Origin: Streptomyces sp. PCS3-D2
GTDB taxonomy: Bacteria; Actinomycetota; Actinomycetes; Streptomycetales; Streptomycetaceae
Length of the DNA: 64,000 nucleotides
Direction: 5' to 3'
NCBI RefSeq assembly: GCF_000612545.2
Contig: NZ_CP097800.1
Coordinates: 3,221,001-3,285,000 of the forward strand
A program made the translations under genes and the position numbers. Position 1 is the stretch's first letter, and the number at the start of each line of letters is the position of its first letter. The notes beneath the pieces are model-generated. The model was not told where the DNA came from. It worked only from the letters and a program-made list of their open reading frames with translations, and did no database searches. This document shows positions 1-64,000 of this stretch, one piece after another.

Positions 1-97
1 CTACAACGGCGGCCCGTACTGGCGGTCGGGCAAGGCCCAGGACTACGGCGATGGCTTCGGCGACGCTCTCGGCAAGGTGAAGGACGCGATGGGATGA
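1..97 (+). CDS. C-terminal fragment of an unknown protein (cut by window edge)
   Basis: The last 31 codons of a gene entering from the left, read in the frame that starts at base 2 and ends in TGA at 95-97. The visible tail is rich in Gly, Asp, Lys and Tyr, has no motif I recognise, and ends with a short amphipathic stretch. Its stop overlaps the next gene's start (ATG at 94), which is typical of translationally coupled actinobacterial genes, so the two probably form an operon. No function can be assigned. Confidence 0.6.
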   Translation, partial: YNGGPYWRSGKAQDYGDGFGDALGKVKDAMG

Positions 98-414
98 CAG
101 ACGGCAGCGGGACCATCGTCCCGCCCGCGGACCGCGGCTGGGCGCGCCGGGTGCTCGGGCTCCTCCTCGCCCTCGTGCACGCCCTGAACGCCGTGCTCGT
201 CTACGCCGTCGTGTCCCGCGGGCCGCAGGCCTCATGGGACCACCAGGGGTACGAGGGCACGGCCGCGGCCGTCTTCCTCTCCCTCTGCCTGAGCGCGCTC
301 GGGCTCCTGATCACGCTCGCCCCACCCGTCCGCAGGCTGCTGGGCCCGTGGTGGCTCGCGCCGCCGCTCGTTCTGGGGGTGATCGCATGGGTTCGCATCG
401 AGACGCTCGGCTGA
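94..414 (+). CDS. small integral membrane protein, unknown function
   Basis: A 106-aa protein with three hydrophobic segments at about residues 20-42, 57-77 and 84-102, so probably three transmembrane helices. A short hydrophilic N-terminus (MTDGSGTIVPPADR) precedes the first. Its ATG overlaps the upstream stop (ATGA), implying coupled translation with the truncated gene to its left. I do not recognise the family. Nothing in the sequence indicates a substrate or partner, and no terminator hairpin lies immediately after it. Confidence 0.7.
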   Translation: MTDGSGTIVPPADRGWARRVLGLLLALVHALNAVLVYAVVSRGPQASWDHQGYEGTAAAVFLSLCLSALGLLITLAPPVRRLLGPWWLAPPLVLGVIAWVRIETLG

Positions 415-602
415 GGCCGCCCCGCGGGTACACCCGTCTGCCCGCGCCACGCGGCCTCCTCGGCCGTTCGGGGCCCGCCGCCGCACGGCGGGCCGCTGGT
501 GGTTCGCGGCCGGTACCGTTCGCGGCTCGTTGCTGATCGCGGCCCGTTGCCGGTCTCGACGACCGCACTCGTCCGCGCCCGCACCGTCTGGCGTCCTGCG
601 GG

Positions 603-648
603 GAAAAAGACGCCGCGGCCCCCGCCCGGACGGGGGCGGGGACCGCGG
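603..648 (-). terminator. rho-independent terminator of the symporter gene
   Basis: A GC-rich inverted repeat (left arm 613-628, right arm 631-648, outer CCGCGG matching CCGCGG) with a one-base bulge lies just downstream of the symporter stop. Read on the minus strand it is followed by TCTTTTT (complement of 604-610), the classic hairpin plus T-run. Confidence 0.75.
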
Positions 649-669
649 AGTGTGGGATGTGCGGGCTGC

Positions 670-2001
670 TCAGGCGGTCGCGGGGGCCGGCTGCGGCGCG
701 GCGTCGACGACGACCGGGGCGGCGGGCTCGTCCAGCGGGGAGGCCGAGGCGTTGCCGTAGGCCTCCTTGTCCAGGATCCCCTCGCGGGCCGAGACGATGA
801 CCGGGACCAGGGCCTGGCCGGCGACGTTCGTGGCCGTGCGGATCATGTCCAGGATCGGGTCGATCGCCAGCAGCAGGCCGACGCCCGCGAGCGGGAGGCC
901 CAGGGTGGAGAGGGTCAGCGTCAGCATGACGGTGGCGCCCGTCAGGCCGGCCGTCGCGGCGGAGCCGATGACCGAGACGAAGACGATGAGCAGGTACTCC
1001 TTGATGCCCAGCTGCACGTCGAAGATCTGCGCGATGAAGATGGCGGCGAGTGCGGGGTAGATCGCGGCGCAGCCGTCCATCTTGGTGGTGGCGCCGAACG
1101 GGACGGCGAAGGAGGCGTACTCCTTCGGGACGCCGAGGCGTTCGGTGACCTTCTGGGTGACCGGCATGGTGCCGACGGAGGAGCGGGAGACGAAGGCCAG
1201 CTGGATGGCGGGCCAGGCGCCCTTGAAGAACTGGATCGGGCTGACCTTGGCGACCGTCGCGAGCAGCAGCGGGTAGACGCCGAACATGACCAGGGCGCAG
1301 CCGATGTAGACGTCGGCGGTGAAGGTGGCGTACTTGCCGATCAGGTCCCAGCCGTACGTGGCGATCGCGGTGCCGATCAGGCCGATGGTGCCGATCGGGG
1401 CGAGGCGGATGACCCACCACAGGGCCTTCTGGAGGAGCTCCAGGGCGGACTCGGCGAGGTCGAGGACCGGCTTGGCCTTGGCGCCGAGCTGGAGGGCGGC
1501 GATGCCGGCGACGACGGCCAGGAAGACGATCTGAAGGACCTTCAGCTCGGTGAACGGGGTGACGATGTCCGTCGGCACGATGCCGGTCAGGAAGTCGATC
1601 CAGGAGCCGGTCTTCTTGGGCTCCTGGCCGTCGGCGGCGGTCAGGCCGGTGCCCGAACCCGGGTCGGTCAGCAGGCCGATGGTGATGCCGATGCCGACCG
1701 CGATCAGCGAGGTGATCATGAACCAGAGGAGGGTGCGGGAGGCGAGGCGAGCCGCGTTGTTCACCTTGCGCAGGTTGGTGATCGACACCAGGATCGCGAA
1801 GAAGACGAGCGGGGCGATGGCCAGCTTGAGCAGCTGGACGAAGATGTCGCCGGTCTTCTCCAACGTGGTGCCGAGCCAGCTGACGTCCTGGCTGCGGGCT
1901 ATCCAGCCGAAGAGGACGCCGAGGGCGAGACCGGCGACGATCTGGGCCCAGAAGGGGAACTTGAACGAGGCCTTGGCAGGGGCCTGTGGGGTCGCGGACA
2001 C
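670..2001 (-). CDS. dicarboxylate/amino acid:cation symporter (SDF family)
   Basis: Sodium- or proton-coupled importer of C4-dicarboxylates or acidic amino acids in the cytoplasmic membrane. It has the family's many hydrophobic helices, the serine-rich hairpin motif (SRSSVGTMP) and the substrate-site motif GATTKMDG, equivalent to GATxNMDG in GltP/DctA. The length of about 443 aa is normal. A longer frame reaches GTG at 2025, but GGAGA at 2012-2008 gives ideal spacing (6 nt) only for the GTG at 2001, so I chose that start. A strong terminator follows the stop, and a palindrome-overlapped promoter lies upstream. Substrate specificity cannot be read from sequence, so no dctA/gltP symbol is given. 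Confidence 0.9.
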   Translation of the reverse strand: MSATPQAPAKASFKFPFWAQIVAGLALGVLFGWIARSQDVSWLGTTLEKTGDIFVQLLKLAIAPLVFFAILVSITNLRKVNNAARLASRTLLWFMITSLIAVGIGITIGLLTDPGSGTGLTAADGQEPKKTGSWIDFLTGIVPTDIVTPFTELKVLQIVFLAVVAGIAALQLGAKAKPVLDLAESALELLQKALWWVIRLAPIGTIGLIGTAIATYGWDLIGKYATFTADVYIGCALVMFGVYPLLLATVAKVSPIQFFKGAWPAIQLAFVSRSSVGTMPVTQKVTERLGVPKEYASFAVPFGATTKMDGCAAIYPALAAIFIAQIFDVQLGIKEYLLIVFVSVIGSAATAGLTGATVMLTLTLSTLGLPLAGVGLLLAIDPILDMIRTATNVAGQALVPVIVSAREGILDKEAYGNASASPLDEPAAPVVVDAAPQPAPATA

Positions 2002-2221
2002 GGACACTCTCCGGAGGTGGCGCACGGGGTGAGGGGGGGGTGGTTCTGCGGGTGTTGCGGTGCGGCAGCAGCCAGGAAGGGCCGGCCGGGACCGCTGCTG
2101 TGTCGATTCAGCTCAACAGCAACAGGCCGCGGACGCGCGGCGGCAGAGGTCGACGTGCAGGCGCATCACGAGCGGGACGCTCGTGATCATCGGGTGCGCA
2201 GCTGTGGTCAACATGATGAAC

Positions 2222-2251
2222 ACGCTAACACTCATCCTTTGAGAATCTCAA
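2222..2251 (-). promoter_or_regulatory. candidate promoter of the symporter gene
   Basis: On the minus strand TTGAGA (2251-2246) is separated by 18 nt from TAGCGT (2227-2222), a plausible vegetative promoter pair directed at the symporter. The -35 box lies inside the palindrome at 2236-2254. The leader to the GTG start would be about 215 nt. Inferred from sequence only. Confidence 0.45.
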
Positions 2252-2266
2252 AGGGGCGCTTTGAGA
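2236..2266. promoter_or_regulatory. palindromic operator with third half-site
   Basis: CCTTTGAGA and TCTCAAAGG form a perfect 9+9 bp palindrome around one central base (2236-2254). A third half-site, CTTTGAGA, follows at 2259-2266. It overlaps the -35 box proposed for the symporter, so it is probably a repressor or activator site. The regulator is not identifiable from this window. Confidence 0.5.
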
Positions 2267-2379
2267 CAGCGGCGCACGGGGCCCTCTTGCGCGGGCCCGG
2301 AGAACGCCGCCGCCCCAGCGCTACGGGCGGCGTACCCGGCGCTGGGGCGGTTCGGTGTGTGAGAAAGCCAACGGGGGCG

Positions 2380-2691
2380 TTACGACCCGACGCGCGCCGC
2401 GTCGTCGGCCTGGTCCTCCTGGCTGCGGTTCTCGGCGAGCTTCTGCTTCGCACCCGCGACGCGCCCGGAGATCTGCGCGGACATCTCGTCGCGCTGCTTG
2501 CGCAGGAGGACGAAGGAGAGCGGGGCGGAGAGCACGAGGGCGAGCAGGACGACCCAGGCGCCGTTGGCGTCGCCGAGCCCGGCGGGGACCAGGCCGAACC
2601 GGACGAGGAGCGCGACGACGGCGAGGCAGCCGACGAAGATGCCCAGGCGCATCGCGGTGTATCGGATCGTTGCGCTCGGCTTGAGGGACAC
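2380..2691 (-). CDS. DUF4229 domain-containing membrane protein
   Basis: A 103-aa protein with two hydrophobic segments separated by a short loop (VGCLAVVALLVRFGLV, then VVLLALVLSAPLSFVLL). A polar, coiled C-terminal tail rich in Gln, Glu and Lys follows. This layout, with the sequence LRKQRDEMS after the second helix, is typical of actinobacterial DUF4229 proteins. An upstream ATG at 2736 exists, but AGAAGGGG sits the right distance before the GTG at 2691, which I take as the start. Function unknown; probably a small membrane protein of the cytochrome/quinone neighbourhood. Confidence 0.75.
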   Translation of the reverse strand: MSLKPSATIRYTAMRLGIFVGCLAVVALLVRFGLVPAGLGDANGAWVVLLALVLSAPLSFVLLRKQRDEMSAQISGRVAGAKQKLAENRSQEDQADDAARVGS

Positions 2692-2729
2692 GGTGACCCC
2701 TTCTCTCTCGTCGTGGTCGGATGCGTCGT

Positions 2730-2767
2730 GCGTCACGCGCCGGGCGTCACGCGCCGGGCGTCACGCG
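2730..2767. repeat. 14-bp tandem repeat, 2.7 copies
   Basis: The unit GCGTCACGCGCCGG occurs at 2730-2743 and 2744-2757, with a third partial copy at 2758-2767, between the DUF4229 and GNAT genes. Each unit contains GCGTNACGC-like dyad symmetry. No function is evident. Confidence 0.7.
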
Positions 2768-2849
2768 TCGCACGGCGCCTTCCAGTGAAGCATGCCGAGA
2801 CCCGGCAGCGGCCCGCCGGGGTGCGCGGGGGCGGCCCGTCCGGCCGCCG

Positions 2850-3374
2850 TCACAGGAGCGGCAGGAGCATCGTGATGTCGTCGCGGTCGTCGCCTGGGGC
2901 TATCCGGACGGCGCCGGGGACGCGACCCACCTCCTTGTAGCCACAGGAGGCGTAGAAGCGCTCCAGGCCGAAGCCGCCGCGGCAGCCGAGGCGGATGGCG
3001 TCGATTCCCTCGATCGAGCGGGCCGCCGCCTCGGTGGCGGCCATGAGGTCGCGCCCGAGGCCCCTGCCCTGGTGGCGCGGATGGACCATCACCGTGCAGG
3101 CCCACAGCCAGTGCCGATGGAGCCGGTGCGCGTTGCGGACGAGGAAGGCGGTCGCGGCGACCGCCCCGGCCCCGTCGTGCCCGACCAGCAGCCGGCGGCT
3201 CCCGTCTGCGACGCCGACGAGGTGTTCGTCGAGCGAGGGGCGGACGTCGTCGTGGGTGACCGGGGGCACGAAGCCCACGGCGCCGCCCGCGTTGGAGACG
3301 TCGACCCAGAGTTCGAGGATTCCCTCACACAGGGAGGGCCCGACGACCGGATCCAGGGTGAAAGTAATGGTCAT
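2850..3374 (-). CDS. GNAT family N-acetyltransferase
   Basis: A 174-aa acetyltransferase fold. The acetyl-CoA pyrophosphate-binding motif is visible as HPRHQGRGLGRDLM (RxxGxG) after a predicted beta-strand (WACTVMV), and the C-terminal FYxxxGY element of GNATs is present (FYASCGYKEVG). It would transfer an acetyl group from acetyl-CoA to an amine; the substrate is unknown. It stands alone on the minus strand downstream of mqnE. The start region is AT-richer than its surroundings and lacks a strong ribosome-binding site, so the ATG at 3374 is the best rather than a certain choice. Confidence 0.85.
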   Translation of the reverse strand: MTITFTLDPVVGPSLCEGILELWVDVSNAGGAVGFVPPVTHDDVRPSLDEHLVGVADGSRRLLVGHDGAGAVAATAFLVRNAHRLHRHWLWACTVMVHPRHQGRGLGRDLMAATEAAARSIEGIDAIRLGCRGGFGLERFYASCGYKEVGRVPGAVRIAPGDDRDDITMLLPLL

Positions 3375-3420
3375 TTTGCGAGTTTAGTCATTACCTCATG
3401 GGCCGTCCAGGCAAAGCTGA

Positions 3421-3442
3421 ACCCCGGCCCATGGGCCGGGGT
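3421..3442. terminator. palindromic terminator after mqnE
   Basis: A perfect 22-bp palindrome (ACCCCGGCCC arms around ATG) lies 43 nt downstream of the mqnE stop and upstream of the GNAT gene. The tight GC hairpin without a long T-run is a common actinobacterial terminator form. Confidence 0.6.
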
Positions 3443-3484
3443 CAACTCGCCGGAAGCGGCTGCGGCGCGCCGGGCGCCGGAGGG

Positions 3485-4648
3485 TCAGACGCGCATCGCC
3501 TGCGGGGTCTCGCGCAGGTTCGCGTCCGGGCCGGGGTACTCGCGGATGATCTCGTAGCGCGTGTTGCGCTCGACCGGGCGGAAGCCGGCCTCCCGGATCA
3601 GCTCCAGCAGGTCCTCGCGGCCCAGCTTGTTCGGGGTGCCGTAGTTGTCCGCGTCGTGGGTGATCTTGTACTCGACGACCGAGCCGTCCATGTCGTCCGC
3701 ACCGTGCTGGAGTGCGAGCTGGGCGGTCTGCACGCCGTGCATCACCCAGAAGACCTTGACGTGCGGCACGTTGTCGAAGAGCAGCCGCGAGACCGCGAAG
3801 GTCTTCAGCGCCTCGGCGCCGGTGGCCATGGTCGTGCGCGCCTGGAGCCTGTTGCGCACCTTGCCGTCCTGCATGTCCACGAAGTCGTGCTGGTAGCGCA
3901 GCGGGATGAAGACCTGGAACCCGCCGGTCTCGTCCTGGAGCTCCCGCAGCCGCAGCACGTGGTCCACGCGGTGGCGCGGCTCCTCGATGTGCCCGTACAG
4001 CATCGTCGAGGGGGTCTTGAGGCCCTTCGCGTGCGCGAGCCGGTGGATGCGCGACCAGTCCTCCCAGTGGGTGCGGTGGTCGACGATGTGCTGGCGCACC
4101 TCCCAGTCGAAGATCTCCGCACCGCCGCCGGTGAGCGACTCCAGGCCCGCCTCGATCAGCTCGTCCAGGATGTCGGAGGCCGACATGCCGGAGATCGTCT
4201 CGAAGTGGTGGATCTCGGTCGCCGTGAACGCCTTCAGCGAGACGTTCGGCAGGGCCTTCTTCAGCTCGGACAGCGAGCGCGGGTAGTAGCGCCACGGCAG
4301 GTTCGGGTGCAGGCCGTTGACGATGTGCAGCTCGGTGAGGTTCTCCGTCTCCATGGCCTTGGCCAGGCGGACGGCCTCCTCGATGCGCATCGTGTACGCG
4401 TCCTTCTCGCCCGGCTTGCGCTGGAAGGAGCAGTAGGCGCACGACGCGGTGCACACGTTCGTCATGTTGAGGTGCCGGTTGACGTTGAAGTGGACGACGT
4501 CACCGTTCTTGCGCGTGCGCACCTCGTGGGCGAGGCCACCGAGCCAGGCCAGGTCGTCCGACTCGTAGAGGGCGATGCCGTCCTCACGGGTCAGCCGCTC
4601 GCCGGAGCGGACCTTCTCCTCCAGCTCACGCTTGAGCCCAGCGTCCAT
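3485..4648 (-). CDS. mqnE: aminofutalosine synthase MqnE (radical SAM)
   Basis: Catalyses addition of a 5'-deoxyadenosyl radical to 3-[(1-carboxyvinyl)oxy]benzoate, giving 6-amino-6-deoxyfutalosine in the futalosine route to menaquinone. The 387-aa protein has the radical SAM cluster motif CTASCAYC (Cys66, Cys70, Cys73). It is followed by FQRKPGEKDAY and the HIVNGLHPN segment typical of the MqnE/MqnC/CofH superfamily. MqnC is the main alternative, but the length and the TSMLYGHIEE-like stretch (here TPSTMLYGHIEE) favour MqnE. The start is ATG 4648 behind AGAGGAGG; an in-frame extension to 4702 lacks such a site. It belongs with the mqn genes at 5.4-9.8 kb. Confidence 0.92.
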   Translation of the reverse strand: MDAGLKRELEEKVRSGERLTREDGIALYESDDLAWLGGLAHEVRTRKNGDVVHFNVNRHLNMTNVCTASCAYCSFQRKPGEKDAYTMRIEEAVRLAKAMETENLTELHIVNGLHPNLPWRYYPRSLSELKKALPNVSLKAFTATEIHHFETISGMSASDILDELIEAGLESLTGGGAEIFDWEVRQHIVDHRTHWEDWSRIHRLAHAKGLKTPSTMLYGHIEEPRHRVDHVLRLRELQDETGGFQVFIPLRYQHDFVDMQDGKVRNRLQARTTMATGAEALKTFAVSRLLFDNVPHVKVFWVMHGVQTAQLALQHGADDMDGSVVEYKITHDADNYGTPNKLGREDLLELIREAGFRPVERNTRYEIIREYPGPDANLRETPQAMRV

Positions 4649-4709
4649 GTACCGGTCGCCTCCTCTAGATGCCTCTTGCCTGTCCTGCAAACCCTGACCC
4701 ACCGTACTC

Positions 4710-5165
4710 TCAGGCTTCCTCGGGCAGCTCCCCGACCCGGTTCTCCCACTTCGTGGAGAGCACGATGGTGGTGCGGGTGCGCGAGACGCCCTTGGTGCCG
4801 GAGAGCTTGCGGATGATCTTCTCCAGGCCGTCCACGTCGCTGGCGCGCACCTTGAGCATGTAGGAGTCGTCGCCGGCGATGAACCAGCAGTCCTCGATCT
4901 CCGCGAGGTCGCGCAGCCGCCGTGCCACGTCCTCGTGGTCGGCGGCGTCGGAGAGGGAGATGCCGATCAGTGCGGTGACGCCGAGGCCGAGCGAGGCGGA
5001 GTCGACCGTCGCGCGGTAGCCGGTGATGACACCGGCCGTCTCCAGACGGTTGATGCGGTCGGTGACGCTGGGGCCGGAGAGGCCCACGAGACGGCCCAGC
5101 TCCGCGTATGAGGCGCGACCGTTCTCCCGGAGTGCCTGGATGAGCTGCCTGTCCACCGTGTCCAT
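4710..5165 (-). CDS. Lrp/AsnC family transcriptional regulator
   Basis: A 151-aa protein with an N-terminal winged helix-turn-helix (MDTVDRQLIQALRENGRASYAELGRLVGLS) followed by a RAM/AsnC ligand-binding domain (VTALIGISL, FIAGDDSYMLKVRA). This is the usual size and order for the family, which binds DNA as dimers to octamers and responds to amino acids. The ATG at 5165 places the HTH at the N-terminus as in homologues; an extension to 5237 would add unlike sequence. It lies between mqnE and the divergent 44-codon gene, so autoregulation across the 5166-5287 gap is likely. Confidence 0.9.
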   Translation of the reverse strand: MDTVDRQLIQALRENGRASYAELGRLVGLSGPSVTDRINRLETAGVITGYRATVDSASLGLGVTALIGISLSDAADHEDVARRLRDLAEIEDCWFIAGDDSYMLKVRASDVDGLEKIIRKLSGTKGVSRTRTTIVLSTKWENRVGELPEEA

Positions 5166-5287
5166 GACGTGGGGCCTTCCATTATTCGGCGATCCTGCAA
5201 GTCTAGGTATAGAATCTAAGGCATGCGGGGTCAACACCCTGCGATTTCCTTCATCAGATCACTAACGATCTTCAGGAGTGATACACC

Positions 5288-5422
5288 GTGTTCACGATCG
5301 AGATGGCGCACGCACACATGCGACAGCTCCAGGAGCTGGCCAACCGATCCCGAGCCCACCAGCCCGTCGCGGCCGCCCGCGTCGACAAGGCACGCAAGCC
5401 GCTCGGCCGCAAGAAGGCCTAG
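5288..5422 (+). CDS. small conserved-type basic protein, 44 aa
   Basis: A GTG-started reading frame of 44 codons preceded by AGGAG with a 9-nt gap. It encodes VFTIEMAHAHMRQLQELAN, then an Ala/Arg stretch, and ends in a basic tail (KPLGRKKA). The N-terminal half could form a helix; the tail suggests nucleic-acid or membrane contact. It is divergent from the AsnC/Lrp gene across a short shared control region. Codon usage (GC-rich third positions) and the good ribosome-binding site support it as real. No family is recognised. It is easily missed because of its length. Confidence 0.65.
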   Translation: MFTIEMAHAHMRQLQELANRSRAHQPVAAARVDKARKPLGRKKA

Positions 5423-5430
5423 TCACCGGC

Positions 5431-6123
5431 CTAGTCGGCACCGTTCGCCTCCCGGGGAGCGCGGGAGCCTCCCAGCTCCCCCTCCCAGCGGCGGTACAGC
5501 CGGTGCGGCACCCCTGCCGCGTCCAGCACCCGCCCCGCGACGAAGTCCACCAGATCCTGGATGTGCGTCGCACCCGCGTAGAACGCCGGAGAGGCGGGCA
5601 GCACGACCGCGCCCGCCTCGTCCAGCGCCACCAGATGCTTCAGCGTCTGTCCGTTCAGCGGGGTCTCCCGCACCGCGACCACCAGTCGGCGCCGCTCCTT
5701 GAGCGTCACGCTCGCCACGCGCTGGAGCAGGTCCTTCGACAGCCCGAGCGCCACCCCCGCCACGCAAGCCGTGGACGCCGGGACGATCAGCATCCCCTTG
5801 ACCGGGTACGAGCCCGAGCTCGGGCCGGCGGCCAGGTCCCCGGCACCCCAGTACCGCACGTCCGCGTCGGCCGCCAGGCCCTCGAAGGTCCCCGGCTTGC
5901 CGTCGGCTCCGCGTGCCAGCCACTCCGCGAGGTCCGCGCGCCAGTGCGCGTCACGGAAGGCGATGCCCGTCTCGTCCAGCAGGGTGAGACGCGAGGCCCG
6001 GCTCACGACCAGGTCGACGCTCTCCCCCGCGGCGAGCAGGCCACGGAGCACCGCCGCCGCGTAGGGCGTCCCGGACGCTCCGGAAACCCCGACCACCCAC
6101 GGCGTGCGATTGCGCTCTGTCAT
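5431..6123 (-). CDS. UbiX-type flavin prenyltransferase (MqnM-like)
   Basis: Makes prenylated FMN from FMNH2 and dimethylallyl phosphate, the cofactor required by UbiD-type decarboxylases such as MqnL encoded nearby. The 230-aa sequence has the N-terminal FMN-binding GVSGASG motif (about 12-18) and the conserved core SGSYPVKGMLIVPAS. The LKERRRLVVAVRETPLN segment that lines the dimethylallyl phosphate site follows. It ends 8 nt from the convergent 44-codon gene. In the futalosine pathway it supports decarboxylation of prenylated 1,4-dihydroxy-6-naphthoate. Family call is firm; naming as MqnM versus UbiX is a matter of convention. Confidence 0.92.
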   Translation of the reverse strand: MTERNRTPWVVGVSGASGTPYAAAVLRGLLAAGESVDLVVSRASRLTLLDETGIAFRDAHWRADLAEWLARGADGKPGTFEGLAADADVRYWGAGDLAAGPSSGSYPVKGMLIVPASTACVAGVALGLSKDLLQRVASVTLKERRRLVVAVRETPLNGQTLKHLVALDEAGAVVLPASPAFYAGATHIQDLVDFVAGRVLDAAGVPHRLYRRWEGELGGSRAPREANGAD

Positions 6124-6209
6124 ACCTCCGAGACTATCCGGCCACGCCGTGCGGGCACTCAGTAAGGTGACCGCACGTTCCCGTAGGGGGAGCCGCGAAG
6201 GGGGCGAAG

Positions 6210-6818
6210 ATGAGCACGACGGTCGATACCGGCTGGACGCAGACCCGCAGGGCCAAGGCGGCTGCCCAGCTGATGCTGGGCTGGGTGGCCCTGCTGTGGG
6301 CCCTGGAGGCAGTCGACCACCTCACCGGTCACGCCCTCGACCAGTACGGGATCGTCGCCCGTGACCCCGACACGCTCACCGGCGTCGTCTCCGCGGCCTT
6401 CCTGCACTTCGGCTTCGACCACGTCGCCGCCAACAGCGTCCCGCTGCTGGTCCTCGGCTTCATAGCCGCCCTGTCCGGGATCCGCCGGTTCCTCGCGGTG
6501 TGTGGCCTGATCCTGCTCGCCGACGGCCTCGGCACCTGGCTGATATCCCCGTCCGGCACCATGACGCTGGGTGCCTCCGGCATCGTCTTCGGCCTCTTCG
6601 GCTATCTGCTCGTACGGGGCTTCGTCGAGCGCAAGGCGCTGGGCATCGCGGTGGCCGTGGGCGTGGCCGCCGTCTGGGGCACCACGGTCGTCTCCGGCAT
6701 CATGCCGACGGACTCGGGCGTCAGCTGGCAGGGACACCTGTGCGGCCTGGTGGCCGGCATCGTGACGGCCCTGTACTTCCAGCGCCCGGCCCGCCGCCCG
6801 GCGGCCGTCACGGGCTGA
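6210..6818 (+). CDS. rhomboid family intramembrane serine protease
   Basis: A 202-aa polytopic membrane protein with the rhomboid catalytic signature. The nucleophile is Ser123 in GASGIVFG, and the general base is His176 in the last helix (WQGHLCGL). The HxxxN motif (His71, Asn75) in helix 2 forms the oxyanion hole. About six helices are predicted, as in the basic bacterial form. It would cut single-pass membrane proteins within the bilayer; no substrate can be named. It is the only plus-strand gene within the mqn block, placed between ubiX-like and mqnP, with AGGGGGAGCC upstream. A link to menaquinone synthesis is not indicated beyond position. Confidence 0.9.
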   Translation: MSTTVDTGWTQTRRAKAAAQLMLGWVALLWALEAVDHLTGHALDQYGIVARDPDTLTGVVSAAFLHFGFDHVAANSVPLLVLGFIAALSGIRRFLAVCGLILLADGLGTWLISPSGTMTLGASGIVFGLFGYLLVRGFVERKALGIAVAVGVAAVWGTTVVSGIMPTDSGVSWQGHLCGLVAGIVTALYFQRPARRPAAVTG

Positions 6819-6945
6819 CCGCCGCCCGGTCCGCGGGCGGGCCCGGGGCCTCCCGCAGCCCTGCCCGGGAAGCCGCTCGCGCACCTGCCGGCGTCGGTCC
6901 CGGCGGCGCCCCGGCCGCTGCGCTCGACGGCAGGTGGCCGGCTGC

Positions 6946-7869
6946 TCAGAAGGTCAGGCCACGCACCACGAGATCGGCCAGGGCGCACACGAAGAGGGCG
7001 ATGCCGATGAAGCCGTTCACGGTGAAGAAGGCCCGGTTCAGGCGCGACAGGTCGTGCGGCGTCACGATGGTGTGCTCGTAGACGAAGGCGACGACGACGA
7101 TCGCCAGACCGGCCCAGAACAGCGGGCCCGCGTCCGTGGCGAGCGCGTACCAGGCCAGCAGGGCCGTGGTCACGACGTGGGAGCCGCGCGCGCCCCACAG
7201 GGCGGCCGGGACGCCGAAGCGGGCCGGGACGGACTTGACGCCCTCCGCGCGGTCGGCGGCCACATCCTGGCAGGCGAAGATCAGGTCGAAGCCGCCGATC
7301 CAGACGCCGACCGCCAGACCCAGGATCACCGCGTCCCAGGACCACTCCCCGGTGATCGCCAGCCAGGCCCCGACCGGGCCCATCGCCTGGGCCAGTCCGA
7401 GGATGGCGTGCGGGAGGTTCGTGAACCGCTTGCCGTACGGGTAGACCACCATCGGGACGACGGCGACCGGCGCCAGCGCCAGACACAGCGGGTTCAGCAG
7501 AGCCGCCGAGCCGAGGAAGACCACGAGCGCGATCGCCGCACCGGTCCAGGCCGAGCGGACCGACACCGCACCGGTGACCAGCTCACGCCCCGCGGTCCGC
7601 GGGTTGCGGGCGTCGATCTCGCGGTCGATGATCCGGTTCGCGGCCATCGCGAAGGTCCGCAGCCCCACCATGCAGACCGTGACCAGCAGCAGCTTGCCCC
7701 AGTGCACGGTCCGGTCGAGCTGGAACATGGCGGTCAGGGCGGCGATGTAGGCGAACGGCAGCGCGAAGACCGAGTGCTCGATCATCACCAGCCGCAGGAA
7801 GGCCCTGACCTTGTTGGCGGCCTCCGGGGCGGGCCCCTGTCCGACCACTCCGTCGGCGGTGGCCATCAT
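6946..7869 (-). CDS. mqnP: menaquinone biosynthesis prenyltransferase MqnP (UbiA family)
   Basis: Attaches the polyprenyl chain to 1,4-dihydroxy-6-naphthoate in the futalosine route; an integral membrane enzyme of about 307 aa. The first Asp-rich motif NRIIDREID is clear (NxxxDxxxD, binding Mg-diphosphate), and the second (DVAADRAEG) follows FDLIFACQ. About nine hydrophobic segments are present. The frame stays open far upstream, but ATG 7869 overlaps the stop of the preceding gene (ATGA) and follows GGAGGGAGG, so translation is coupled and the start is well supported. The neighbours mqnL and the UbiX-like gene make the assignment consistent. Confidence 0.92.
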   Translation of the reverse strand: MMATADGVVGQGPAPEAANKVRAFLRLVMIEHSVFALPFAYIAALTAMFQLDRTVHWGKLLLVTVCMVGLRTFAMAANRIIDREIDARNPRTAGRELVTGAVSVRSAWTGAAIALVVFLGSAALLNPLCLALAPVAVVPMVVYPYGKRFTNLPHAILGLAQAMGPVGAWLAITGEWSWDAVILGLAVGVWIGGFDLIFACQDVAADRAEGVKSVPARFGVPAALWGARGSHVVTTALLAWYALATDAGPLFWAGLAIVVVAFVYEHTIVTPHDLSRLNRAFFTVNGFIGIALFVCALADLVVRGLTF

Positions 7870-8339
7870 GCGACCTCCCTCCGGAACCGTTCGAGGTCGG
7901 CGAGCAGGTCCGGCGCCCGCAGCGCACCGAGGTCCAGCGTCCGGGCGGCGGGGCCGTCCGGCTCGCCCTCGGGCGGGGTGACGTGCGCGGTGACCGCCCA
8001 GTCGGCGCCGGCGGGCCGGGCGTCCAGGCGCAGGAAGTTGCCGGCCTCGACCGTGAAGGGCTCGGCCGCCGCCAGGGCCTGCTGCAACCGCTCCGCGAAG
8101 GCGTCGGCCTCGGTGTCCCGGGCGCCGGGCAGTTCGAAGCCGTCGCCGTCGCCGTCCGCGTCGTACATCAGCGTCCAGACGTCGCCGGGCCCGGCGAACT
8201 CCTCCGGGCTCACGCCCGCGTCCCGGGCCGCGGCGATCACGCCGGGCTGGGTCGGGTCGATCTTCGGGCGCGCCAGGACGACGTACGCCTCCGCGGTGCC
8301 GAGGTGCAGTTCCGGGCCGTCCACGGGGATCGGACTCAC
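7866..8339 (-). CDS. unknown 157-aa protein between mqnL and mqnP
   Basis: An acidic soluble protein with no signal peptide or membrane segment and no family I recognise. It overlaps mqnL by 4 nt at its start and mqnP by 4 nt at its end. It is therefore translated from the middle of a three-gene coupled operon. The sequence mixes strand-forming segments (AYVVLARPK, DVWTLMYDADGDGDGFELP, FTVEAGNFLRLDAR) with an Asp-rich stretch that could bind a cation. Its place suggests a role in menaquinone assembly or in aiding one of the flanking enzymes, but this is inference from context only. Confidence 0.75.
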   Translation of the reverse strand: MSPIPVDGPELHLGTAEAYVVLARPKIDPTQPGVIAAARDAGVSPEEFAGPGDVWTLMYDADGDGDGFELPGARDTEADAFAERLQQALAAAEPFTVEAGNFLRLDARPAGADWAVTAHVTPPEGEPDGPAARTLDLGALRAPDLLADLERFRREVA

Positions 8340-9793
8340 AGGCCGTACTCCTTCCAGCGGCGGTCCACCAGGGCCGCCGTCGCCGGGTCGGACTCCACCA
8401 TGTCGGGCCAGCCGCCGTCGCGCGTGTAGCCCTCCTCGGGCAGCTTCTTGGTGGCGTCGATGCCCGCCTTGCCGCCCCAGAACTGCTGGTAGGAGGCGTG
8501 GTCAAGATGGTCCACCGGTCCCTCGACCACGGTGAGGTCGCGGGAGTAGTCCGTGTTGCCGAGGGCCCGCCAGGACACCTCGTGCAGGTCGTGGACGTCG
8601 CAGTCCTTGTCCACCACGATGATCAGCTTGGTCAGCGACATCATGTGGGCGCCCCAAATGGCGTGCATGACCTTCTGCGCGTGCTTGGGGTACTTCTTGT
8701 CGATCGAGACGATCGCACAGTTGTGGAAGCCGCCCGACTCGGGCAGGTGGTAGTCCACGATGTCCGGGATGATGATCTTCAGCAGGGGCAGGAAGAACCG
8801 CTCCGTCGCACGGCCGAGCGGGCCGTCCTCGGTCGGCGGGCGGCCCACCACGATCGACTGGAGCAGCGGCCGCTTGCGCATCGTGATGCAGTCGATCTTC
8901 AGGGCCGGGAAGGGCTCCTGCGGGGTGTAGAAGCCGGTGTGGTCGCCGAAGGGGCCCTCCGGGAGCATCTCGCCGGGCTCCAACCAGCCCTCGACGACGA
9001 CCTCGGCGTTGGCCGGGACCTGGAGCGGGACGGTCTTGCAGTCGACCATCTCGATCCGCTTGCCGGCGACGAAGCCGGCGAAGAGGTACTCGTCGATGTC
9101 GCCCGGCAGCGGCGCGGTGGACGCGTAGGTGACGGCGGGCGGGCAGCCGAAGGCGATCGCGACCGGCAGCCGCTCGCCCTTGGCCGCGGCGACGGCGTAG
9201 TGGTTGCGGCTGTCCTTGTGGATCTGCCAGTGCATGCCGATGGTGCGCTTGTCGTGGCGCTGGAGTCGGTAGAGGCCGAGGTTGCGCACGCCCGTCTCGG
9301 GGTGCTTGGTGTGCGTCAGGCCGAGGTTGAAGAAGGAGCCGCCGTCCTTGGGCCAGGTGAAGAGGGCGGGCAGCAGGTCCAGGTCGACGTCGTCACCGGT
9401 GAGGACGACCTCCTGGACGGGTGCGGAGTCGCCCTTCACCTTCTTCGGCGGGACGTGGACCATCGAGCCGAGCTTGCCGAAGGCCTCGCGCACCCCGATG
9501 AAGCCCTGCGGCAGCTCCGGCTTCAGCAGGCCGCCGATCTTCTCGCTGATCTCGCCGTACGACTTCAGGCCGAGGGCCTTCAGGAGGCGGCGGTCGGTCC
9601 CGAAGACGTTCATGGCCAGCGGCATGGCCGAGCCCTTGACGTTCTCGAAGAGCAGCGCGGGACCGCCCGCCTTGTTCACTCTGTCGACGATCTCCCCGAC
9701 CTCCAGGTACGGGTCGACTTCGGCCTTGATGCGCTTGAGGTCGCCCTCTCGCTCCAGAGCCCGGAGCAGCGAGCGGAGATCGTCGTAAGCCAT
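8336..9793 (-). CDS. mqnL: menaquinone biosynthesis decarboxylase MqnL (UbiD family)
   Basis: A prenyl-FMN-dependent decarboxylase that removes the ring carboxylate after prenylation in the futalosine pathway. At 485 aa it has normal UbiD length. The conserved core GPFGDHTGFYTP and the segment RPPTEDGPLGRATERFFLPLL are evident; the latter carries Glu, Arg and Asp of the UbiD active site. NNCAIVSI-like metal/cofactor contacts are present (FHNCAIVSIDKKY). It opens a 4-nt-overlapped operon with the 157-aa gene and mqnP. It needs the cofactor made by the UbiX-like enzyme at 5.4-6.1 kb. Confidence 0.93.
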   Translation of the reverse strand: MAYDDLRSLLRALEREGDLKRIKAEVDPYLEVGEIVDRVNKAGGPALLFENVKGSAMPLAMNVFGTDRRLLKALGLKSYGEISEKIGGLLKPELPQGFIGVREAFGKLGSMVHVPPKKVKGDSAPVQEVVLTGDDVDLDLLPALFTWPKDGGSFFNLGLTHTKHPETGVRNLGLYRLQRHDKRTIGMHWQIHKDSRNHYAVAAAKGERLPVAIAFGCPPAVTYASTAPLPGDIDEYLFAGFVAGKRIEMVDCKTVPLQVPANAEVVVEGWLEPGEMLPEGPFGDHTGFYTPQEPFPALKIDCITMRKRPLLQSIVVGRPPTEDGPLGRATERFFLPLLKIIIPDIVDYHLPESGGFHNCAIVSIDKKYPKHAQKVMHAIWGAHMMSLTKLIIVVDKDCDVHDLHEVSWRALGNTDYSRDLTVVEGPVDHLDHASYQQFWGGKAGIDATKKLPEEGYTRDGGWPDMVESDPATAALVDRRWKEYGL

Positions 9794-9883
9794 AGGGGTC
9801 AGTATCCGTCACCAACTACGCTGGGAGCGTCACCGGGGCCCCTTGCGGGTCCGTCGCCACTGCCCGGGAGTCGGTCCCACACC

Positions 9884-10234
9884 GTGCTGCGCTACCTGCC
9901 GTTCCTGCTGATCATCGCGCTGACCATCTACGCCTTCATCGACTGCCTGAACACGCCGGAGCAGGAGGTCAAGCACCTGCCCAAGCCGATGTGGGTGATC
10001 ATCATCCTGCTCTTCTCCATCGTGGGGCCGGTGGTGTGGCTGTTCGCGGGCAAGCAGCGGGTGGCCTCCGGCGGCGTACGGGGCCCCCGGGGCGGCCGCA
10101 CCCAGTGGGTGGCTCCCGACGACAATCCGGAATTCCTGAAGTCCCTGCGCGAGGAGCAGGACGACAAGAACCGGGACAAGGACCGGGACAAGGACCGGGA
10201 CAAGGACAAGGACAACGGCAAGGACGCCGACTAG
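9884..10234 (+). CDS. PLDc_N-type membrane protein with charged tail
   Basis: A 116-aa protein starting at GTG 9884. It has two hydrophobic helices (LRYLPFLLIIALTIYAFIDC and MWVIIILLFSIVGPVVWLFAG) with a PKPMWVI linker, the pattern of the phospholipase D N-terminal (PLDc_N) module that often stands alone in Streptomyces. The C-terminus is a repetitive RDKD tail from a 12-bp tandem repeat. It is divergent from mqnL. In such small proteins the module has no catalytic HKD motif, so enzymatic activity is not expected. Function is unknown. Confidence 0.8.
   Translation: MLRYLPFLLIIALTIYAFIDCLNTPEQEVKHLPKPMWVIIILLFSIVGPVVWLFAGKQRVASGGVRGPRGGRTQWVAPDDNPEFLKSLREEQDDKNRDKDRDKDRDKDKDNGKDAD
10177..10212. 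repeat. 12-bp tandem repeat encoding KDRD
   Basis: The unit GACCGGGACAAG (or its AACCGGGACAAG variant) is repeated about three times in frame at the 3' end of the PLDc_N-like gene. It produces a strongly charged Lys/Asp/Arg tail. In-frame length change by slippage would alter only tail length. Confidence 0.7.
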
Positions 10235-10262
10235 GGCCGGCCGGGCTTCCGGCCGGAAGGCC

Positions 10263-10778
10263 TCAGGAGGCCTTGGGGACCCGGCTGAAGGACGCGTACG
10301 ACTCGCGCAGCCGAGCCCGGCGGGCGTCCGTCCAGGCGGACCAGTCCGTCGGGCGTCCGGCCAGCGCGGCGTCCAACAGCTCGAAGTGCTCGTGCCAGCC
10401 GGCCAGGCAGTCGAGGCGGTCCTCGTCGGAGCCGCCGCGCTCGTTCACGAACCGGACGACCGTCGAATCGGTGCCGACCGCCTCCAGGTGGAAGCGGATC
10501 CGGCCCTGCTCGCTCACCGTGTACTCGGCGACGCGCTCCACGTCCCAGGCGGTGACGTGTCCGCTCGCCACGGTGGGGGTGTTCAGCCAGCGCAGCGTGA
10601 CGGACCCGCCGAGCCGCCGCTCCAGCACGTCGGCCGCGGCCAGCCAACCGCGCAGCCCCTCGGGCGTGGTCAGGGCGTGCCAGAGGGCCTCGTAGGCGTA
10701 CGGGAGATGCAGCTCGAAGCGGAGCAGCCAGTGGTTCTCGCCGCGCCGTTCGCTGGTGGCATGGCTCACGAGGGACAT
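10263..10778 (-). CDS. SRPBCC (AHSA1/START-like) domain protein
   Basis: A 171-aa protein with an AHSA1-type helix-grip fold. The strand FELHLPYAYEALWHALTTPEGLRGWLAA contains the typical WxALTxPExLxxW pattern, followed by alternating strands and a C-terminal helix (WHEHFELLDAAL). Members bind hydrophobic ligands or act as chaperone regulators. No catalytic residues can be pointed to. It stands between the PLDc_N-like gene (convergent) and the cytochrome c block on the same strand. Specific function is unknown. Confidence 0.8.
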   Translation of the reverse strand: MSLVSHATSERRGENHWLLRFELHLPYAYEALWHALTTPEGLRGWLAAADVLERRLGGSVTLRWLNTPTVASGHVTAWDVERVAEYTVSEQGRIRFHLEAVGTDSTVVRFVNERGGSDEDRLDCLAGWHEHFELLDAALAGRPTDWSAWTDARRARLRESYASFSRVPKAS

Positions 10779-10803
10779 GCCACCAGCGTCTCACTCCCGC
10801 CGG

Positions 10804-11892
10804 TCAGACGCCCGCGTACGAGTGCTTGCCGCTGAGCAGGATGTTCACGCCGTAGTAGTTCCAGATCCAGCAGGCGAAGGCGAAGAGGGCCAGGTAGGCG
10901 GCCTTGCGGCCCTTCCAGCCGGCGGTGGCGCGGGCGTGCAGGTAGCAGGCGTACGCCACCCAGGTCACGAAGGACCAGACCTCCTTGGGGTCCCAGCCCC
11001 AGTAGCGGCCCCAGGCGTCGCCCGCCCAGATCGCGCCCGCGATGATCGTGAAGGTCCACAGCGGGAAGACGGCCGCGTTGATGCGGTACGAGAACTTGTC
11101 CAGCGAGGCCGCCGAGGGCAGGCGCTCCAGGACGGAGGAGGTGATCCTGCCGGGCTTGCCGCCGCCGGCGAGCTTGGCCTCGTAGGAGTCCCGGAAGAGG
11201 TAGAGGACCGCGCCGGCCGCACCGAGGTAGAAGACGGCGCCGCAGAAGATGGCGGTGGAGACGTGGATCCACAGCCAGTACGAGTGCAGGGCCGGAACCA
11301 GCTGGTCGCTGTCGGTGTAGAGCCAGGTGACCGCGATGCCGAGGTCCAGCAGGACGGTGGTGACCAGGATCAGGCCGAGCCAGCGGACGTTCTTCTTGAG
11401 GGCGAGCAGCACCAGGTACGTGCCGACGGCCACCGTGGAGAAGGTGATCGAGAACTCGTACATGTTGCCCCAGGGGGCCCGCTCGACCGACATCGCGCGG
11501 GTGACCACTCCGGCCGCCTCGACGAGGAAGGCGAGCGCGGTGAGCGAGACCGCGATCCGCCCGTACAGGTCGCCCTGCACGGTGCCGCCGGCGGCACCGG
11601 GGCCGTCCGGGACGTCCCGGGTTCCGGCGCCGGAGCGGGTGGTGACCCGGGGCCGGTCCAGTACGGCCGTGGCGCCGCCCTTGCCGCGCACCTGCACGGC
11701 CGGGGCAGCCGACGCGGCCGCGGTGGAGCCGGTGAGCGCCGCGGCCGTGCGGGCCACCTTGCTGCGGCTACCGAAGGTCCACTCGGCGATGTGCGCGAAG
11801 AAGGCGAGCGTGTAGACCGCCATCGACGAATAGACCAGGTAGTTGCTGATCTCAGCCAGATTCTCGTTGGCTGCGGCTGCGAGCGGCGTCAT
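10804..11892 (-). CDS. ccsB: c-type cytochrome biogenesis protein CcsB (ResC-like)
   Basis: Part of the system II heme handling complex that exports heme and ligates it to apocytochrome c outside the membrane. The 362-aa protein carries the tryptophan-rich WWD heme-binding motif (WGRYWGWDPKEVWSFVTW) near the C-terminus with flanking His-containing helices. An actinobacterial Ala/Pro-rich insertion lies between helix 1 and the conserved core. Its ATG overlaps the resB stop by 4 nt, so the two subunits are coupled. The order tlpA-like, ccdA, resB, ccsB on one strand is a complete system II cassette. Confidence 0.93.
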   Translation of the reverse strand: MTPLAAAANENLAEISNYLVYSSMAVYTLAFFAHIAEWTFGSRSKVARTAAALTGSTAAASAAPAVQVRGKGGATAVLDRPRVTTRSGAGTRDVPDGPGAAGGTVQGDLYGRIAVSLTALAFLVEAAGVVTRAMSVERAPWGNMYEFSITFSTVAVGTYLVLLALKKNVRWLGLILVTTVLLDLGIAVTWLYTDSDQLVPALHSYWLWIHVSTAIFCGAVFYLGAAGAVLYLFRDSYEAKLAGGGKPGRITSSVLERLPSAASLDKFSYRINAAVFPLWTFTIIAGAIWAGDAWGRYWGWDPKEVWSFVTWVAYACYLHARATAGWKGRKAAYLALFAFACWIWNYYGVNILLSGKHSYAGV

Positions 11893-13592
11893 CCGCGCTC
11901 TCCTTCAGGGGATTCTTCGACAGGTTCGGCGGGCGTCGCGGTCGGCGCCTGCTCGTGCAGCGTGGCGGCGAGGTCCGCCAGTTCCTCCGGGAGTCTGGCG
12001 GACTCGCTGCGGCCGAGGCCCGCCATCTCCACGACGGTCACGCCGTCCTTGCCCGCCACGGCGCGCACCCAGATCCGGCGGCGCTGGATGAACAGCGACC
12101 CGGCCAGGCCCGCGATGGCGGCGATCGCACCCGCGAGGGCGAGGCCGCTGCCGGGCTGCTGGGTGACGGAGAAGGTGGCCCACCGCTCGATGCCCTCGAA
12201 CGTCACGGTGCCCGCGCCGTTCGGCAGGGTCATCGTGTCGCCGGGCGCCAGCTTCTGCTTGAACTGCCCGCCCGAGGCGTCCTTGAACATCTCCATCTTG
12301 GAGGTGTCGAGTCGGTAGACGTTCTGCGGCAGACCCGAGTCCACGCCGAGGCTTCCGTGCCAGGCGTTGAGCATGAGCTGCGGGTTCAGCAGGGCGGGGA
12401 ACTGCGAGAACATCGTTCCCATGCCCTCGCCGGCGAAGGTCGGCACGAAGACGGCGTTGAAGCCGAGCTGCTCCTGCTTGCCGTCCTTGTCCTTGTAGCC
12501 GTCGGTGACCTTGACGGCCCCGGTGGAGGTGAGGTTGCCGTCCTGCGGGAGCACCGGGACGGCGTCCTTGTAGATCACCTTCCCGGTGGGGTCGGTGACC
12601 GAGATGATCGGCGCATAGCCGTGGCCGAGCAGGTAGACCTTGGACCCGTCGATCTCCAGGGGCTTGTTGACCTGGATCTCGCGCTTCCGCGGCGTGCCGT
12701 GGGCGCCCTCGCTGAGGGTGACGTACGCCGTGAAGTCGCGCGGGGTGCCGCGCTGCGGGCCGGACATCTCGTAGGTGGCGTCGAAGCGGTCCAGGGTGAA
12801 GCTGAACGGCGGCAGGTCGTCCGGGTGGAAGAGCGTGCCGGGCTTGAAGTCGTCGTACTGGGTGAGCGTGTTCGAGAAGCCGGTGCCGCGCAGGACCAGC
12901 TTGCCGCCCTCCGACTTGAAGTACTGGCCCCAGGCGAAGGCGACGAGCATCACGATCAGCGCGACGTGGAAGATGAGGTTTCCGGCCTCGCGGAGGTAGC
13001 CCTTCTCCGCGGCGATGTGCCCGGTGCCCGCCTCGGTGCGGAAGCGCTTCGCGCCGAGCAGCGTCCTCGCGTACGAGAGGACCTCGTCGGGGGTGCTGTC
13101 GGTGCGCCAGGTGGTGTGGGCGGGCAGCCGGTCGAGCCTCCTGGGGGCGGCCGGCGGTCGGCCGCGGAGCTGGCCGACGAACTGCCAGGCGCGCGGGACG
13201 ATGCAGCCGATCAACGAGATGAACAGCAGCAGGTAGATCGCGGAGAACCACACGGAGCTGTAGACGTCGAAGAGCTGGAGCGCCTCGGCGACTCCGACGT
13301 AGGACGGGTTGTCCCGCTTCCACTCGGCGACCTTCAGCGCGTCGACGTTGGTCTGCGGGACGAGGGAGCCCGGGATGGCGCCGAGTGACAGCAGGAAGAG
13401 CAGGATCAGCGCCACCCGCATGGAGGTGAGCTGCCGCCAGAACCACCGGGCCCAGCCGATCACTCCGATGCCGACCGGACCGCTGTCCTCGACGGGTGCG
13501 GTGGAGAGCTGGGAGCCGGCCTCCGCCTCGGAGGGGTCCCCCGGGGAGGGCTCGGGCGGCGTCCCGGTGGGCGTCTTGTCTGTCGTACTCAT
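11889..13592 (-). CDS. resB: cytochrome c biogenesis protein ResB (Ccs1)
   Basis: The partner of CcsB in the heme-export/cytochrome c synthetase complex. The 567-aa protein has an acidic N-terminal cytosolic tail and three early helices (WFWRQLTSMRVALILLFLLSLGAIPGS, SAIYLLLFISLIGCIVPRAW, LIFHVALIVMLVAFAWG). It then has a large extracytoplasmic domain with the ResB pattern FxLDRFDATY, and a last helix near residues 487-508. Length and topology match Ccs1/ResB of actinobacteria. It overlaps ccsB by 4 nt and is 13 nt from ccdA. Confidence 0.93.
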   Translation of the reverse strand: MSTTDKTPTGTPPEPSPGDPSEAEAGSQLSTAPVEDSGPVGIGVIGWARWFWRQLTSMRVALILLFLLSLGAIPGSLVPQTNVDALKVAEWKRDNPSYVGVAEALQLFDVYSSVWFSAIYLLLFISLIGCIVPRAWQFVGQLRGRPPAAPRRLDRLPAHTTWRTDSTPDEVLSYARTLLGAKRFRTEAGTGHIAAEKGYLREAGNLIFHVALIVMLVAFAWGQYFKSEGGKLVLRGTGFSNTLTQYDDFKPGTLFHPDDLPPFSFTLDRFDATYEMSGPQRGTPRDFTAYVTLSEGAHGTPRKREIQVNKPLEIDGSKVYLLGHGYAPIISVTDPTGKVIYKDAVPVLPQDGNLTSTGAVKVTDGYKDKDGKQEQLGFNAVFVPTFAGEGMGTMFSQFPALLNPQLMLNAWHGSLGVDSGLPQNVYRLDTSKMEMFKDASGGQFKQKLAPGDTMTLPNGAGTVTFEGIERWATFSVTQQPGSGLALAGAIAAIAGLAGSLFIQRRRIWVRAVAGKDGVTVVEMAGLGRSESARLPEELADLAATLHEQAPTATPAEPVEESPEGERG

Positions 13593-13605
13593 GTCCGTCG
13601 GTTCC

Positions 13606-14379
13606 TCAGATCCCCACCGTGAAGCTTTGGGTCCAGCTCTGCATGTCGGTGACGATGCTGTCCCACCAACCTGTGACGAGCAGCAGGCCGGTGAGGATCA
13701 GCATGCCGCCGCCGATGCGCATCACCCATGCATAGTGCTGCTTCACCCAGCCGAATGCACCGAGCGCCTTGCGGAAGGCGATCGCGGCGAGGACGAAGGG
13801 CAAGCCCAGGCCCAGGCAGTAGACGACGGTGAGCAGCGCGCCGCGGCCGGCGCTCGCCTGGTCGAGGGAGAGCGTGCTGACGGCCGCGAGGGTCGGGCCC
13901 ATGCAGGGGGTCCAGCCGACTCCGAAGAGCACGCCGAGCAGCGGCGCGCCGAGCAGTCCCGCCGTGGGCCTGCGGTGGAAGCGGAACTCCCGCATGGTCA
14001 GGCCGGGGATCGCTCCCATGAAGAAGAGGCCCATGAGGATCACCACGCCGCCCAGGACGCGGGAGATGATCTCGTTGTTCTCCCGCAGGGTCTGGCCGAA
14101 GTAGCCGAAGAGCGCGCCGGTGGAGACGAAGACCGCGGTGAAGCCGGCGATGAACAGGAGCGCGCCCGCCAGCATCCGCCCGCGGCGGGCCTCGGCGAGG
14201 TCCGCTCCGCTCACGCCGGTCACGTAGGAGAGGTAACCGGGTACCAGCGGCAGGACGCACGGCGAGAAGAAGGAGACGAGCCCCGCAAGGAGCGCGATCG
14301 GCAGCGCCAGCAGCAGTGCGCCGTTCAGGACCGTCTCGTTCACACCCGTGGCCTCGGCGGCGAGGACGTACTCGACCAC
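13606..14379 (-). CDS. ccdA: thiol-disulfide transport protein CcdA
   Basis: Carries reducing equivalents from cytoplasmic thioredoxin across the membrane to extracytoplasmic thioredoxin-like proteins, keeping apocytochrome CxxCH thiols reduced. The 257-aa protein has six hydrophobic segments and the two redox cysteines in the family contexts [16 protein letters not shown] and [13 protein letters not shown]. The next gene upstream, a TlpA-like lipoprotein 4 nt away, is the obvious electron acceptor. Normal length and no defects seen. Confidence 0.94.
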
Positions 14380-14383
14380 GGGG

Positions 14384-15010
14384 TCACCCCTCCGCGAGGA
14401 CGGGGTCGATCATTGAGCGCAGCTGCTCCTCGCTGAGGGGGGCCAGGGTGCGCGCGGCGATCCTGCCCTCCTTGTCCAGGACGAGCGTGGACGGGATGGC
14501 GTTCGGGCTGAGGCTGCCCTTGGGGAAGCGGAGCAGCAGCTTGCCGTCGGGGTCGTAGAGGCTCGGGTAGGGGACCTTGAAGGTCTCCTCGAACGCGGCG
14601 GCGTTCTGCTTGCTGTTGTCGCGGACGTTGATGCCCACGAAGACGGCGTCCTTGCCGGCGTCGGCGAGCTCCTTGGAGACCTTCGCGAAGGACGGGGCCT
14701 CGGCGCGGCAGGGCGGGCACCAGGAGCCCCACACGTTGAGGACGACGACCTTGCCCTTGAGGGCGGTGGTGTCGAGGGTCTTGCCGTCGACGGTCTCGCC
14801 GTCGAGCTTGGGGGCCTCGGTGCGCTCGCCCTTGGCCGCGGTGGAGATGCCGCTCTCGCCCGTGACGTAGTTGCCGCCGCTGCCGGTCGGCTTGCCGCTG
14901 TCCGTACCGCTGCACGCCGTGAGGGCGAGGGCGCCGGTGAGGGTCACTGCGGTCAGCAGGAGGGCGCGGCCGCCGGGTGAGCGGCGTCGGGGGGCGCGGC
15001 TAAGGCTCAT
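14384..15010 (-). CDS. TlpA/ResA-like thioredoxin-fold lipoprotein
   Basis: An extracytoplasmic thiol reductase for apocytochrome c maturation. The 208-aa protein starts with a lipoprotein signal (basic residues, hydrophobic core, lipobox LTAC at about residue 33). A flexible Ser/Gly linker and a thioredoxin fold follow with the active site WCPPC in [17 protein letters not shown]. The cis-Pro loop is at IPSTLVLD. It is first in the cytochrome c cassette, so it most likely receives electrons from CcdA and passes them to apocytochromes, like ResA. Confidence 0.92.
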
Positions 15011-15088
15011 GTGAAAAGTTTCGCATGAGCAATTCGCGGATCCTCCGCACCCCCCGGCCGGTTGTCAATGCCCTGGTCAGGTGGTGGT

Positions 15089-16324
15089 TCAGGCGGCGGC
15101 GAGGTACGCGTTCCAGCCGCCGGCGGGTGACTGGCCGGGGCCGAGGGCGCGCAGCCGGTCGAGCACCTTGGGGTCCTGGACCTCCAGCCAGTCGGTGAAC
15201 TGCCTGAAAGACACGAGCCGTACATCCCTTTTGTCCGCCATGCCCTTGAGTGCTTCCTCGACGGCGTCCATATAGATGCCGCCGTTCCACTCCTCGAAGT
15301 GGTTGCCGATGAAGAGCGGGGCGCGGTTGGTCTCGTAGGCCCTGCGGAACCCGCCGAGATAGGTGGCGGTGGCCTGGGTGCGCCAGGCCGGGTAGTGGGC
15401 GGGCGCACCCCTCGTGGTGTTCTTCGACTGGTTGGCGAGGATGTTGTAGTCCATCGACAGCACCTCGAAGGAGTGCCCCGGGAAGGGCAGGGACTGCAGC
15501 GGCAGGTCCCAGATGCCGGACCGGCGCACGGGCCATACCTGGAGGCCGCCGGGCGAGCTGGCGTCGTAGCGCCAGCCCAGCTTCCGGGCGGTCGGCAGGA
15601 GGTTGTCCCGGCCCAGGAGGCAGGGGGTGCGGGCGCCGGTCAGTTCCTTGCGGTAGTCGAAGGGCAGCGGTTCCGCATCGGTGAACCCGGTGTTCGTGCG
15701 CCAGCTTGTGACGAAGGACACGGCCTGGTCGATCTCGCTCTGCCAGTCCTCCGGGGTCCAGCGGGCGACGGAGCCGGGCCCCCCGCAGAAGTGGCCGTTG
15801 AAGTGCGTGCCTATCTCGTGCCCGTCGAGCCATGCCTCGCGGACGTGGCCGAGGGTGGCACGGACGTTCTCGTCCTTCAGGTAGCCGATGTCGGACGCGC
15901 CGACGGGATTGTTCGGCGGCCGGTAGAGGTGCCGCTTCGACTCGGGCAGCAGGTAGATGCCGGAGAGGAAGAAGGTCATGGCCGCGCCGTGGTCCCTGGC
16001 GAGCTTCAGGAAGCGCGGGAAGAGACCGTTGCCGACCTCCCCCGCGCCGTCCCAGCTGAAGACGACGAACTGCGGCGGAGTCTCGCCCGGCTGGAGGGGC
16101 ACCGGCGGGTCGGGCTGGTGGGGCTGCGGTCCGGTGTCGGCCGTCGAACCGTCACCGATGGGCCTGGCGGGCGCCTTCCCACCGGGCCCCGGGTCCTTCG
16201 CGGGCCCGGGAGCGCCGGGACCGGACACGCCGGGCAGTCCGCAGCCGGCGACTCCCATCGCGGCCGCGGCGCCAAGTCCCAGTCCCAGCAGCCCCCTCCG
16301 ACTGACTCCCCTGATGTCGCGCAT
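15089..16324 (-). CDS. Tat-exported polysaccharide deacetylase family protein
   Basis: A 411-aa predicted lipoprotein. The N-terminus MRDIRGVSRRGLLGLGL is a Tat-type signal ending in a lipobox-like AGC (Cys28), then a Pro/Gly linker. The NodB-type carbohydrate esterase domain shows the first motif as VVFSWDGAGEVGNG. A metal-site motif HEIGTHFNGHFCGG carries the HxxxH histidines. It would remove acetyl groups from cell wall or other polysaccharides outside the cell. An in-frame ATG at 16381 is possible, but ATG 16324 puts the Tat motif at the N-terminus. It is 78 nt from the tlpA-like gene and probably independently expressed. Confidence 0.85.
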   Translation of the reverse strand: MRDIRGVSRRGLLGLGLGAAAAMGVAGCGLPGVSGPGAPGPAKDPGPGGKAPARPIGDGSTADTGPQPHQPDPPVPLQPGETPPQFVVFSWDGAGEVGNGLFPRFLKLARDHGAAMTFFLSGIYLLPESKRHLYRPPNNPVGASDIGYLKDENVRATLGHVREAWLDGHEIGTHFNGHFCGGPGSVARWTPEDWQSEIDQAVSFVTSWRTNTGFTDAEPLPFDYRKELTGARTPCLLGRDNLLPTARKLGWRYDASSPGGLQVWPVRRSGIWDLPLQSLPFPGHSFEVLSMDYNILANQSKNTTRGAPAHYPAWRTQATATYLGGFRRAYETNRAPLFIGNHFEEWNGGIYMDAVEEALKGMADKRDVRLVSFRQFTDWLEVQDPKVLDRLRALGPGQSPAGGWNAYLAAA

Positions 16325-16512
16325 GTCACCGTCCCCATCGTCGTCAACACGCCCCGACCGAAAGTCCATATAAGCGGACAAGCCGACCGGACATGTGTGC
16401 TGACACGGTGATTCCCGCGCATCTTGTATTTAATGAGACAGATCTGTAACGGCCCGTAACGGACCGTCGGACCCGGAGACGGGACCGTCCCGATCCGGTC
16501 TGGTCCGACCCG

Positions 16513-16554
16513 GTCCTGTCCCGTCCCGTCCTGTCCTGTCCTGTCCTGTCCTGC
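16513..16554. repeat. pentanucleotide microsatellite (CTGTC/CCGTC)
   Basis: About eight tandem pentamers of CTGTC or CCGTC type lie in the 234-nt gap between the deacetylase and phosphoglycerate-mutase-like genes, just after the stop of the latter on the minus strand. The gap also holds CCGTAACGG-type short dyads. No promoter was confidently placed. Confidence 0.7.
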
Positions 16555-16558
16555 CCGA

Positions 16559-17257
16559 TCAGGCTCCGAACGCCTTGGAAGCGCCCTTCACCGGCTTCGC
16601 CCCGGCCAGCAGGTGGGCCGGGACCAGGTCCCGGGCCGGCTCGCTGTAGCCCACCGACACCAGCTTGTCGCCCTGGAAGGTGAAGGACGTCAGGGACGCC
16701 AGGGTGCACTGGCGGCGGCGCGGGTCGTGCCACAGCCGGCGCTTCTCCGCGAAACTGCGCACGATCCAGATCGGCAGCTGGTGGCTGACCGCCACCGCCT
16801 CGTGGCCGCGGGCCGCGTCGCGCGCGGCCTCCAGCGCGCTCATCATCCGGACCACCTGCTCGACGTACGGCTCGCCCCAGGAGGGCTTGAACGGGTTCGT
16901 CAGGTGCTTCCAGTTGCCGGGCTTGCGCAGCGCGCCGTCGCCGACGCCGAAGGTCTTGCCCTCGAAGACGTTCTCCGCCTCCAGCAGCCGGGCGTCCGTC
17001 GCCAGGTCCAGGCCGTGGGCCTTCGCGATCGGCTCGGCCGTCTCCTGGGCCCGCTCCAGCGGCGAGGACACCACGTAGGCGATGTCCCGGCTCTTGAGGT
17101 GCTCGGCGACCCGGTCCGCCATCCGGCGGCCCAGCTCGGAGAGGTGATAGCCCTCGCGACGCCCGTACAGGACCCCGTCCGGGTTGTGCACCTCACCGTG
17201 GCGCACCAGGTGCACGACGGTGATGTCGGACGTCGCGTCGCGGCCGTCGGTGCTCAT
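16559..17257 (-). CDS. histidine phosphatase (phosphoglycerate mutase-like) family protein
   Basis: A 232-aa member of the histidine phosphatase superfamily with the N-terminal phospho-acceptor motif LVRHGE (His19), the LSELGRRMA segment and [14 protein letters not shown]. The second catalytic region [18 protein letters not shown] has the second His. It may dephosphorylate small metabolites; a glycolytic mutase role is less likely, because such stand-alone genes next to hemL usually are not. The ATG at 17257 overlaps the hemL stop by 4 nt, indicating coupled translation. The frame stays open further upstream only as an out-of-frame shadow of hemL. Confidence 0.88.
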
Positions 17258-18576
17258 GCGGTGGCCTCCGCGGCGGCTCGGGCGGCGGCCGGCAGGGCTG
17301 CCGCGACGCGCTCGATCGCCTTCTCGTCGTGGGCGGTGGAGACGAACCAGGACTCGAAGGCGGACGGCGGCAGGTAGACGCCCTGCGCCAGCATCGAGTG
17401 GAAGAACGCGTTGAAGCGGAAGCTCTCCTGCTTCTTCGCGTCGTCGTAGTCGCGCACCGGGTCCTCGGTGAAGAAGACCGAGAACATGTTGGACGCGGTC
17501 TGCAGGCGGTGCGCCACACCCTCCTTCGCGAGCGCCCCGGCGACCAGGCCCTGGATCTCCGCCGAGACGGCGTCGACCTTCTCGTACGCGGCCGCGTCGA
17601 GCAGCCGCAGCTGCGCGAGGCCGGCCGCGGTGGCGATCGGGTTTCCGGAGAGCGTGCCCGCCTGGTAGACGGGGCCCGCGGGGGCGAGGTGGCCCATGAC
17701 GTCGGCGCGGCCGCCGAACGCCGCGGCCGGGAAGCCGCCGCCCATGACCTTGCCGAAGGTCATCAGGTCGGGCCTGACCCCGTCGACGCCGTACCAGCCG
17801 GCGCGGGACGTGCGGAAGCCCGTCATGACCTCGTCGGAGATGTAGAGCGCACCGTTCTCGCGGCACAGGTCCGCGAGCCCCTGGTTGAAGCCCTCGGCCG
17901 GGGTGACCACACCCATGTTGCCGGGCGCCGCCTCGGTGATCACGCAGGCGATCTCGCCGGGGTGCGCGGCGAAGGCCGCCCGGACCGCTTCGAGGTCGTT
18001 GTAGGGGAGCACGATCGTGTCGCCGGCCTGCGCACCCGTGACACCGGGGGTGTCCGGGAGCGCGAAGGTGGCCAGCCCGGAACCGGCGGCGGCCAGCAGG
18101 GCGTCCACGTGACCGTGGTAGCAGCCGGCGAACTTCACGACCTTGGCGCGACCGGTGAAGCCGCGTGCCAGCCGGATCGCCGACATGGTCGCCTCCGTCC
18201 CGGAGGACACCAGGCGCACCTGCTCCACGGGCTCGATGCGCCCCACGATCTCCTCCGCGAGCGCCACCTCGCCCTCACCGGGTGTACCGAAGGAGGTGCC
18301 GCGTGCGACGGCCGCCTGGACGGCCTCGACCACCTCGGGGTGGGAATGGCCGAGGATCATCGGCCCCCACGAGCAGACGAGGTCCACGTACTCGCGACCG
18401 TCGGCATCCGTGAGGTACGGACCGGTGCCGGACACCATGAACCGGGGCGTACCGCCCACGGCGCGGAAGGCGCGCACGGGAGAGTTCACGCCGCCGGGAG
18501 TCACGAGGGAGGCGCGCTCGAAGAGCGTCTGCGAAACTGGGGCTTCATACGGGTACGGGTAGCTCACACCAGCCAT
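17254..18576 (-). CDS. hemL: glutamate-1-semialdehyde 2,1-aminomutase HemL
   Basis: A PLP enzyme converting glutamate-1-semialdehyde to 5-aminolevulinate, the C5-pathway entry to heme and corrins. The 440-aa protein has the class III aminotransferase core: [47 protein letters not shown] and the PLP lysine in [11 protein letters not shown]. The N-terminus lies at ATG 18576 with no export signal. It heads a two-gene unit with the phosphatase. Cytochrome c and menaquinone genes close by fit a respiratory-cofactor neighbourhood. Confidence 0.96.
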
Positions 18577-18709
18577 GGTCTCAGAGGCTGCGACAGACTT
18601 GCGGGCGGGCGTTTCACCGCGTCGCCGCGGGGGAGGTCACTGCCATGATGATCAGGCTGCGTGGCGGGGGCCGCGGGGCCGGGACGAGCAAGACCAGTCG
18701 GGTGGAGAT

Positions 18710-19318
18710 ATGCAACGCGGTGGTGGACCGGGCGAGGGTACGGACGGCCTCGACCCGCAGCGCGCCCGCGAAGCCCGCGAGGCCCGCCGCCGGGGCAGGC
18801 ACCGCAGGCGCGCCACCGAGGCGGCCGACGCCGTGCCGGAGCCCGCGACGCCGCCCGAGGACGCGCCCAGGGGCCGCGGCATGGGAGTGACCTACAAGTA
18901 CTTCGGCGCCCCCGACGGCGCGACGGCGGCACGGGTCCCGGTGACGATGCGGCCGGAGGAACTCGGCGGGGACGAGCTCGGCATGGGCGGCCTCTTCACC
19001 AAGATCAAGCCAGAGACGATGGCCGCGATGGTGCTGACCGGCATCGAGGGCATACCCCTGCACAAGGTGCCGCCGCTGGAACTGGTCGTCCTCCACCCCG
19101 ACTACGCGGTGGTCAAGCTCCCGACGACGGTGGTCGACCCGCTCCGCGGGATCGGGGAGGAGTCCGTGGGCGCCGCCGCCTTCATCTGGTCCACGGTCCC
19201 GGACCGCGGCGGCCCGAGCGACGCCTTCAACGTCTACCAGCTGCTCCACGAGTGGCAGGATTTCAGCCACCGTCTCCACGAGGCGGGGCATCAGCCCTAC
19301 TGCCTGGTCTGGCCCTGA
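18710..19318 (+). CDS. conserved-type hypothetical protein (202 aa)
   Basis: A soluble protein divergent from hemL. The start is ATG 18710 behind GGTGGAG; the frame is open upstream but without a better site. Residues 1-60 are a basic, Arg/Ala-rich low-complexity region. The remaining 140 residues look folded: TYKYFGAPDGATAARVPVTMRPEELGG, GGLFTKIKPETMAAMVLTG, LELVVLHPDYAVVKLP, then a C-terminal WxDFSHRLHEAGHQPYCL segment. I do not recognise a family or catalytic motif. It is followed by a 358-nt gap before the CIS region. Confidence 0.75.
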   Translation: MQRGGGPGEGTDGLDPQRAREAREARRRGRHRRRATEAADAVPEPATPPEDAPRGRGMGVTYKYFGAPDGATAARVPVTMRPEELGGDELGMGGLFTKIKPETMAAMVLTGIEGIPLHKVPPLELVVLHPDYAVVKLPTTVVDPLRGIGEESVGAAAFIWSTVPDRGGPSDAFNVYQLLHEWQDFSHRLHEAGHQPYCLVWP

Positions 19319-19676
19319 CCGCCGTCCCTTCCCGAGCCCGGGCGGTGCACACCGGACCGGAGCACGACGTCGCCCGCTGCCACGGTCCGGGCGGGGTGCG
19401 GAGCCGTCCATCGTGAAACCCGGCACGAACCGGGCGCGACCCCGCCTCAATCCGGGTACGAGCCGGGCGCGATAGTCGAAAACCGGCCATGTTTTGCCGA
19501 CTGCCCCGCTACCGCCCAGTAGCCGCGCAATAGCCGTGGAACGGCGCAACCGCACCGGAACACGGGAATGCAGACGACCCGTCACCAGTCCGTCCGGTAG
19601 GCACTTTCCGGACGGACCGGGACGGGTCCGCTTTGCTCCTGGGCGAGCCTGACGGACTATGTCCGTCCCGCTCGGG
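19319..19676. other. intergenic gap between hemL region and CIS region
   Basis: A 358-nt stretch with no credible gene between two convergent genes. The only structure seen is the perfect inverted repeat at 19588-19617 and several near-repeats of ACCGGGCGCGA type around 19428-19475. It marks the left border of the contractile injection region; no attachment-site repeat, integrase or tRNA was found here. Confidence 0.6.
19588..19617. terminator. inverted repeat, likely bidirectional terminator
   Basis: Perfect 10-bp arms GTCCGTCCGG and CCGGACGGAC flank a 10-nt loop in the gap between two convergent genes, about 60 nt after the stop of the minus-strand membrane protein gene. Confidence 0.55.
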
Positions 19677-21038
19677 TCACCTGAGGTCGCTCAGCACACC
19701 GCTCACGTTGAGGACTTCGTGGCACTCCTGGGCCTGACGGCCGGTGGCCGGAGTGCCCGGCTTCGCACAGGTCACCTGGACGGTCACAGTCTGGCTCTCG
19801 GTGATGCTGATGGGGGTGACCCAGTGGTAGTCCTGGTTGCGGAACGTCTCCAACGCGATCGTCGTGATCTTGCGGTCGCCGAAGTCGATCGTCAGCACGC
19901 CCTCGTCGCCCTGGAAGTTGGCCACCACGAGGTCCGTGATCCCGAACACCTTGCCCGCGGGCACCGTGTAGGAACCGGTCTTGCTCTGGCCGCCGCCGGT
20001 CTGCAGGTCGATGGTGGCCGAGCTCTGCAGCCCGCCGCCACCTCCGCCGGCTCCGCCACCGGAGCCACCACCGCCACCCGCCCCGGGCTGGCCGCCCTTC
20101 GCCGCACCCTGGCCGGTGCCCACACCGCCCGGCTGCTTGCCGCCGCCGGTCACCGGGTTCTGCCCCGCCCCGTCCGCCGCCGGCTCCGGGTTCCTGGCGG
20201 CCTCGGCCGCCGCCTCCTTCGCGGTGCTGCGCACGGCGGGGCGCACCAGCATGAACCAGGCGAGGAGCAGAGCGAGCAGCGCGGCCAGGACCGCGAGCAG
20301 CCATGTCGGGAAGACCGGGATCTGGACGAACTCCACCTCAAGCGGTGTCCGTACACCCTCGCGCTCGGGACGCGGCCCGGCCCCGCCGGCGTCCCCCGCC
20401 TCCCCGGCCTCCCCCGTCTCGGCCACCTCCACGGTGAACGGCCAGGTCACGGGGGATCCGAACCACACCGGGCTGCCGGTGCGGACCTTCAGCACCACCT
20501 CGGCGGATTCGCCCGGTTCCAGCTTCAGCGTGGGCGGGGCGACGTCGAACTTCAGCTCCTCGCCGGGCTGTGCGGGCGTGAAGCCCACCTTCACCGGGGC
20601 GTTCCCCTCGTTGCGCACGGCGATGCGGTATCGCCCGCGCAGCCATCCGCGGCGGCGTTTGGGAGCGCTCTCTGCGCGCAGTTCCCGGAACTCCTCCACG
20701 TGGACGGTGGTCTCGGGCACCCGCACGGCCTCGGGCTGCTCGGTGGGCAGCACGCGTACGGCGAGCGGCACGTCCCCGGCCCGCACCTGGGAGGAACGGG
20801 GCGGTGCCAGACGGATCGTCACCGTCTCCGAGGTGCCCGGGTACAGCGAGACGCGCTCCGGTTCCACCGTGGTCCAGGCAGCGCAGTCGCCGACGACTTC
20901 CAGGCGGTACGCCTCGACGATGTCGCTGTCGTTGCGCACGGTCAGGCTCGTGGTGGCGGTACCGCCCGGCATCACCGACACCGGCTCGATGTCGAGGACG
21001 GGCGCGCCAGGGCTGGGAGATGCAGCTGGGGATGTCAC
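19677..21038 (-). CDS. CIS-region membrane protein with Ig-like domains (often annotated hydrolytic protein)
   Basis: A 453-aa protein. Residues 1-210 form two Ig/CARDB-like beta domains (LEPGESAEVVLKVRTG and similar strands). A single hydrophobic helix follows at about 243-265, then an Ala/Glu stretch. A Gly-rich linker leads to a C-terminal beta domain of about 120 aa ending VLNVSGVLSDLR. Similar COG1470-like proteins are annotated as hydrolytic protein in Streptomyces CIS loci, but I see no catalytic triad. It is divergent from the CIS regulator, so probably shares its control region. It may be a CIS cargo or membrane-associated accessory; that is inference from position. Confidence 0.75.
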   Translation of the reverse strand: MTSPAASPSPGAPVLDIEPVSVMPGGTATTSLTVRNDSDIVEAYRLEVVGDCAAWTTVEPERVSLYPGTSETVTIRLAPPRSSQVRAGDVPLAVRVLPTEQPEAVRVPETTVHVEEFRELRAESAPKRRRGWLRGRYRIAVRNEGNAPVKVGFTPAQPGEELKFDVAPPTLKLEPGESAEVVLKVRTGSPVWFGSPVTWPFTVEVAETGEAGEAGDAGGAGPRPEREGVRTPLEVEFVQIPVFPTWLLAVLAALLALLLAWFMLVRPAVRSTAKEAAAEAARNPEPAADGAGQNPVTGGGKQPGGVGTGQGAAKGGQPGAGGGGGSGGGAGGGGGGLQSSATIDLQTGGGQSKTGSYTVPAGKVFGITDLVVANFQGDEGVLTIDFGDRKITTIALETFRNQDYHWVTPISITESQTVTVQVTCAKPGTPATGRQAQECHEVLNVSGVLSDLR

Positions 21039-21226
21039 GCCACGACGCTACGGCCGCCGCAACGCACACCACCACGGACGCGGGGGCAAGGCCCCGGGCA
21101 GTCCCGGTGCCCCCGCAGACTTTCCCAACTCCTGCTGCACGGCCATCGGTTGGACCTCAACGTCGAGATCCGACCGGGCCGGCCACTTCCGTTACCCCAC
21201 GACGCATCACGGAACAGGTACGACAC

Positions 21227-22021
21227 ATGCGCTGCGCTGACGACAACGGCATCATCCACACCTCCGGCACCGGCATATCCCGGCTCCCCGCCCAGGCCCC
21301 TGCGCCAGCCCCTGCCCCAGCCCCAGCCCCAGCCCCAGCCCCAGCCCCTTCTACTTCTGCTTCTGCTTCTGCTTCTGCTTCTGCTCGCAGAACCGGTCGA
21401 CGGGTGACGGTGGCCGTGTACGCCTCCGACCCGATCCTGCGCGTCGGGGTCGTCCACCAGCTGCGCCAGCGACCCGAGATCGAGCTCGTTCCCGACGCGG
21501 AGGCCGACGCTGCGCAGGTGTCGCTCGTGACCGTGGACAGCGTGGACGACGAAACCGCAGCCCTGCTGTACCGGCTGCGGCACAACCCCCACACCCGCAC
21601 CGGACTCGTGGTCGGCACCTTCGAGTCGGGCGACGCGCTGCAGCGTGCCATCGAGTGCGGGGTCAGCGCGGTGCTCCGGCGCGCCGAGGCAGACCAGGAC
21701 CGGCTCCTGCGACTGGTGCTGGCCATAGCGAACGGCGAGGGAGTGCTGCCCGGAGACCTGCTGGCCAAGCTCCTCGACCACATGGGCAGCCTCCAGCGCT
21801 CGGCTCTCGACCCGCGCTCGGTGTCCCTTTCCACGCTGACGTCGCGCGAGGCGGACATGCTGCGCCTGGTGTCGGAAGGGCTGGACACCGCGGAGATCGC
21901 CCGCAAGACCTCGTACTCCGAACGGACCGTCAAGAACGTGCTGCACGAGGTCATCACGCGCCTGCAACTACGCAACCGGACGCACGCGGTCGGCTACGCC
22001 CTGCGCAACGGTCTGATCTGA
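21227..22021 (+). CDS. LuxR/NarL-type response regulator of the CIS operon
   Basis: A 264-aa regulator starting at ATG 21227. Residues 1-50 are an unusual low-complexity linker, (PA)n followed by (SA)n. A receiver-like domain comes next (VTVAVYASDPILRVGVVHQL onward), then a C-terminal LuxR HTH (LTSREADMLRLVSEGLDTAEIARKTSYSERTVKNVL). The receiver lacks the usual lysine near its end (GVSAVLRRAE instead of a K-containing loop), so it may be an atypical, phosphorylation-independent receiver. It directly precedes the CIS structural genes on the same strand and most likely controls them. Confidence 0.85.
   Translation: MRCADDNGIIHTSGTGISRLPAQAPAPAPAPAPAPAPAPAPSTSASASASASARRTGRRVTVAVYASDPILRVGVVHQLRQRPEIELVPDAEADAAQVSLVTVDSVDDETAALLYRLRHNPHTRTGLVVGTFESGDALQRAIECGVSAVLRRAEADQDRLLRLVLAIANGEGVLPGDLLAKLLDHMGSLQRSALDPRSVSLSTLTSREADMLRLVSEGLDTAEIARKTSYSERTVKNVLHEVITRLQLRNRTHAVGYALRNGLI
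21296..21386. repeat. two hexanucleotide tandem repeats inside the regulator gene
   Basis: CCAGCC-type hexamers (about 21296-21348) are followed directly by TTCTGC-type hexamers (about 21349-21384). They encode Pro-Ala and Ser-Ala dipeptides in the N-terminal linker of the LuxR-type regulator. Hexamer slippage keeps the frame, so linker length could vary between strains. Confidence 0.8.
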
Positions 22022-22116
22022 CCTCCCGGCACTGCCCGAAAGCGCACACGGCGCTTCCCCCGGGTCCGGCCGCGCGGCCCTGCCGGTCCGCGCGGCCGGA
22101 CCGGCAGGGTGGCGGG

Positions 22117-25100
22117 GTGACAGGCAGGATGCGGGACCGGACTGTGAGGTGGGCCGTGAGGGGCACGGAGGGGTCCGGCCGTCGGCGACACCGCTGGGGG
22201 AGGGCCGGCGCGTCGATGCTGCTGCTGGCGCCCTTGCTCGCGGCGACGGCGGCCGCCGGACCGGGCGACGCCGGGGCCCGGCCCCTCGCGGCCGACGCCG
22301 GGAGTGGCCGGGTGGCGTACGCCGGTACGCGCCACCGCAGCCTGGGGCGGGTGGCGGACGGCACGACCGACGCCAGTACCCCGCTGTTCGGTGACGGGCC
22401 GGTCCACCTCGACGTCCAGCCCTCGGCCCTCGGCGACCAGCTCGTCTTCGCGAGCCGCCGCGACGAGCGGACTCCGCAGGTCTACCTGCGGTCCGCGGAC
22501 GGATCGGTCCGCCGGCTGACCGGCGGCATGGACGCGGGCAACCCCCGGCTGACCCCCGACGGGCGGTCGGTCGTCTTCGACTCCGCCCAGCGCGCCGCGG
22601 CCGGGGGCGTCCAGCGCGACCTGTGGCTCGTGCGCACCGATGGCACCGGCTTGACCCGCCTGACCGACACGCCCGCGAACGAGGAGCACCCCACCGTCTC
22701 CGCGGACGGCGCACGCCTTGCGTACTCCTCCGACAGCGACCGGGCCGCCGGACCGCAGGTCTACGTACGCCCCCTGCGCGGCGGCGCCGCCACCCGACTC
22801 ACCGACCCGGCGAACGGCCCGGCCACCGAGCCCGTGTGGAACCCGGTGGACGACGCGGCCCATCGCGACGTGCTCGCCTACACCGCCACCGGGTCCTCCG
22901 GGCCCCGCCTGCGGTGGACGAACGGGCGCGTGGACGGTCAGCTGCTGTCCGGCGCCCAGGCCGGCTGGCGGACCCGGGGGGCAGCGTGGCTGCCCGACGG
23001 GGACGGTCTGCTCTTCGTCAGTCCGGACCGCACCTGTGACTGCAAGGGCGACTGGGACCACGTCTTCCAGGTGCCCGCGCATGCGGCGGACCCGGGGGGC
23101 AGCGTGGCTGCCCGACGGGGACGGTCTGCTCTTCGTCAGTCCGGACCGCACCTGTGACTGCAAGGGCGACTGGGACCACGTCTTCCAGGTGCCCGCGCAT
23201 GCGGCGGACACGCCGAAGCTCGTGTACAGCGAGGACCGTGAGGTCGGCTCGCCCACCTGGCTCGGCCCCCTCCAGGGTGGCGGTGCCGTCGTCGAGCGGA
23301 TCTCGGCGGGCGGCCCGCACGTGGTGACCCTGCAGGACGCACGGACGGACGGCTCCGACCCCCGTGACCTCAACCTGACCATCCTGAACGAGGACCCTGC
23401 GGCCGACACCAACACCGACCCGGCCAAGGACCCGCTGTTCCAGCCCGGCCCCGGCTTCGACCCGTGGACGGAGCGGCAGAACTACACGCCCGACGGGCGA
23501 AGGATCGTGGTGACCCGCTTCGAGGGCACGCCGGGCAGCAGGATCCAGCGGATCTGGACGGTCGACGCCGACGGAGCCAACGCCGCGGTCCTGCCGCTCG
23601 CCGGCCGTGCCCCCGGGGACTGGGACACCGACCCGACGTTCTCCCCCGACGGCAGGTACCTCGCCTTCACCCGTACCTCCCCCGGCGGCGTCGGCCAGGC
23701 TGCCGGGCCCGGGCGCATCCTGATCGCGGACGCCGCGACGGGGGCGATCCGCGGCGAGGTCGTCCCGCCCGCCGGACAGCCCAAGGGCGGCGACGCCCAG
23801 CCCACCTGGTCCTCCGACGGCACGACGCTCGCCTTCACGCGCAACCTGGTGATCAACGGCCACGGCGGCAACAAGCACATCTGGACCGTGCCCGTGGAGC
23901 ACCTCGACCGGCAGCGCGACCTGAGCTCCACCGTCTGCTTCGGCGCCTGCGAAGTCATCGACGACAGCCCCGCGTTCTCCCCGGACGGCACCACCATCGC
24001 CTTCAACCGCAAGAACGGTGGCGGCCGCGTCGACGAACGCAGCGGCATCCTGCTCGCCTCCCCGGCGGGCGGCACCTGCCGGGTCCTGCTGCCCGACGCC
24101 GCCCGCGACAAGCCGGGAGCCTGCGGCCGCGAACTGCCCGAGACCACGGGCAACGGCCCCTACCAGCCGCGCGACGCCGCCTGGACCGCCGACGGCACGT
24201 CCCTGGTCGTCACCGGCCGCGGCTCCCGGGCCGCCAACAGCCCGGAGAAGCTCAAGCTGGTGAACGTCGCGACCGGTGCCCACAACCTGCTGGTCACCGG
24301 CCTGCCGGGCCGTCAGAAGGAACCCAGTGTGCAGCAGTCGGTGGACCTCGCGGTGCGGGCTCCCCGCAAGAGCGCGCCGCTCACCGTCGGCGGCTCGACC
24401 ACCGTCCGGGTGGACGTCGTCAACCAGGGTCCGGCGGCCTCCCCCGGAACCCGGCTGACCGTCGCGCCTCCGCTCGGCGTGAGCATCACCGCGCTCACCG
24501 CACCCGGTGCGACCTGCGACGCGGCAGCCCTGACCTGCGCGCTGGGCATCGTGACGCCCGGTACCACCGTCCCGGTGACCGTCACCCTGACCGGTGTCAC
24601 CCCCGGTGACCAGAGTGTGGAGTGGTCGGTCACCGGTACCGTCCTCGACCCCCGCCCCAGCGACAATGCCGGCCGGACCGTGGTGCCGGTGCGCGAGGCC
24701 CCCGTCACCCCGGAGCCGACGCCGACTCCGCCCACCCCGACACCGGCACCGCCCACGACACCGGCCCCGCCCACGACGCCGCCCACGACGCCGGCTCCGG
24801 CGCCGCTGCCGCCCGCACCCCAGGCCGGCCCCGGCGTGAGCATCACCGCACAGCCGAACCCCGGCTACGTCGGCGGCCGCGTCGTCGTCACCGTCACGGT
24901 CGCCAACGGTCGCGACGCCCTGGCCACCGGCCTGCGGCTGCGCATCGGGCTGCCCGGGGGAATCCCCCACGACGGACCGCCGCCCGGCTGCGACCGGAAC
25001 TGGACGTGCGCGCTGCCGGACCTGACTCCGGGCGCCAGCAACGTGCTGCGGGTCGTCCTCAGCCCGGACAAGGCGCTCACCGGCCAGGTCACCGCGCACC

Positions 25101-25468
25101 TCACCACGACCGGCACGGACGCCGACCCGGGCGACAACACCGCACAGCAGGAGCTGCGCATCCTTCAGCCGCGCATCGTCGCGGTCCCGCCGATCGGCAA
25201 GCCGGGCTTCGTCACCTCGGTACGGGGCGAGGACTTCCCGCCCGGCGCGCCGGTGCGGTTCGCGTGGAAGCCGGGCATCACGGCCGCGGCGGCACCGACC
25301 GTCCCCCAGGCCGACGGCACCTTCATCGGCCAGCTGCTGATCCTCGCCAAGGACCAGACCGGCCCGCGCGTCATCACCGCGAGCGGCCCCGGATTCTCTC
25401 CGGTGCAGACCGACTTCCTCGTGGTCAACGGCACGGTGCAGCCGCCCGACGAGGTGAGCCGCCGGTGA
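22117..25468 (+). pseudogene. WD40/TolB-like exported protein, frameshifted by a 118-bp tandem duplication
   Basis: The intact gene would encode about 1,080 aa: a signal-peptide-like N-terminus (basic, then LLLAPLLAATAAA), TolB/WD40-type repeats with SPDGRYLAF-like blades, a CARDB/DUF11-like domain, a Pro/Thr linker, another such domain and a C-terminal beta domain. Such proteins lie upstream of cap genes in actinobacterial CIS loci. A 118-bp direct duplication (22967-23084 and 23085-23202) shifts the frame by one, so reading from the start stops at 23157. The rest (about 23000-25468) is open only in the other frame. The 3' end overlaps the next gene's GTG by 4 nt. The start (GTG 22117 or ATG 22129) is uncertain. 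Excision of one copy would restore the full frame. Confidence 0.8.
22967..23209. repeat. 118-bp perfect tandem duplication with 7-bp junction repeats
   Basis: Copy 1 is 22967-23084 and copy 2 is 23085-23202. The heptamer GGCGGAC begins each copy and recurs once more at 23203-23209. This is the footprint expected from slippage or unequal recombination between two 7-bp direct repeats originally 118 bp apart. 118 is not a multiple of three, so the host gene is frameshifted. Confidence 0.93.
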
Positions 25469-26169
25469 TCCACGAGGTCGACGAAGGGCTGCGGCGGCTG
25501 CTCGCGGAATCAGGTCTGGAGGCGTCGGGCGTCGAGGTCGTCTTCGACGCGCCGACCCGCGACTGGGCCGCCCGTCGCAGCGCGCCCACCGTCTGCGTGT
25601 TCCTGTACGACATCCGGGAGGACCCGACCCGGCGCGGCAGCGGCGGGGGCGAGGTGTACGACGCGGACGGGTTCGTCGTCGCGCGCCGCACCCCGCCGCG
25701 CTGGTTCGAGCTGACGTACCTGGTCACCGCCTGGGCGAGCAGGCCTCAGGACGAGCACCGGCTGCTGTCCCAGGTGCTCTCCTGCCTCGTGACCACCGAT
25801 ACGCTGCCCCCGCGCCTGCTCACCGGGACCCTCGCCGACCTCGGCCTGCTCGTGGACGTGGACGCGGGCGGCACCGGCATGGACGCGCCGGCCGCCTCCG
25901 ACGTGTGGTCGGCGCTCGGCGGCGAGCTGAAGCCTTCACTCGGGCTGCGCGTGAAGGCCCCGCTGGCCGGGATCAGCAAGCTCACGGCCCCGCCGGTCAC
26001 CCAGGGCCTGGTCGTGGACTCCGTACCGCAGGCAGGGCCGGACGGGGACGGCAGCCCGCGCCGGCTGCGCTACGTCGAACTGGGCGCGCCGGGACCGGAG
26101 GGCTTCGGCGGCTCCCGGGAACGGCCCAAGGCCCCCGCCCGCCGCCGCAGAGGAGAACGCCAGCCGTGA
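25465..26169 (+). CDS. cis16: DUF4255 (Pvc16 N-terminal-like) CIS cap/terminator protein
   Basis: A 234-aa protein starting at GTG 25465, overlapping the previous stop. The N-terminal pattern IHEVDEGLRRLLAESG is followed by VVFDAPTRDWAARRSAPTVCVFLYDIREDPTRR and WFELTYLVTAWA, a clear DUF4255/Pvc16 signature. In PVC, AFP and Streptomyces CIS this protein caps the distal end of the tube and sheath. The C-terminal 45 residues are a basic, disordered tail. Its stop overlaps the AAA+ gene start (GTGA), so the cap and ATPase are co-translated; the frameshift upstream could reduce coupling into this gene. Confidence 0.85.
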   Translation: MIHEVDEGLRRLLAESGLEASGVEVVFDAPTRDWAARRSAPTVCVFLYDIREDPTRRGSGGGEVYDADGFVVARRTPPRWFELTYLVTAWASRPQDEHRLLSQVLSCLVTTDTLPPRLLTGTLADLGLLVDVDAGGTGMDAPAASDVWSALGGELKPSLGLRVKAPLAGISKLTAPPVTQGLVVDSVPQAGPDGDGSPRRLRYVELGAPGPEGFGGSRERPKAPARRRRGERQP

Positions 26170-37764: not shown

Positions 37765-38186
37765 TGAGCGAACGGTTCATCGGACGCGGCTGGGCCTTCC
37801 CCCTGCGCGTCGGCCCGACCGGCGGGATCGCCATGGTCGAACGCGAACGCGAGCTGGAAGAGGCCATCCGCCTCGTGCTGGGCACCGCGCCCGGCGAACG
37901 GCCCATGCGGCCCGAATTCGGCTGTGGCATCCACGAGTACGTGTTCGCCCCCGGCGACGGCGACACCGCCGGCCGGATCGCCCAGCAGGTGCGCGAAGCA
38001 CTGGAACGCTGGGAGCCCCGGATCACGGTCGACGACGTCGCCGTCGCCTTCGACTCCGTCGAGGCGGGCACCCTCTACATCGATGTGCACTACACGGTGC
38101 GCACCACCAACGACCGGCGCAACCTGGTCTTTCCCTTCTACACGATCCCCTCCGAGGAGGGGGCCGAGGAAATGGTCGCGGACTGA
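37764..38186 (+). CDS. cis9: gp25-like baseplate wedge protein
   Basis: A 140-aa GPW/gp25 family protein. The core EREIEEAIRLVLGTAPGERPMRPEFGCGIHEYVF (here ERELEEAIR) with the EPR-like motif (WEPRITVDDV) is diagnostic. In contractile machines gp25 anchors sheath polymerisation onto the baseplate and triggers contraction. Start ATG 37764; overlaps the following gene by one base (TGATG at 38184-38188). Confidence 0.94.
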   Translation: MSERFIGRGWAFPLRVGPTGGIAMVERERELEEAIRLVLGTAPGERPMRPEFGCGIHEYVFAPGDGDTAGRIAQQVREALERWEPRITVDDVAVAFDSVEAGTLYIDVHYTVRTTNDRRNLVFPFYTIPSEEGAEEMVAD

Positions 38187-40159
38187 TGGCCCTGCCCTCC
38201 CCCAACCTGGACGACCGACGGTTCCAGCAGCTCGTCGACGAGGCGAAGCGGTACGTGCAGCAGCGCGCCCCGGAGTGGACCGACCACAACGTCTCCGACC
38301 CGGGCGTCACCCTCATCGAGACGTTCGCCTACCTCGTGGACCAGCTGCTGTACCGGCTCAACCGGGTCCCGGACAAGAACTACCTGGCGTTCCTGGACCT
38401 GTTGGGCATCCGGCTGTACCCGCCGTCGGCCGCCACCGCCGACGTCGACTTCTGGCTGTCGGCCCCCCAGCCCGACACCGTCACCCTGCCCGCGGGCACC
38501 GAGGTGACGACCGAGGTGGCGACCGCGGCCGGCGACACCGAGGAAGCCGTGGTCTTCGCCACCACCGACGACCTGCGGATCCTGCCCAGCGAGCTGACGA
38601 AGCTGGTCACCGCGCCCCGCACCGGTGAACCGGCCGACCGGACCGGCGCACTTGCCGAAGGCCGCGACATACCCTGCTTCCAGGCCGTGCCCGAACCGGG
38701 CGACGCCCTGCTCTTCGGACTGCCCACGGCGGTGCCACGCTGCGTCGTCGCGGTGCGCCTGGACAGCCGCGTCGAGGGCGTCGGCGTCGACCCGCGCCAG
38801 CCCCCGCTGGTGTGGGAGGCGTGGAACGGCGGCCGGTGGCAGCGCTGCGCCACGGACTCCGACAGCACCGGCGGCCTCAACCGGCCCGGCGAGATCATCG
38901 TGTACGTCCCGGCCGGGCACACCACCTCGGTGATCAGCGGGACCCGCGCGGGCTGGCTGCGCTGCCGGGTCACCGAACCCGAACCCGGCCAGCCCTTCTA
39001 CTCCGAGTCCCCGACCGTGCGCGAAGCCGCCGTCTTCACCGTCGGCGGCACCATGACGGTGGAGCACGCCGAACGCGTGCGGGACGTACCGCTCGGCGCG
39101 TCGGAGGGCGTCGCGGGACAGAGCTTCCGGCTCGGGCGCCCGCCCGTGCTGCTCGACGGGGAACCGCCGGTGGTGGAGGTGTCCTCCCCCGAGGGCTGGC
39201 AGCGCTGGGAGGTCGTCGAGCACTTCGGCCGCTCCGGTCCTGACGACCGGCACGTCCGCGTCGACGCCACCACCGGCGAGTTCACCTTCCCGCCGGTGCT
39301 GCGCGAGGCCGACGGCAGCCTGCGCGCCTGCGGCGCCGTACCGCCCAAGGGCTCCCACATCCGGGTGGCCGGTTACCGCACCGGCGGCGGCCCGGCGGGC
39401 AACGTCTCGCGCGGTGCGATCTCCGTACTGCGCAGCTCGGTCCCCTACATCGCCCGGGTCGTCAACCGGGAGGCGGCACGCGGCGGCGTCGCCGGGGAGA
39501 CCGTCGACAACGCCAAACTGCGCGCCCCGGAGGCGCTGCGCATGCAGGAACGCGCGGTGACCGCCGAGGACTACGAGATCATCGCCCGCCGGACGGCGCC
39601 CTCGGTGCGCCGGGTGCGCTGCCTGCCCGCCGCCGACGGCGACCGCGGCGCGGGTTCGGTCCGCGTCCTCGTCGTCCCGGACGCGGTCGCCGACGAGGAC
39701 GACCGGCTCCGCTTCGAGCAGCTCATCCCGTCCGATCAGGTCCTCGCCGCGATCACCGCGGCCCTCGACGAACGGCGCCTGATCGGCACCGGCCTCGTCG
39801 TCGAACCGCCCGTCTACCAGGGCGTCACCGTCGTCGCCCGACTGTCGGCGCCGGCCGCCGACGCCGACCGGGTGCGCGACGCGGCGCTCGCCGCGCTGTT
39901 CCGCCACCTCAACCCGCTGCACGGCGGACCCGACGGCACGGGCTGGCCGTTCGGCCGGCCCGTGCAGTACGGCGAGGTGTTCGGCGTCCTGCAACGCGCC
40001 GTCGGGGACGTCCTGGTGGAGGAGATCCGGCTGTTCGCCGCCGACCCGATCACCGGTCGGCGCGGCGCCCCGGTCGAGCGCATCGACATCGGCGCGGGCA
40101 CGCTCGTCTTCTCCTACCAGCACCAGGTCGTCGTGACGGAACCCGAGGTGCACGGATGA
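38186..40159 (+). CDS. cis11: baseplate wedge protein J-like (Cis11)
   Basis: A 657-aa putative baseplate assembly protein. It starts MALPSPNLDDRRFQQLVDEAKRYVQQRAPEWTDHNVSDPGVTLIETFAYLVDQLLYRLNRVPDKN, the conserved N-terminus of the family. The mid-region carries the gpJ-like part (GGVAGETVDNAKLRAPEALRMQERAVTAEDYEIIARR), and the C-terminus forms the wedge core (VQYGEVFGVLQRAVGDVLVEEI). It builds the wedge around the hub with the gp25-like and gpI-like proteins. Overlaps the next ATG by 4 nt. Confidence 0.93.
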   Translation: MALPSPNLDDRRFQQLVDEAKRYVQQRAPEWTDHNVSDPGVTLIETFAYLVDQLLYRLNRVPDKNYLAFLDLLGIRLYPPSAATADVDFWLSAPQPDTVTLPAGTEVTTEVATAAGDTEEAVVFATTDDLRILPSELTKLVTAPRTGEPADRTGALAEGRDIPCFQAVPEPGDALLFGLPTAVPRCVVAVRLDSRVEGVGVDPRQPPLVWEAWNGGRWQRCATDSDSTGGLNRPGEIIVYVPAGHTTSVISGTRAGWLRCRVTEPEPGQPFYSESPTVREAAVFTVGGTMTVEHAERVRDVPLGASEGVAGQSFRLGRPPVLLDGEPPVVEVSSPEGWQRWEVVEHFGRSGPDDRHVRVDATTGEFTFPPVLREADGSLRACGAVPPKGSHIRVAGYRTGGGPAGNVSRGAISVLRSSVPYIARVVNREAARGGVAGETVDNAKLRAPEALRMQERAVTAEDYEIIARRTAPSVRRVRCLPAADGDRGAGSVRVLVVPDAVADEDDRLRFEQLIPSDQVLAAITAALDERRLIGTGLVVEPPVYQGVTVVARLSAPAADADRVRDAALAALFRHLNPLHGGPDGTGWPFGRPVQYGEVFGVLQRAVGDVLVEEIRLFAADPITGRRGAPVERIDIGAGTLVFSYQHQVVVTEPEVHG

Positions 40160-40764
40160 GCCGCGCCGCCGTGCCCGGCCTGCCCAGCCGGCACCCGATC
40201 GGCGAGCAGTTGCCCGCGCTCTACGCCGACGACGACTTCGCCCAGCGGTTCACCGCGGGCCTGGACACGGTCCTGGCCCCGGTGTTCACGACCCTCGACA
40301 GCCTGCCCGCGTACTTCGACCCCCGGCTCGCCCCGGCCGACTTCCTGTCCTGGCTGGCCTCCTGGGTCGGCGGCGCGGACGACCCCGAATGGCCGACCGC
40401 GCTGCGGCGCGAGGCGGTGGCCCGCGCGGTGGAACTGCACCGGTGGCGCGGCACCCGGCGCGGTCTGGTCGAGGCCCTGCGCCTGGTGCTGGGCCTGTCC
40501 GCCGAGGTCAGCGGGGACGGCGCGGCCGTCTGGTCCCGCACGGCCGGCACCGAACCGAACCCCGCGGTGGCCGGCGAGGTCCTCGTACGGGTCTGGCCGC
40601 GCGGCACGGAGGGCGCGGAAGGCACGGAGGGCGCGGAGAGCACGGAGGGGACGCACGGCGTGGACGCCGACCGGGTCCGCGCCCTCGTCCGCAGCCTGTG
40701 CCCCGTGCACACGGTCTGCCGGGTGGAGATCCTGTCCGGCCCGCCCGCGCCCGAAGGGAGCTGA
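40156..40764 (+). CDS. cis12: tail protein I-like baseplate component (Cis12)
   Basis: A 202-aa protein of the P2 gpI-like tail family. The pattern LPALYADDDFAQRFTAGLDTVLAPVFTTLDSLPAYFDPRLAPADFLSWLASWVG, then RREAVARAVELHRWRGTRRGLVEALRLVLG, is diagnostic. It completes the baseplate wedge. A short Glu/Gly/Ala/Thr repeat (GTEGAEGTEGAESTEGT) from a GGCACGGAGGGC-type DNA repeat lies near residues 150-165. It is the last structural CIS gene; no tail-fibre (Pvc13-like) gene follows. Confidence 0.92.
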   Translation: MSRAAVPGLPSRHPIGEQLPALYADDDFAQRFTAGLDTVLAPVFTTLDSLPAYFDPRLAPADFLSWLASWVGGADDPEWPTALRREAVARAVELHRWRGTRRGLVEALRLVLGLSAEVSGDGAAVWSRTAGTEPNPAVAGEVLVRVWPRGTEGAEGTEGAESTEGTHGVDADRVRALVRSLCPVHTVCRVEILSGPPAPEGS

Positions 40765-40769
40765 CGGCA

Positions 40770-42503
40770 ATGCGCCCGTGTCCCGCGTGCGGGGCGTCCA
40801 ACGCCCCGACGGAAGACTTCTGCACCAACTGCGGCTCGTACCTGAACTGGTCCTCCCCGGCCCGCACCCCGGCCCGGGAGAACACCCCCGACGGCGTCAC
40901 CCCCGACGACGTCCCCCCAGGCCCCGGCACGCCTCCCGCACCCCGCCGGGAAGACCCTCCTCCGGGTACGCCGCCCCTGGGCGGAACGCCTCACGAGACC
41001 CGGCCCGGGACGGGCCGGGAAGGCGCGGGGCGGCCGGTCACCGACACTCCTCGGGCCGGGGCGCCCCGGCAGGGCGAGCCACAGGAGGACACGGTCCAGG
41101 AGGCCCCGGTCCAGGAGGACACGGCCCGGCGAGGCGCGGTCCGGGGCGCCGCGCCCCGAGAAGGCACCCCGCAGGACGGCGGCGCACTCCCGGCCGGCCC
41201 CCCGGGCATGGCAGGGGAGGCCTCGGCCCCGGGACGCCCGCCCCGGACCGGCGAGGTCGGGGAGCGCACGGCCCGAAGCGACACCCCCGACGGGAGCGCG
41301 CCCCGGGAGGGCTCCCCGCAGGACGAAGCGCCGTCCCGGCAGGACACGACCGAGGTCGGCGGCGCCCGGGATGCCGCCTGCGAAGACCGGACGTCCCAGC
41401 GGGGAACGGTCCCGGAACGGGACTCCGCCCGGACGGCCACCGGAGCGGAATACCGTCTGGAATCCGGTCTGGAATCCGGCTCTCGCGCGGTGCCCGCGCG
41501 CGGTGTCGCGGATCGGTGGTTGTCCTGGCTGCGCAGGAGGCCCGACCGGTCCGCACCCGCCGGGACCAGATCCCACCGGGCCGGTTCCACCGGTTCCGAC
41601 CAGGCCGGTTCCGCCGGGGCGGCGGGACCGGCCCGCGACCAGGACGGGGCGGCCGGGCCCGCCCGGGTTGCTCCGGCGCGGCCGACGCCACCCGCGCCGC
41701 GGCCCCCCGCGCCCCCCGCGGCAGCCTCACCGGCTCCGGTGCTGCCCGCCGTGCCGGTCGCGCCGCGCCCCGTCGTACGGCCCCTCGCAGCCGGCGACGA
41801 CGTCGCCGGCGTGCCATGCCCGGCCTGCGGCACCGCCAACCCGCCCGACCGTCGTTTCTGCCGCCGCTGTGCGTCGCCGCTGGCGCCCTCCCCCACCGCC
41901 GCGCCCCTCCCGTGGTGGCGCACGGTCTGGCCGCTGCGCCGCCGGGCCCGCGCCGGCTCCGGACGGTTGACCCGCTTCCTGGTGGTCCTGGCCGTCGTAC
42001 TGGCCCTGTGCGCGGCCGGTTTCCTGCTGTTGCCCGCCGGACGGCACCTGGTGGAGGACACCCTGGACAAGCTCGGCAAGGCCAAGGCGGTGACGCCCAC
42101 CCGCGCCGAGGCCAGCGCCGAGCTGCCCGGCCACCCGGTGACCCAGAGCACGGACGGGCTCAGCAACCGCTACTGGGGCGTGCCCGGCCCCGGCGCCTCG
42201 GTGACGTACACCTTCGGCACGCCGTTCCGGCTCGTCGACGTCATCGTCACCAACGGTGCCTCGACGGCACCCGAGGAGTACGCCAAGCAGGGACGCGCCC
42301 TGCGCATCGACCTGGAGGTGACGGACCGGGACGGTGCCACGGTCCACGAGGAGCTGGCCCTCAGCGACAAACCGGGCCCCCAGACGTTCCCCCTCGGCAT
42401 CAGCCACGCCACGACGGTCCGGCTGACCCTCCGGGAACCCGCCGGCCCGGACCCGCAGGGCCCCCTCGCCCTCGCGGAGGTCGAGTTCTTCCAGCGCGAC
42501 TGA
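40770..42503 (+). CDS. double zinc-ribbon, single-TM protein; candidate CIS membrane adaptor
   Basis: A 577-aa protein starting at ATG 40770 (GGGAG 9 nt upstream). An N-terminal zinc ribbon (Cys4, 7, 18, 21) is followed by about 320 residues of Pro/Gly/Glu/Arg-rich disorder. A second zinc ribbon (about 349-369, CPACGTANPPDRRFCRRC) precedes one transmembrane helix (about 402-423) and an extracytoplasmic discoidin/NADase-type glycan-binding-like beta domain (about 450-577). The order suggests zinc ribbons inside and the beta domain outside. From memory, a CIS membrane adaptor (CisA) with similar layout tethers S. coelicolor particles to the membrane; I infer the same role. It ends the operon, 8 nt from a convergent ABC gene. 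Confidence 0.8.
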   Translation: MRPCPACGASNAPTEDFCTNCGSYLNWSSPARTPARENTPDGVTPDDVPPGPGTPPAPRREDPPPGTPPLGGTPHETRPGTGREGAGRPVTDTPRAGAPRQGEPQEDTVQEAPVQEDTARRGAVRGAAPREGTPQDGGALPAGPPGMAGEASAPGRPPRTGEVGERTARSDTPDGSAPREGSPQDEAPSRQDTTEVGGARDAACEDRTSQRGTVPERDSARTATGAEYRLESGLESGSRAVPARGVADRWLSWLRRRPDRSAPAGTRSHRAGSTGSDQAGSAGAAGPARDQDGAAGPARVAPARPTPPAPRPPAPPAAASPAPVLPAVPVAPRPVVRPLAAGDDVAGVPCPACGTANPPDRRFCRRCASPLAPSPTAAPLPWWRTVWPLRRRARAGSGRLTRFLVVLAVVLALCAAGFLLLPAGRHLVEDTLDKLGKAKAVTPTRAEASAELPGHPVTQSTDGLSNRYWGVPGPGASVTYTFGTPFRLVDVIVTNGASTAPEEYAKQGRALRIDLEVTDRDGATVHEELALSDKPGPQTFPLGISHATTVRLTLREPAGPDPQGPLALAEVEFFQRD

Positions 42504-42511
42504 CGCCCGGC

Positions 42512-43801
42512 CTAGACGCCCGCCCGGAGCGTCTCGGCGGGCAGGATGCGGGCGGCCGCCAGGGCCGGGTACAGCCCTGCGGCCAGCCCCACCAAGAGGC
42601 CCACCAGCGGGCCTGCCGTCGTGAGGGCGGGGTCGAGGACCACCAGCCAGTCCTTGGCCAGGCAGGTCAGAGCGGTGATCTGGATGCCCAGTACCGTGCC
42701 GACGACCCCGCCGGCGAGCCCGACCAGACCGCTCTCGATGCAGAACTGCCCGGCGACGGCCCGCCGGGAGGCGCCCAGGGCCCGGCGCAGGCCGATCTCG
42801 GAGCGCCGCTCCAGTACGGACACGTAGGCGGTGTTGCTGACACCGAGCGCCCCCACGCCGAGGGAGACGGCGGCCAGCCCGAGGAACAGGGCCCGGGTCT
42901 GCGACTCGACGCCCTGGCGGAGGGACCGGGGGTCCGGTGGCACCAGAGCGACGAGCTTGTCCGGGGCACCCGGGGCCAGGGCGAAGGGGGCCTCGGCGCC
43001 GATCTGGTCGGCGGCGCCGAGATCCGTACGGATGATCATTTCCGCCGGGGCGAAGTCCAGCCCGGCCGGGTCCTGGAGGGCGGCCCAGTAGGGGACGATC
43101 ACGGAGCCGGTGAGGTCGGTGTCGCCGGGGGGAGCCCGGAAGACGCCGAGCACGCTGAACGCGACGCCGTTGACGTGGATCACGGAGTTGCCGGCCCCGT
43201 CGCCGACGGTCAGCCGGGACGCGGCGGCCGTGTCGATCAGGGCCACGCGCTCCCGCCGGGCATCGTGCCCGGTGTCGAACAACCGGCCTTGCGTGAGTTC
43301 GGCAGACATGGCCGACAGCGCGTCGGGCTGCGCCGCCAGGACCGTGCCCTCGGGCAGGTCGTTCGACGTGTCCGACGGCAGCCGGGAGACCACCGGCCGT
43401 TCACCGGCCTTGCTGACGAGGCCCGCGGCGCGGACCCCGTTGAGTCCCCGTACCCGCTGGGTGTCGCCGCCGTCGGGCCGCGGCCGGATACCGGCGACTT
43501 CTTCCGACGGGTACTTGACGGTCACCCGGGTCGCCTTGAGGGCGTCGAACTGGTCGGAGACGGCGCCGGCCGCGCTGGCGGTGATGCCCAGGGTGGCGAG
43601 TGCCGCGGCCAGCCCCACGGAGATGCCCACCATCGTCAGCAGGGTGCGGAACCGGCGGCCGAAGAGCGCGAGGAACGCCTGGACGAGCAGGTCCGCGGCG
43701 GACGTGCGGGGAGCCGCCGTCCCCGCCGCGCCCGTCCCTGCCGCGCCCGTCCCTGCCGCGCCCGTCCCACGCCTCTCGCGCCTCCCCCTGCTACGCGACA
43801 C
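42512..43801 (-). CDS. MacB/FtsX-like ABC transporter permease
   Basis: A 429-aa permease with a low-complexity Gly/Thr/Ala N-terminus. Helix 1 follows (FRTLLTMVGISVGLAAALATLGI), then a large extracytoplasmic MacB_PCD domain (VSDQFDALKATRVTVKYPS onward). Three C-terminal helices carry the FtsX motif ERRSEIGLRRALGASRRAVAGQF. It would export a peptide, lipid or antibiotic mechanically with the ATPase next to it, which it overlaps by 11 nt. It is the last gene of the exporter operon and runs head-on toward the CIS operon. Confidence 0.9.
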   Translation of the reverse strand: MSRSRGRRERRGTGAAGTGAAGTGAAGTAAPRTSAADLLVQAFLALFGRRFRTLLTMVGISVGLAAALATLGITASAAGAVSDQFDALKATRVTVKYPSEEVAGIRPRPDGGDTQRVRGLNGVRAAGLVSKAGERPVVSRLPSDTSNDLPEGTVLAAQPDALSAMSAELTQGRLFDTGHDARRERVALIDTAAASRLTVGDGAGNSVIHVNGVAFSVLGVFRAPPGDTDLTGSVIVPYWAALQDPAGLDFAPAEMIIRTDLGAADQIGAEAPFALAPGAPDKLVALVPPDPRSLRQGVESQTRALFLGLAAVSLGVGALGVSNTAYVSVLERRSEIGLRRALGASRRAVAGQFCIESGLVGLAGGVVGTVLGIQITALTCLAKDWLVVLDPALTTAGPLVGLLVGLAAGLYPALAAARILPAETLRAGV

Positions 43802-44465
43802 GGCCGTCCACCACCTTGAAGACGCGGTCGGCGCGGGCCGCCACGTCGGGTTCGTGGGTGACGACGACGACGGCCCGGTCCTGCGCCACCAGTCCGGTCA
43901 GCAGGTCCATGACGCGGGCCGAGTTGGCGGTGTCCAGGTTGCCGGTGGGCTCGTCGCACAGCACGACGGCGGGCCGGTGGACGATCGCCCGAGCGACCGC
44001 GACCCGCTGCCGCTCCCCGCCGGACAGGGTGGTGGGCCTGACGTCCAGTCGGTGCCCGAGGCCGACGGATTCCAGGGCGGCCACGGCCTGGGGCCGCCGT
44101 CGGGCACGGGGCACGCCGAGGTGCACGAGGGGGAGGGCGACGTTCTGGACGCAGGTCAGGTGCGGGACCAGGTGGAAGGCCTGGAAGACGAAGCCGAGCG
44201 TCGAGGCCCGCAGCGCGGTGCGGGCCCGTTCGGACAGGTCGGTGGTGTCCTGGCCCTCCAGCCGGTAGCTGCCGCGGGTGGGGACGTCGAGCAGGCCGAG
44301 CACGCTCAGCAGCGTGGACTTCCCCGAACCGGAGGGGCCGACGATGGCGGCCAGCCGGCCCGGCAGGATGTCGAGCGTGACGTCGGTCAGCGCGTGCACG
44401 GGCGGCGGCCCCGGGTACGTCTTCGCGATGCCGGCCATCTCGATGACGGGGGCCGGGTCAGCCAT
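43791..44465 (-). CDS. MacB/LolD-type ABC transporter ATP-binding protein
   Basis: A 224-aa ATPase with Walker A GPSGSGKST, the signature LSGGERQRVAVARAI, Walker B VVLCDEPTGNLD and the H-loop VVTHEPDVA. These features place it in the MacB/LolD/FtsE group that works with FtsX-like permeases. It overlaps both neighbours (8 nt with the adaptor gene upstream and 11 nt with the permease downstream), so all three are co-expressed. Confidence 0.94.
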   Translation of the reverse strand: MADPAPVIEMAGIAKTYPGPPPVHALTDVTLDILPGRLAAIVGPSGSGKSTLLSVLGLLDVPTRGSYRLEGQDTTDLSERARTALRASTLGFVFQAFHLVPHLTCVQNVALPLVHLGVPRARRRPQAVAALESVGLGHRLDVRPTTLSGGERQRVAVARAIVHRPAVVLCDEPTGNLDTANSARVMDLLTGLVAQDRAVVVVTHEPDVAARADRVFKVVDGRVA

Positions 44466-45909
44466 CGGAGCCCCCTTCGGAGCCGTCTACCGCCCCTCCG
44501 CGGCGCACCAGGACGACCGTCTCGCCCGCGCCGAGATTCGCGTCGAGCGCGTTGACCGCGGAGAGGCCCTCGTGGGTGAACAGCACCTCGACGGGGACGT
44601 TGCGCTCCTTGCCGTTCTCGGTAACGGTGACCGTGGACGAGCCGCCGAGGTCGGTCCAGACCGCCGATACGGGAACGGTCAGCGCGCCCTGGGGGCTGCG
44701 CCGCAGTTCGACGGCGATCCGCTGGGACGCCCCCTCCTCGGCCTCCGCACCGCTGGGGACGAACAGCGCCTCGTGCCGGCCCGTGTCACCGGCGCCGGAC
44801 GTGCTCCCGCCGTCCGGTCCGCCGGTCTTCGTGTTCCCCGGATGATCGCCGTTTCCGGCGTCGGGGGGTCCGGCGAGGGAGCCCAGGCTGCCCTCCCGGC
44901 CTTCGTAGGGGCCGGTGCCGAAGCGGATGACCGCGTCGCTCGGCAGATCGCGCAGCCGGGCGCGCTGGTCCGCGGTGAGGGACGCCCGCACCTGGCGGCC
45001 GCCGCTGCCGAGGACGACGAGCGGCTTGTCGGCCGCGTCGCCCACTGCCGCGGTGACCTGGACCACCGTGGCGGGCAGGGTGCTGACGTACGCGACCTCC
45101 GCGGCCGGCAGCACTTCTCCGGGTGTGCCGGGTCCGGAAGCAGGCGGTGCGGCGGCGCCGCGGGTGGGCGCCGGACTCGCGGCTCCGCCCGCGGCGGGGG
45201 CCGCGCCCGTGCCGCCGTCGGTCTCCGCGCCGCCGCGGGGGGCGGCGGCGCCGGCGGCCGTGCCCGAAGGGGCACTCCCGCCACCGCTCCCGCCGGCGAC
45301 CTGACGCGGCCCCTCCCCGGAAGGCGCCTCGTACCCGGCCGCCGCGTACAGCTTGCGCACCGCCTCGACGGTGGCCTGCCCGTACGTACCGTTCACGGCG
45401 GTCCCGTACAACGGTTTCAGGGCGCGCTGCAGTTGCTGCACGTCCGGACCCTTGTCGCCCGCCTTCAGGTCTCGGTACGCGGGGAAGCGCCCCGGGAGGA
45501 GCAGGACCGGGCGGCCCGACACCTCGGCGACGACCGCGCCGGCCTTGAGGCTCTTGCCCGAGGCCGCGGGCAGGGCCGTCACGACCGCCCGGCTGGTGCC
45601 CTGCGGCTGGACGCCGGTGATGGTGGTCCGGGAGGCCGTCTCGACCTTCCCGGTCAGTTCCATCGTCTCGACGAGCTGCCGGTCGGAGACCTTCCCCGTG
45701 ATCCGGGAGGGCGGCGGCGCCGCGGCGTTCGAGGCACGCTGCTCGGGCGTTCTGGCCTGGGACGCGATCCACCAGACGGATCCGGAACTTCCGAACAGCA
45801 CGATGACGACGGCGGCGATGACCAGGCCCCGCCTGGACCTGTGCCGGGCCCGCCCGCCGGACGGCTCGGCCGCCGCCCGGGCCCCTGCGGGGCGTTCGAG
45901 GCTCGTCAC
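44458..45909 (-). CDS. efflux periplasmic-adaptor-like protein with peptidoglycan-binding domain
   Basis: A 483-aa protein anchored by one N-terminal helix (GLVIAAVVIVLFGSSGSVWWIA). It carries barrel-sandwich segments as in RND/MacA adaptors (VSDRQLVETMELTGKVETASRTTITGV and a C-terminal VPVSAVWTDLGGSSTVTVTENGKERNVPVEVLF). Between them lies a PG_binding_1 module (DKGPDVQQLQRALKPLYG...TYGQATVEAVRKLY), then an Ala/Gly/Pro linker. In Gram-positive bacteria this links an exporter to the cell wall. It overlaps the ATPase gene. Substrate unknown. Confidence 0.88.
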   Translation of the reverse strand: MTSLERPAGARAAAEPSGGRARHRSRRGLVIAAVVIVLFGSSGSVWWIASQARTPEQRASNAAAPPPSRITGKVSDRQLVETMELTGKVETASRTTITGVQPQGTSRAVVTALPAASGKSLKAGAVVAEVSGRPVLLLPGRFPAYRDLKAGDKGPDVQQLQRALKPLYGTAVNGTYGQATVEAVRKLYAAAGYEAPSGEGPRQVAGGSGGGSAPSGTAAGAAAPRGGAETDGGTGAAPAAGGAASPAPTRGAAAPPASGPGTPGEVLPAAEVAYVSTLPATVVQVTAAVGDAADKPLVVLGSGGRQVRASLTADQRARLRDLPSDAVIRFGTGPYEGREGSLGSLAGPPDAGNGDHPGNTKTGGPDGGSTSGAGDTGRHEALFVPSGAEAEEGASQRIAVELRRSPQGALTVPVSAVWTDLGGSSTVTVTENGKERNVPVEVLFTHEGLSAVNALDANLGAGETVVLVRRGGAVDGSEGGSDG

Positions 45910-45913
45910 GGTA

Positions 45914-46858
45914 CTACGGCGTCTCTCGCAGTAGTTCCTGCGCCCTGGCCTTGGCTTTCGTGATGAGTTCCAGCCAGGCGGTGATCTCCGCCTCGTGCTT
46001 CACCAGGGAATCTGCGGACGCCTTGCTCTTGGCCTCCCGGGCCTTCGTGTTGAGCCCGACCTTCGTACCGCATTCGGCATCGGTGGTGGCCTGTTTGATC
46101 TCGGCACGCTGCGCGATATCGAGTGCGGCGGTATCGCCGTCCGGAACATTCTCGTAATGCGAAAGCGCCGCCTCTCTCGCCTTCTCGGGGGTCGGGATCT
46201 CCGCATAGCCGCCGACCTTCATGCAGGAGGCCCATTCCGTCAAAGCCTTCTGATACGCGTCGTCGTCGGCGAGAATATGCGCGCTGTCCTGTTTCACGGT
46301 GTTGTACACCGTCCAGTTGAGGCGCAGATATTCCTTCACATCCCCGTACACGGCCTTGAGGGTCTCGCCGCGGCAGCCCTTCGACGGCACCATGACCTTG
46401 CCGCCGCCGAAGTCGAACTCGACCCCGCCCTCGGGCTTGTCCACATAGCCGTCCATGGCCATGCTGTGCGCCCGCTTGACGTCCTCGGGCAACGCGTCGA
46501 AGTCGTCGCCGACCTCCTGGGACTTCTGGTTGTCCGACCGGCGCGGGTCCGCGCCGTAGCCCACGGTGCGGGCCGTCTCCAGCGTCGGAGTGAGGTCCTC
46601 GCCGCGCTTCTTGCCCTTGCTGCTGTTGGCGCCGTCGGACGGGAAGACCTTGAAACCCTGATCGTTCATGCACTTGCGGATCAGCTTGCCCTCGGCCTCA
46701 CGCTCCTGCTCCAGTGCCTCGTTGGCGCTGTCGAGTGCGGCCTGCGCCCTGCGGGCCGTCTCCATGTCCTGGGGGGACTTCTCCGAGCAGGCCGAGGCGG
46801 AGCCCGTCACCACCGCCATCACCGCGATCGCCGTCACAACCCGGGTGCGCTTGTTCAA
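45914..46858 (-). CDS. lipoprotein with coiled-coil, unknown function
   Basis: A 314-aa predicted lipoprotein (signal VTAIAVMAVVTGSASAC with Cys at about 24). A coiled-coil-forming stretch follows (ETARRAQAALDSANEALEQEREAEGKLIRKCMN), then a cysteine-containing mixed domain with a C-terminal helical hairpin (KHEAEITAWLELITKAKARAQELL). It is 4 nt upstream of the adaptor gene on the same strand, so it probably belongs to the exporter operon. Similar small lipoproteins often accompany MacAB-type exporters. No catalytic motif seen. Confidence 0.8.
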   Translation of the reverse strand: MNKRTRVVTAIAVMAVVTGSASACSEKSPQDMETARRAQAALDSANEALEQEREAEGKLIRKCMNDQGFKVFPSDGANSSKGKKRGEDLTPTLETARTVGYGADPRRSDNQKSQEVGDDFDALPEDVKRAHSMAMDGYVDKPEGGVEFDFGGGKVMVPSKGCRGETLKAVYGDVKEYLRLNWTVYNTVKQDSAHILADDDAYQKALTEWASCMKVGGYAEIPTPEKAREAALSHYENVPDGDTAALDIAQRAEIKQATTDAECGTKVGLNTKAREAKSKASADSLVKHEAEITAWLELITKAKARAQELLRETP

Positions 46859-46930
46859 TGTCCGTGTCCTCCGGAAGGTACGGCCGGGCCGCCCCCGCGA
46901 GGCGGGAACGGCCCGGCCTTCGAGCGATGG

Positions 46931-47314
46931 TCAGCAGCGGGAGCCGTCGTTCAGCGTGTTGCTCGCACCATCGTCGTTGGCGTCCCAGTAGTAGTTCACG
47001 GAACCGCCGGGAATGAGACAGATCTCGACGCCCAACGACATCCAGCGACCGCCGTAGGTCTTGGAAGACTGGCTGCGCCGGTTCCACCAGGAGCTGTCGG
47101 CCTCGTAAACGGCCGGCATGTCGATGTCCCAGCGGGCGGACTCGTACTTCGTCCGGTACATCGAGTTCCTGGTGGAGAAGTCCCGGTCCTTGTAGATGCA
47201 GAAGTTGCCGTCGTAGCAGGTACGGTCCACGGCCGATGCGGACGGCGCCGCGGCGATGACGCCGACGACGGCTGCCATCGCGATGAATCCGGCCGAAATC
47301 CTCTTACTGAGCAC
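46931..47314 (-). CDS. secreted peptidase-inhibitor I36-like protein
   Basis: A 127-aa secreted protein: signal peptide MLSKRISAGFIAMAAVVGVIAAAPSASA, then about 100 residues with crystallin-like features (CYDGNFCIYKDRDF...WNRRSQSSKTYGG...GVEICLIPGGSVNYYW). Four cysteines could form two disulfides. This matches the actinobacterial I36 inhibitor/beta-gamma-crystallin-like family that guards against extracellular proteases. It has its own strong promoter upstream and is separate from the exporter operon by 72 nt. Confidence 0.8.
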   Translation of the reverse strand: MLSKRISAGFIAMAAVVGVIAAAPSASAVDRTCYDGNFCIYKDRDFSTRNSMYRTKYESARWDIDMPAVYEADSSWWNRRSQSSKTYGGRWMSLGVEICLIPGGSVNYYWDANDDGASNTLNDGSRC

Positions 47315-47815
47315 TCGTTAGTCCCCCTCTTCGGGTGATGACTGATGCAGTGAGAGGGCAGGGCAGCCGAAGCCCTTCCCCCCGGTCGGCTGAGAACCAG
47401 GCTAGGCCACCCCGATCGCATGTCAAACGCCAATTCCCTTTGCAACAGGGATTACGGTCGGCTGGAATTGATCATTCAGTGTCCGATATCCGGCTTCGCC
47501 GCCCTCCATTTCGACCTTCCGCGCACGCCCGGGCCGAGCACCCGGCGCAGGTCAGCCGCGCCCGGAGTGAGGCACGATCGCCGGGGCGCACACTGTCCGG
47601 ATCTCCGGCACCCGGGCAGGGCGCGAACACGCAACAAAAAATCTCGTCGCCCCGCGGGGCTCGTCACACCGCGGAGCCGAATCCTGACGCACGGTCAACT
47701 GCACTGTGGGGCCGGTCTGTCGCCCGGGTGCAGGCGTCGCCGTCTCATCCGATCCGGTCCGTTCGGACCGTTTCGCGCACCCGCCGGGGCTTCGTCGGGG
47801 CAGGGCGGTTCGCCA
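47315..47815. other. 501-nt gene-free region
   Basis: Between the I36-like gene and the SDR gene no credible gene was found. It contains the I36 promoter at 47399-47426. Around 47620-47650 is a small AT-rich patch (ACAAAAAATC), and CCCGCGGGG-like short dyads lie near 47650-47690. No repeats pointing to a mobile element. Confidence 0.55.
47399..47426 (-). promoter_or_regulatory. promoter of the I36-like gene
   Basis: On the minus strand TTGACA (47426-47421) and TAGCCT (47404-47399) are separated by 16 nt, close to the vegetative consensus. It would start transcription about 75-80 nt upstream of the ATG at 47314. Confidence 0.7.
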
Positions 47816-48553
47816 TCACCAGGGGACGACGCCGTTGTCCTCGAAGAACGAACCGCTCGGGCCGCCGTCGGCCAGTGTGGCGAGCCGGATCGCGGTGGCC
47901 GCGCCCTGTACGGGGGTGCGGGGTCCGTGGAAATCCGTGAAGTCGGTGGCGACCAGGCCCGGGCAGGCGGCGTTGATCAGGATGTTCGTACCGGTGAACT
48001 GCCGGGCGTACTGGACGGTGAGGGCGTTCAGGAACGACTTCGACGGCGCGTAGGCCGCCATGATCGGGCCGATCTCGATGTCGGGGTCCGCCTGCCGGGT
48101 CAGCGAGCCGACGCTGCTGGAGACGTTGACGATGCGCGGCGAGGCCGAGCGCCGCAGCAGTGGCAGCATCGCGTTGGTCACCCGGACGACCCCCATGACG
48201 TTGGTGTCCACGACCGTGCGGAGCACGTCCAGGTCGAGCGCGGTCGGGTCCTGCTCCCACCCCGGGCCCATCTCGCCGGAGATGCCGGCGTTGTTGACCA
48301 GGGCGTCCAGACGCCCGGCCCGCCGTTCGACCAGCTCCGCGGCATCGGTGACGCTCCGGTCGTCGGTCACCTCCAGCGGCACCCCGAACGCGTCCACGCC
48401 GAGGGCCCGTAGCTTCCCGACGGCGGTTTCGCGTCGGCTCTCGTCACGGGCCCCCACGCCCACGCGGTACCCGAGGCTGCCCAACCCGGCCGCAATCTCG
48501 TACCCGATGCCCTTGTTCGCGCCGGTCACCAGCGCGATCTTCGTTTCGCTCAT
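47816..48553 (-). CDS. SDR family oxidoreductase
   Basis: A 245-aa classical short-chain dehydrogenase. The cofactor motif is TGANKGIG; NNAG is in LVNNAGISGEM, the catalytic Ser lies in VNVSSSVGSL and YxxxK in AAYAPSKSFLN. The residues after the glycine motif (GVGARDESR) suggest NADP(H). Substrate unknown. It is divergent from a LysR regulator across a 92-nt region containing a perfect palindrome, so its expression is very likely controlled by that regulator, in response to the compound it reduces or to a related signal. Confidence 0.93.
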   Translation of the reverse strand: MSETKIALVTGANKGIGYEIAAGLGSLGYRVGVGARDESRRETAVGKLRALGVDAFGVPLEVTDDRSVTDAAELVERRAGRLDALVNNAGISGEMGPGWEQDPTALDLDVLRTVVDTNVMGVVRVTNAMLPLLRRSASPRIVNVSSSVGSLTRQADPDIEIGPIMAAYAPSKSFLNALTVQYARQFTGTNILINAACPGLVATDFTDFHGPRTPVQGAATAIRLATLADGGPSGSFFEDNGVVPW

Positions 48554-48608
48554 GCCGATGATGGTGGCCCTCGAACGAACAGCGCGGCCAACACCGATGC
48601 GGTGCCCT

Positions 48609-48629
48609 GTGATACCTGCTGGGTATCAC
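48609..48629. promoter_or_regulatory. palindromic LysR-type operator
   Basis: GTGATACC and GGTATCAC, perfect 8-bp arms around a 5-bp spacer, lie in the 92-nt divergent region between the SDR and LysR genes. It contains an ATAC-N7-GTAT core, consistent with the LysR T-N11-A class. A possible -10 (TATGCT, 48634-48639) for the lysR gene follows it. Confidence 0.8.
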
Positions 48630-48645
48630 CACGTATGCTGCGGCC

Positions 48646-49509
48646 GTGGACACGCTGGAGACCCGCGAGTTGAGGTACTTCGTCGCCGTCGCCGAGGAAC
48701 TGCACTTCGGGCGCGCGGCCGAGCGCCTCGGCATGGCCCAGCCGCCGCTGTCGCGGGCGATCCAGCAACTCGAACGGCGTCTCGGGGTCCGCCTGCTGGA
48801 GCGCAACCGCCGCGGCGTCTGCCTGACCGGCGCCGGAGAGGTGCTGCTGCACGAGGGCCGGGCGGCCCTCGACGCGAGCGCCGCCGCCGCTCGCCGCACC
48901 CGGCGCGCCGGTGGCGCCGACAGCCCCGGCGGCCCCCGCAGTCGGCTGGTCCTCGCGGTGAAGGCCGCCGCGTCCCACGAACTGCTGCGGAAACTCCTCG
49001 ACGCCTACGCGGCCGAGCCCGACGGTGCCGAGATCGAGGTGCTGCCGTGCGGCCTCTGCGAGCAGGAAGAGCTGCTGCGCGACGGACGCGCCGATGTCGC
49101 GCTCATGCACACGCCGTGGAACTCCCTCGCCGGATTCGACAGCGAGGCACTGACGACCGAGGGGCAGGTCGCCGTTCTGCCGGCCGGGCACCCCCTCGCC
49201 GCCCGCGAGACCCTGTCCCTGGCCGATGTCGAGGACGTCCCCGGTCTACCGCTCGCCCGCTGGCCCAGCCGCGGCATCTACGCGCCAGGCCCGGGCCCCG
49301 AGATCCACAACCAGACGCAACTGGCCCAGCTGATCGCCCTCGGACGCACCGTGGCGGTCGTCCCCGACTCCGCCCGTTCCTGGCTCTGGGCCGAGCACGC
49401 GGCCGTCCCCTTGACCGACGCACCTTCCGTGGTGACCCACATCGCCTGGCCCGCACACTCCCGCTCCCTCACCCTGGCCGGCCTGGTCCGCACGGCCGCA
49501 CGGCTATGA
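48646..49509 (+). CDS. LysR family transcriptional regulator
   Basis: A 287-aa LysR regulator with the N-terminal winged HTH (METRELRYFVAVAEELHFGRAAERLGMAQPPLSRAIQQLERRLGVRLLER-type; the start is GTG 48646 read as Met) and the C-terminal co-inducer-binding domain. Near residue 100 an Ala/Arg-rich linker (AAAARRTRRAGGAD) joins the two domains. It probably binds the palindrome at 48609-48629 and controls itself and the SDR gene. Ends 146 nt before the IS element. Confidence 0.92.
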   Translation: MDTLETRELRYFVAVAEELHFGRAAERLGMAQPPLSRAIQQLERRLGVRLLERNRRGVCLTGAGEVLLHEGRAALDASAAAARRTRRAGGADSPGGPRSRLVLAVKAAASHELLRKLLDAYAAEPDGAEIEVLPCGLCEQEELLRDGRADVALMHTPWNSLAGFDSEALTTEGQVAVLPAGHPLAARETLSLADVEDVPGLPLARWPSRGIYAPGPGPEIHNQTQLAQLIALGRTVAVVPDSARSWLWAEHAAVPLTDAPSVVTHIAWPAHSRSLTLAGLVRTAARL

Positions 49510-49655
49510 CCAGGTCCTACCCCCACCGGTCAGCACCCGGGACGGCTCAGGCGCCACCGGAGCCTGCGGGGGCCGGAGAAGCGGACCGATGGGACCGGAC
49601 CGCCTGAGCCGGGACACCGCTGGCGCCGGGTGGGGCCGGATGGGCCCGACGCCCC

Positions 49656-49917
49656 GTTATGTTTTCTGCGGTTCCGCAATGGGGCCGCTGGCCTCCGGGC
49701 CCGGCATGACTGTTGCCCCCTGTCGAAGGCATGACCTGGGGGGTGGTGTCACCGGGTCCGGGGGTGTTCGTCGGAGACGCTGATCAGAGGTCCGGCCACC
49801 GTCCGGTCCGGCGCAATGCTGGACAGTTCGCGGGCGGCAGGTCTGCATAACGTGGATGCGCGAGCACGACACCCGAGCCGAGGCCGGCACCGTCAACACC
49901 CCCTGGGAAGGGGCACG
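49656..49917 (+). ncRNA. candidate bridge RNA region of IS110 copy A
   Basis: The non-coding left end contains several GC-rich dyads (around 49665-49690 and 49780-49820). CATAACG lies at 49846-49852 and is complementary to the top-strand CGTTATG (49655-49661) at the element's own left end. A donor-binding guide in a bridge RNA should show this kind of self-complementarity. The exact RNA ends, folding and target loop are not determined; the same sequence is repeated in copy B at 51394-51400. Confidence 0.4.
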
Positions 49918-51135
49918 ATGTTCGAGATCGAAGACGTGGGCGTGTTCCTGGGCCTGGACGTCGGCAAGAGCAGCCATCACGGTCATGGGCTCACCCCGGG
50001 CGGGAAGAAGGTCTTCGACAAGCAGCTGCCCAACAGCGAGCCCAAGCTGCGGGCCGTCTTCGACAAGCTGACCGCGAAGTTCGGCACCGTGCTGGTGATC
50101 GTGGACCAGCCCGCCTCCATCGGCGCCCTGCCACTGACCGTCGCCCGCGACGCGGGCTGCCAGGTCGCCTACCTGCCCGGACTGGCGATGCGCCGGATCG
50201 CCGACCTCTACCCGGGCGAGGCCAAGACCGACGCCAAGGACGCCGCCGTCATCGCGGACGCCGCCCGGACGATGCCGCACACCCTGCGCTCGCTGGAGCT
50301 GACCGACCAGATCACCGCCGAGCTGACCGTGCTCGTCGGCTTCGACCAGGACCTGGCCGCCGAGGCCACCCGCACCTCCAACCGGATACGGGGCCTGCTC
50401 ACCCAGTTCCACCCCAGCCTGGAACGCGTCCTGGGCCCGCGCCTGGACCACCAGGCCGTGACCTGGCTGCTGGAGCGCTACGGATCCCCAGCCGCCCTGC
50501 GCAAGGCCGGACGCCGCAGACTCGTCGAGCTGATCCGCCCGAAGGCCCCGCGCATGGCCACCAGGCTGATCGACGACGTCTTCAACGCGCTCGACGAGCA
50601 GACCGTCGTCGTTCCCGGGACCGGCACCCTCGACATCGTCATCCCCTCCCTGGCCGCCTCGCTGGCCGCTGTCCACACCCAGCGCCGGGCGATGGAAGCC
50701 CAGATCAACGCCCTGCTGGAGGCTCACCCTCTTTCCCCGGTCCTGACGTCGATGCCCGGCGTCGGCGTCAGGACCGCCGCCGTCCTGCTGGTCACCGTCG
50801 GCGACGGCACCAGCTTCCCCACCGCCGCCCACCTCGCCTCCTACGCCGGCCTCGCCCCCACCACGAAGCAGTCCGGGACCTCGATCCATGGCGAACACGC
50901 ACCCCGAGGCGGAAACCGGCAGCTCAAACGGGCGATGTTTCTCTCCGCCTTCGCCTGCATGAACGCCGACCCGGCCTCCCGCGCCTACTACGACAAGCAA
51001 CGAGCACGCGGCAAAACCCACACCCAGGCCCTCCTCCGCCTCGCCCGCCAACGCATCAGCGTCCTGTTCGCCATGCTCCGCGACGGCACCTTCTACGAAT
51101 CCCGGACACCGACGGACGTCGAGCTCGCCGCTTAG
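49918..51135 (+). CDS. IS110 family transposase (DEDD recombinase), copy A
   Basis: A 405-aa recombinase starting at ATG 49918 (GGGAAGGGG upstream; an extension to 49816 covers the non-coding end). The RuvC-like N-terminal DEDD domain has Asp14 (FLGLDVGKSSH), Asp63 in IVDQPAS where the family has Glu or Asp, and Asp105/Asp108 in KTDAKDAA. The C-terminal Transposase_20 domain has MPGVGVRTAAVLL, the serine Ser319 in KQSGTSIHGE and GNRQLKRAMFLSAF. It moves the element with an RNA guide in known relatives. Intact and identical to copy B. Confidence 0.93.
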   Translation: MFEIEDVGVFLGLDVGKSSHHGHGLTPGGKKVFDKQLPNSEPKLRAVFDKLTAKFGTVLVIVDQPASIGALPLTVARDAGCQVAYLPGLAMRRIADLYPGEAKTDAKDAAVIADAARTMPHTLRSLELTDQITAELTVLVGFDQDLAAEATRTSNRIRGLLTQFHPSLERVLGPRLDHQAVTWLLERYGSPAALRKAGRRRLVELIRPKAPRMATRLIDDVFNALDEQTVVVPGTGTLDIVIPSLAASLAAVHTQRRAMEAQINALLEAHPLSPVLTSMPGVGVRTAAVLLVTVGDGTSFPTAAHLASYAGLAPTTKQSGTSIHGEHAPRGGNRQLKRAMFLSAFACMNADPASRAYYDKQRARGKTHTQALLRLARQRISVLFAMLRDGTFYESRTPTDVELAA

Positions 51136-51176
51136 CCTCAGCGAGCCCGAACCACCCGAAACCCGACACAGGTGCC

Positions 51177-51211
51177 TTGACGAAAGACATAGAGGCACCC
51201 CCCGTTATGTT
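51177..51211 (+). promoter_or_regulatory. right-end/left-end junction with candidate promoter
   Basis: The fused right end of copy A and left end of copy B bring TTGACG (51177-51182) close to TTATGT/TATGTT (51205-51211). Similar junctions in circular IS110 intermediates create promoters for the bridge RNA and transposase. The gap here, 22-23 nt, is longer than ideal. Confidence 0.4.
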
Positions 51212-52751
51212 TTCTGCGGTTCCGCAATGGGGCCGCTGGCCTCCGGGCCCGGCATGACTGTTGCCCCCTGTCGAAGGCATGACCTGGGGGGTGGTGTCAC
51301 CGGGTCCGGGGGTGTTCGTCGGAGACGCTGATCAGAGGTCCGGCCACCGTCCGGTCCGGCGCAATGCTGGACAGTTCGCGGGCGGCAGGTCTGCATAACG
51401 TGGATGCGCGAGCACGACACCCGAGCCGAGGCCGGCACCGTCAACACCCCCTGGGAAGGGGCACGATGTTCGAGATCGAAGACGTGGGCGTGTTCCTGGG
51501 CCTGGACGTCGGCAAGAGCAGCCATCACGGTCATGGGCTCACCCCGGGCGGGAAGAAGGTCTTCGACAAGCAGCTGCCCAACAGCGAGCCCAAGCTGCGG
51601 GCCGTCTTCGACAAGCTGACCGCGAAGTTCGGCACCGTGCTGGTGATCGTGGACCAGCCCGCCTCCATCGGCGCCCTGCCACTGACCGTCGCCCGCGACG
51701 CGGGCTGCCAGGTCGCCTACCTGCCCGGACTGGCGATGCGCCGGATCGCCGACCTCTACCCGGGCGAGGCCAAGACCGACGCCAAGGACGCCGCCGTCAT
51801 CGCGGACGCCGCCCGGACGATGCCGCACACCCTGCGCTCGCTGGAGCTGACCGACCAGATCACCGCCGAGCTGACCGTGCTCGTCGGCTTCGACCAGGAC
51901 CTGGCCGCCGAGGCCACCCGCACCTCCAACCGGATACGGGGCCTGCTCACCCAGTTCCACCCCAGCCTGGAACGCGTCCTGGGCCCGCGCCTGGACCACC
52001 AGGCCGTGACCTGGCTGCTGGAGCGCTACGGATCCCCAGCCGCCCTGCGCAAGGCCGGACGCCGCAGACTCGTCGAGCTGATCCGCCCGAAGGCCCCGCG
52101 CATGGCCACCAGGCTGATCGACGACGTCTTCAACGCGCTCGACGAGCAGACCGTCGTCGTTCCCGGGACCGGCACCCTCGACATCGTCATCCCCTCCCTG
52201 GCCGCCTCGCTGGCCGCTGTCCACACCCAGCGCCGGGCGATGGAAGCCCAGATCAACGCCCTGCTGGAGGCTCACCCTCTTTCCCCGGTCCTGACGTCGA
52301 TGCCCGGCGTCGGCGTCAGGACCGCCGCCGTCCTGCTGGTCACCGTCGGCGACGGCACCAGCTTCCCCACCGCCGCCCACCTCGCCTCCTACGCCGGCCT
52401 CGCCCCCACCACGAAGCAGTCCGGGACCTCGATCCATGGCGAACACGCACCCCGAGGCGGAAACCGGCAGCTCAAACGGGCGATGTTTCTCTCCGCCTTC
52501 GCCTGCATGAACGCCGACCCGGCCTCCCGCGCCTACTACGACAAGCAACGAGCACGCGGCAAAACCCACACCCAGGCCCTCCTCCGCCTCGCCCGCCAAC
52601 GCATCAGCGTCCTGTTCGCCATGCTCCGCGACGGCACCTTCTACGAATCCCGGACACCGACGGACGTCGAGCTCGCCGCTTAGCCTCAGCGAGCCCGAAC
52701 CACCCGAAACCCGACACAGGTGCCTTGACGAAAGACATAGAGGCACCCCCC
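51204..52751 (+). mobile_element. IS110-family element, copy B (1548 bp)
   Basis: Second copy, apparently identical over its length to copy A (both proteins and non-coding ends agree wherever compared), in direct orientation with no spacer. Its right end joins the 8-bp repeat CGTCACGG. Tandem copies can arise by insertion of a circular form next to a resident copy, by replication errors, or through assembly error. The extra C in the right junction compared with the internal junction fits a CC-type core. Confidence 0.9.
51466..52683 (+). CDS. IS110 family transposase, copy B
   Basis: The same 405-aa protein as copy A, with the same start context and no differences seen in translation. It is intact, so both copies could be active. 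It lies downstream of the junction promoter candidate, so of the two copies this one is most likely expressed if the junction promoter works. Confidence 0.93.
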   Translation: MFEIEDVGVFLGLDVGKSSHHGHGLTPGGKKVFDKQLPNSEPKLRAVFDKLTAKFGTVLVIVDQPASIGALPLTVARDAGCQVAYLPGLAMRRIADLYPGEAKTDAKDAAVIADAARTMPHTLRSLELTDQITAELTVLVGFDQDLAAEATRTSNRIRGLLTQFHPSLERVLGPRLDHQAVTWLLERYGSPAALRKAGRRRLVELIRPKAPRMATRLIDDVFNALDEQTVVVPGTGTLDIVIPSLAASLAAVHTQRRAMEAQINALLEAHPLSPVLTSMPGVGVRTAAVLLVTVGDGTSFPTAAHLASYAGLAPTTKQSGTSIHGEHAPRGGNRQLKRAMFLSAFACMNADPASRAYYDKQRARGKTHTQALLRLARQRISVLFAMLRDGTFYESRTPTDVELAA

Positions 52752-52783
52752 CGTCACGGCGTCACGGCGTCACGGCGTCACGG
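52752..52783. repeat. 8-bp tandem repeat CGTCACGG, four copies
   Basis: Four perfect units (52752-52783) lie immediately beside the right end of IS110 copy B and run into the stop codon of the MDR gene at 52778-52780. The repeat supplies several potential IS target cores (CCGTCACGG). The IS right-end C-run merges with it. Confidence 0.85.
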
Positions 52784-53719
52784 CGTCAGGACGATCCTGC
52801 CGCGCACGCCCGGCGTCGCGAGCAGGTCGTGCGCCTTCGCCGCCTCGGCGAGCGGGAAGACCTCCGCGACCCGCAGGGTGAGCGCGCCCTCCTCGACCAG
52901 GGACACCAGGCGGGCCAGCAGTTCCCCGTCCGCCGCGACCTCCTGCTCCTCCACCCGGATGCCGCGCTCCGCAGCCGGGGCGTGGTGCGGGATCAGGCCC
53001 ACGTAGACCCCGCCGTCGCGGACGAGGGCCAGTGCGGCCCCGCCCAGGACGGCCGCGTCCAGGACCCCGTCCACCGGTCCGGCCGGAGCGCTGCCGCGCG
53101 GCACGAAGGCGGCCGCGCCGAGCGACCGTACGAGCTCCTCGTCCCCCGGGCCCGCCAGGGCCGTCACCACCAGTCCGGCCCGCGCGGCGAGCTGCACCGC
53201 CAGGCCTCCGACCATCCCCGCGGCGCCGGTGACCAGCACCGAGGAGCCGGGGGCGAGCCCCAGCTGGTCCACCGCGCGGGCGGCGGTCAGGCCGGCCAGC
53301 GGCAGCGCGGCCGCGACCGGGTCGTCCGCCGCGGCCGGCGCGGCGGCCACGGCGGAGGCATCGAGCACCGCGTACTCCGCGTGCGTGCCCAGCGGCTTCA
53401 CCGGGCCGTGGTGCAGGCCCACTACTCGGTCGCCGCGGTTCCAGCCGGCCACCCCCGGGCCGGTCTCGTCGATCTTCCCGACGACGTCCCAGCCGAGGCC
53501 GATCCGCTGCCCGGCCCCGCCGAAGATCCCGGTGCGGACCCCTGCGTCCACCGGGTTGAGCCCGGCGGCCGCGACCTTGATCCTGACCTGGCCCGCCTCC
53601 GGACGCGGCACCGGCACCTCGGCCAGCTCGACCCGCTCCGGGCCGCCGAACCCGGTCACCACGGCCGCCAGCATCGTCCGCTCGTCCATGGTCGATGCGC
53701 TCATCGTCCGCTCGTTCAT
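52778..53719 (-). CDS. NADP-dependent MDR oxidoreductase (quinone reductase-like)
   Basis: A 313-aa zinc-independent medium-chain dehydrogenase/reductase. It has an N-terminal GroES-like domain (VRIKVAAAGLNPVDAGVRTGIFGG) and a Rossmann motif VTGAAGMVGGLAVQLA. No catalytic zinc Cys/His set is present, as in quinone oxidoreductases. The start ATG 53719 follows GGGGAGAACG; the N-terminus contains a duplicated GAGCGGACGATG element (ERTM twice). It is divergent from an HxlR regulator, a pairing known in other actinobacteria for quinone or electrophile detoxification. The 3' end lies in the 8-bp repeats next to the IS. Confidence 0.92.
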   Translation of the reverse strand: MNERTMSASTMDERTMLAAVVTGFGGPERVELAEVPVPRPEAGQVRIKVAAAGLNPVDAGVRTGIFGGAGQRIGLGWDVVGKIDETGPGVAGWNRGDRVVGLHHGPVKPLGTHAEYAVLDASAVAAAPAAADDPVAAALPLAGLTAARAVDQLGLAPGSSVLVTGAAGMVGGLAVQLAARAGLVVTALAGPGDEELVRSLGAAAFVPRGSAPAGPVDGVLDAAVLGGAALALVRDGGVYVGLIPHHAPAAERGIRVEEQEVAADGELLARLVSLVEEGALTLRVAEVFPLAEAAKAHDLLATPGVRGRIVLTP

Positions 53720-53771
53720 CGTTCTCCCCGCTTCCGTCGCCTTCGCTTGTTCCGATGGCCACTAACCTAGG

Positions 53772-53815
53772 GAGAGGTACTCTCTTTCGGTAAGTACGCA
53801 CTCGAAGGTGCGTAC
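53772..53815. promoter_or_regulatory. HxlR-type operator palindromes
   Basis: Two overlapping dyads lie in the divergent region: TACT...AGTA (about 53778-53796) and a perfect GTACGCAC/GTGCGTAC palindrome with a 6-bp spacer (53794-53815). DUF24/HxlR regulators bind such TACT-AGTA sequences. It lies upstream of the HxlR ATG at 53837 and on the MDR promoter side. Confidence 0.75.
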
Positions 53816-53836
53816 CCGACCCGGAAGTGGGTGCCC

Positions 53837-54253
53837 ATGGCCACCAGTACCGCCGCGGCCCGCCGCGAGGAAGCCCGATTCGCCTACGACGCCTTCCTCA
53901 AGGAATGCCCCACCAGCCAGCTCCTGGCCCGGATCAGCGACAAGTGGGTCGGCCTCATCGTCTGCGCCCTCGGCGAGACCGACGACCGCTCCCTGCGCTA
54001 CAGCGACCTCGGCCGCAAGATCCCCGGGGTCAGCCAGAAGATGCTCACCCAGACCCTGCGCTCCCTCGAACGCGACGGCCTCGTCACCCGCCACGTCACG
54101 CCCACCGTCCCCGTCCGCGTCAACTATCGGCTCACCGACCTGGGCAGCAGCCTCGGCTTGCTGCTCTCCTCCGTGAAGCTCTGGGCCGAGACCAACTTCG
54201 ACGAGGTCAACGCCCACCGCGACGCCTACGACCGGGCCTCCGCAGCCTCCTGA
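53837..54253 (+). CDS. HxlR (DUF24) family transcriptional regulator
   Basis: A 138-aa winged-helix regulator with the family core CPTSQLLARISDKWVGLIVCALGE and SDLGRKIPGVSQKMLTQTLRSLERDGLVTR. Cys24, at the start of the CPTSxLL motif, is the conserved redox- or quinone-sensing cysteine, and a second Cys lies in LIVCALGE. ATG 53837 has a better ribosome-binding spacing (GGAAG) than the GTG at 53831. It most likely represses itself and the MDR reductase until quinone or diamide stress. Confidence 0.92.
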   Translation: MATSTAAARREEARFAYDAFLKECPTSQLLARISDKWVGLIVCALGETDDRSLRYSDLGRKIPGVSQKMLTQTLRSLERDGLVTRHVTPTVPVRVNYRLTDLGSSLGLLLSSVKLWAETNFDEVNAHRDAYDRASAAS

Positions 54254-54295
54254 AATCAGCCGCGGCCACGCGCCCCGCAATGGCATGCTGACAGG

Positions 54296-55024
54296 GTGAA
54301 CGGACCCGGCATTCAGCTCACCCTCGCCCCCGAACTGCGCCTCTTCGCCCCGCCCAGCCGGCGCGCGGACCGCGTACCGACCGCGACCGATGGCGCCTCC
54401 AGCCTCGGCCACGTCGTCGAATCCGCCGGGGTCCCGCTCACCGAGGTCGGCCGCCTCCTCGTCGACGGCCGCGAGGTTCCCGTCTCCTACGTGCCCCAGG
54501 ACGGCCAGATCGTCGAGGTGTGCGGGGTCGTGCGCCCCCAGGAGGTGCCCGGCGCCCCGCTCCGCTTCCTCCTCGACGTCCACCTCGGCACGCTCGCCCG
54601 CCGGCTGCGCCTGCTCGGCGTCGACGCCGCGTACGAGAACGAGGACATCGGCGACCCCGCCCTGGCCACCCGCTCCGCCGCCGAACGGCGCGTCCTGCTC
54701 TCCCGCGACCGCGGCCTGCTCCGCCGCCGCGAGATCTTCGCCGGAGCGTACGTCTACAGCGACAACCCCGACGAGCAACTGCGCGACGTCCTCGGCCGCT
54801 TCGCCCCCGCCCTGGCCCCGTGGACCCGCTGCACCGCCTGCAACGGGCCGCTCCACGAGGCCGACAAGGAGAGCGTCGGCGACCGCCTGGAGCACGGCAC
54901 GCACCGCTCCTACGACGTCTTCGCGCAGTGCTCCGCGTGCGAGCGCGTGTACTGGCGCGGCGCCCACCACGCCCGCCTGGAGCGGATCGTCGACGAGGCA
55001 CTCGTCGAGTTCGGCACCGCCTGA
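54296..55024 (+). CDS. Mut7-C RNase domain protein with ubiquitin-like N-terminus
   Basis: A 242-aa protein starting at GTG 54296. The N-terminal 80 residues form a ubiquitin-like/ThiS-like fold (LLVDGREVPVSYVPQDGQIVEVCGV). The C-terminal Mut7-C (PIN-like) RNase domain has RFLLDVHLGTLARRLRLLGVDAAYEN, LLSRDRGLLRR and a zinc-binding set CTACNGPL...CSACERVYWRGAHH. Probable RNA-degrading or toxin-like nuclease. It stands alone between the HxlR gene and a convergent gene. Confidence 0.9.
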   Translation: MNGPGIQLTLAPELRLFAPPSRRADRVPTATDGASSLGHVVESAGVPLTEVGRLLVDGREVPVSYVPQDGQIVEVCGVVRPQEVPGAPLRFLLDVHLGTLARRLRLLGVDAAYENEDIGDPALATRSAAERRVLLSRDRGLLRRREIFAGAYVYSDNPDEQLRDVLGRFAPALAPWTRCTACNGPLHEADKESVGDRLEHGTHRSYDVFAQCSACERVYWRGAHHARLERIVDEALVEFGTA

Positions 55025-55081
55025 CGGAGCGCGGGAAGCAGACCAGCCCCTGGGGCATGGCCTGCCCATACCCGGAGCAGA

Positions 55082-55113
55082 CCCGGGGCAGAGCAGGCCC
55101 GGGGCAGAGCAGG
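55082..55113. repeat. 16-bp direct repeat
   Basis: CCCGGGGCAGAGCAGG occurs at 55082-55097 and again at 55098-55113 in the gap between two convergent genes. It is followed by GGCCCCGGGGCC-like dyads that may stop transcription. Confidence 0.6.
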
Positions 55114-55132
55114 CCCCGGGGCCGCAGCGGCC

Positions 55133-55627
55133 CTAGAAGGCGTAGGCGTCGCCCGTGTCCAGGGCCAGCACCGCCGGCTCGTTGTTCGCGCGGTTCCGGT
55201 CGGTCGCACCGCCGTTCCACCACGTGTCCACCCGCACCACCACCTCCGGCATGCGCTCCCGCAGCTCCAGCACCAGCCCCACGTGCCGGCCGCGCCCGTG
55301 CAGCGGCAACGGCCCCGTCTCGCACAACACCTCCCGCAGGCCGGCCCGCACACAGCCCTCCGCCAGCCGCTGACGGTCGGCCAGGTCGGCCGACAGCCGC
55401 ACCCGGAGCGTCGCGTTCGGCAGCGCCGCCGGCCCGTCGTTCTCCGGAACCAGCCAGACCCGAAGCCGGTCCCCGGACAGGGCCACCCGGCCGTGGTACG
55501 AGACATCGGCCTCCGGCCCCGCCCACCCCGCTCCCCAAGCCTGCGACGGCCCGGGCACACCCGCCCCGAGCGCCAGCAACCCCGCCACCACCACACTCCG
55601 TACGGCGACACGGCGCACCGCCACCAC
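55133..55627 (-). CDS. secreted hypothetical protein
   Basis: A 164-aa protein with a signal peptide (VRSVVVAGLLALGAGVPGPSQA, probable cleavage after SQA) and a beta-rich mature domain (RVALSGDRLRVWLVPENDGPAALPNATLRVRLSA). A pattern of two cysteines near the middle (GCVRAGLREVLCETG) suggests one disulfide. It resembles CARDB/Ig-like exported proteins but no family is certain. Divergent from ynfA with a CCGACATGTCGG palindrome in the 107-nt gap. Confidence 0.75.
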   Translation of the reverse strand: MVAVRRVAVRSVVVAGLLALGAGVPGPSQAWGAGWAGPEADVSYHGRVALSGDRLRVWLVPENDGPAALPNATLRVRLSADLADRQRLAEGCVRAGLREVLCETGPLPLHGRGRHVGLVLELRERMPEVVVRVDTWWNGGATDRNRANNEPAVLALDTGDAYAF

Positions 55628-55734
55628 CTCCTCACGTCTCGCGCGGAGGCTAGCCCCCCACCGACCCCGACATGTCGGACCATCACACGAATGAGGGCGC
55701 GCCCACCCCCATCCGCCCCGCGTACTTTTGAGCC

Positions 55735-56070
55735 ATGCTGATCGCCCGCTCCGCAGCCCTCTTCTCCCTCGCCGCGCTCCTGGAGATCGGCGGCGCCTGG
55801 CTCGTCTGGCAGGGCGTGCGCGAGCACCGAGGCTGGGCCTGGATCGGAGCCGGGGTGATCGCCCTCGGCCTCTACGGCTTCGTCGCCACCCTCCAGCCCC
55901 AGGGCGACTTCGCCCGGGTCCTCGCCGCCTACGGCGGGGTCTTCGTCGCCGGCTCCCTCGCCTGGGGTGCCGTCGCCGACGGCTACCGCCCCGACCGCTG
56001 GGACATCGCCGGCGCCCTCGTCTGCCTCTTCGGAATGGCCGTGATCATGTACGCCCCGCGCGGCCGCTGA
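55735..56070 (+). CDS. YnfA family (UPF0060) membrane protein
   Basis: A 111-aa four-helix membrane protein with the family motifs [26 protein letters not shown] and [41 protein letters not shown]. Members resemble small multidrug resistance transporters; the substrate is not established. Length is normal. The start ATG 55735 has no strong ribosome-binding site. Confidence 0.93.
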
Positions 56071-56132
56071 GCCGCCCGGCCCCGCCTATGCTGGCGGGTA
56101 GTCGCCCGTACGAACGACCGAGGAGCCCGCAC

Positions 56133-56897
56133 ATGAGCACGGCCGCCACCCGAACCGCCGTAGTGACCGGCGCGAGCAGCGGCATCGGCGCGGCCACGGC
56201 CCGGCAACTCGCCGCCGCCGGCTACCACGTCGTCCTCACCGCCCGCCGCAAGGACCGCATCGAGGCCCTCGCCGCCGAGCTCGCCGAGGCCGGACACTCC
56301 GCCACCGCGCACGCCCTCGACGTCACCGACCGCGCCGCCGTCGACGCCCTCGCCGCCTCCCTCGAACGCTGCGACGTACTCGTCAACAACGCGGGCGGCG
56401 CCATCGGCGCCGAGCCCGTCGCCACCGGCGACCCCGCCGACTGGCGCACCATGTACGAGGTCAACGTCATCGGGACGCTCCACGTCACCCAGGCGCTGCT
56501 CCCCGCCCTCACCGCCTCCGGCGACGGCACCGTCGTGGTCCTCTCCTCCACCGCCGGCCACGCCACGTACGAGGGCGGCGCGGGCTACGTCGCCGCCAAG
56601 AACGGCGCCCGCGTCCTCGCCGAGACGCTCCGCCTGGAGATCGTCGGCCAGCCCGTGCGCGTCATCGAGATCGCCCCCGGCATGGTCCGGACGGAGGAGT
56701 TCGCGAAGACCCGGTTCCGCGGCGACACGGAGAAGGCGGAGAAGGTCTACGCGGGCGTCGCCGAACCGCTGACCGCCGACGACGTCGCCGACACCATCAC
56801 CTGGGCGGTGACCCGCCCCAGCCACGTCAACATCGACCTCCTGGTGGTCCGCCCCCGGGCCCAGGCCTCGAACACGAAGGTCCACCGCGAGCTCTAG
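56133..56897 (+). CDS. SDR family NAD(P)-dependent oxidoreductase
   Basis: A 254-aa classical short-chain dehydrogenase. The TGASSGIG cofactor motif is at 13-20, followed by NNAG (VLVNNAGGAIG), the catalytic Ser in VVLSSTAGHATYEGGAGYVAAK and YxxxK in GYVAAK. TARRKDR after the glycine motif favours NADP(H). Start ATG 56133 with GAGG upstream. Substrate unknown; it resembles serine dehydrogenase-like (YdfG) enzymes in the end segment (PGMVRTEEF). 62 nt after ynfA, so possibly in the same transcript. Confidence 0.92.
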   Translation: MSTAATRTAVVTGASSGIGAATARQLAAAGYHVVLTARRKDRIEALAAELAEAGHSATAHALDVTDRAAVDALAASLERCDVLVNNAGGAIGAEPVATGDPADWRTMYEVNVIGTLHVTQALLPALTASGDGTVVVLSSTAGHATYEGGAGYVAAKNGARVLAETLRLEIVGQPVRVIEIAPGMVRTEEFAKTRFRGDTEKAEKVYAGVAEPLTADDVADTITWAVTRPSHVNIDLLVVRPRAQASNTKVHREL

Positions 56898-56970
56898 CCG
56901 ACTCCGGCGCTCCTCGGGCGCGCCATCAGGGCTGCCGGCGTCGGCGCACCGACTGAGGCCGGACACCGTA

Positions 56971-57012
56971 CGGAGGGGCCCCGACCGATCCCGATCGGTC
57001 CGGGCCCCTCCG
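56971..57012. terminator. strong bidirectional terminator
   Basis: A long inverted repeat (CGGAGGGGCCC outer arm, GACCGATC/GATCGGTC inner arm) of 42 nt lies between the convergent SDR and rtcB genes. Confidence 0.85.
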
Positions 57013-57037
57013 TTCCCCCGACAGCGGCGCCCGGGCC

Positions 57038-58231
57038 TCAGCCCTTGACGCAGATGACCTGCTTGAGCTTGGCCACGACCTGGACGAGGTCGGTCTGCTG
57101 ATCGATGACCTGCTCGATCGACTTGTACGCGCCCGGGATCTCGTCCACCACGCCCGAGTCCTTGCGGCACTCGACGCCCTTCGTCTGCTCCACCAGGTCG
57201 CGCGCCGAGAACTTCTTCTTCGCCGCGGTACGGCTCATCTTCCGGCCCGCTCCGTGCGAGGCCGAGTTGAAGGCCTTCTCGTTGCCGAGCCCCTTCACGA
57301 TGTACGAACCCGTGCCCATCGAGCCGGGGATGATCCCGTAGTCACCACTGCCGGCGCGGATCGCGCCCTTGCGGGTGACCAGCAGGTCCATGCCGTCGTA
57401 CCGCTCTTCCGCCACGTAGTTGTGGTGGCAGCTGATCTCTCGGTCGAAGGAGACCCGGGCCTTGCGGAACTCCTTGCGGACGACCTCCTTGAACAGGCTC
57501 ATCATCGCCGCGCGGTTCAGCTTCGCGTACTCCTGCGCCCAGAAGAGGTCGTTGCGGTACGCCTCCATCTCCTGCGTGGCCGCGAGGAAGACCGCCAGGT
57601 CCCGGTCGACGAGGTTCTGGTTGTGGGAGAGCCCGCGGGCGACGCCGATGTGGTGCGCGGCGAGCTCGTTCCCGATGTTCCGGGAGCCGGAGTGCAGCAT
57701 CAGCCAGACCGAGCCCTGCTCGTCCAGGCAGAACTCGATGAAGTGGTTTCCGCTTCCGAGCGTCCCGATCTGCTTCGCGGCGCGTTCCCGGCGCGGCTTG
57801 ACCGCATCGGTGAGCCAGTCGAACCGCTTCCACAGATCCTCGTACCCCTGCACCGAGAAGCCGTACAGCCGCGACGGGTCCACGGCCTCCTTGTGCATCC
57901 CCATGCCCACCGGGATCGCCTGCTCGATCTTCGAGCGGAGCTTGGAGAGGTCACCCGGGAGGTCGTTCGCCGTCAGGGAGGTTTTCACCGCCGACATGCC
58001 GCAGCCGATGTCCACGCCCACCGCCGCCGGACAGACCGCGTCCTTCATCGCGATCACCGAGCCGACGGTGGCCCCCTTGCCGTAGTGGACGTCCGGCATG
58101 ACGGCCAGACCCTTGATCCACGGAAGCGTGGCGACGTTGTGGAGCTGCTGCATCGCCCCCGGCTCGACCGACGCCGGGTCGGTCCACATCCGGATCGGGA
58201 CCTGCGCCCCCGGTACCTCTACGTACGACAT
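57038..58231 (-). CDS. rtcB: RNA-splicing ligase RtcB family protein
   Basis: A 397-aa RtcB. Metal-binding residues occur in VMPDVHYGKGATVGSV and VGVDIGCGM (the conserved Cys). The GTP-guanylylation histidine is in SASHGAGRKMSR, preceded by CHHNYVAEE. The enzyme joins 2',3'-cyclic phosphate (or 3'-phosphate) and 5'-OH RNA ends through an RtcB-GMP intermediate. Archease is not encoded within the window. It lies alone on the minus strand. Confidence 0.94.
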   Translation of the reverse strand: MSYVEVPGAQVPIRMWTDPASVEPGAMQQLHNVATLPWIKGLAVMPDVHYGKGATVGSVIAMKDAVCPAAVGVDIGCGMSAVKTSLTANDLPGDLSKLRSKIEQAIPVGMGMHKEAVDPSRLYGFSVQGYEDLWKRFDWLTDAVKPRRERAAKQIGTLGSGNHFIEFCLDEQGSVWLMLHSGSRNIGNELAAHHIGVARGLSHNQNLVDRDLAVFLAATQEMEAYRNDLFWAQEYAKLNRAAMMSLFKEVVRKEFRKARVSFDREISCHHNYVAEERYDGMDLLVTRKGAIRAGSGDYGIIPGSMGTGSYIVKGLGNEKAFNSASHGAGRKMSRTAAKKKFSARDLVEQTKGVECRKDSGVVDEIPGAYKSIEQVIDQQTDLVQVVAKLKQVICVKG

Positions 58232-58422
58232 AAAGAATCAATCCCCCGAAACCAACAGAAAGGTGAGAATCCGCAAAAGCCTCGCTCTTGATCCCGAATA
58301 CGACAGGGGACCGGCGCCAGCACCAGCGTGTGCGATAGACATTGTGTCCAGCCGCGCCCAAGCCGCGGCAACGCATTTTCCTGACTGTCGGGGGTCCCGC
58401 CGGTCGAAGGGAGCCAGTGGAC

Positions 58423-59322
58423 GTGCAGCGCACAGCGGTACGGCGAGTCCTGCCCGGCCTCGCGATGCTCACCGCGCTCGCGGCCGGTGCGGCCGGTCTG
58501 ACCGGGTGCAGCGGCGGGAGCGACGGCGGAAGCACCAGCGACTCCAAGGCCGGCGGCAGCTCCGCCGCGCCCGCCCAGCCGGGGAAGTACCGCAGCCTGC
58601 CCGCGCCCTGCAAGGCGGGCGCCGACAGCAAGAAGCTCAAGGCCATGCTCCCGGCGCCGGACAGCCTCACCCCCGAACAGCGCGAGCAGGTGTACGCCGG
58701 TGTCGCCGACGCCTCCTACGACGGCGACCGGCACGTCGGCTGCCGCTGGACCGCGCAGACCCCCGAAGAGACCAGGCTGCTGTCGGTCGGCTTCGAGCGC
58801 GTCGTCTCCTACGACCGCGGCGCCGCCAGTGACGACGACAAGGCGAAGCAGGTCTACGTACGCCTGCTCACCGACGCGCACCTGCCCTTCCCCGGCCCGG
58901 TCACGACACCCGGCCCGGGCGCCGCCAACTCCGGCAGCCCGGCCAACCCCGGCAGCCCCGGCGACCCGGCCGCCTCCGCACCCCCGCCCGCCGCGCCGCC
59001 CGCCGGTGCGGCGCCGTCGGACGGGGCTCCGGCCGCGGGGACGCCGACCCCCGGCGCCAGCCCGTCCACCCAGCCCGAGCTCGGCTCCCGCATCCTGGAG
59101 GACCTCGGCACCGAGGCCTTCCTGGACGACAAGCTGAGCGCCGCCGGGGCCACGGCCGCACAGTCGCGCACCGTGCGGATTGTGTTCCGTACCTCGAACG
59201 TCATCGTCAAGATCGAGTACAGCGTGCAGCCGGCCCTGCCCGGCATCGTCCCGCCGAGCGGCGAAACCCAGGACAAGGCAAGGCAGTTGGCGGAGGCACT
59301 CGCCGAGCGGTTCAACGAGTGA
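58423..59322 (+). CDS. DUF3558 family lipoprotein 1
   Basis: About 299 aa from GTG 58423 (GAAGGGAG upstream; an in-frame codon at 58342 gives a long unlikely leader). Signal LPGLAMLTALAAGAAGLTGC ends in a lipobox with Cys at about 34. A DUF3558-like domain (LPAPCKAGADSKKLKAMLP, VGCRWTAQTPEETRLLSVGF) follows, interrupted by a Pro/Ala/Gly linker (about 163-222), with a last strand-rich part. Known DUF3558 proteins are actinobacterial envelope proteins of unknown function. Paired with a second copy. Confidence 0.85.
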   Translation: MQRTAVRRVLPGLAMLTALAAGAAGLTGCSGGSDGGSTSDSKAGGSSAAPAQPGKYRSLPAPCKAGADSKKLKAMLPAPDSLTPEQREQVYAGVADASYDGDRHVGCRWTAQTPEETRLLSVGFERVVSYDRGAASDDDKAKQVYVRLLTDAHLPFPGPVTTPGPGAANSGSPANPGSPGDPAASAPPPAAPPAGAAPSDGAPAAGTPTPGASPSTQPELGSRILEDLGTEAFLDDKLSAAGATAAQSRTVRIVFRTSNVIVKIEYSVQPALPGIVPPSGETQDKARQLAEALAERFNE

Positions 59323-59432
59323 GCGGTGCGCGCCACACGCCCGCGTGACGGCGCGCACAGCAGTGCGGCACCCGATCGGGCTACCGTTGACGGTCCCGCG
59401 TCCGAAGAAGTACCCGAAGCACTGAAGGAACC

Positions 59433-60194
59433 ATGCACCGATCAGCCTCGCGCCTCACCCGCGTTCTCGCCTGCGCAGCCGTCCCGGTGATCCTCACCGT
59501 GGCCGGGTGTTCGTCCGACTCGGGGAAGGATGCGGCCGACAAGGGCGACAAGAAGTCCGGTTCGTCCGCTTCCGCGAAGCCCGGCGAGAAGAAGCCCACG
59601 CCGGAGCTGGAGAAGGCCGCCTTCGCCACGCTCCCGGAGCCCTGCAAGGCGCTCCAGACGGGGACGATCGACACGCTCGTCCCGGAGGCGAAGGACAAGA
59701 ACGGCACGGCGACCACGTCGAACGACCTCGCCACCCGGGCCAGCTGCTCCTGGAACGGTCTGGACGAGGACGGTCTCAAGGGCTCCCAGTACCGCTGGCT
59801 GTCGCTCTCCTTCTTCCGCACCGACTCGCACGCCTCGCTCGGCAGCGCCAACAAGCGCGCCGAGGAGCAGTACGGCAAGCAGGTCGAGGCGGCGAAGGCC
59901 ACCGAGGGTGCGCAGGAAGTGAAGGCCGAGGCCGTGGAGGGCCTGGGCGACCAGGGCACGTCGGTCGTCTACTCGGTGAAGAAGGACGTCGACTTCTTCA
60001 ACACGACGATCGTGGCGCGCACCCAGAACGTCGTCGTCACCCTCGACTACAACGGCGCGGCCTACGAAGGTGCCGGCGCCCCGGACCGGGCGAAGCTCCT
60101 CCAGGACGCGATCACCGCGGCGAAGGAGGCAGTGGGCTCCGTCGCGGGCGCCAACAAGCCCGAGGAGCAGCCGCAGTCCCCTCAGCCCCAGTAG
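59433..60194 (+). CDS. DUF3558 family lipoprotein 2
   Basis: A 253-aa lipoprotein: signal VLACAAVPVILTVAGC (Cys about 26), a Lys/Ser/Asp-rich linker, then the DUF3558-like domain (LPEPCKALQTGTIDTLVPEAK, SCSWNGLDEDGLKGSQYRWLSLSFF, AVEGLGDQGTSVVYSVKKDVDFFNTTIVARTQNVVVTLDYNG). Shares the LPxPCKAxxxxxxxxLxP motif with its neighbour, so the two are probably paralogues. 110 nt separate them. Confidence 0.87.
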   Translation: MHRSASRLTRVLACAAVPVILTVAGCSSDSGKDAADKGDKKSGSSASAKPGEKKPTPELEKAAFATLPEPCKALQTGTIDTLVPEAKDKNGTATTSNDLATRASCSWNGLDEDGLKGSQYRWLSLSFFRTDSHASLGSANKRAEEQYGKQVEAAKATEGAQEVKAEAVEGLGDQGTSVVYSVKKDVDFFNTTIVARTQNVVVTLDYNGAAYEGAGAPDRAKLLQDAITAAKEAVGSVAGANKPEEQPQSPQPQ

Positions 60195-60319
60195 GAGCGG
60201 TGGCTGGTCAGGGCCTCCTGGAGCGCTGACTTCCAGTCACCCGTACGCTGTGCCTGCCGCAGCTCTGTAAGGGCTCGGTAAGCGCCCGGTTTGTGCTCGA
60301 CAAGGGGAGGGGATCGCGG

Positions 60320-61747
60320 GTGGCCGCGATGCAGCTGACTCGTACGCACCGCATACTCATCGGTGTCGTCGTCGCCGGAGCCGTCGTCATCGCGGGCATA
60401 GGTTTCGCGGGCTCGTACGCCGCGGTCCGCGAGCTCGCGGAGAAGAAGGGCTTCGGCAGCTTCTCCCTGGTGTTCCCGATAGGGATCGACGCCGGTATCT
60501 GCGTCCTCCTGGCGCTGGACCTGCTGCTGACCTGGCTGCGGATCCCCTTCCCCCTGCTGCGCCAGACGGCGTGGCTGCTGACGGCGGCGACGATCGCGTT
60601 CAACGGCGCGGCCTCGTGGCCGGATCCGCTCGGTGTCGGCATGCACGCGGTGATCCCGATCCTGTTCGTGGTGACGGTGGAGGCCGCCCGGCACGCGGTG
60701 GGGCGGATCGCCGACATCACGGCGGACCGGCACATGGAGGGCGTGCGCATCACGCGGTGGCTGCTGTCGCCGGTGCCGACGTTCAAACTGTGGCGCCGGA
60801 TGAAGCTGTGGGAGCTGCGTTCCTACGAGCAGGCGATCGGCATGGAGCAGGACCGGCTGATCTACCAGGCCCGGATGCAGGCGCGGTACGGGCGCTTCTG
60901 GCGGCAGAAGGCACCGGTGGAGGCGCTGATGCCGCTGAAGCTGGCCCGGATCGGTGTACCGCTCTCGCAGACGGCGCCGGACGCCCTGGCGGCGACCGGG
61001 ATCGACCCGGCGGTACTGCCTCCGCCGGCGCAGCAGACCGCCGGGGCGGCTCCGGCCCTGGAGGCCCCGTTGACGGGCGCTCCGCAGCCGGACGGGGAGG
61101 TCGGCCCGGACCAGGAGGCGCACCGGACCGAGCACGCCCAACTCCAGCAGGCCCAACTCCATCAGGCCCAGATCCAGCACGCCCCGGCAGCGGCAGCGGT
61201 CCACGCCCAAGCCCAAGCCCAGGCCCAGGGTCCCCAGGTGGTGCCCGCGGCGGCCACCCAGATCCCGCCGGCGTTCGCGGTGGACCCGACGGCGATGCCC
61301 GCGGCCCACAACAGCGCCTGGTTCGCCGGGCCGAAGGCACCGCAGGCCGCGTACGAGGGCGGCTACAACCCGCAGTACGTCGAGGGCCTGGAGCCGACGC
61401 CGGTCCTGCCCCCGATGGGTCCCGACGAGCAGCAGGTGCAGGCGGCCGTGCCGGGTCCCCGCGCGGAGGCGGACCCGGCCGCCGAGGCCGGAGCCGAAGC
61501 GGGAGCCGAGCCCGGGGCCGAGGCCGAGGCCGACGGGGACGCGGAGAAGTTCGCGGAGGCGGCGTACGAGGTGTTCCGCACCCACCTGGTGGAGAGCGGC
61601 GAGGTGCTGACCGCCGAGCAGCTCGACATACTGCTGGCCGACCGCTACGGGGTGGTCCACCCGCGCAGCGGTTCGCTGATCCGCAAGATCTTCCCCCAGC
61701 TGAAGCTGCGCTACCAGCGGGAGCTGGAGAACGAGCACATCGCCTGA
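60320..61747 (+). CDS. DUF2637 membrane protein with long C-terminal extension
   Basis: About 475 aa from GTG 60320 (GGGGAGGGG upstream). Residues 6-120 are the DUF2637 module with four helices ([77 protein letters not shown]). A basic cytosolic segment with [16 protein letters not shown] follows, then a Gln/Ala/Pro-rich linker. A C-terminal helical domain ([52 protein letters not shown]) resembles a HTH-like region. DUF2637 also occurs in Streptomyces plasmid Spd proteins; here it is chromosomal. Confidence 0.88.
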
Positions 61748-61766
61748 GGCTGTCTCGCGGCGCGCA

Positions 61767-61811
61767 CAAGGGCCCGTACCCTCCTCCGACCGAGGAGGGT
61801 ACGGGCCCTTG
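61767..61811. terminator. perfect 20-bp hairpin terminator
   Basis: Arms CAAGGGCCCGTACCCTCCTC (61767-61786) and its complement (61792-61811) flank a 5-nt loop, between the convergent DUF2637 and lysS genes. It probably stops transcription both ways. Confidence 0.9.
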
Positions 61812-61841
61812 CGCGTATCCGGGCTCAGCCCGTGCGGGATC

Positions 61842-63581
61842 TCAGACGGCGAGCAGCTTGCGCACCCGGTCCGCGCCCACGGCCAGCAGCAGCGTGGGCA
61901 GACGCGGCCCGGTCTCCCGGGTCACCAGGAGCCGGTAGAGGAGGGCGAAGAAGGTGCGCTGCGCGACCTTGAGCTCGGGGGTCGGCTTGGCGTCGGGCTC
62001 CAGCCCGGCCATGACCTTCGGGACGCCGTAGACGAGCGTGGTGAGCCCGTCGAGCGACCAGTGCGCGTCGAGGCCTTCCAGGAGCAGGCGCAGGGACTCG
62101 CGGCCGTCGTCGTCCAGAGAGGACAGCAGCTCGGTGTCGGCGTCCTCGCGCACGAGGGTCCGCTGGTCGGCCGGGACCTGCGTGGTGATCCAGTTCTCGG
62201 CGCGGTCCAGGCGCGGCCGTACCTCGTCGAGCGAGGTGAGCGGCTTGTCCGGCTCCAGGTCGGAGAGGATGCGCAGGGTCTGCTCGTCGTGTCCGGCGGT
62301 GATGTCGACGACCGACGCGAGGGTGCGGTACGGCATCGGGCGCGGGGTGCGCGGCAGCTCGTGGGAGGCGACGCGGGCGGCGCGGGCGTGCGCGGCGGCG
62401 TCGGCCGGCAGGACGGTGCCGTCGGCGACCTTGGCCTCCAGCTTGTCCCACTCGTCGTAGAGGCGCTGGATCTCCTGGTCGAAGGCGATCTTGAAGGACT
62501 GGTTGGGCCGGCGGCGGGCGTAGAGCCAGCGGAGGAGCTGCGGCTCCATGATCTGCAGGGCGTCGCCGGGGGTGAAGACCCCGCCCTTGCTGGAGGACAT
62601 CTTGGCCATGCCGCTGATGCCGACGAAGGCGTACATCGGGCCGATCGGCTGCTCGCCGCCGAAGATGTGGACGATCTGGCCGCCGACCTGGAACGAGGAG
62701 CCGGGCGAGGAGTGGTCGACGCCGGAGGGCTCGAAGACCACGCCCTCGTAGGCCCAGCGCATCGGCCAGTCGACCTTCCAGACGAGCTTGCCGCGGTTGA
62801 ACTCACTGAGCTTGACCGTCTCGGTGAACTCGTCCTCGGTGCAGACGTAGGTCATCTCGGTCGTCTCGTCGTCGTACGAGGTGACCTTGGTGAAGTCCTT
62901 GCCGCACCGGCCGCAGTACGGCTTGTACGGGAAGTACCCGCCCTCGCCGGCGCTGCCGTCGTCCTCGGCGGCCGCGCCGGAGCCCTCGGCGGCCTCCAGC
63001 TCGGCCTCGTCGACCTGCTTCTGCTGGGGCTTCTTGCCGCCCGGCTTGGCCTTGGTGCGGTACTGGGCGAGGACGGCGTCGATGTCGCCGCGGTGCTTCA
63101 TCGCGTGCAGGATCTGCTCGCGGTAGGCGCCGGTGGTGTACTGCTCGGTCTGGCTGATCGGGTCGTACTCGACGCCGAGCTCGGCCAGCGACTCGGCCAT
63201 GGCGGCCTTGAAGTGCTCGGCCCAGTTCGGGTACGCGGAGCCCTCCGGGGCGGGGACGGCGGTCAGCGGGCGCCCGATGTGCTGGGCATGCGACTCCTCG
63301 GTGACGCCGGGGATGCCCTTGGGGACCTTGCGGAAGCGGTCGTAGTCGTCCCAGGAGATGAGGTGGCGGACTTCGCGGCCGCGGCGGCGGATCTCGTCGG
63401 CGACCAGGTGCGGGGTCATGACCTCGCGGAGGTTGCCCAGGTGGACCGGGCCGGACGGGGAGAGCCCGGACGCGACGACGACGGCTTTGCCGGGGGCTCG
63501 GCGCTCCGCCTCGGCGATGACATCGTCCGCGAAACGGGAGACCCAGTCGGTCTCGGTGCTGCTCTGCGCGCTCTGAGCCAC
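61842..63581 (-). CDS. lysS: lysyl-tRNA synthetase, class I
   Basis: Charges tRNA-Lys with lysine. The 579-aa protein is a class I enzyme: HIGH-like [12 protein letters not shown] near the N-terminus, KMSSSKG (KMSKS) in the catalytic fold, and a four-cysteine zinc region ([19 protein letters not shown]-type). An Ala/Glu/Gly-rich insertion near 200-215 is seen. Class II LysRS is the more common bacterial form, but class I is known in actinobacteria. Divergent from argS across 189 nt. Confidence 0.93.
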
Positions 63582-63770
63582 GACACGTCCTTCTATCTCG
63601 AATGCTGGCTTCGGCCATTCTCCCAGACGGAAGGGGCCGCTCCGGGGTTGCTTCCGCCTGCTGATACGCGGCCCTTATACCGAGAAGGGGACGGGCTCCG
63701 CGTGGGATACTCGGCACTTGTCGGAACGCCCAAGACCCACTCGGGCACAACCTCACAGGAACGGCAGCTC

Positions 63771-64000
63771 ATGGCCTCGGTCCCTTCCCTCGCTTCCTCC
63801 GTCGAACAGCGCGTCTCGGACGCCCTCGCCTCCGCCCTGCCGGAGGCCGGTGCGGCCGACCCCATGCTGCGACGAAGCGACCGGGCCGACTTCCAGGCCA
63901 ACGGCATCCTGGCGCTCGCGAAGAAGGCCAAGGCCAACCCGCGCGAGCTGGCGACGACCGTGGTCGAGGCCATCCCCACGGGTGACCTGATCAACGAGAT
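63771..64000 (+). CDS. argS: arginyl-tRNA synthetase, N-terminal fragment
   Basis: The first 76 codons of a gene cut by the right edge. [68 protein letters not shown] matches the N-terminal ArgRS (Add-1) domain; the catalytic HIGH motif lies beyond the window. AGGA is 9 nt upstream of the ATG. Divergent from lysS, an arrangement seen in Streptomyces. Confidence 0.85.

Follow-up and report, generated by a model that had tools for sequence, protein, structure and literature searches.

Head-to-tail IS110-group elements in Streptomyces sp. PCS3-D2 and the probable bridge RNA of their left ends

Two copies of an IS110-group insertion sequence lie head to tail in the 64-kb stretch of Streptomyces sp. 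PCS3-D2 DNA analysed here (the window), at 49652-51203 and 51200-52751, both on the forward (+) strand, as are all features described below. They are identical over 1552 bp with a period of 1548, the identity exceeding the 1548-bp unit because CCCC is common to both copies at the joints. Each copy is very probably an autonomous element whose left end encodes a bridge RNA, and which would move by a circle mechanism with a CC core, the origin of the tandem included. Comparison at the sequence level establishes the boundaries of the element, its two donor guides, its left target guide and the stems of the RNA. Since bridge RNAs have been predicted in 85.7% of IS110-group elements (PMC11208160), such an RNA is expected in a member of this group.

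Element copies, boundaries and recombinase

Core to core, copy 1 spans 49653..51202 and copy 2, which is identical to it, 51201..52750; the repeat is exact, and the core was placed from joints in the same genome and in relatives. The left end of 262 nt, the right end of about 65 nt and the RNA model match in the left end correspond to the layout of the IS110 group, as opposed to that of IS1111. The first-pass annotation had described tandem, apparently identical IS110 elements with a 262-nt left end at 49656-49917, and this is borne out by the exact 1552-bp repeat, by both IS110 Pfam domains, and by the left end itself, which ends before the conserved start codon. Counting the tandem pair, the genome (7.6 Mb) has ten full-length copies; a further copy is interrupted and another is truncated. 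Near-identical elements are present in named Streptomyces records, and a protein match at E up to 0.001 was found in 345 of 393 genomes of the genus, many of these matches being far less similar. Among the annotated names encountered, the nearest is ISSgr1, taken from the annotation of a plasmid (WP_037846392.1), whose copy in NZ_CP109295.1 shares 91.3% nucleotide identity over the whole element. No paper in the literature collection searched uses the name ISSgr1, and none of those mentioning bridge RNA together with Streptomyces has a title on a Streptomyces element.

The core dinucleotide CC (49653..49654, also 51201-51202 and 52749-52750) was deduced from the variation of the joints. In the copies of the same genome the left joint reads (C/T)CCC-GTTATG, and at the right joint three to six C separate ATAGAGGCACC from the flank; at the tandem joint there are six C between GGCA and GTTATG. 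One site with three C only (L003), and another in which the first C is replaced by T (L004), indicate that C four and C five of the donor joint make up the core. Among relatives, both bases of the left core are C in 40/41, 107/109 and 26/26 sites for guide classes G, T and C, and the base preceding the left core is C in 40/41, 102/109 and 25/26 sites of the same classes. On the right side (156 sites, after exclusion of six joints running, or seeming to run, into another left end), each core base is C in 155 sites and the next base in 151, and the three element-owned C before the core are invariant. The right donor, CGTTAT, is located at 49655..49660 (51203-51208 in copy 2), and the left donor, ATAGAGGCACCC, is in the right end at 51189..51200 (52737-52748 in copy 2). 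The tandem is flanked by the genomic target sequences CCCGACGC on the left (49645..49652) and CCGTCACG on the right (52751..52758). An empty site was not shown in the loci of the four best relatives, where at most 194 of 300 bases of the left flank aligned (L298) and the right flank aligned only as one 21-base piece.

The recombinase gene encodes 405 aa (49918..51135, and 51466-52683 in copy 2), starting at a conserved ATG at 49918, and its length falls within the IS110 range of about 300-460 aa. Both domains of the IS110 family occur in this single ORF (PF01548, E 8.7e-50, 168.9 bits; PF02371, E 1.1e-23, 83.8 bits), and the identification is further supported by alignment and by matches to the solved structures of IS621 and ISCro4. 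The sequence search against IS621 gave a convincing alignment of the C-terminal domain only. D14, D63, D105 and D108 correspond by position to IS621 D11, E60, D102 and D105, all four numbers being three higher here, and S319 aligns with S241 of IS621. The second catalytic position is thus occupied by Asp (D63) where IS621 has Glu; Asp is also present in 12 aligned relatives and Glu in L160, and among 18 aligned members of the phylum (21 of 30 fetched loci were attempted and three gave no usable alignment) two have Asp and 16 have Glu. Mutation of E60 is reported to abolish the activity of IS621 (PMC11208158).

Stems and donor guides of the bridge RNA

The alignment of left ends (A1) comprises 44 rows picked from 63 representatives, 28 of which make up a second alignment (A2) and the covariance model R1. 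Over the 44 left ends, the 26 pairs counted, which belong to four helices, are present in 97.7% of cells, and 13 of these pairs show changes on both sides. Stem-loop 1 (49670..49686) has six pairs, five of them changed on both sides, and the target-binding stem and loop (49696..49760) has 13 pairs, with 99.5% of cells paired and six pairs changed on both sides. None of 500 shuffles scored as high on any of five measures, and when the partner was slid by one to three columns the proportion paired was 38-45%, a comparison that favours the counted pairs because most of them were drawn from the consensus that RNAalifold gives for this alignment. One helix, the short outer one of the donor part, was added by eye, and none of its pairs is changed on both sides. 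In the RNAalifold consensus, columns 145-149 are also joined to columns 40-44, which ties the stretch holding the left donor guide to the foot of the target stem; we omitted this pairing from the count, and it conflicts with the proposed open donor loop. The single-sequence fold of the left end is no better than its shuffles (z -0.73, 50/200 at least as good), so that single-sequence folding provides no evidence here.

R1, which was built here, covers 99 positions with stem-loop 1 and the target loop. Run over the 64-kb window, it scores 109.9 bits at both left ends, and the best score elsewhere is 14.7 bits. Among 28 other loci it matches L293, L153, L291 and L161 at 72.1 to 50.7 bits; their proteins are about 60-66% identical, or they are copies of such elements, and L293 has a sister, L143, among the training rows. 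L158 follows at 23.9 bits, and in the group with about 36% protein identity weak matches were obtained in L150 (18.5 bits) and L152 (14.3 bits) only. A search of the 64-kb window with Rfam gave no match above the curated score, and with E up to 1 the region 49600-51250 gave two sub-threshold matches only (ASdes and mir-598), neither of them relevant. Covariance support for the bridge RNA that the first-pass annotation had proposed is present, in the compensatory stems and in the matches of R1, a model of our own.

That annotation had also pointed to CATAACG in the left end (49846-49852) as complementary to CGTTATG at the left boundary of the element (49655-49661), a self-match predicted for RNA-guided IS110 recombination. 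In 5000 dinucleotide shuffles of the left end this 7-mer appears at a frequency of 0.0012, and any of eight left-boundary 7-mers at 0.0076 (again 5000 shuffles). The prediction agrees with what is seen in relatives, where the internal match changes along with the left boundary, the compensatory boundary/guide pairs being CGTTAT/ATAACG, CATTAC/GTAATG and CGTTAC/GTAACG. Three of the four relatives with proteins about 36-38% identical also have a pair (CCTTAC/GTAAGG in L150 and L151, CATCCCTAC/GTAGGGATG in L152), and none was recognised in the fourth, L149. Of 200 extracted left ends, two were opposite-strand readings and were set aside; in 197 of the other 198 the guide matches the right donor at both variable positions, and in one it does not. 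Because a left end was extracted only if the TTA/TAA centre of the donor match was present, the agreement is tested by two free positions only, and the counts overstate independence since many rows are copies or close relatives and the donor-guide changes come from few lineages. The match therefore stands, kept or compensated, for six bases of the seven. The seventh pair is not kept, as L133 and L135 have CGTTATC with an unchanged guide. In the right donor guide CATAACG-T-GG (49846..49855), ATAACG would pair with the right donor, T would be left unpaired and GG would pair with the CC of the core.

The left donor guide, AGAGGTCC (49786..49793), begins with AGAGG (49786-49790), which equals positions 51191-51195 of the right end. 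The 5-mer recurs unchanged in the right end, 1.4 kb away, in all 168 elements that could be scored (the other 32 of the 200 yielded no right end or no left donor guide), and the identity holds through four variants, AGAGG, AGAGA, AGGGG and AGGGA. In the 36% group the left donor match is shorter or partial, with TTGAGAAT in L152, TTGAGA in L149 and L151, and only a partial match in L150.

Target guides and genomic targets

In the target loop, the left target guide GTTGCCC (49712..49718, with the core equivalent at 49717-49718) belongs to the sequence GTTGCCCCC that follows a conserved (C/T)ATG(A/G)CT motif, and its fourth base and, more weakly, its third covary with the genomic flank. The insertion-site set was obtained from the 200 left ends by removing six tandem flanks, five left ends without a recognised target guide and three duplicate flanks, which leaves 186; ten further left ends with the guide TCCC were kept out of the target tests, giving 176 sites. 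When guide base 4 is G, position -4 of the flank is a purine in 28/41 sites and a pyrimidine in the remaining 13, and when it is T or C the same position is a pyrimidine in 127/135 sites (p about 1e-15 over the 176 sites). Ten offsets were tested for guide base 4, the next best being -5 (p 0.009) and then -11 (p 0.03). A guide C goes with a flank C in 25/26 sites and a guide T with C in 83 and T in 19 of 109 sites, which is the pattern that wobble predicts. In the guide permutation 442 of 704 comparisons matched, against a null of 385 +/- 9.5, and none of 10000 permutations was as high. Guide position 3 is above its shuffles (103/176 vs 84.6), and positions 1 and 2 show no covariation over the 176 sites (67 and 117, against null values of 71.5 and 116.3). 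Among distant relatives, the three different sites of L152 and its two sister copies all contain TCAAGCAT, a sequence that their guide contains too; L156 and L296 have sites reading TCA(C/T)GCCG, to be set beside the guide TCATGTCG.

The G run opposite the left target guide, ACCTGGGGGG (49734..49743), is presumably the right target guide, a reading based on its position and its complementarity to the C tract. It hardly varies, while the C that comes first after the core is found in nearly all of the right flanks counted above. RNAalifold pairs the left target guide with this presumed right one; the two are mutually complementary because target and guides consist of runs of C and of G. Covariation supports three guides out of four, and these match donor or target as in IS110 bridge RNA loops. 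The single guide match that had been noticed at the outset proved real, but the three other guides had been missed.

The complementarity between the left boundary and CATAACG might instead form a long-range stem within one RNA. Covariation alone separates neither reading from the other, and in the RNAalifold consensus of the 44 sequences columns 2-6 do pair with 207-211, the changes there being compensatory and every pair intact. We nevertheless consider such a stem highly improbable, for AGAGG is identical, and not complementary, to a right end 1.4 kb off with which it varies in every scorable element, and no stem of the left end explains this. Moreover, the pairing ends at base 6 and resumes one base on as GG at the core, an interruption like that in the discontiguous pairing of IS621 (PMC11208160), and the IS621 RNA is described as starting inside the left end (PMC11208160), so that the boundary itself would lie outside the RNA if the same applies here. 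It seems slightly less credible still that the left end is conserved as a protein-binding or regulatory leader and that the target preference comes from the protein alone. The target base tracks the guide base across separate insertion sites, by far most strongly at one offset and with a wobble pattern, and distant relatives with other guides have correspondingly different targets. These observations weigh against a leader even though conserved left ends would be expected anyway among related elements, the target is a simple C tract, and the guide classes follow clades whose proteins differ too.

The joint, the mechanism and the origin of the tandem

Where the two copies meet, the right end abuts a left end in the sequence TTGACG-AAAGACATAGAGGCACCCCCC-GTTATG (51178-51209), and over the whole joint (51178..51211) TTGACG at 51178-51183 and TATGTT at 51206-51211 are 22 nt apart. 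A fixed junction with a TTGACG box, normally found only in circular forms, had been claimed here; the right-end/left-end joint with TTGACG is confirmed, but TTGACG itself sits in the right end of each full-length copy, so that what sets the joint apart is solely the left end next to it. A scan of 49500-53000 for canonical sigma-70 promoters with 16-18-nt spacing found no site, other promoter types being outside its scope. In IS621 a promoter is reported to be reconstituted across the circle junction, with the RNA starting within the left end (PMC11208160).

By analogy with IS621, we infer that the recombinase would cut the element out at the CC cores as a circle that joins its right end to its left end. 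The left end would be transcribed, and the bridge RNA and recombinase would form a ribonucleoprotein. The donor loop of the RNA would hold the joint, AGAGG reading as the right end and ATAACG-T-GG pairing with the left boundary and the core, and the target loop, with GTTGCCC on one side and the G run on the other, would hold a genomic C tract (R-C-CC-C). The strands would then be exchanged at CC, which would insert the element and leave the target otherwise unchanged. For the tandem, a second circle would have taken the first element's own end as its target, the left joint retaining the original target. The own right end, GGCACCC, agrees with the guide GTTGCCC at 6/7 positions when wobble is allowed (a hand count), and as a target it agrees at 3/4 variable positions, which equals the median of nine scored sites in the same genome; this resemblance of the right end to a target may explain the tandem.

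Replication slippage, unequal crossing over or an assembly error could also be invoked for the tandem in place of targeted insertion, an origin that we regard as unlikely. It has in its favour that the copies are 100% identical, that the tandem is known here from assembled sequence alone and that homologous recombination is able to alter copy number once two copies exist. However, unequal crossing over would not create the first exact core-to-core joint, and the core-to-core joint pattern recurs in 8 of 296 genomes of the genus, this one included, with a left-end-like continuation in seven of the eight (not in L138). Some of these joints link different elements, as in L058, which is joined to a 70%-identical one, and in L135, or link an element to a fragment (L061), and in two further tandems of the same type the copies are 99.93% (L245) and 98.25% (L133) identical. 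Candidate RCCCC sites are so frequent that chance adjacency of two insertions would be rare: the two strands of the window together hold 547, which scales to about 65000 for the genome. Targeted insertion of a second circle remains our preferred account of the tandem.

The element resembles IS621 (PMC11208160, PMC11208158), as far as that system is described there, in its RuvC-like and Tnp domains, its long left and short right ends and its two-base core, in the ATA and TAT that flank the donor in the present element, in left guides that read as the top strand and right guides that pair with it, and in the discontiguous pairing of the right donor, GG following one unpaired T here (PMC11208160). 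It differs in its CC core, its C-tract target, the complementarity of its target guides to each other, the Asp at the position of E60, and a joint without canonical promoter spacing (TTGACG-22-TATGTT). In ISEc21, another member of the IS110 family, the region upstream of the gene likewise yields a target-selecting RNA, and in the ISEc21 and IS1111 seekRNA systems the ends are also abutted in a circle (PMC11187229). According to the account of those systems, ISEc21 unlike the present element has its target in a conserved part of IS3-family transposase genes, and in IS1111 elements, again unlike here, the non-coding region is usually downstream and its target-matching parts are in reverse order (PMC11187229).

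The mechanism has already been published for other IS110 elements, and what is new here is a further example of it. We tentatively raise the idea, which we judge more doubtful than not, that the element belongs to a branch of bridge recombinases with relaxed specificity, having an Asp-for-Glu active site (D-D-D-D plus Ser), a C-tract target of about five bases, its own ends therefore among the targets, and recurrent arrays, tandem or mixed, as the outcome. If this were true, the branch would offer natural guide/target pairs with which to gauge the fewest guide bases needed. The natural guide swaps in this high-copy Streptomyces family amount to ready-made experiments, and the analysis supplies a testable reason for head-to-tail IS110 arrays and draws attention to an active-site variant. 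Three features of the element are unusual: its targets are short C tracts, the catalytic Glu is replaced by Asp, and its own right end resembles a target.

Recombinase active site and target loop

The alignment shows Asp instead of Glu as the second catalytic DEDD residue in the clade of the element (D63, window 50104-50106), where it is seen in the window element and in the relatives L141-L144, L149-L152, L154-L156, L311 and L312, whereas 16 of the 18 other members of the phylum among those aligned carry Glu at this position.

The left target guide and the presumed right target guide are complementary to each other, one holding a C run and the other a G run (window 49716-49720 and 49738-49743), and the free target loop may therefore be closed by guide-guide pairing prior to DNA contact.

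Element ends and joints

At the right ends of the related loci L142 and L149-L152, TTGAC lies about 6-7 nt ahead of an ATAG/ATTG-like motif, a position that is conserved even among relatives of 36% identity. A hypothetical core-to-core joint of the two L152 ends would place TTGAC about 17 nt before TACCGT, a spacing that differs from the 22 nt at the joint of the window tandem. The right flank of this tandem opens with an 8-bp repeat present four times (window 52752-52783, CGTCACGG).

Nested copy and mixed tandems

In an eleventh copy of the element (contig 1 of the source genome, 56408-59449; loci L013 and L011), an insert of about 1.5 kb interrupts the sequence near element position 130. This insert contains a different IS110-family gene (57299-57778, minus strand), with equal-scoring matches at 344956 and 6741772, and the locus is one IS110 nested within another.

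Core-to-core joints between different IS110 elements, or mixed tandems, were also observed at L058 (3277-4719), L061 (2495-2900), L089 (1525-1900) and L090 (1400-1760), the second element being only a fragment in some of them.
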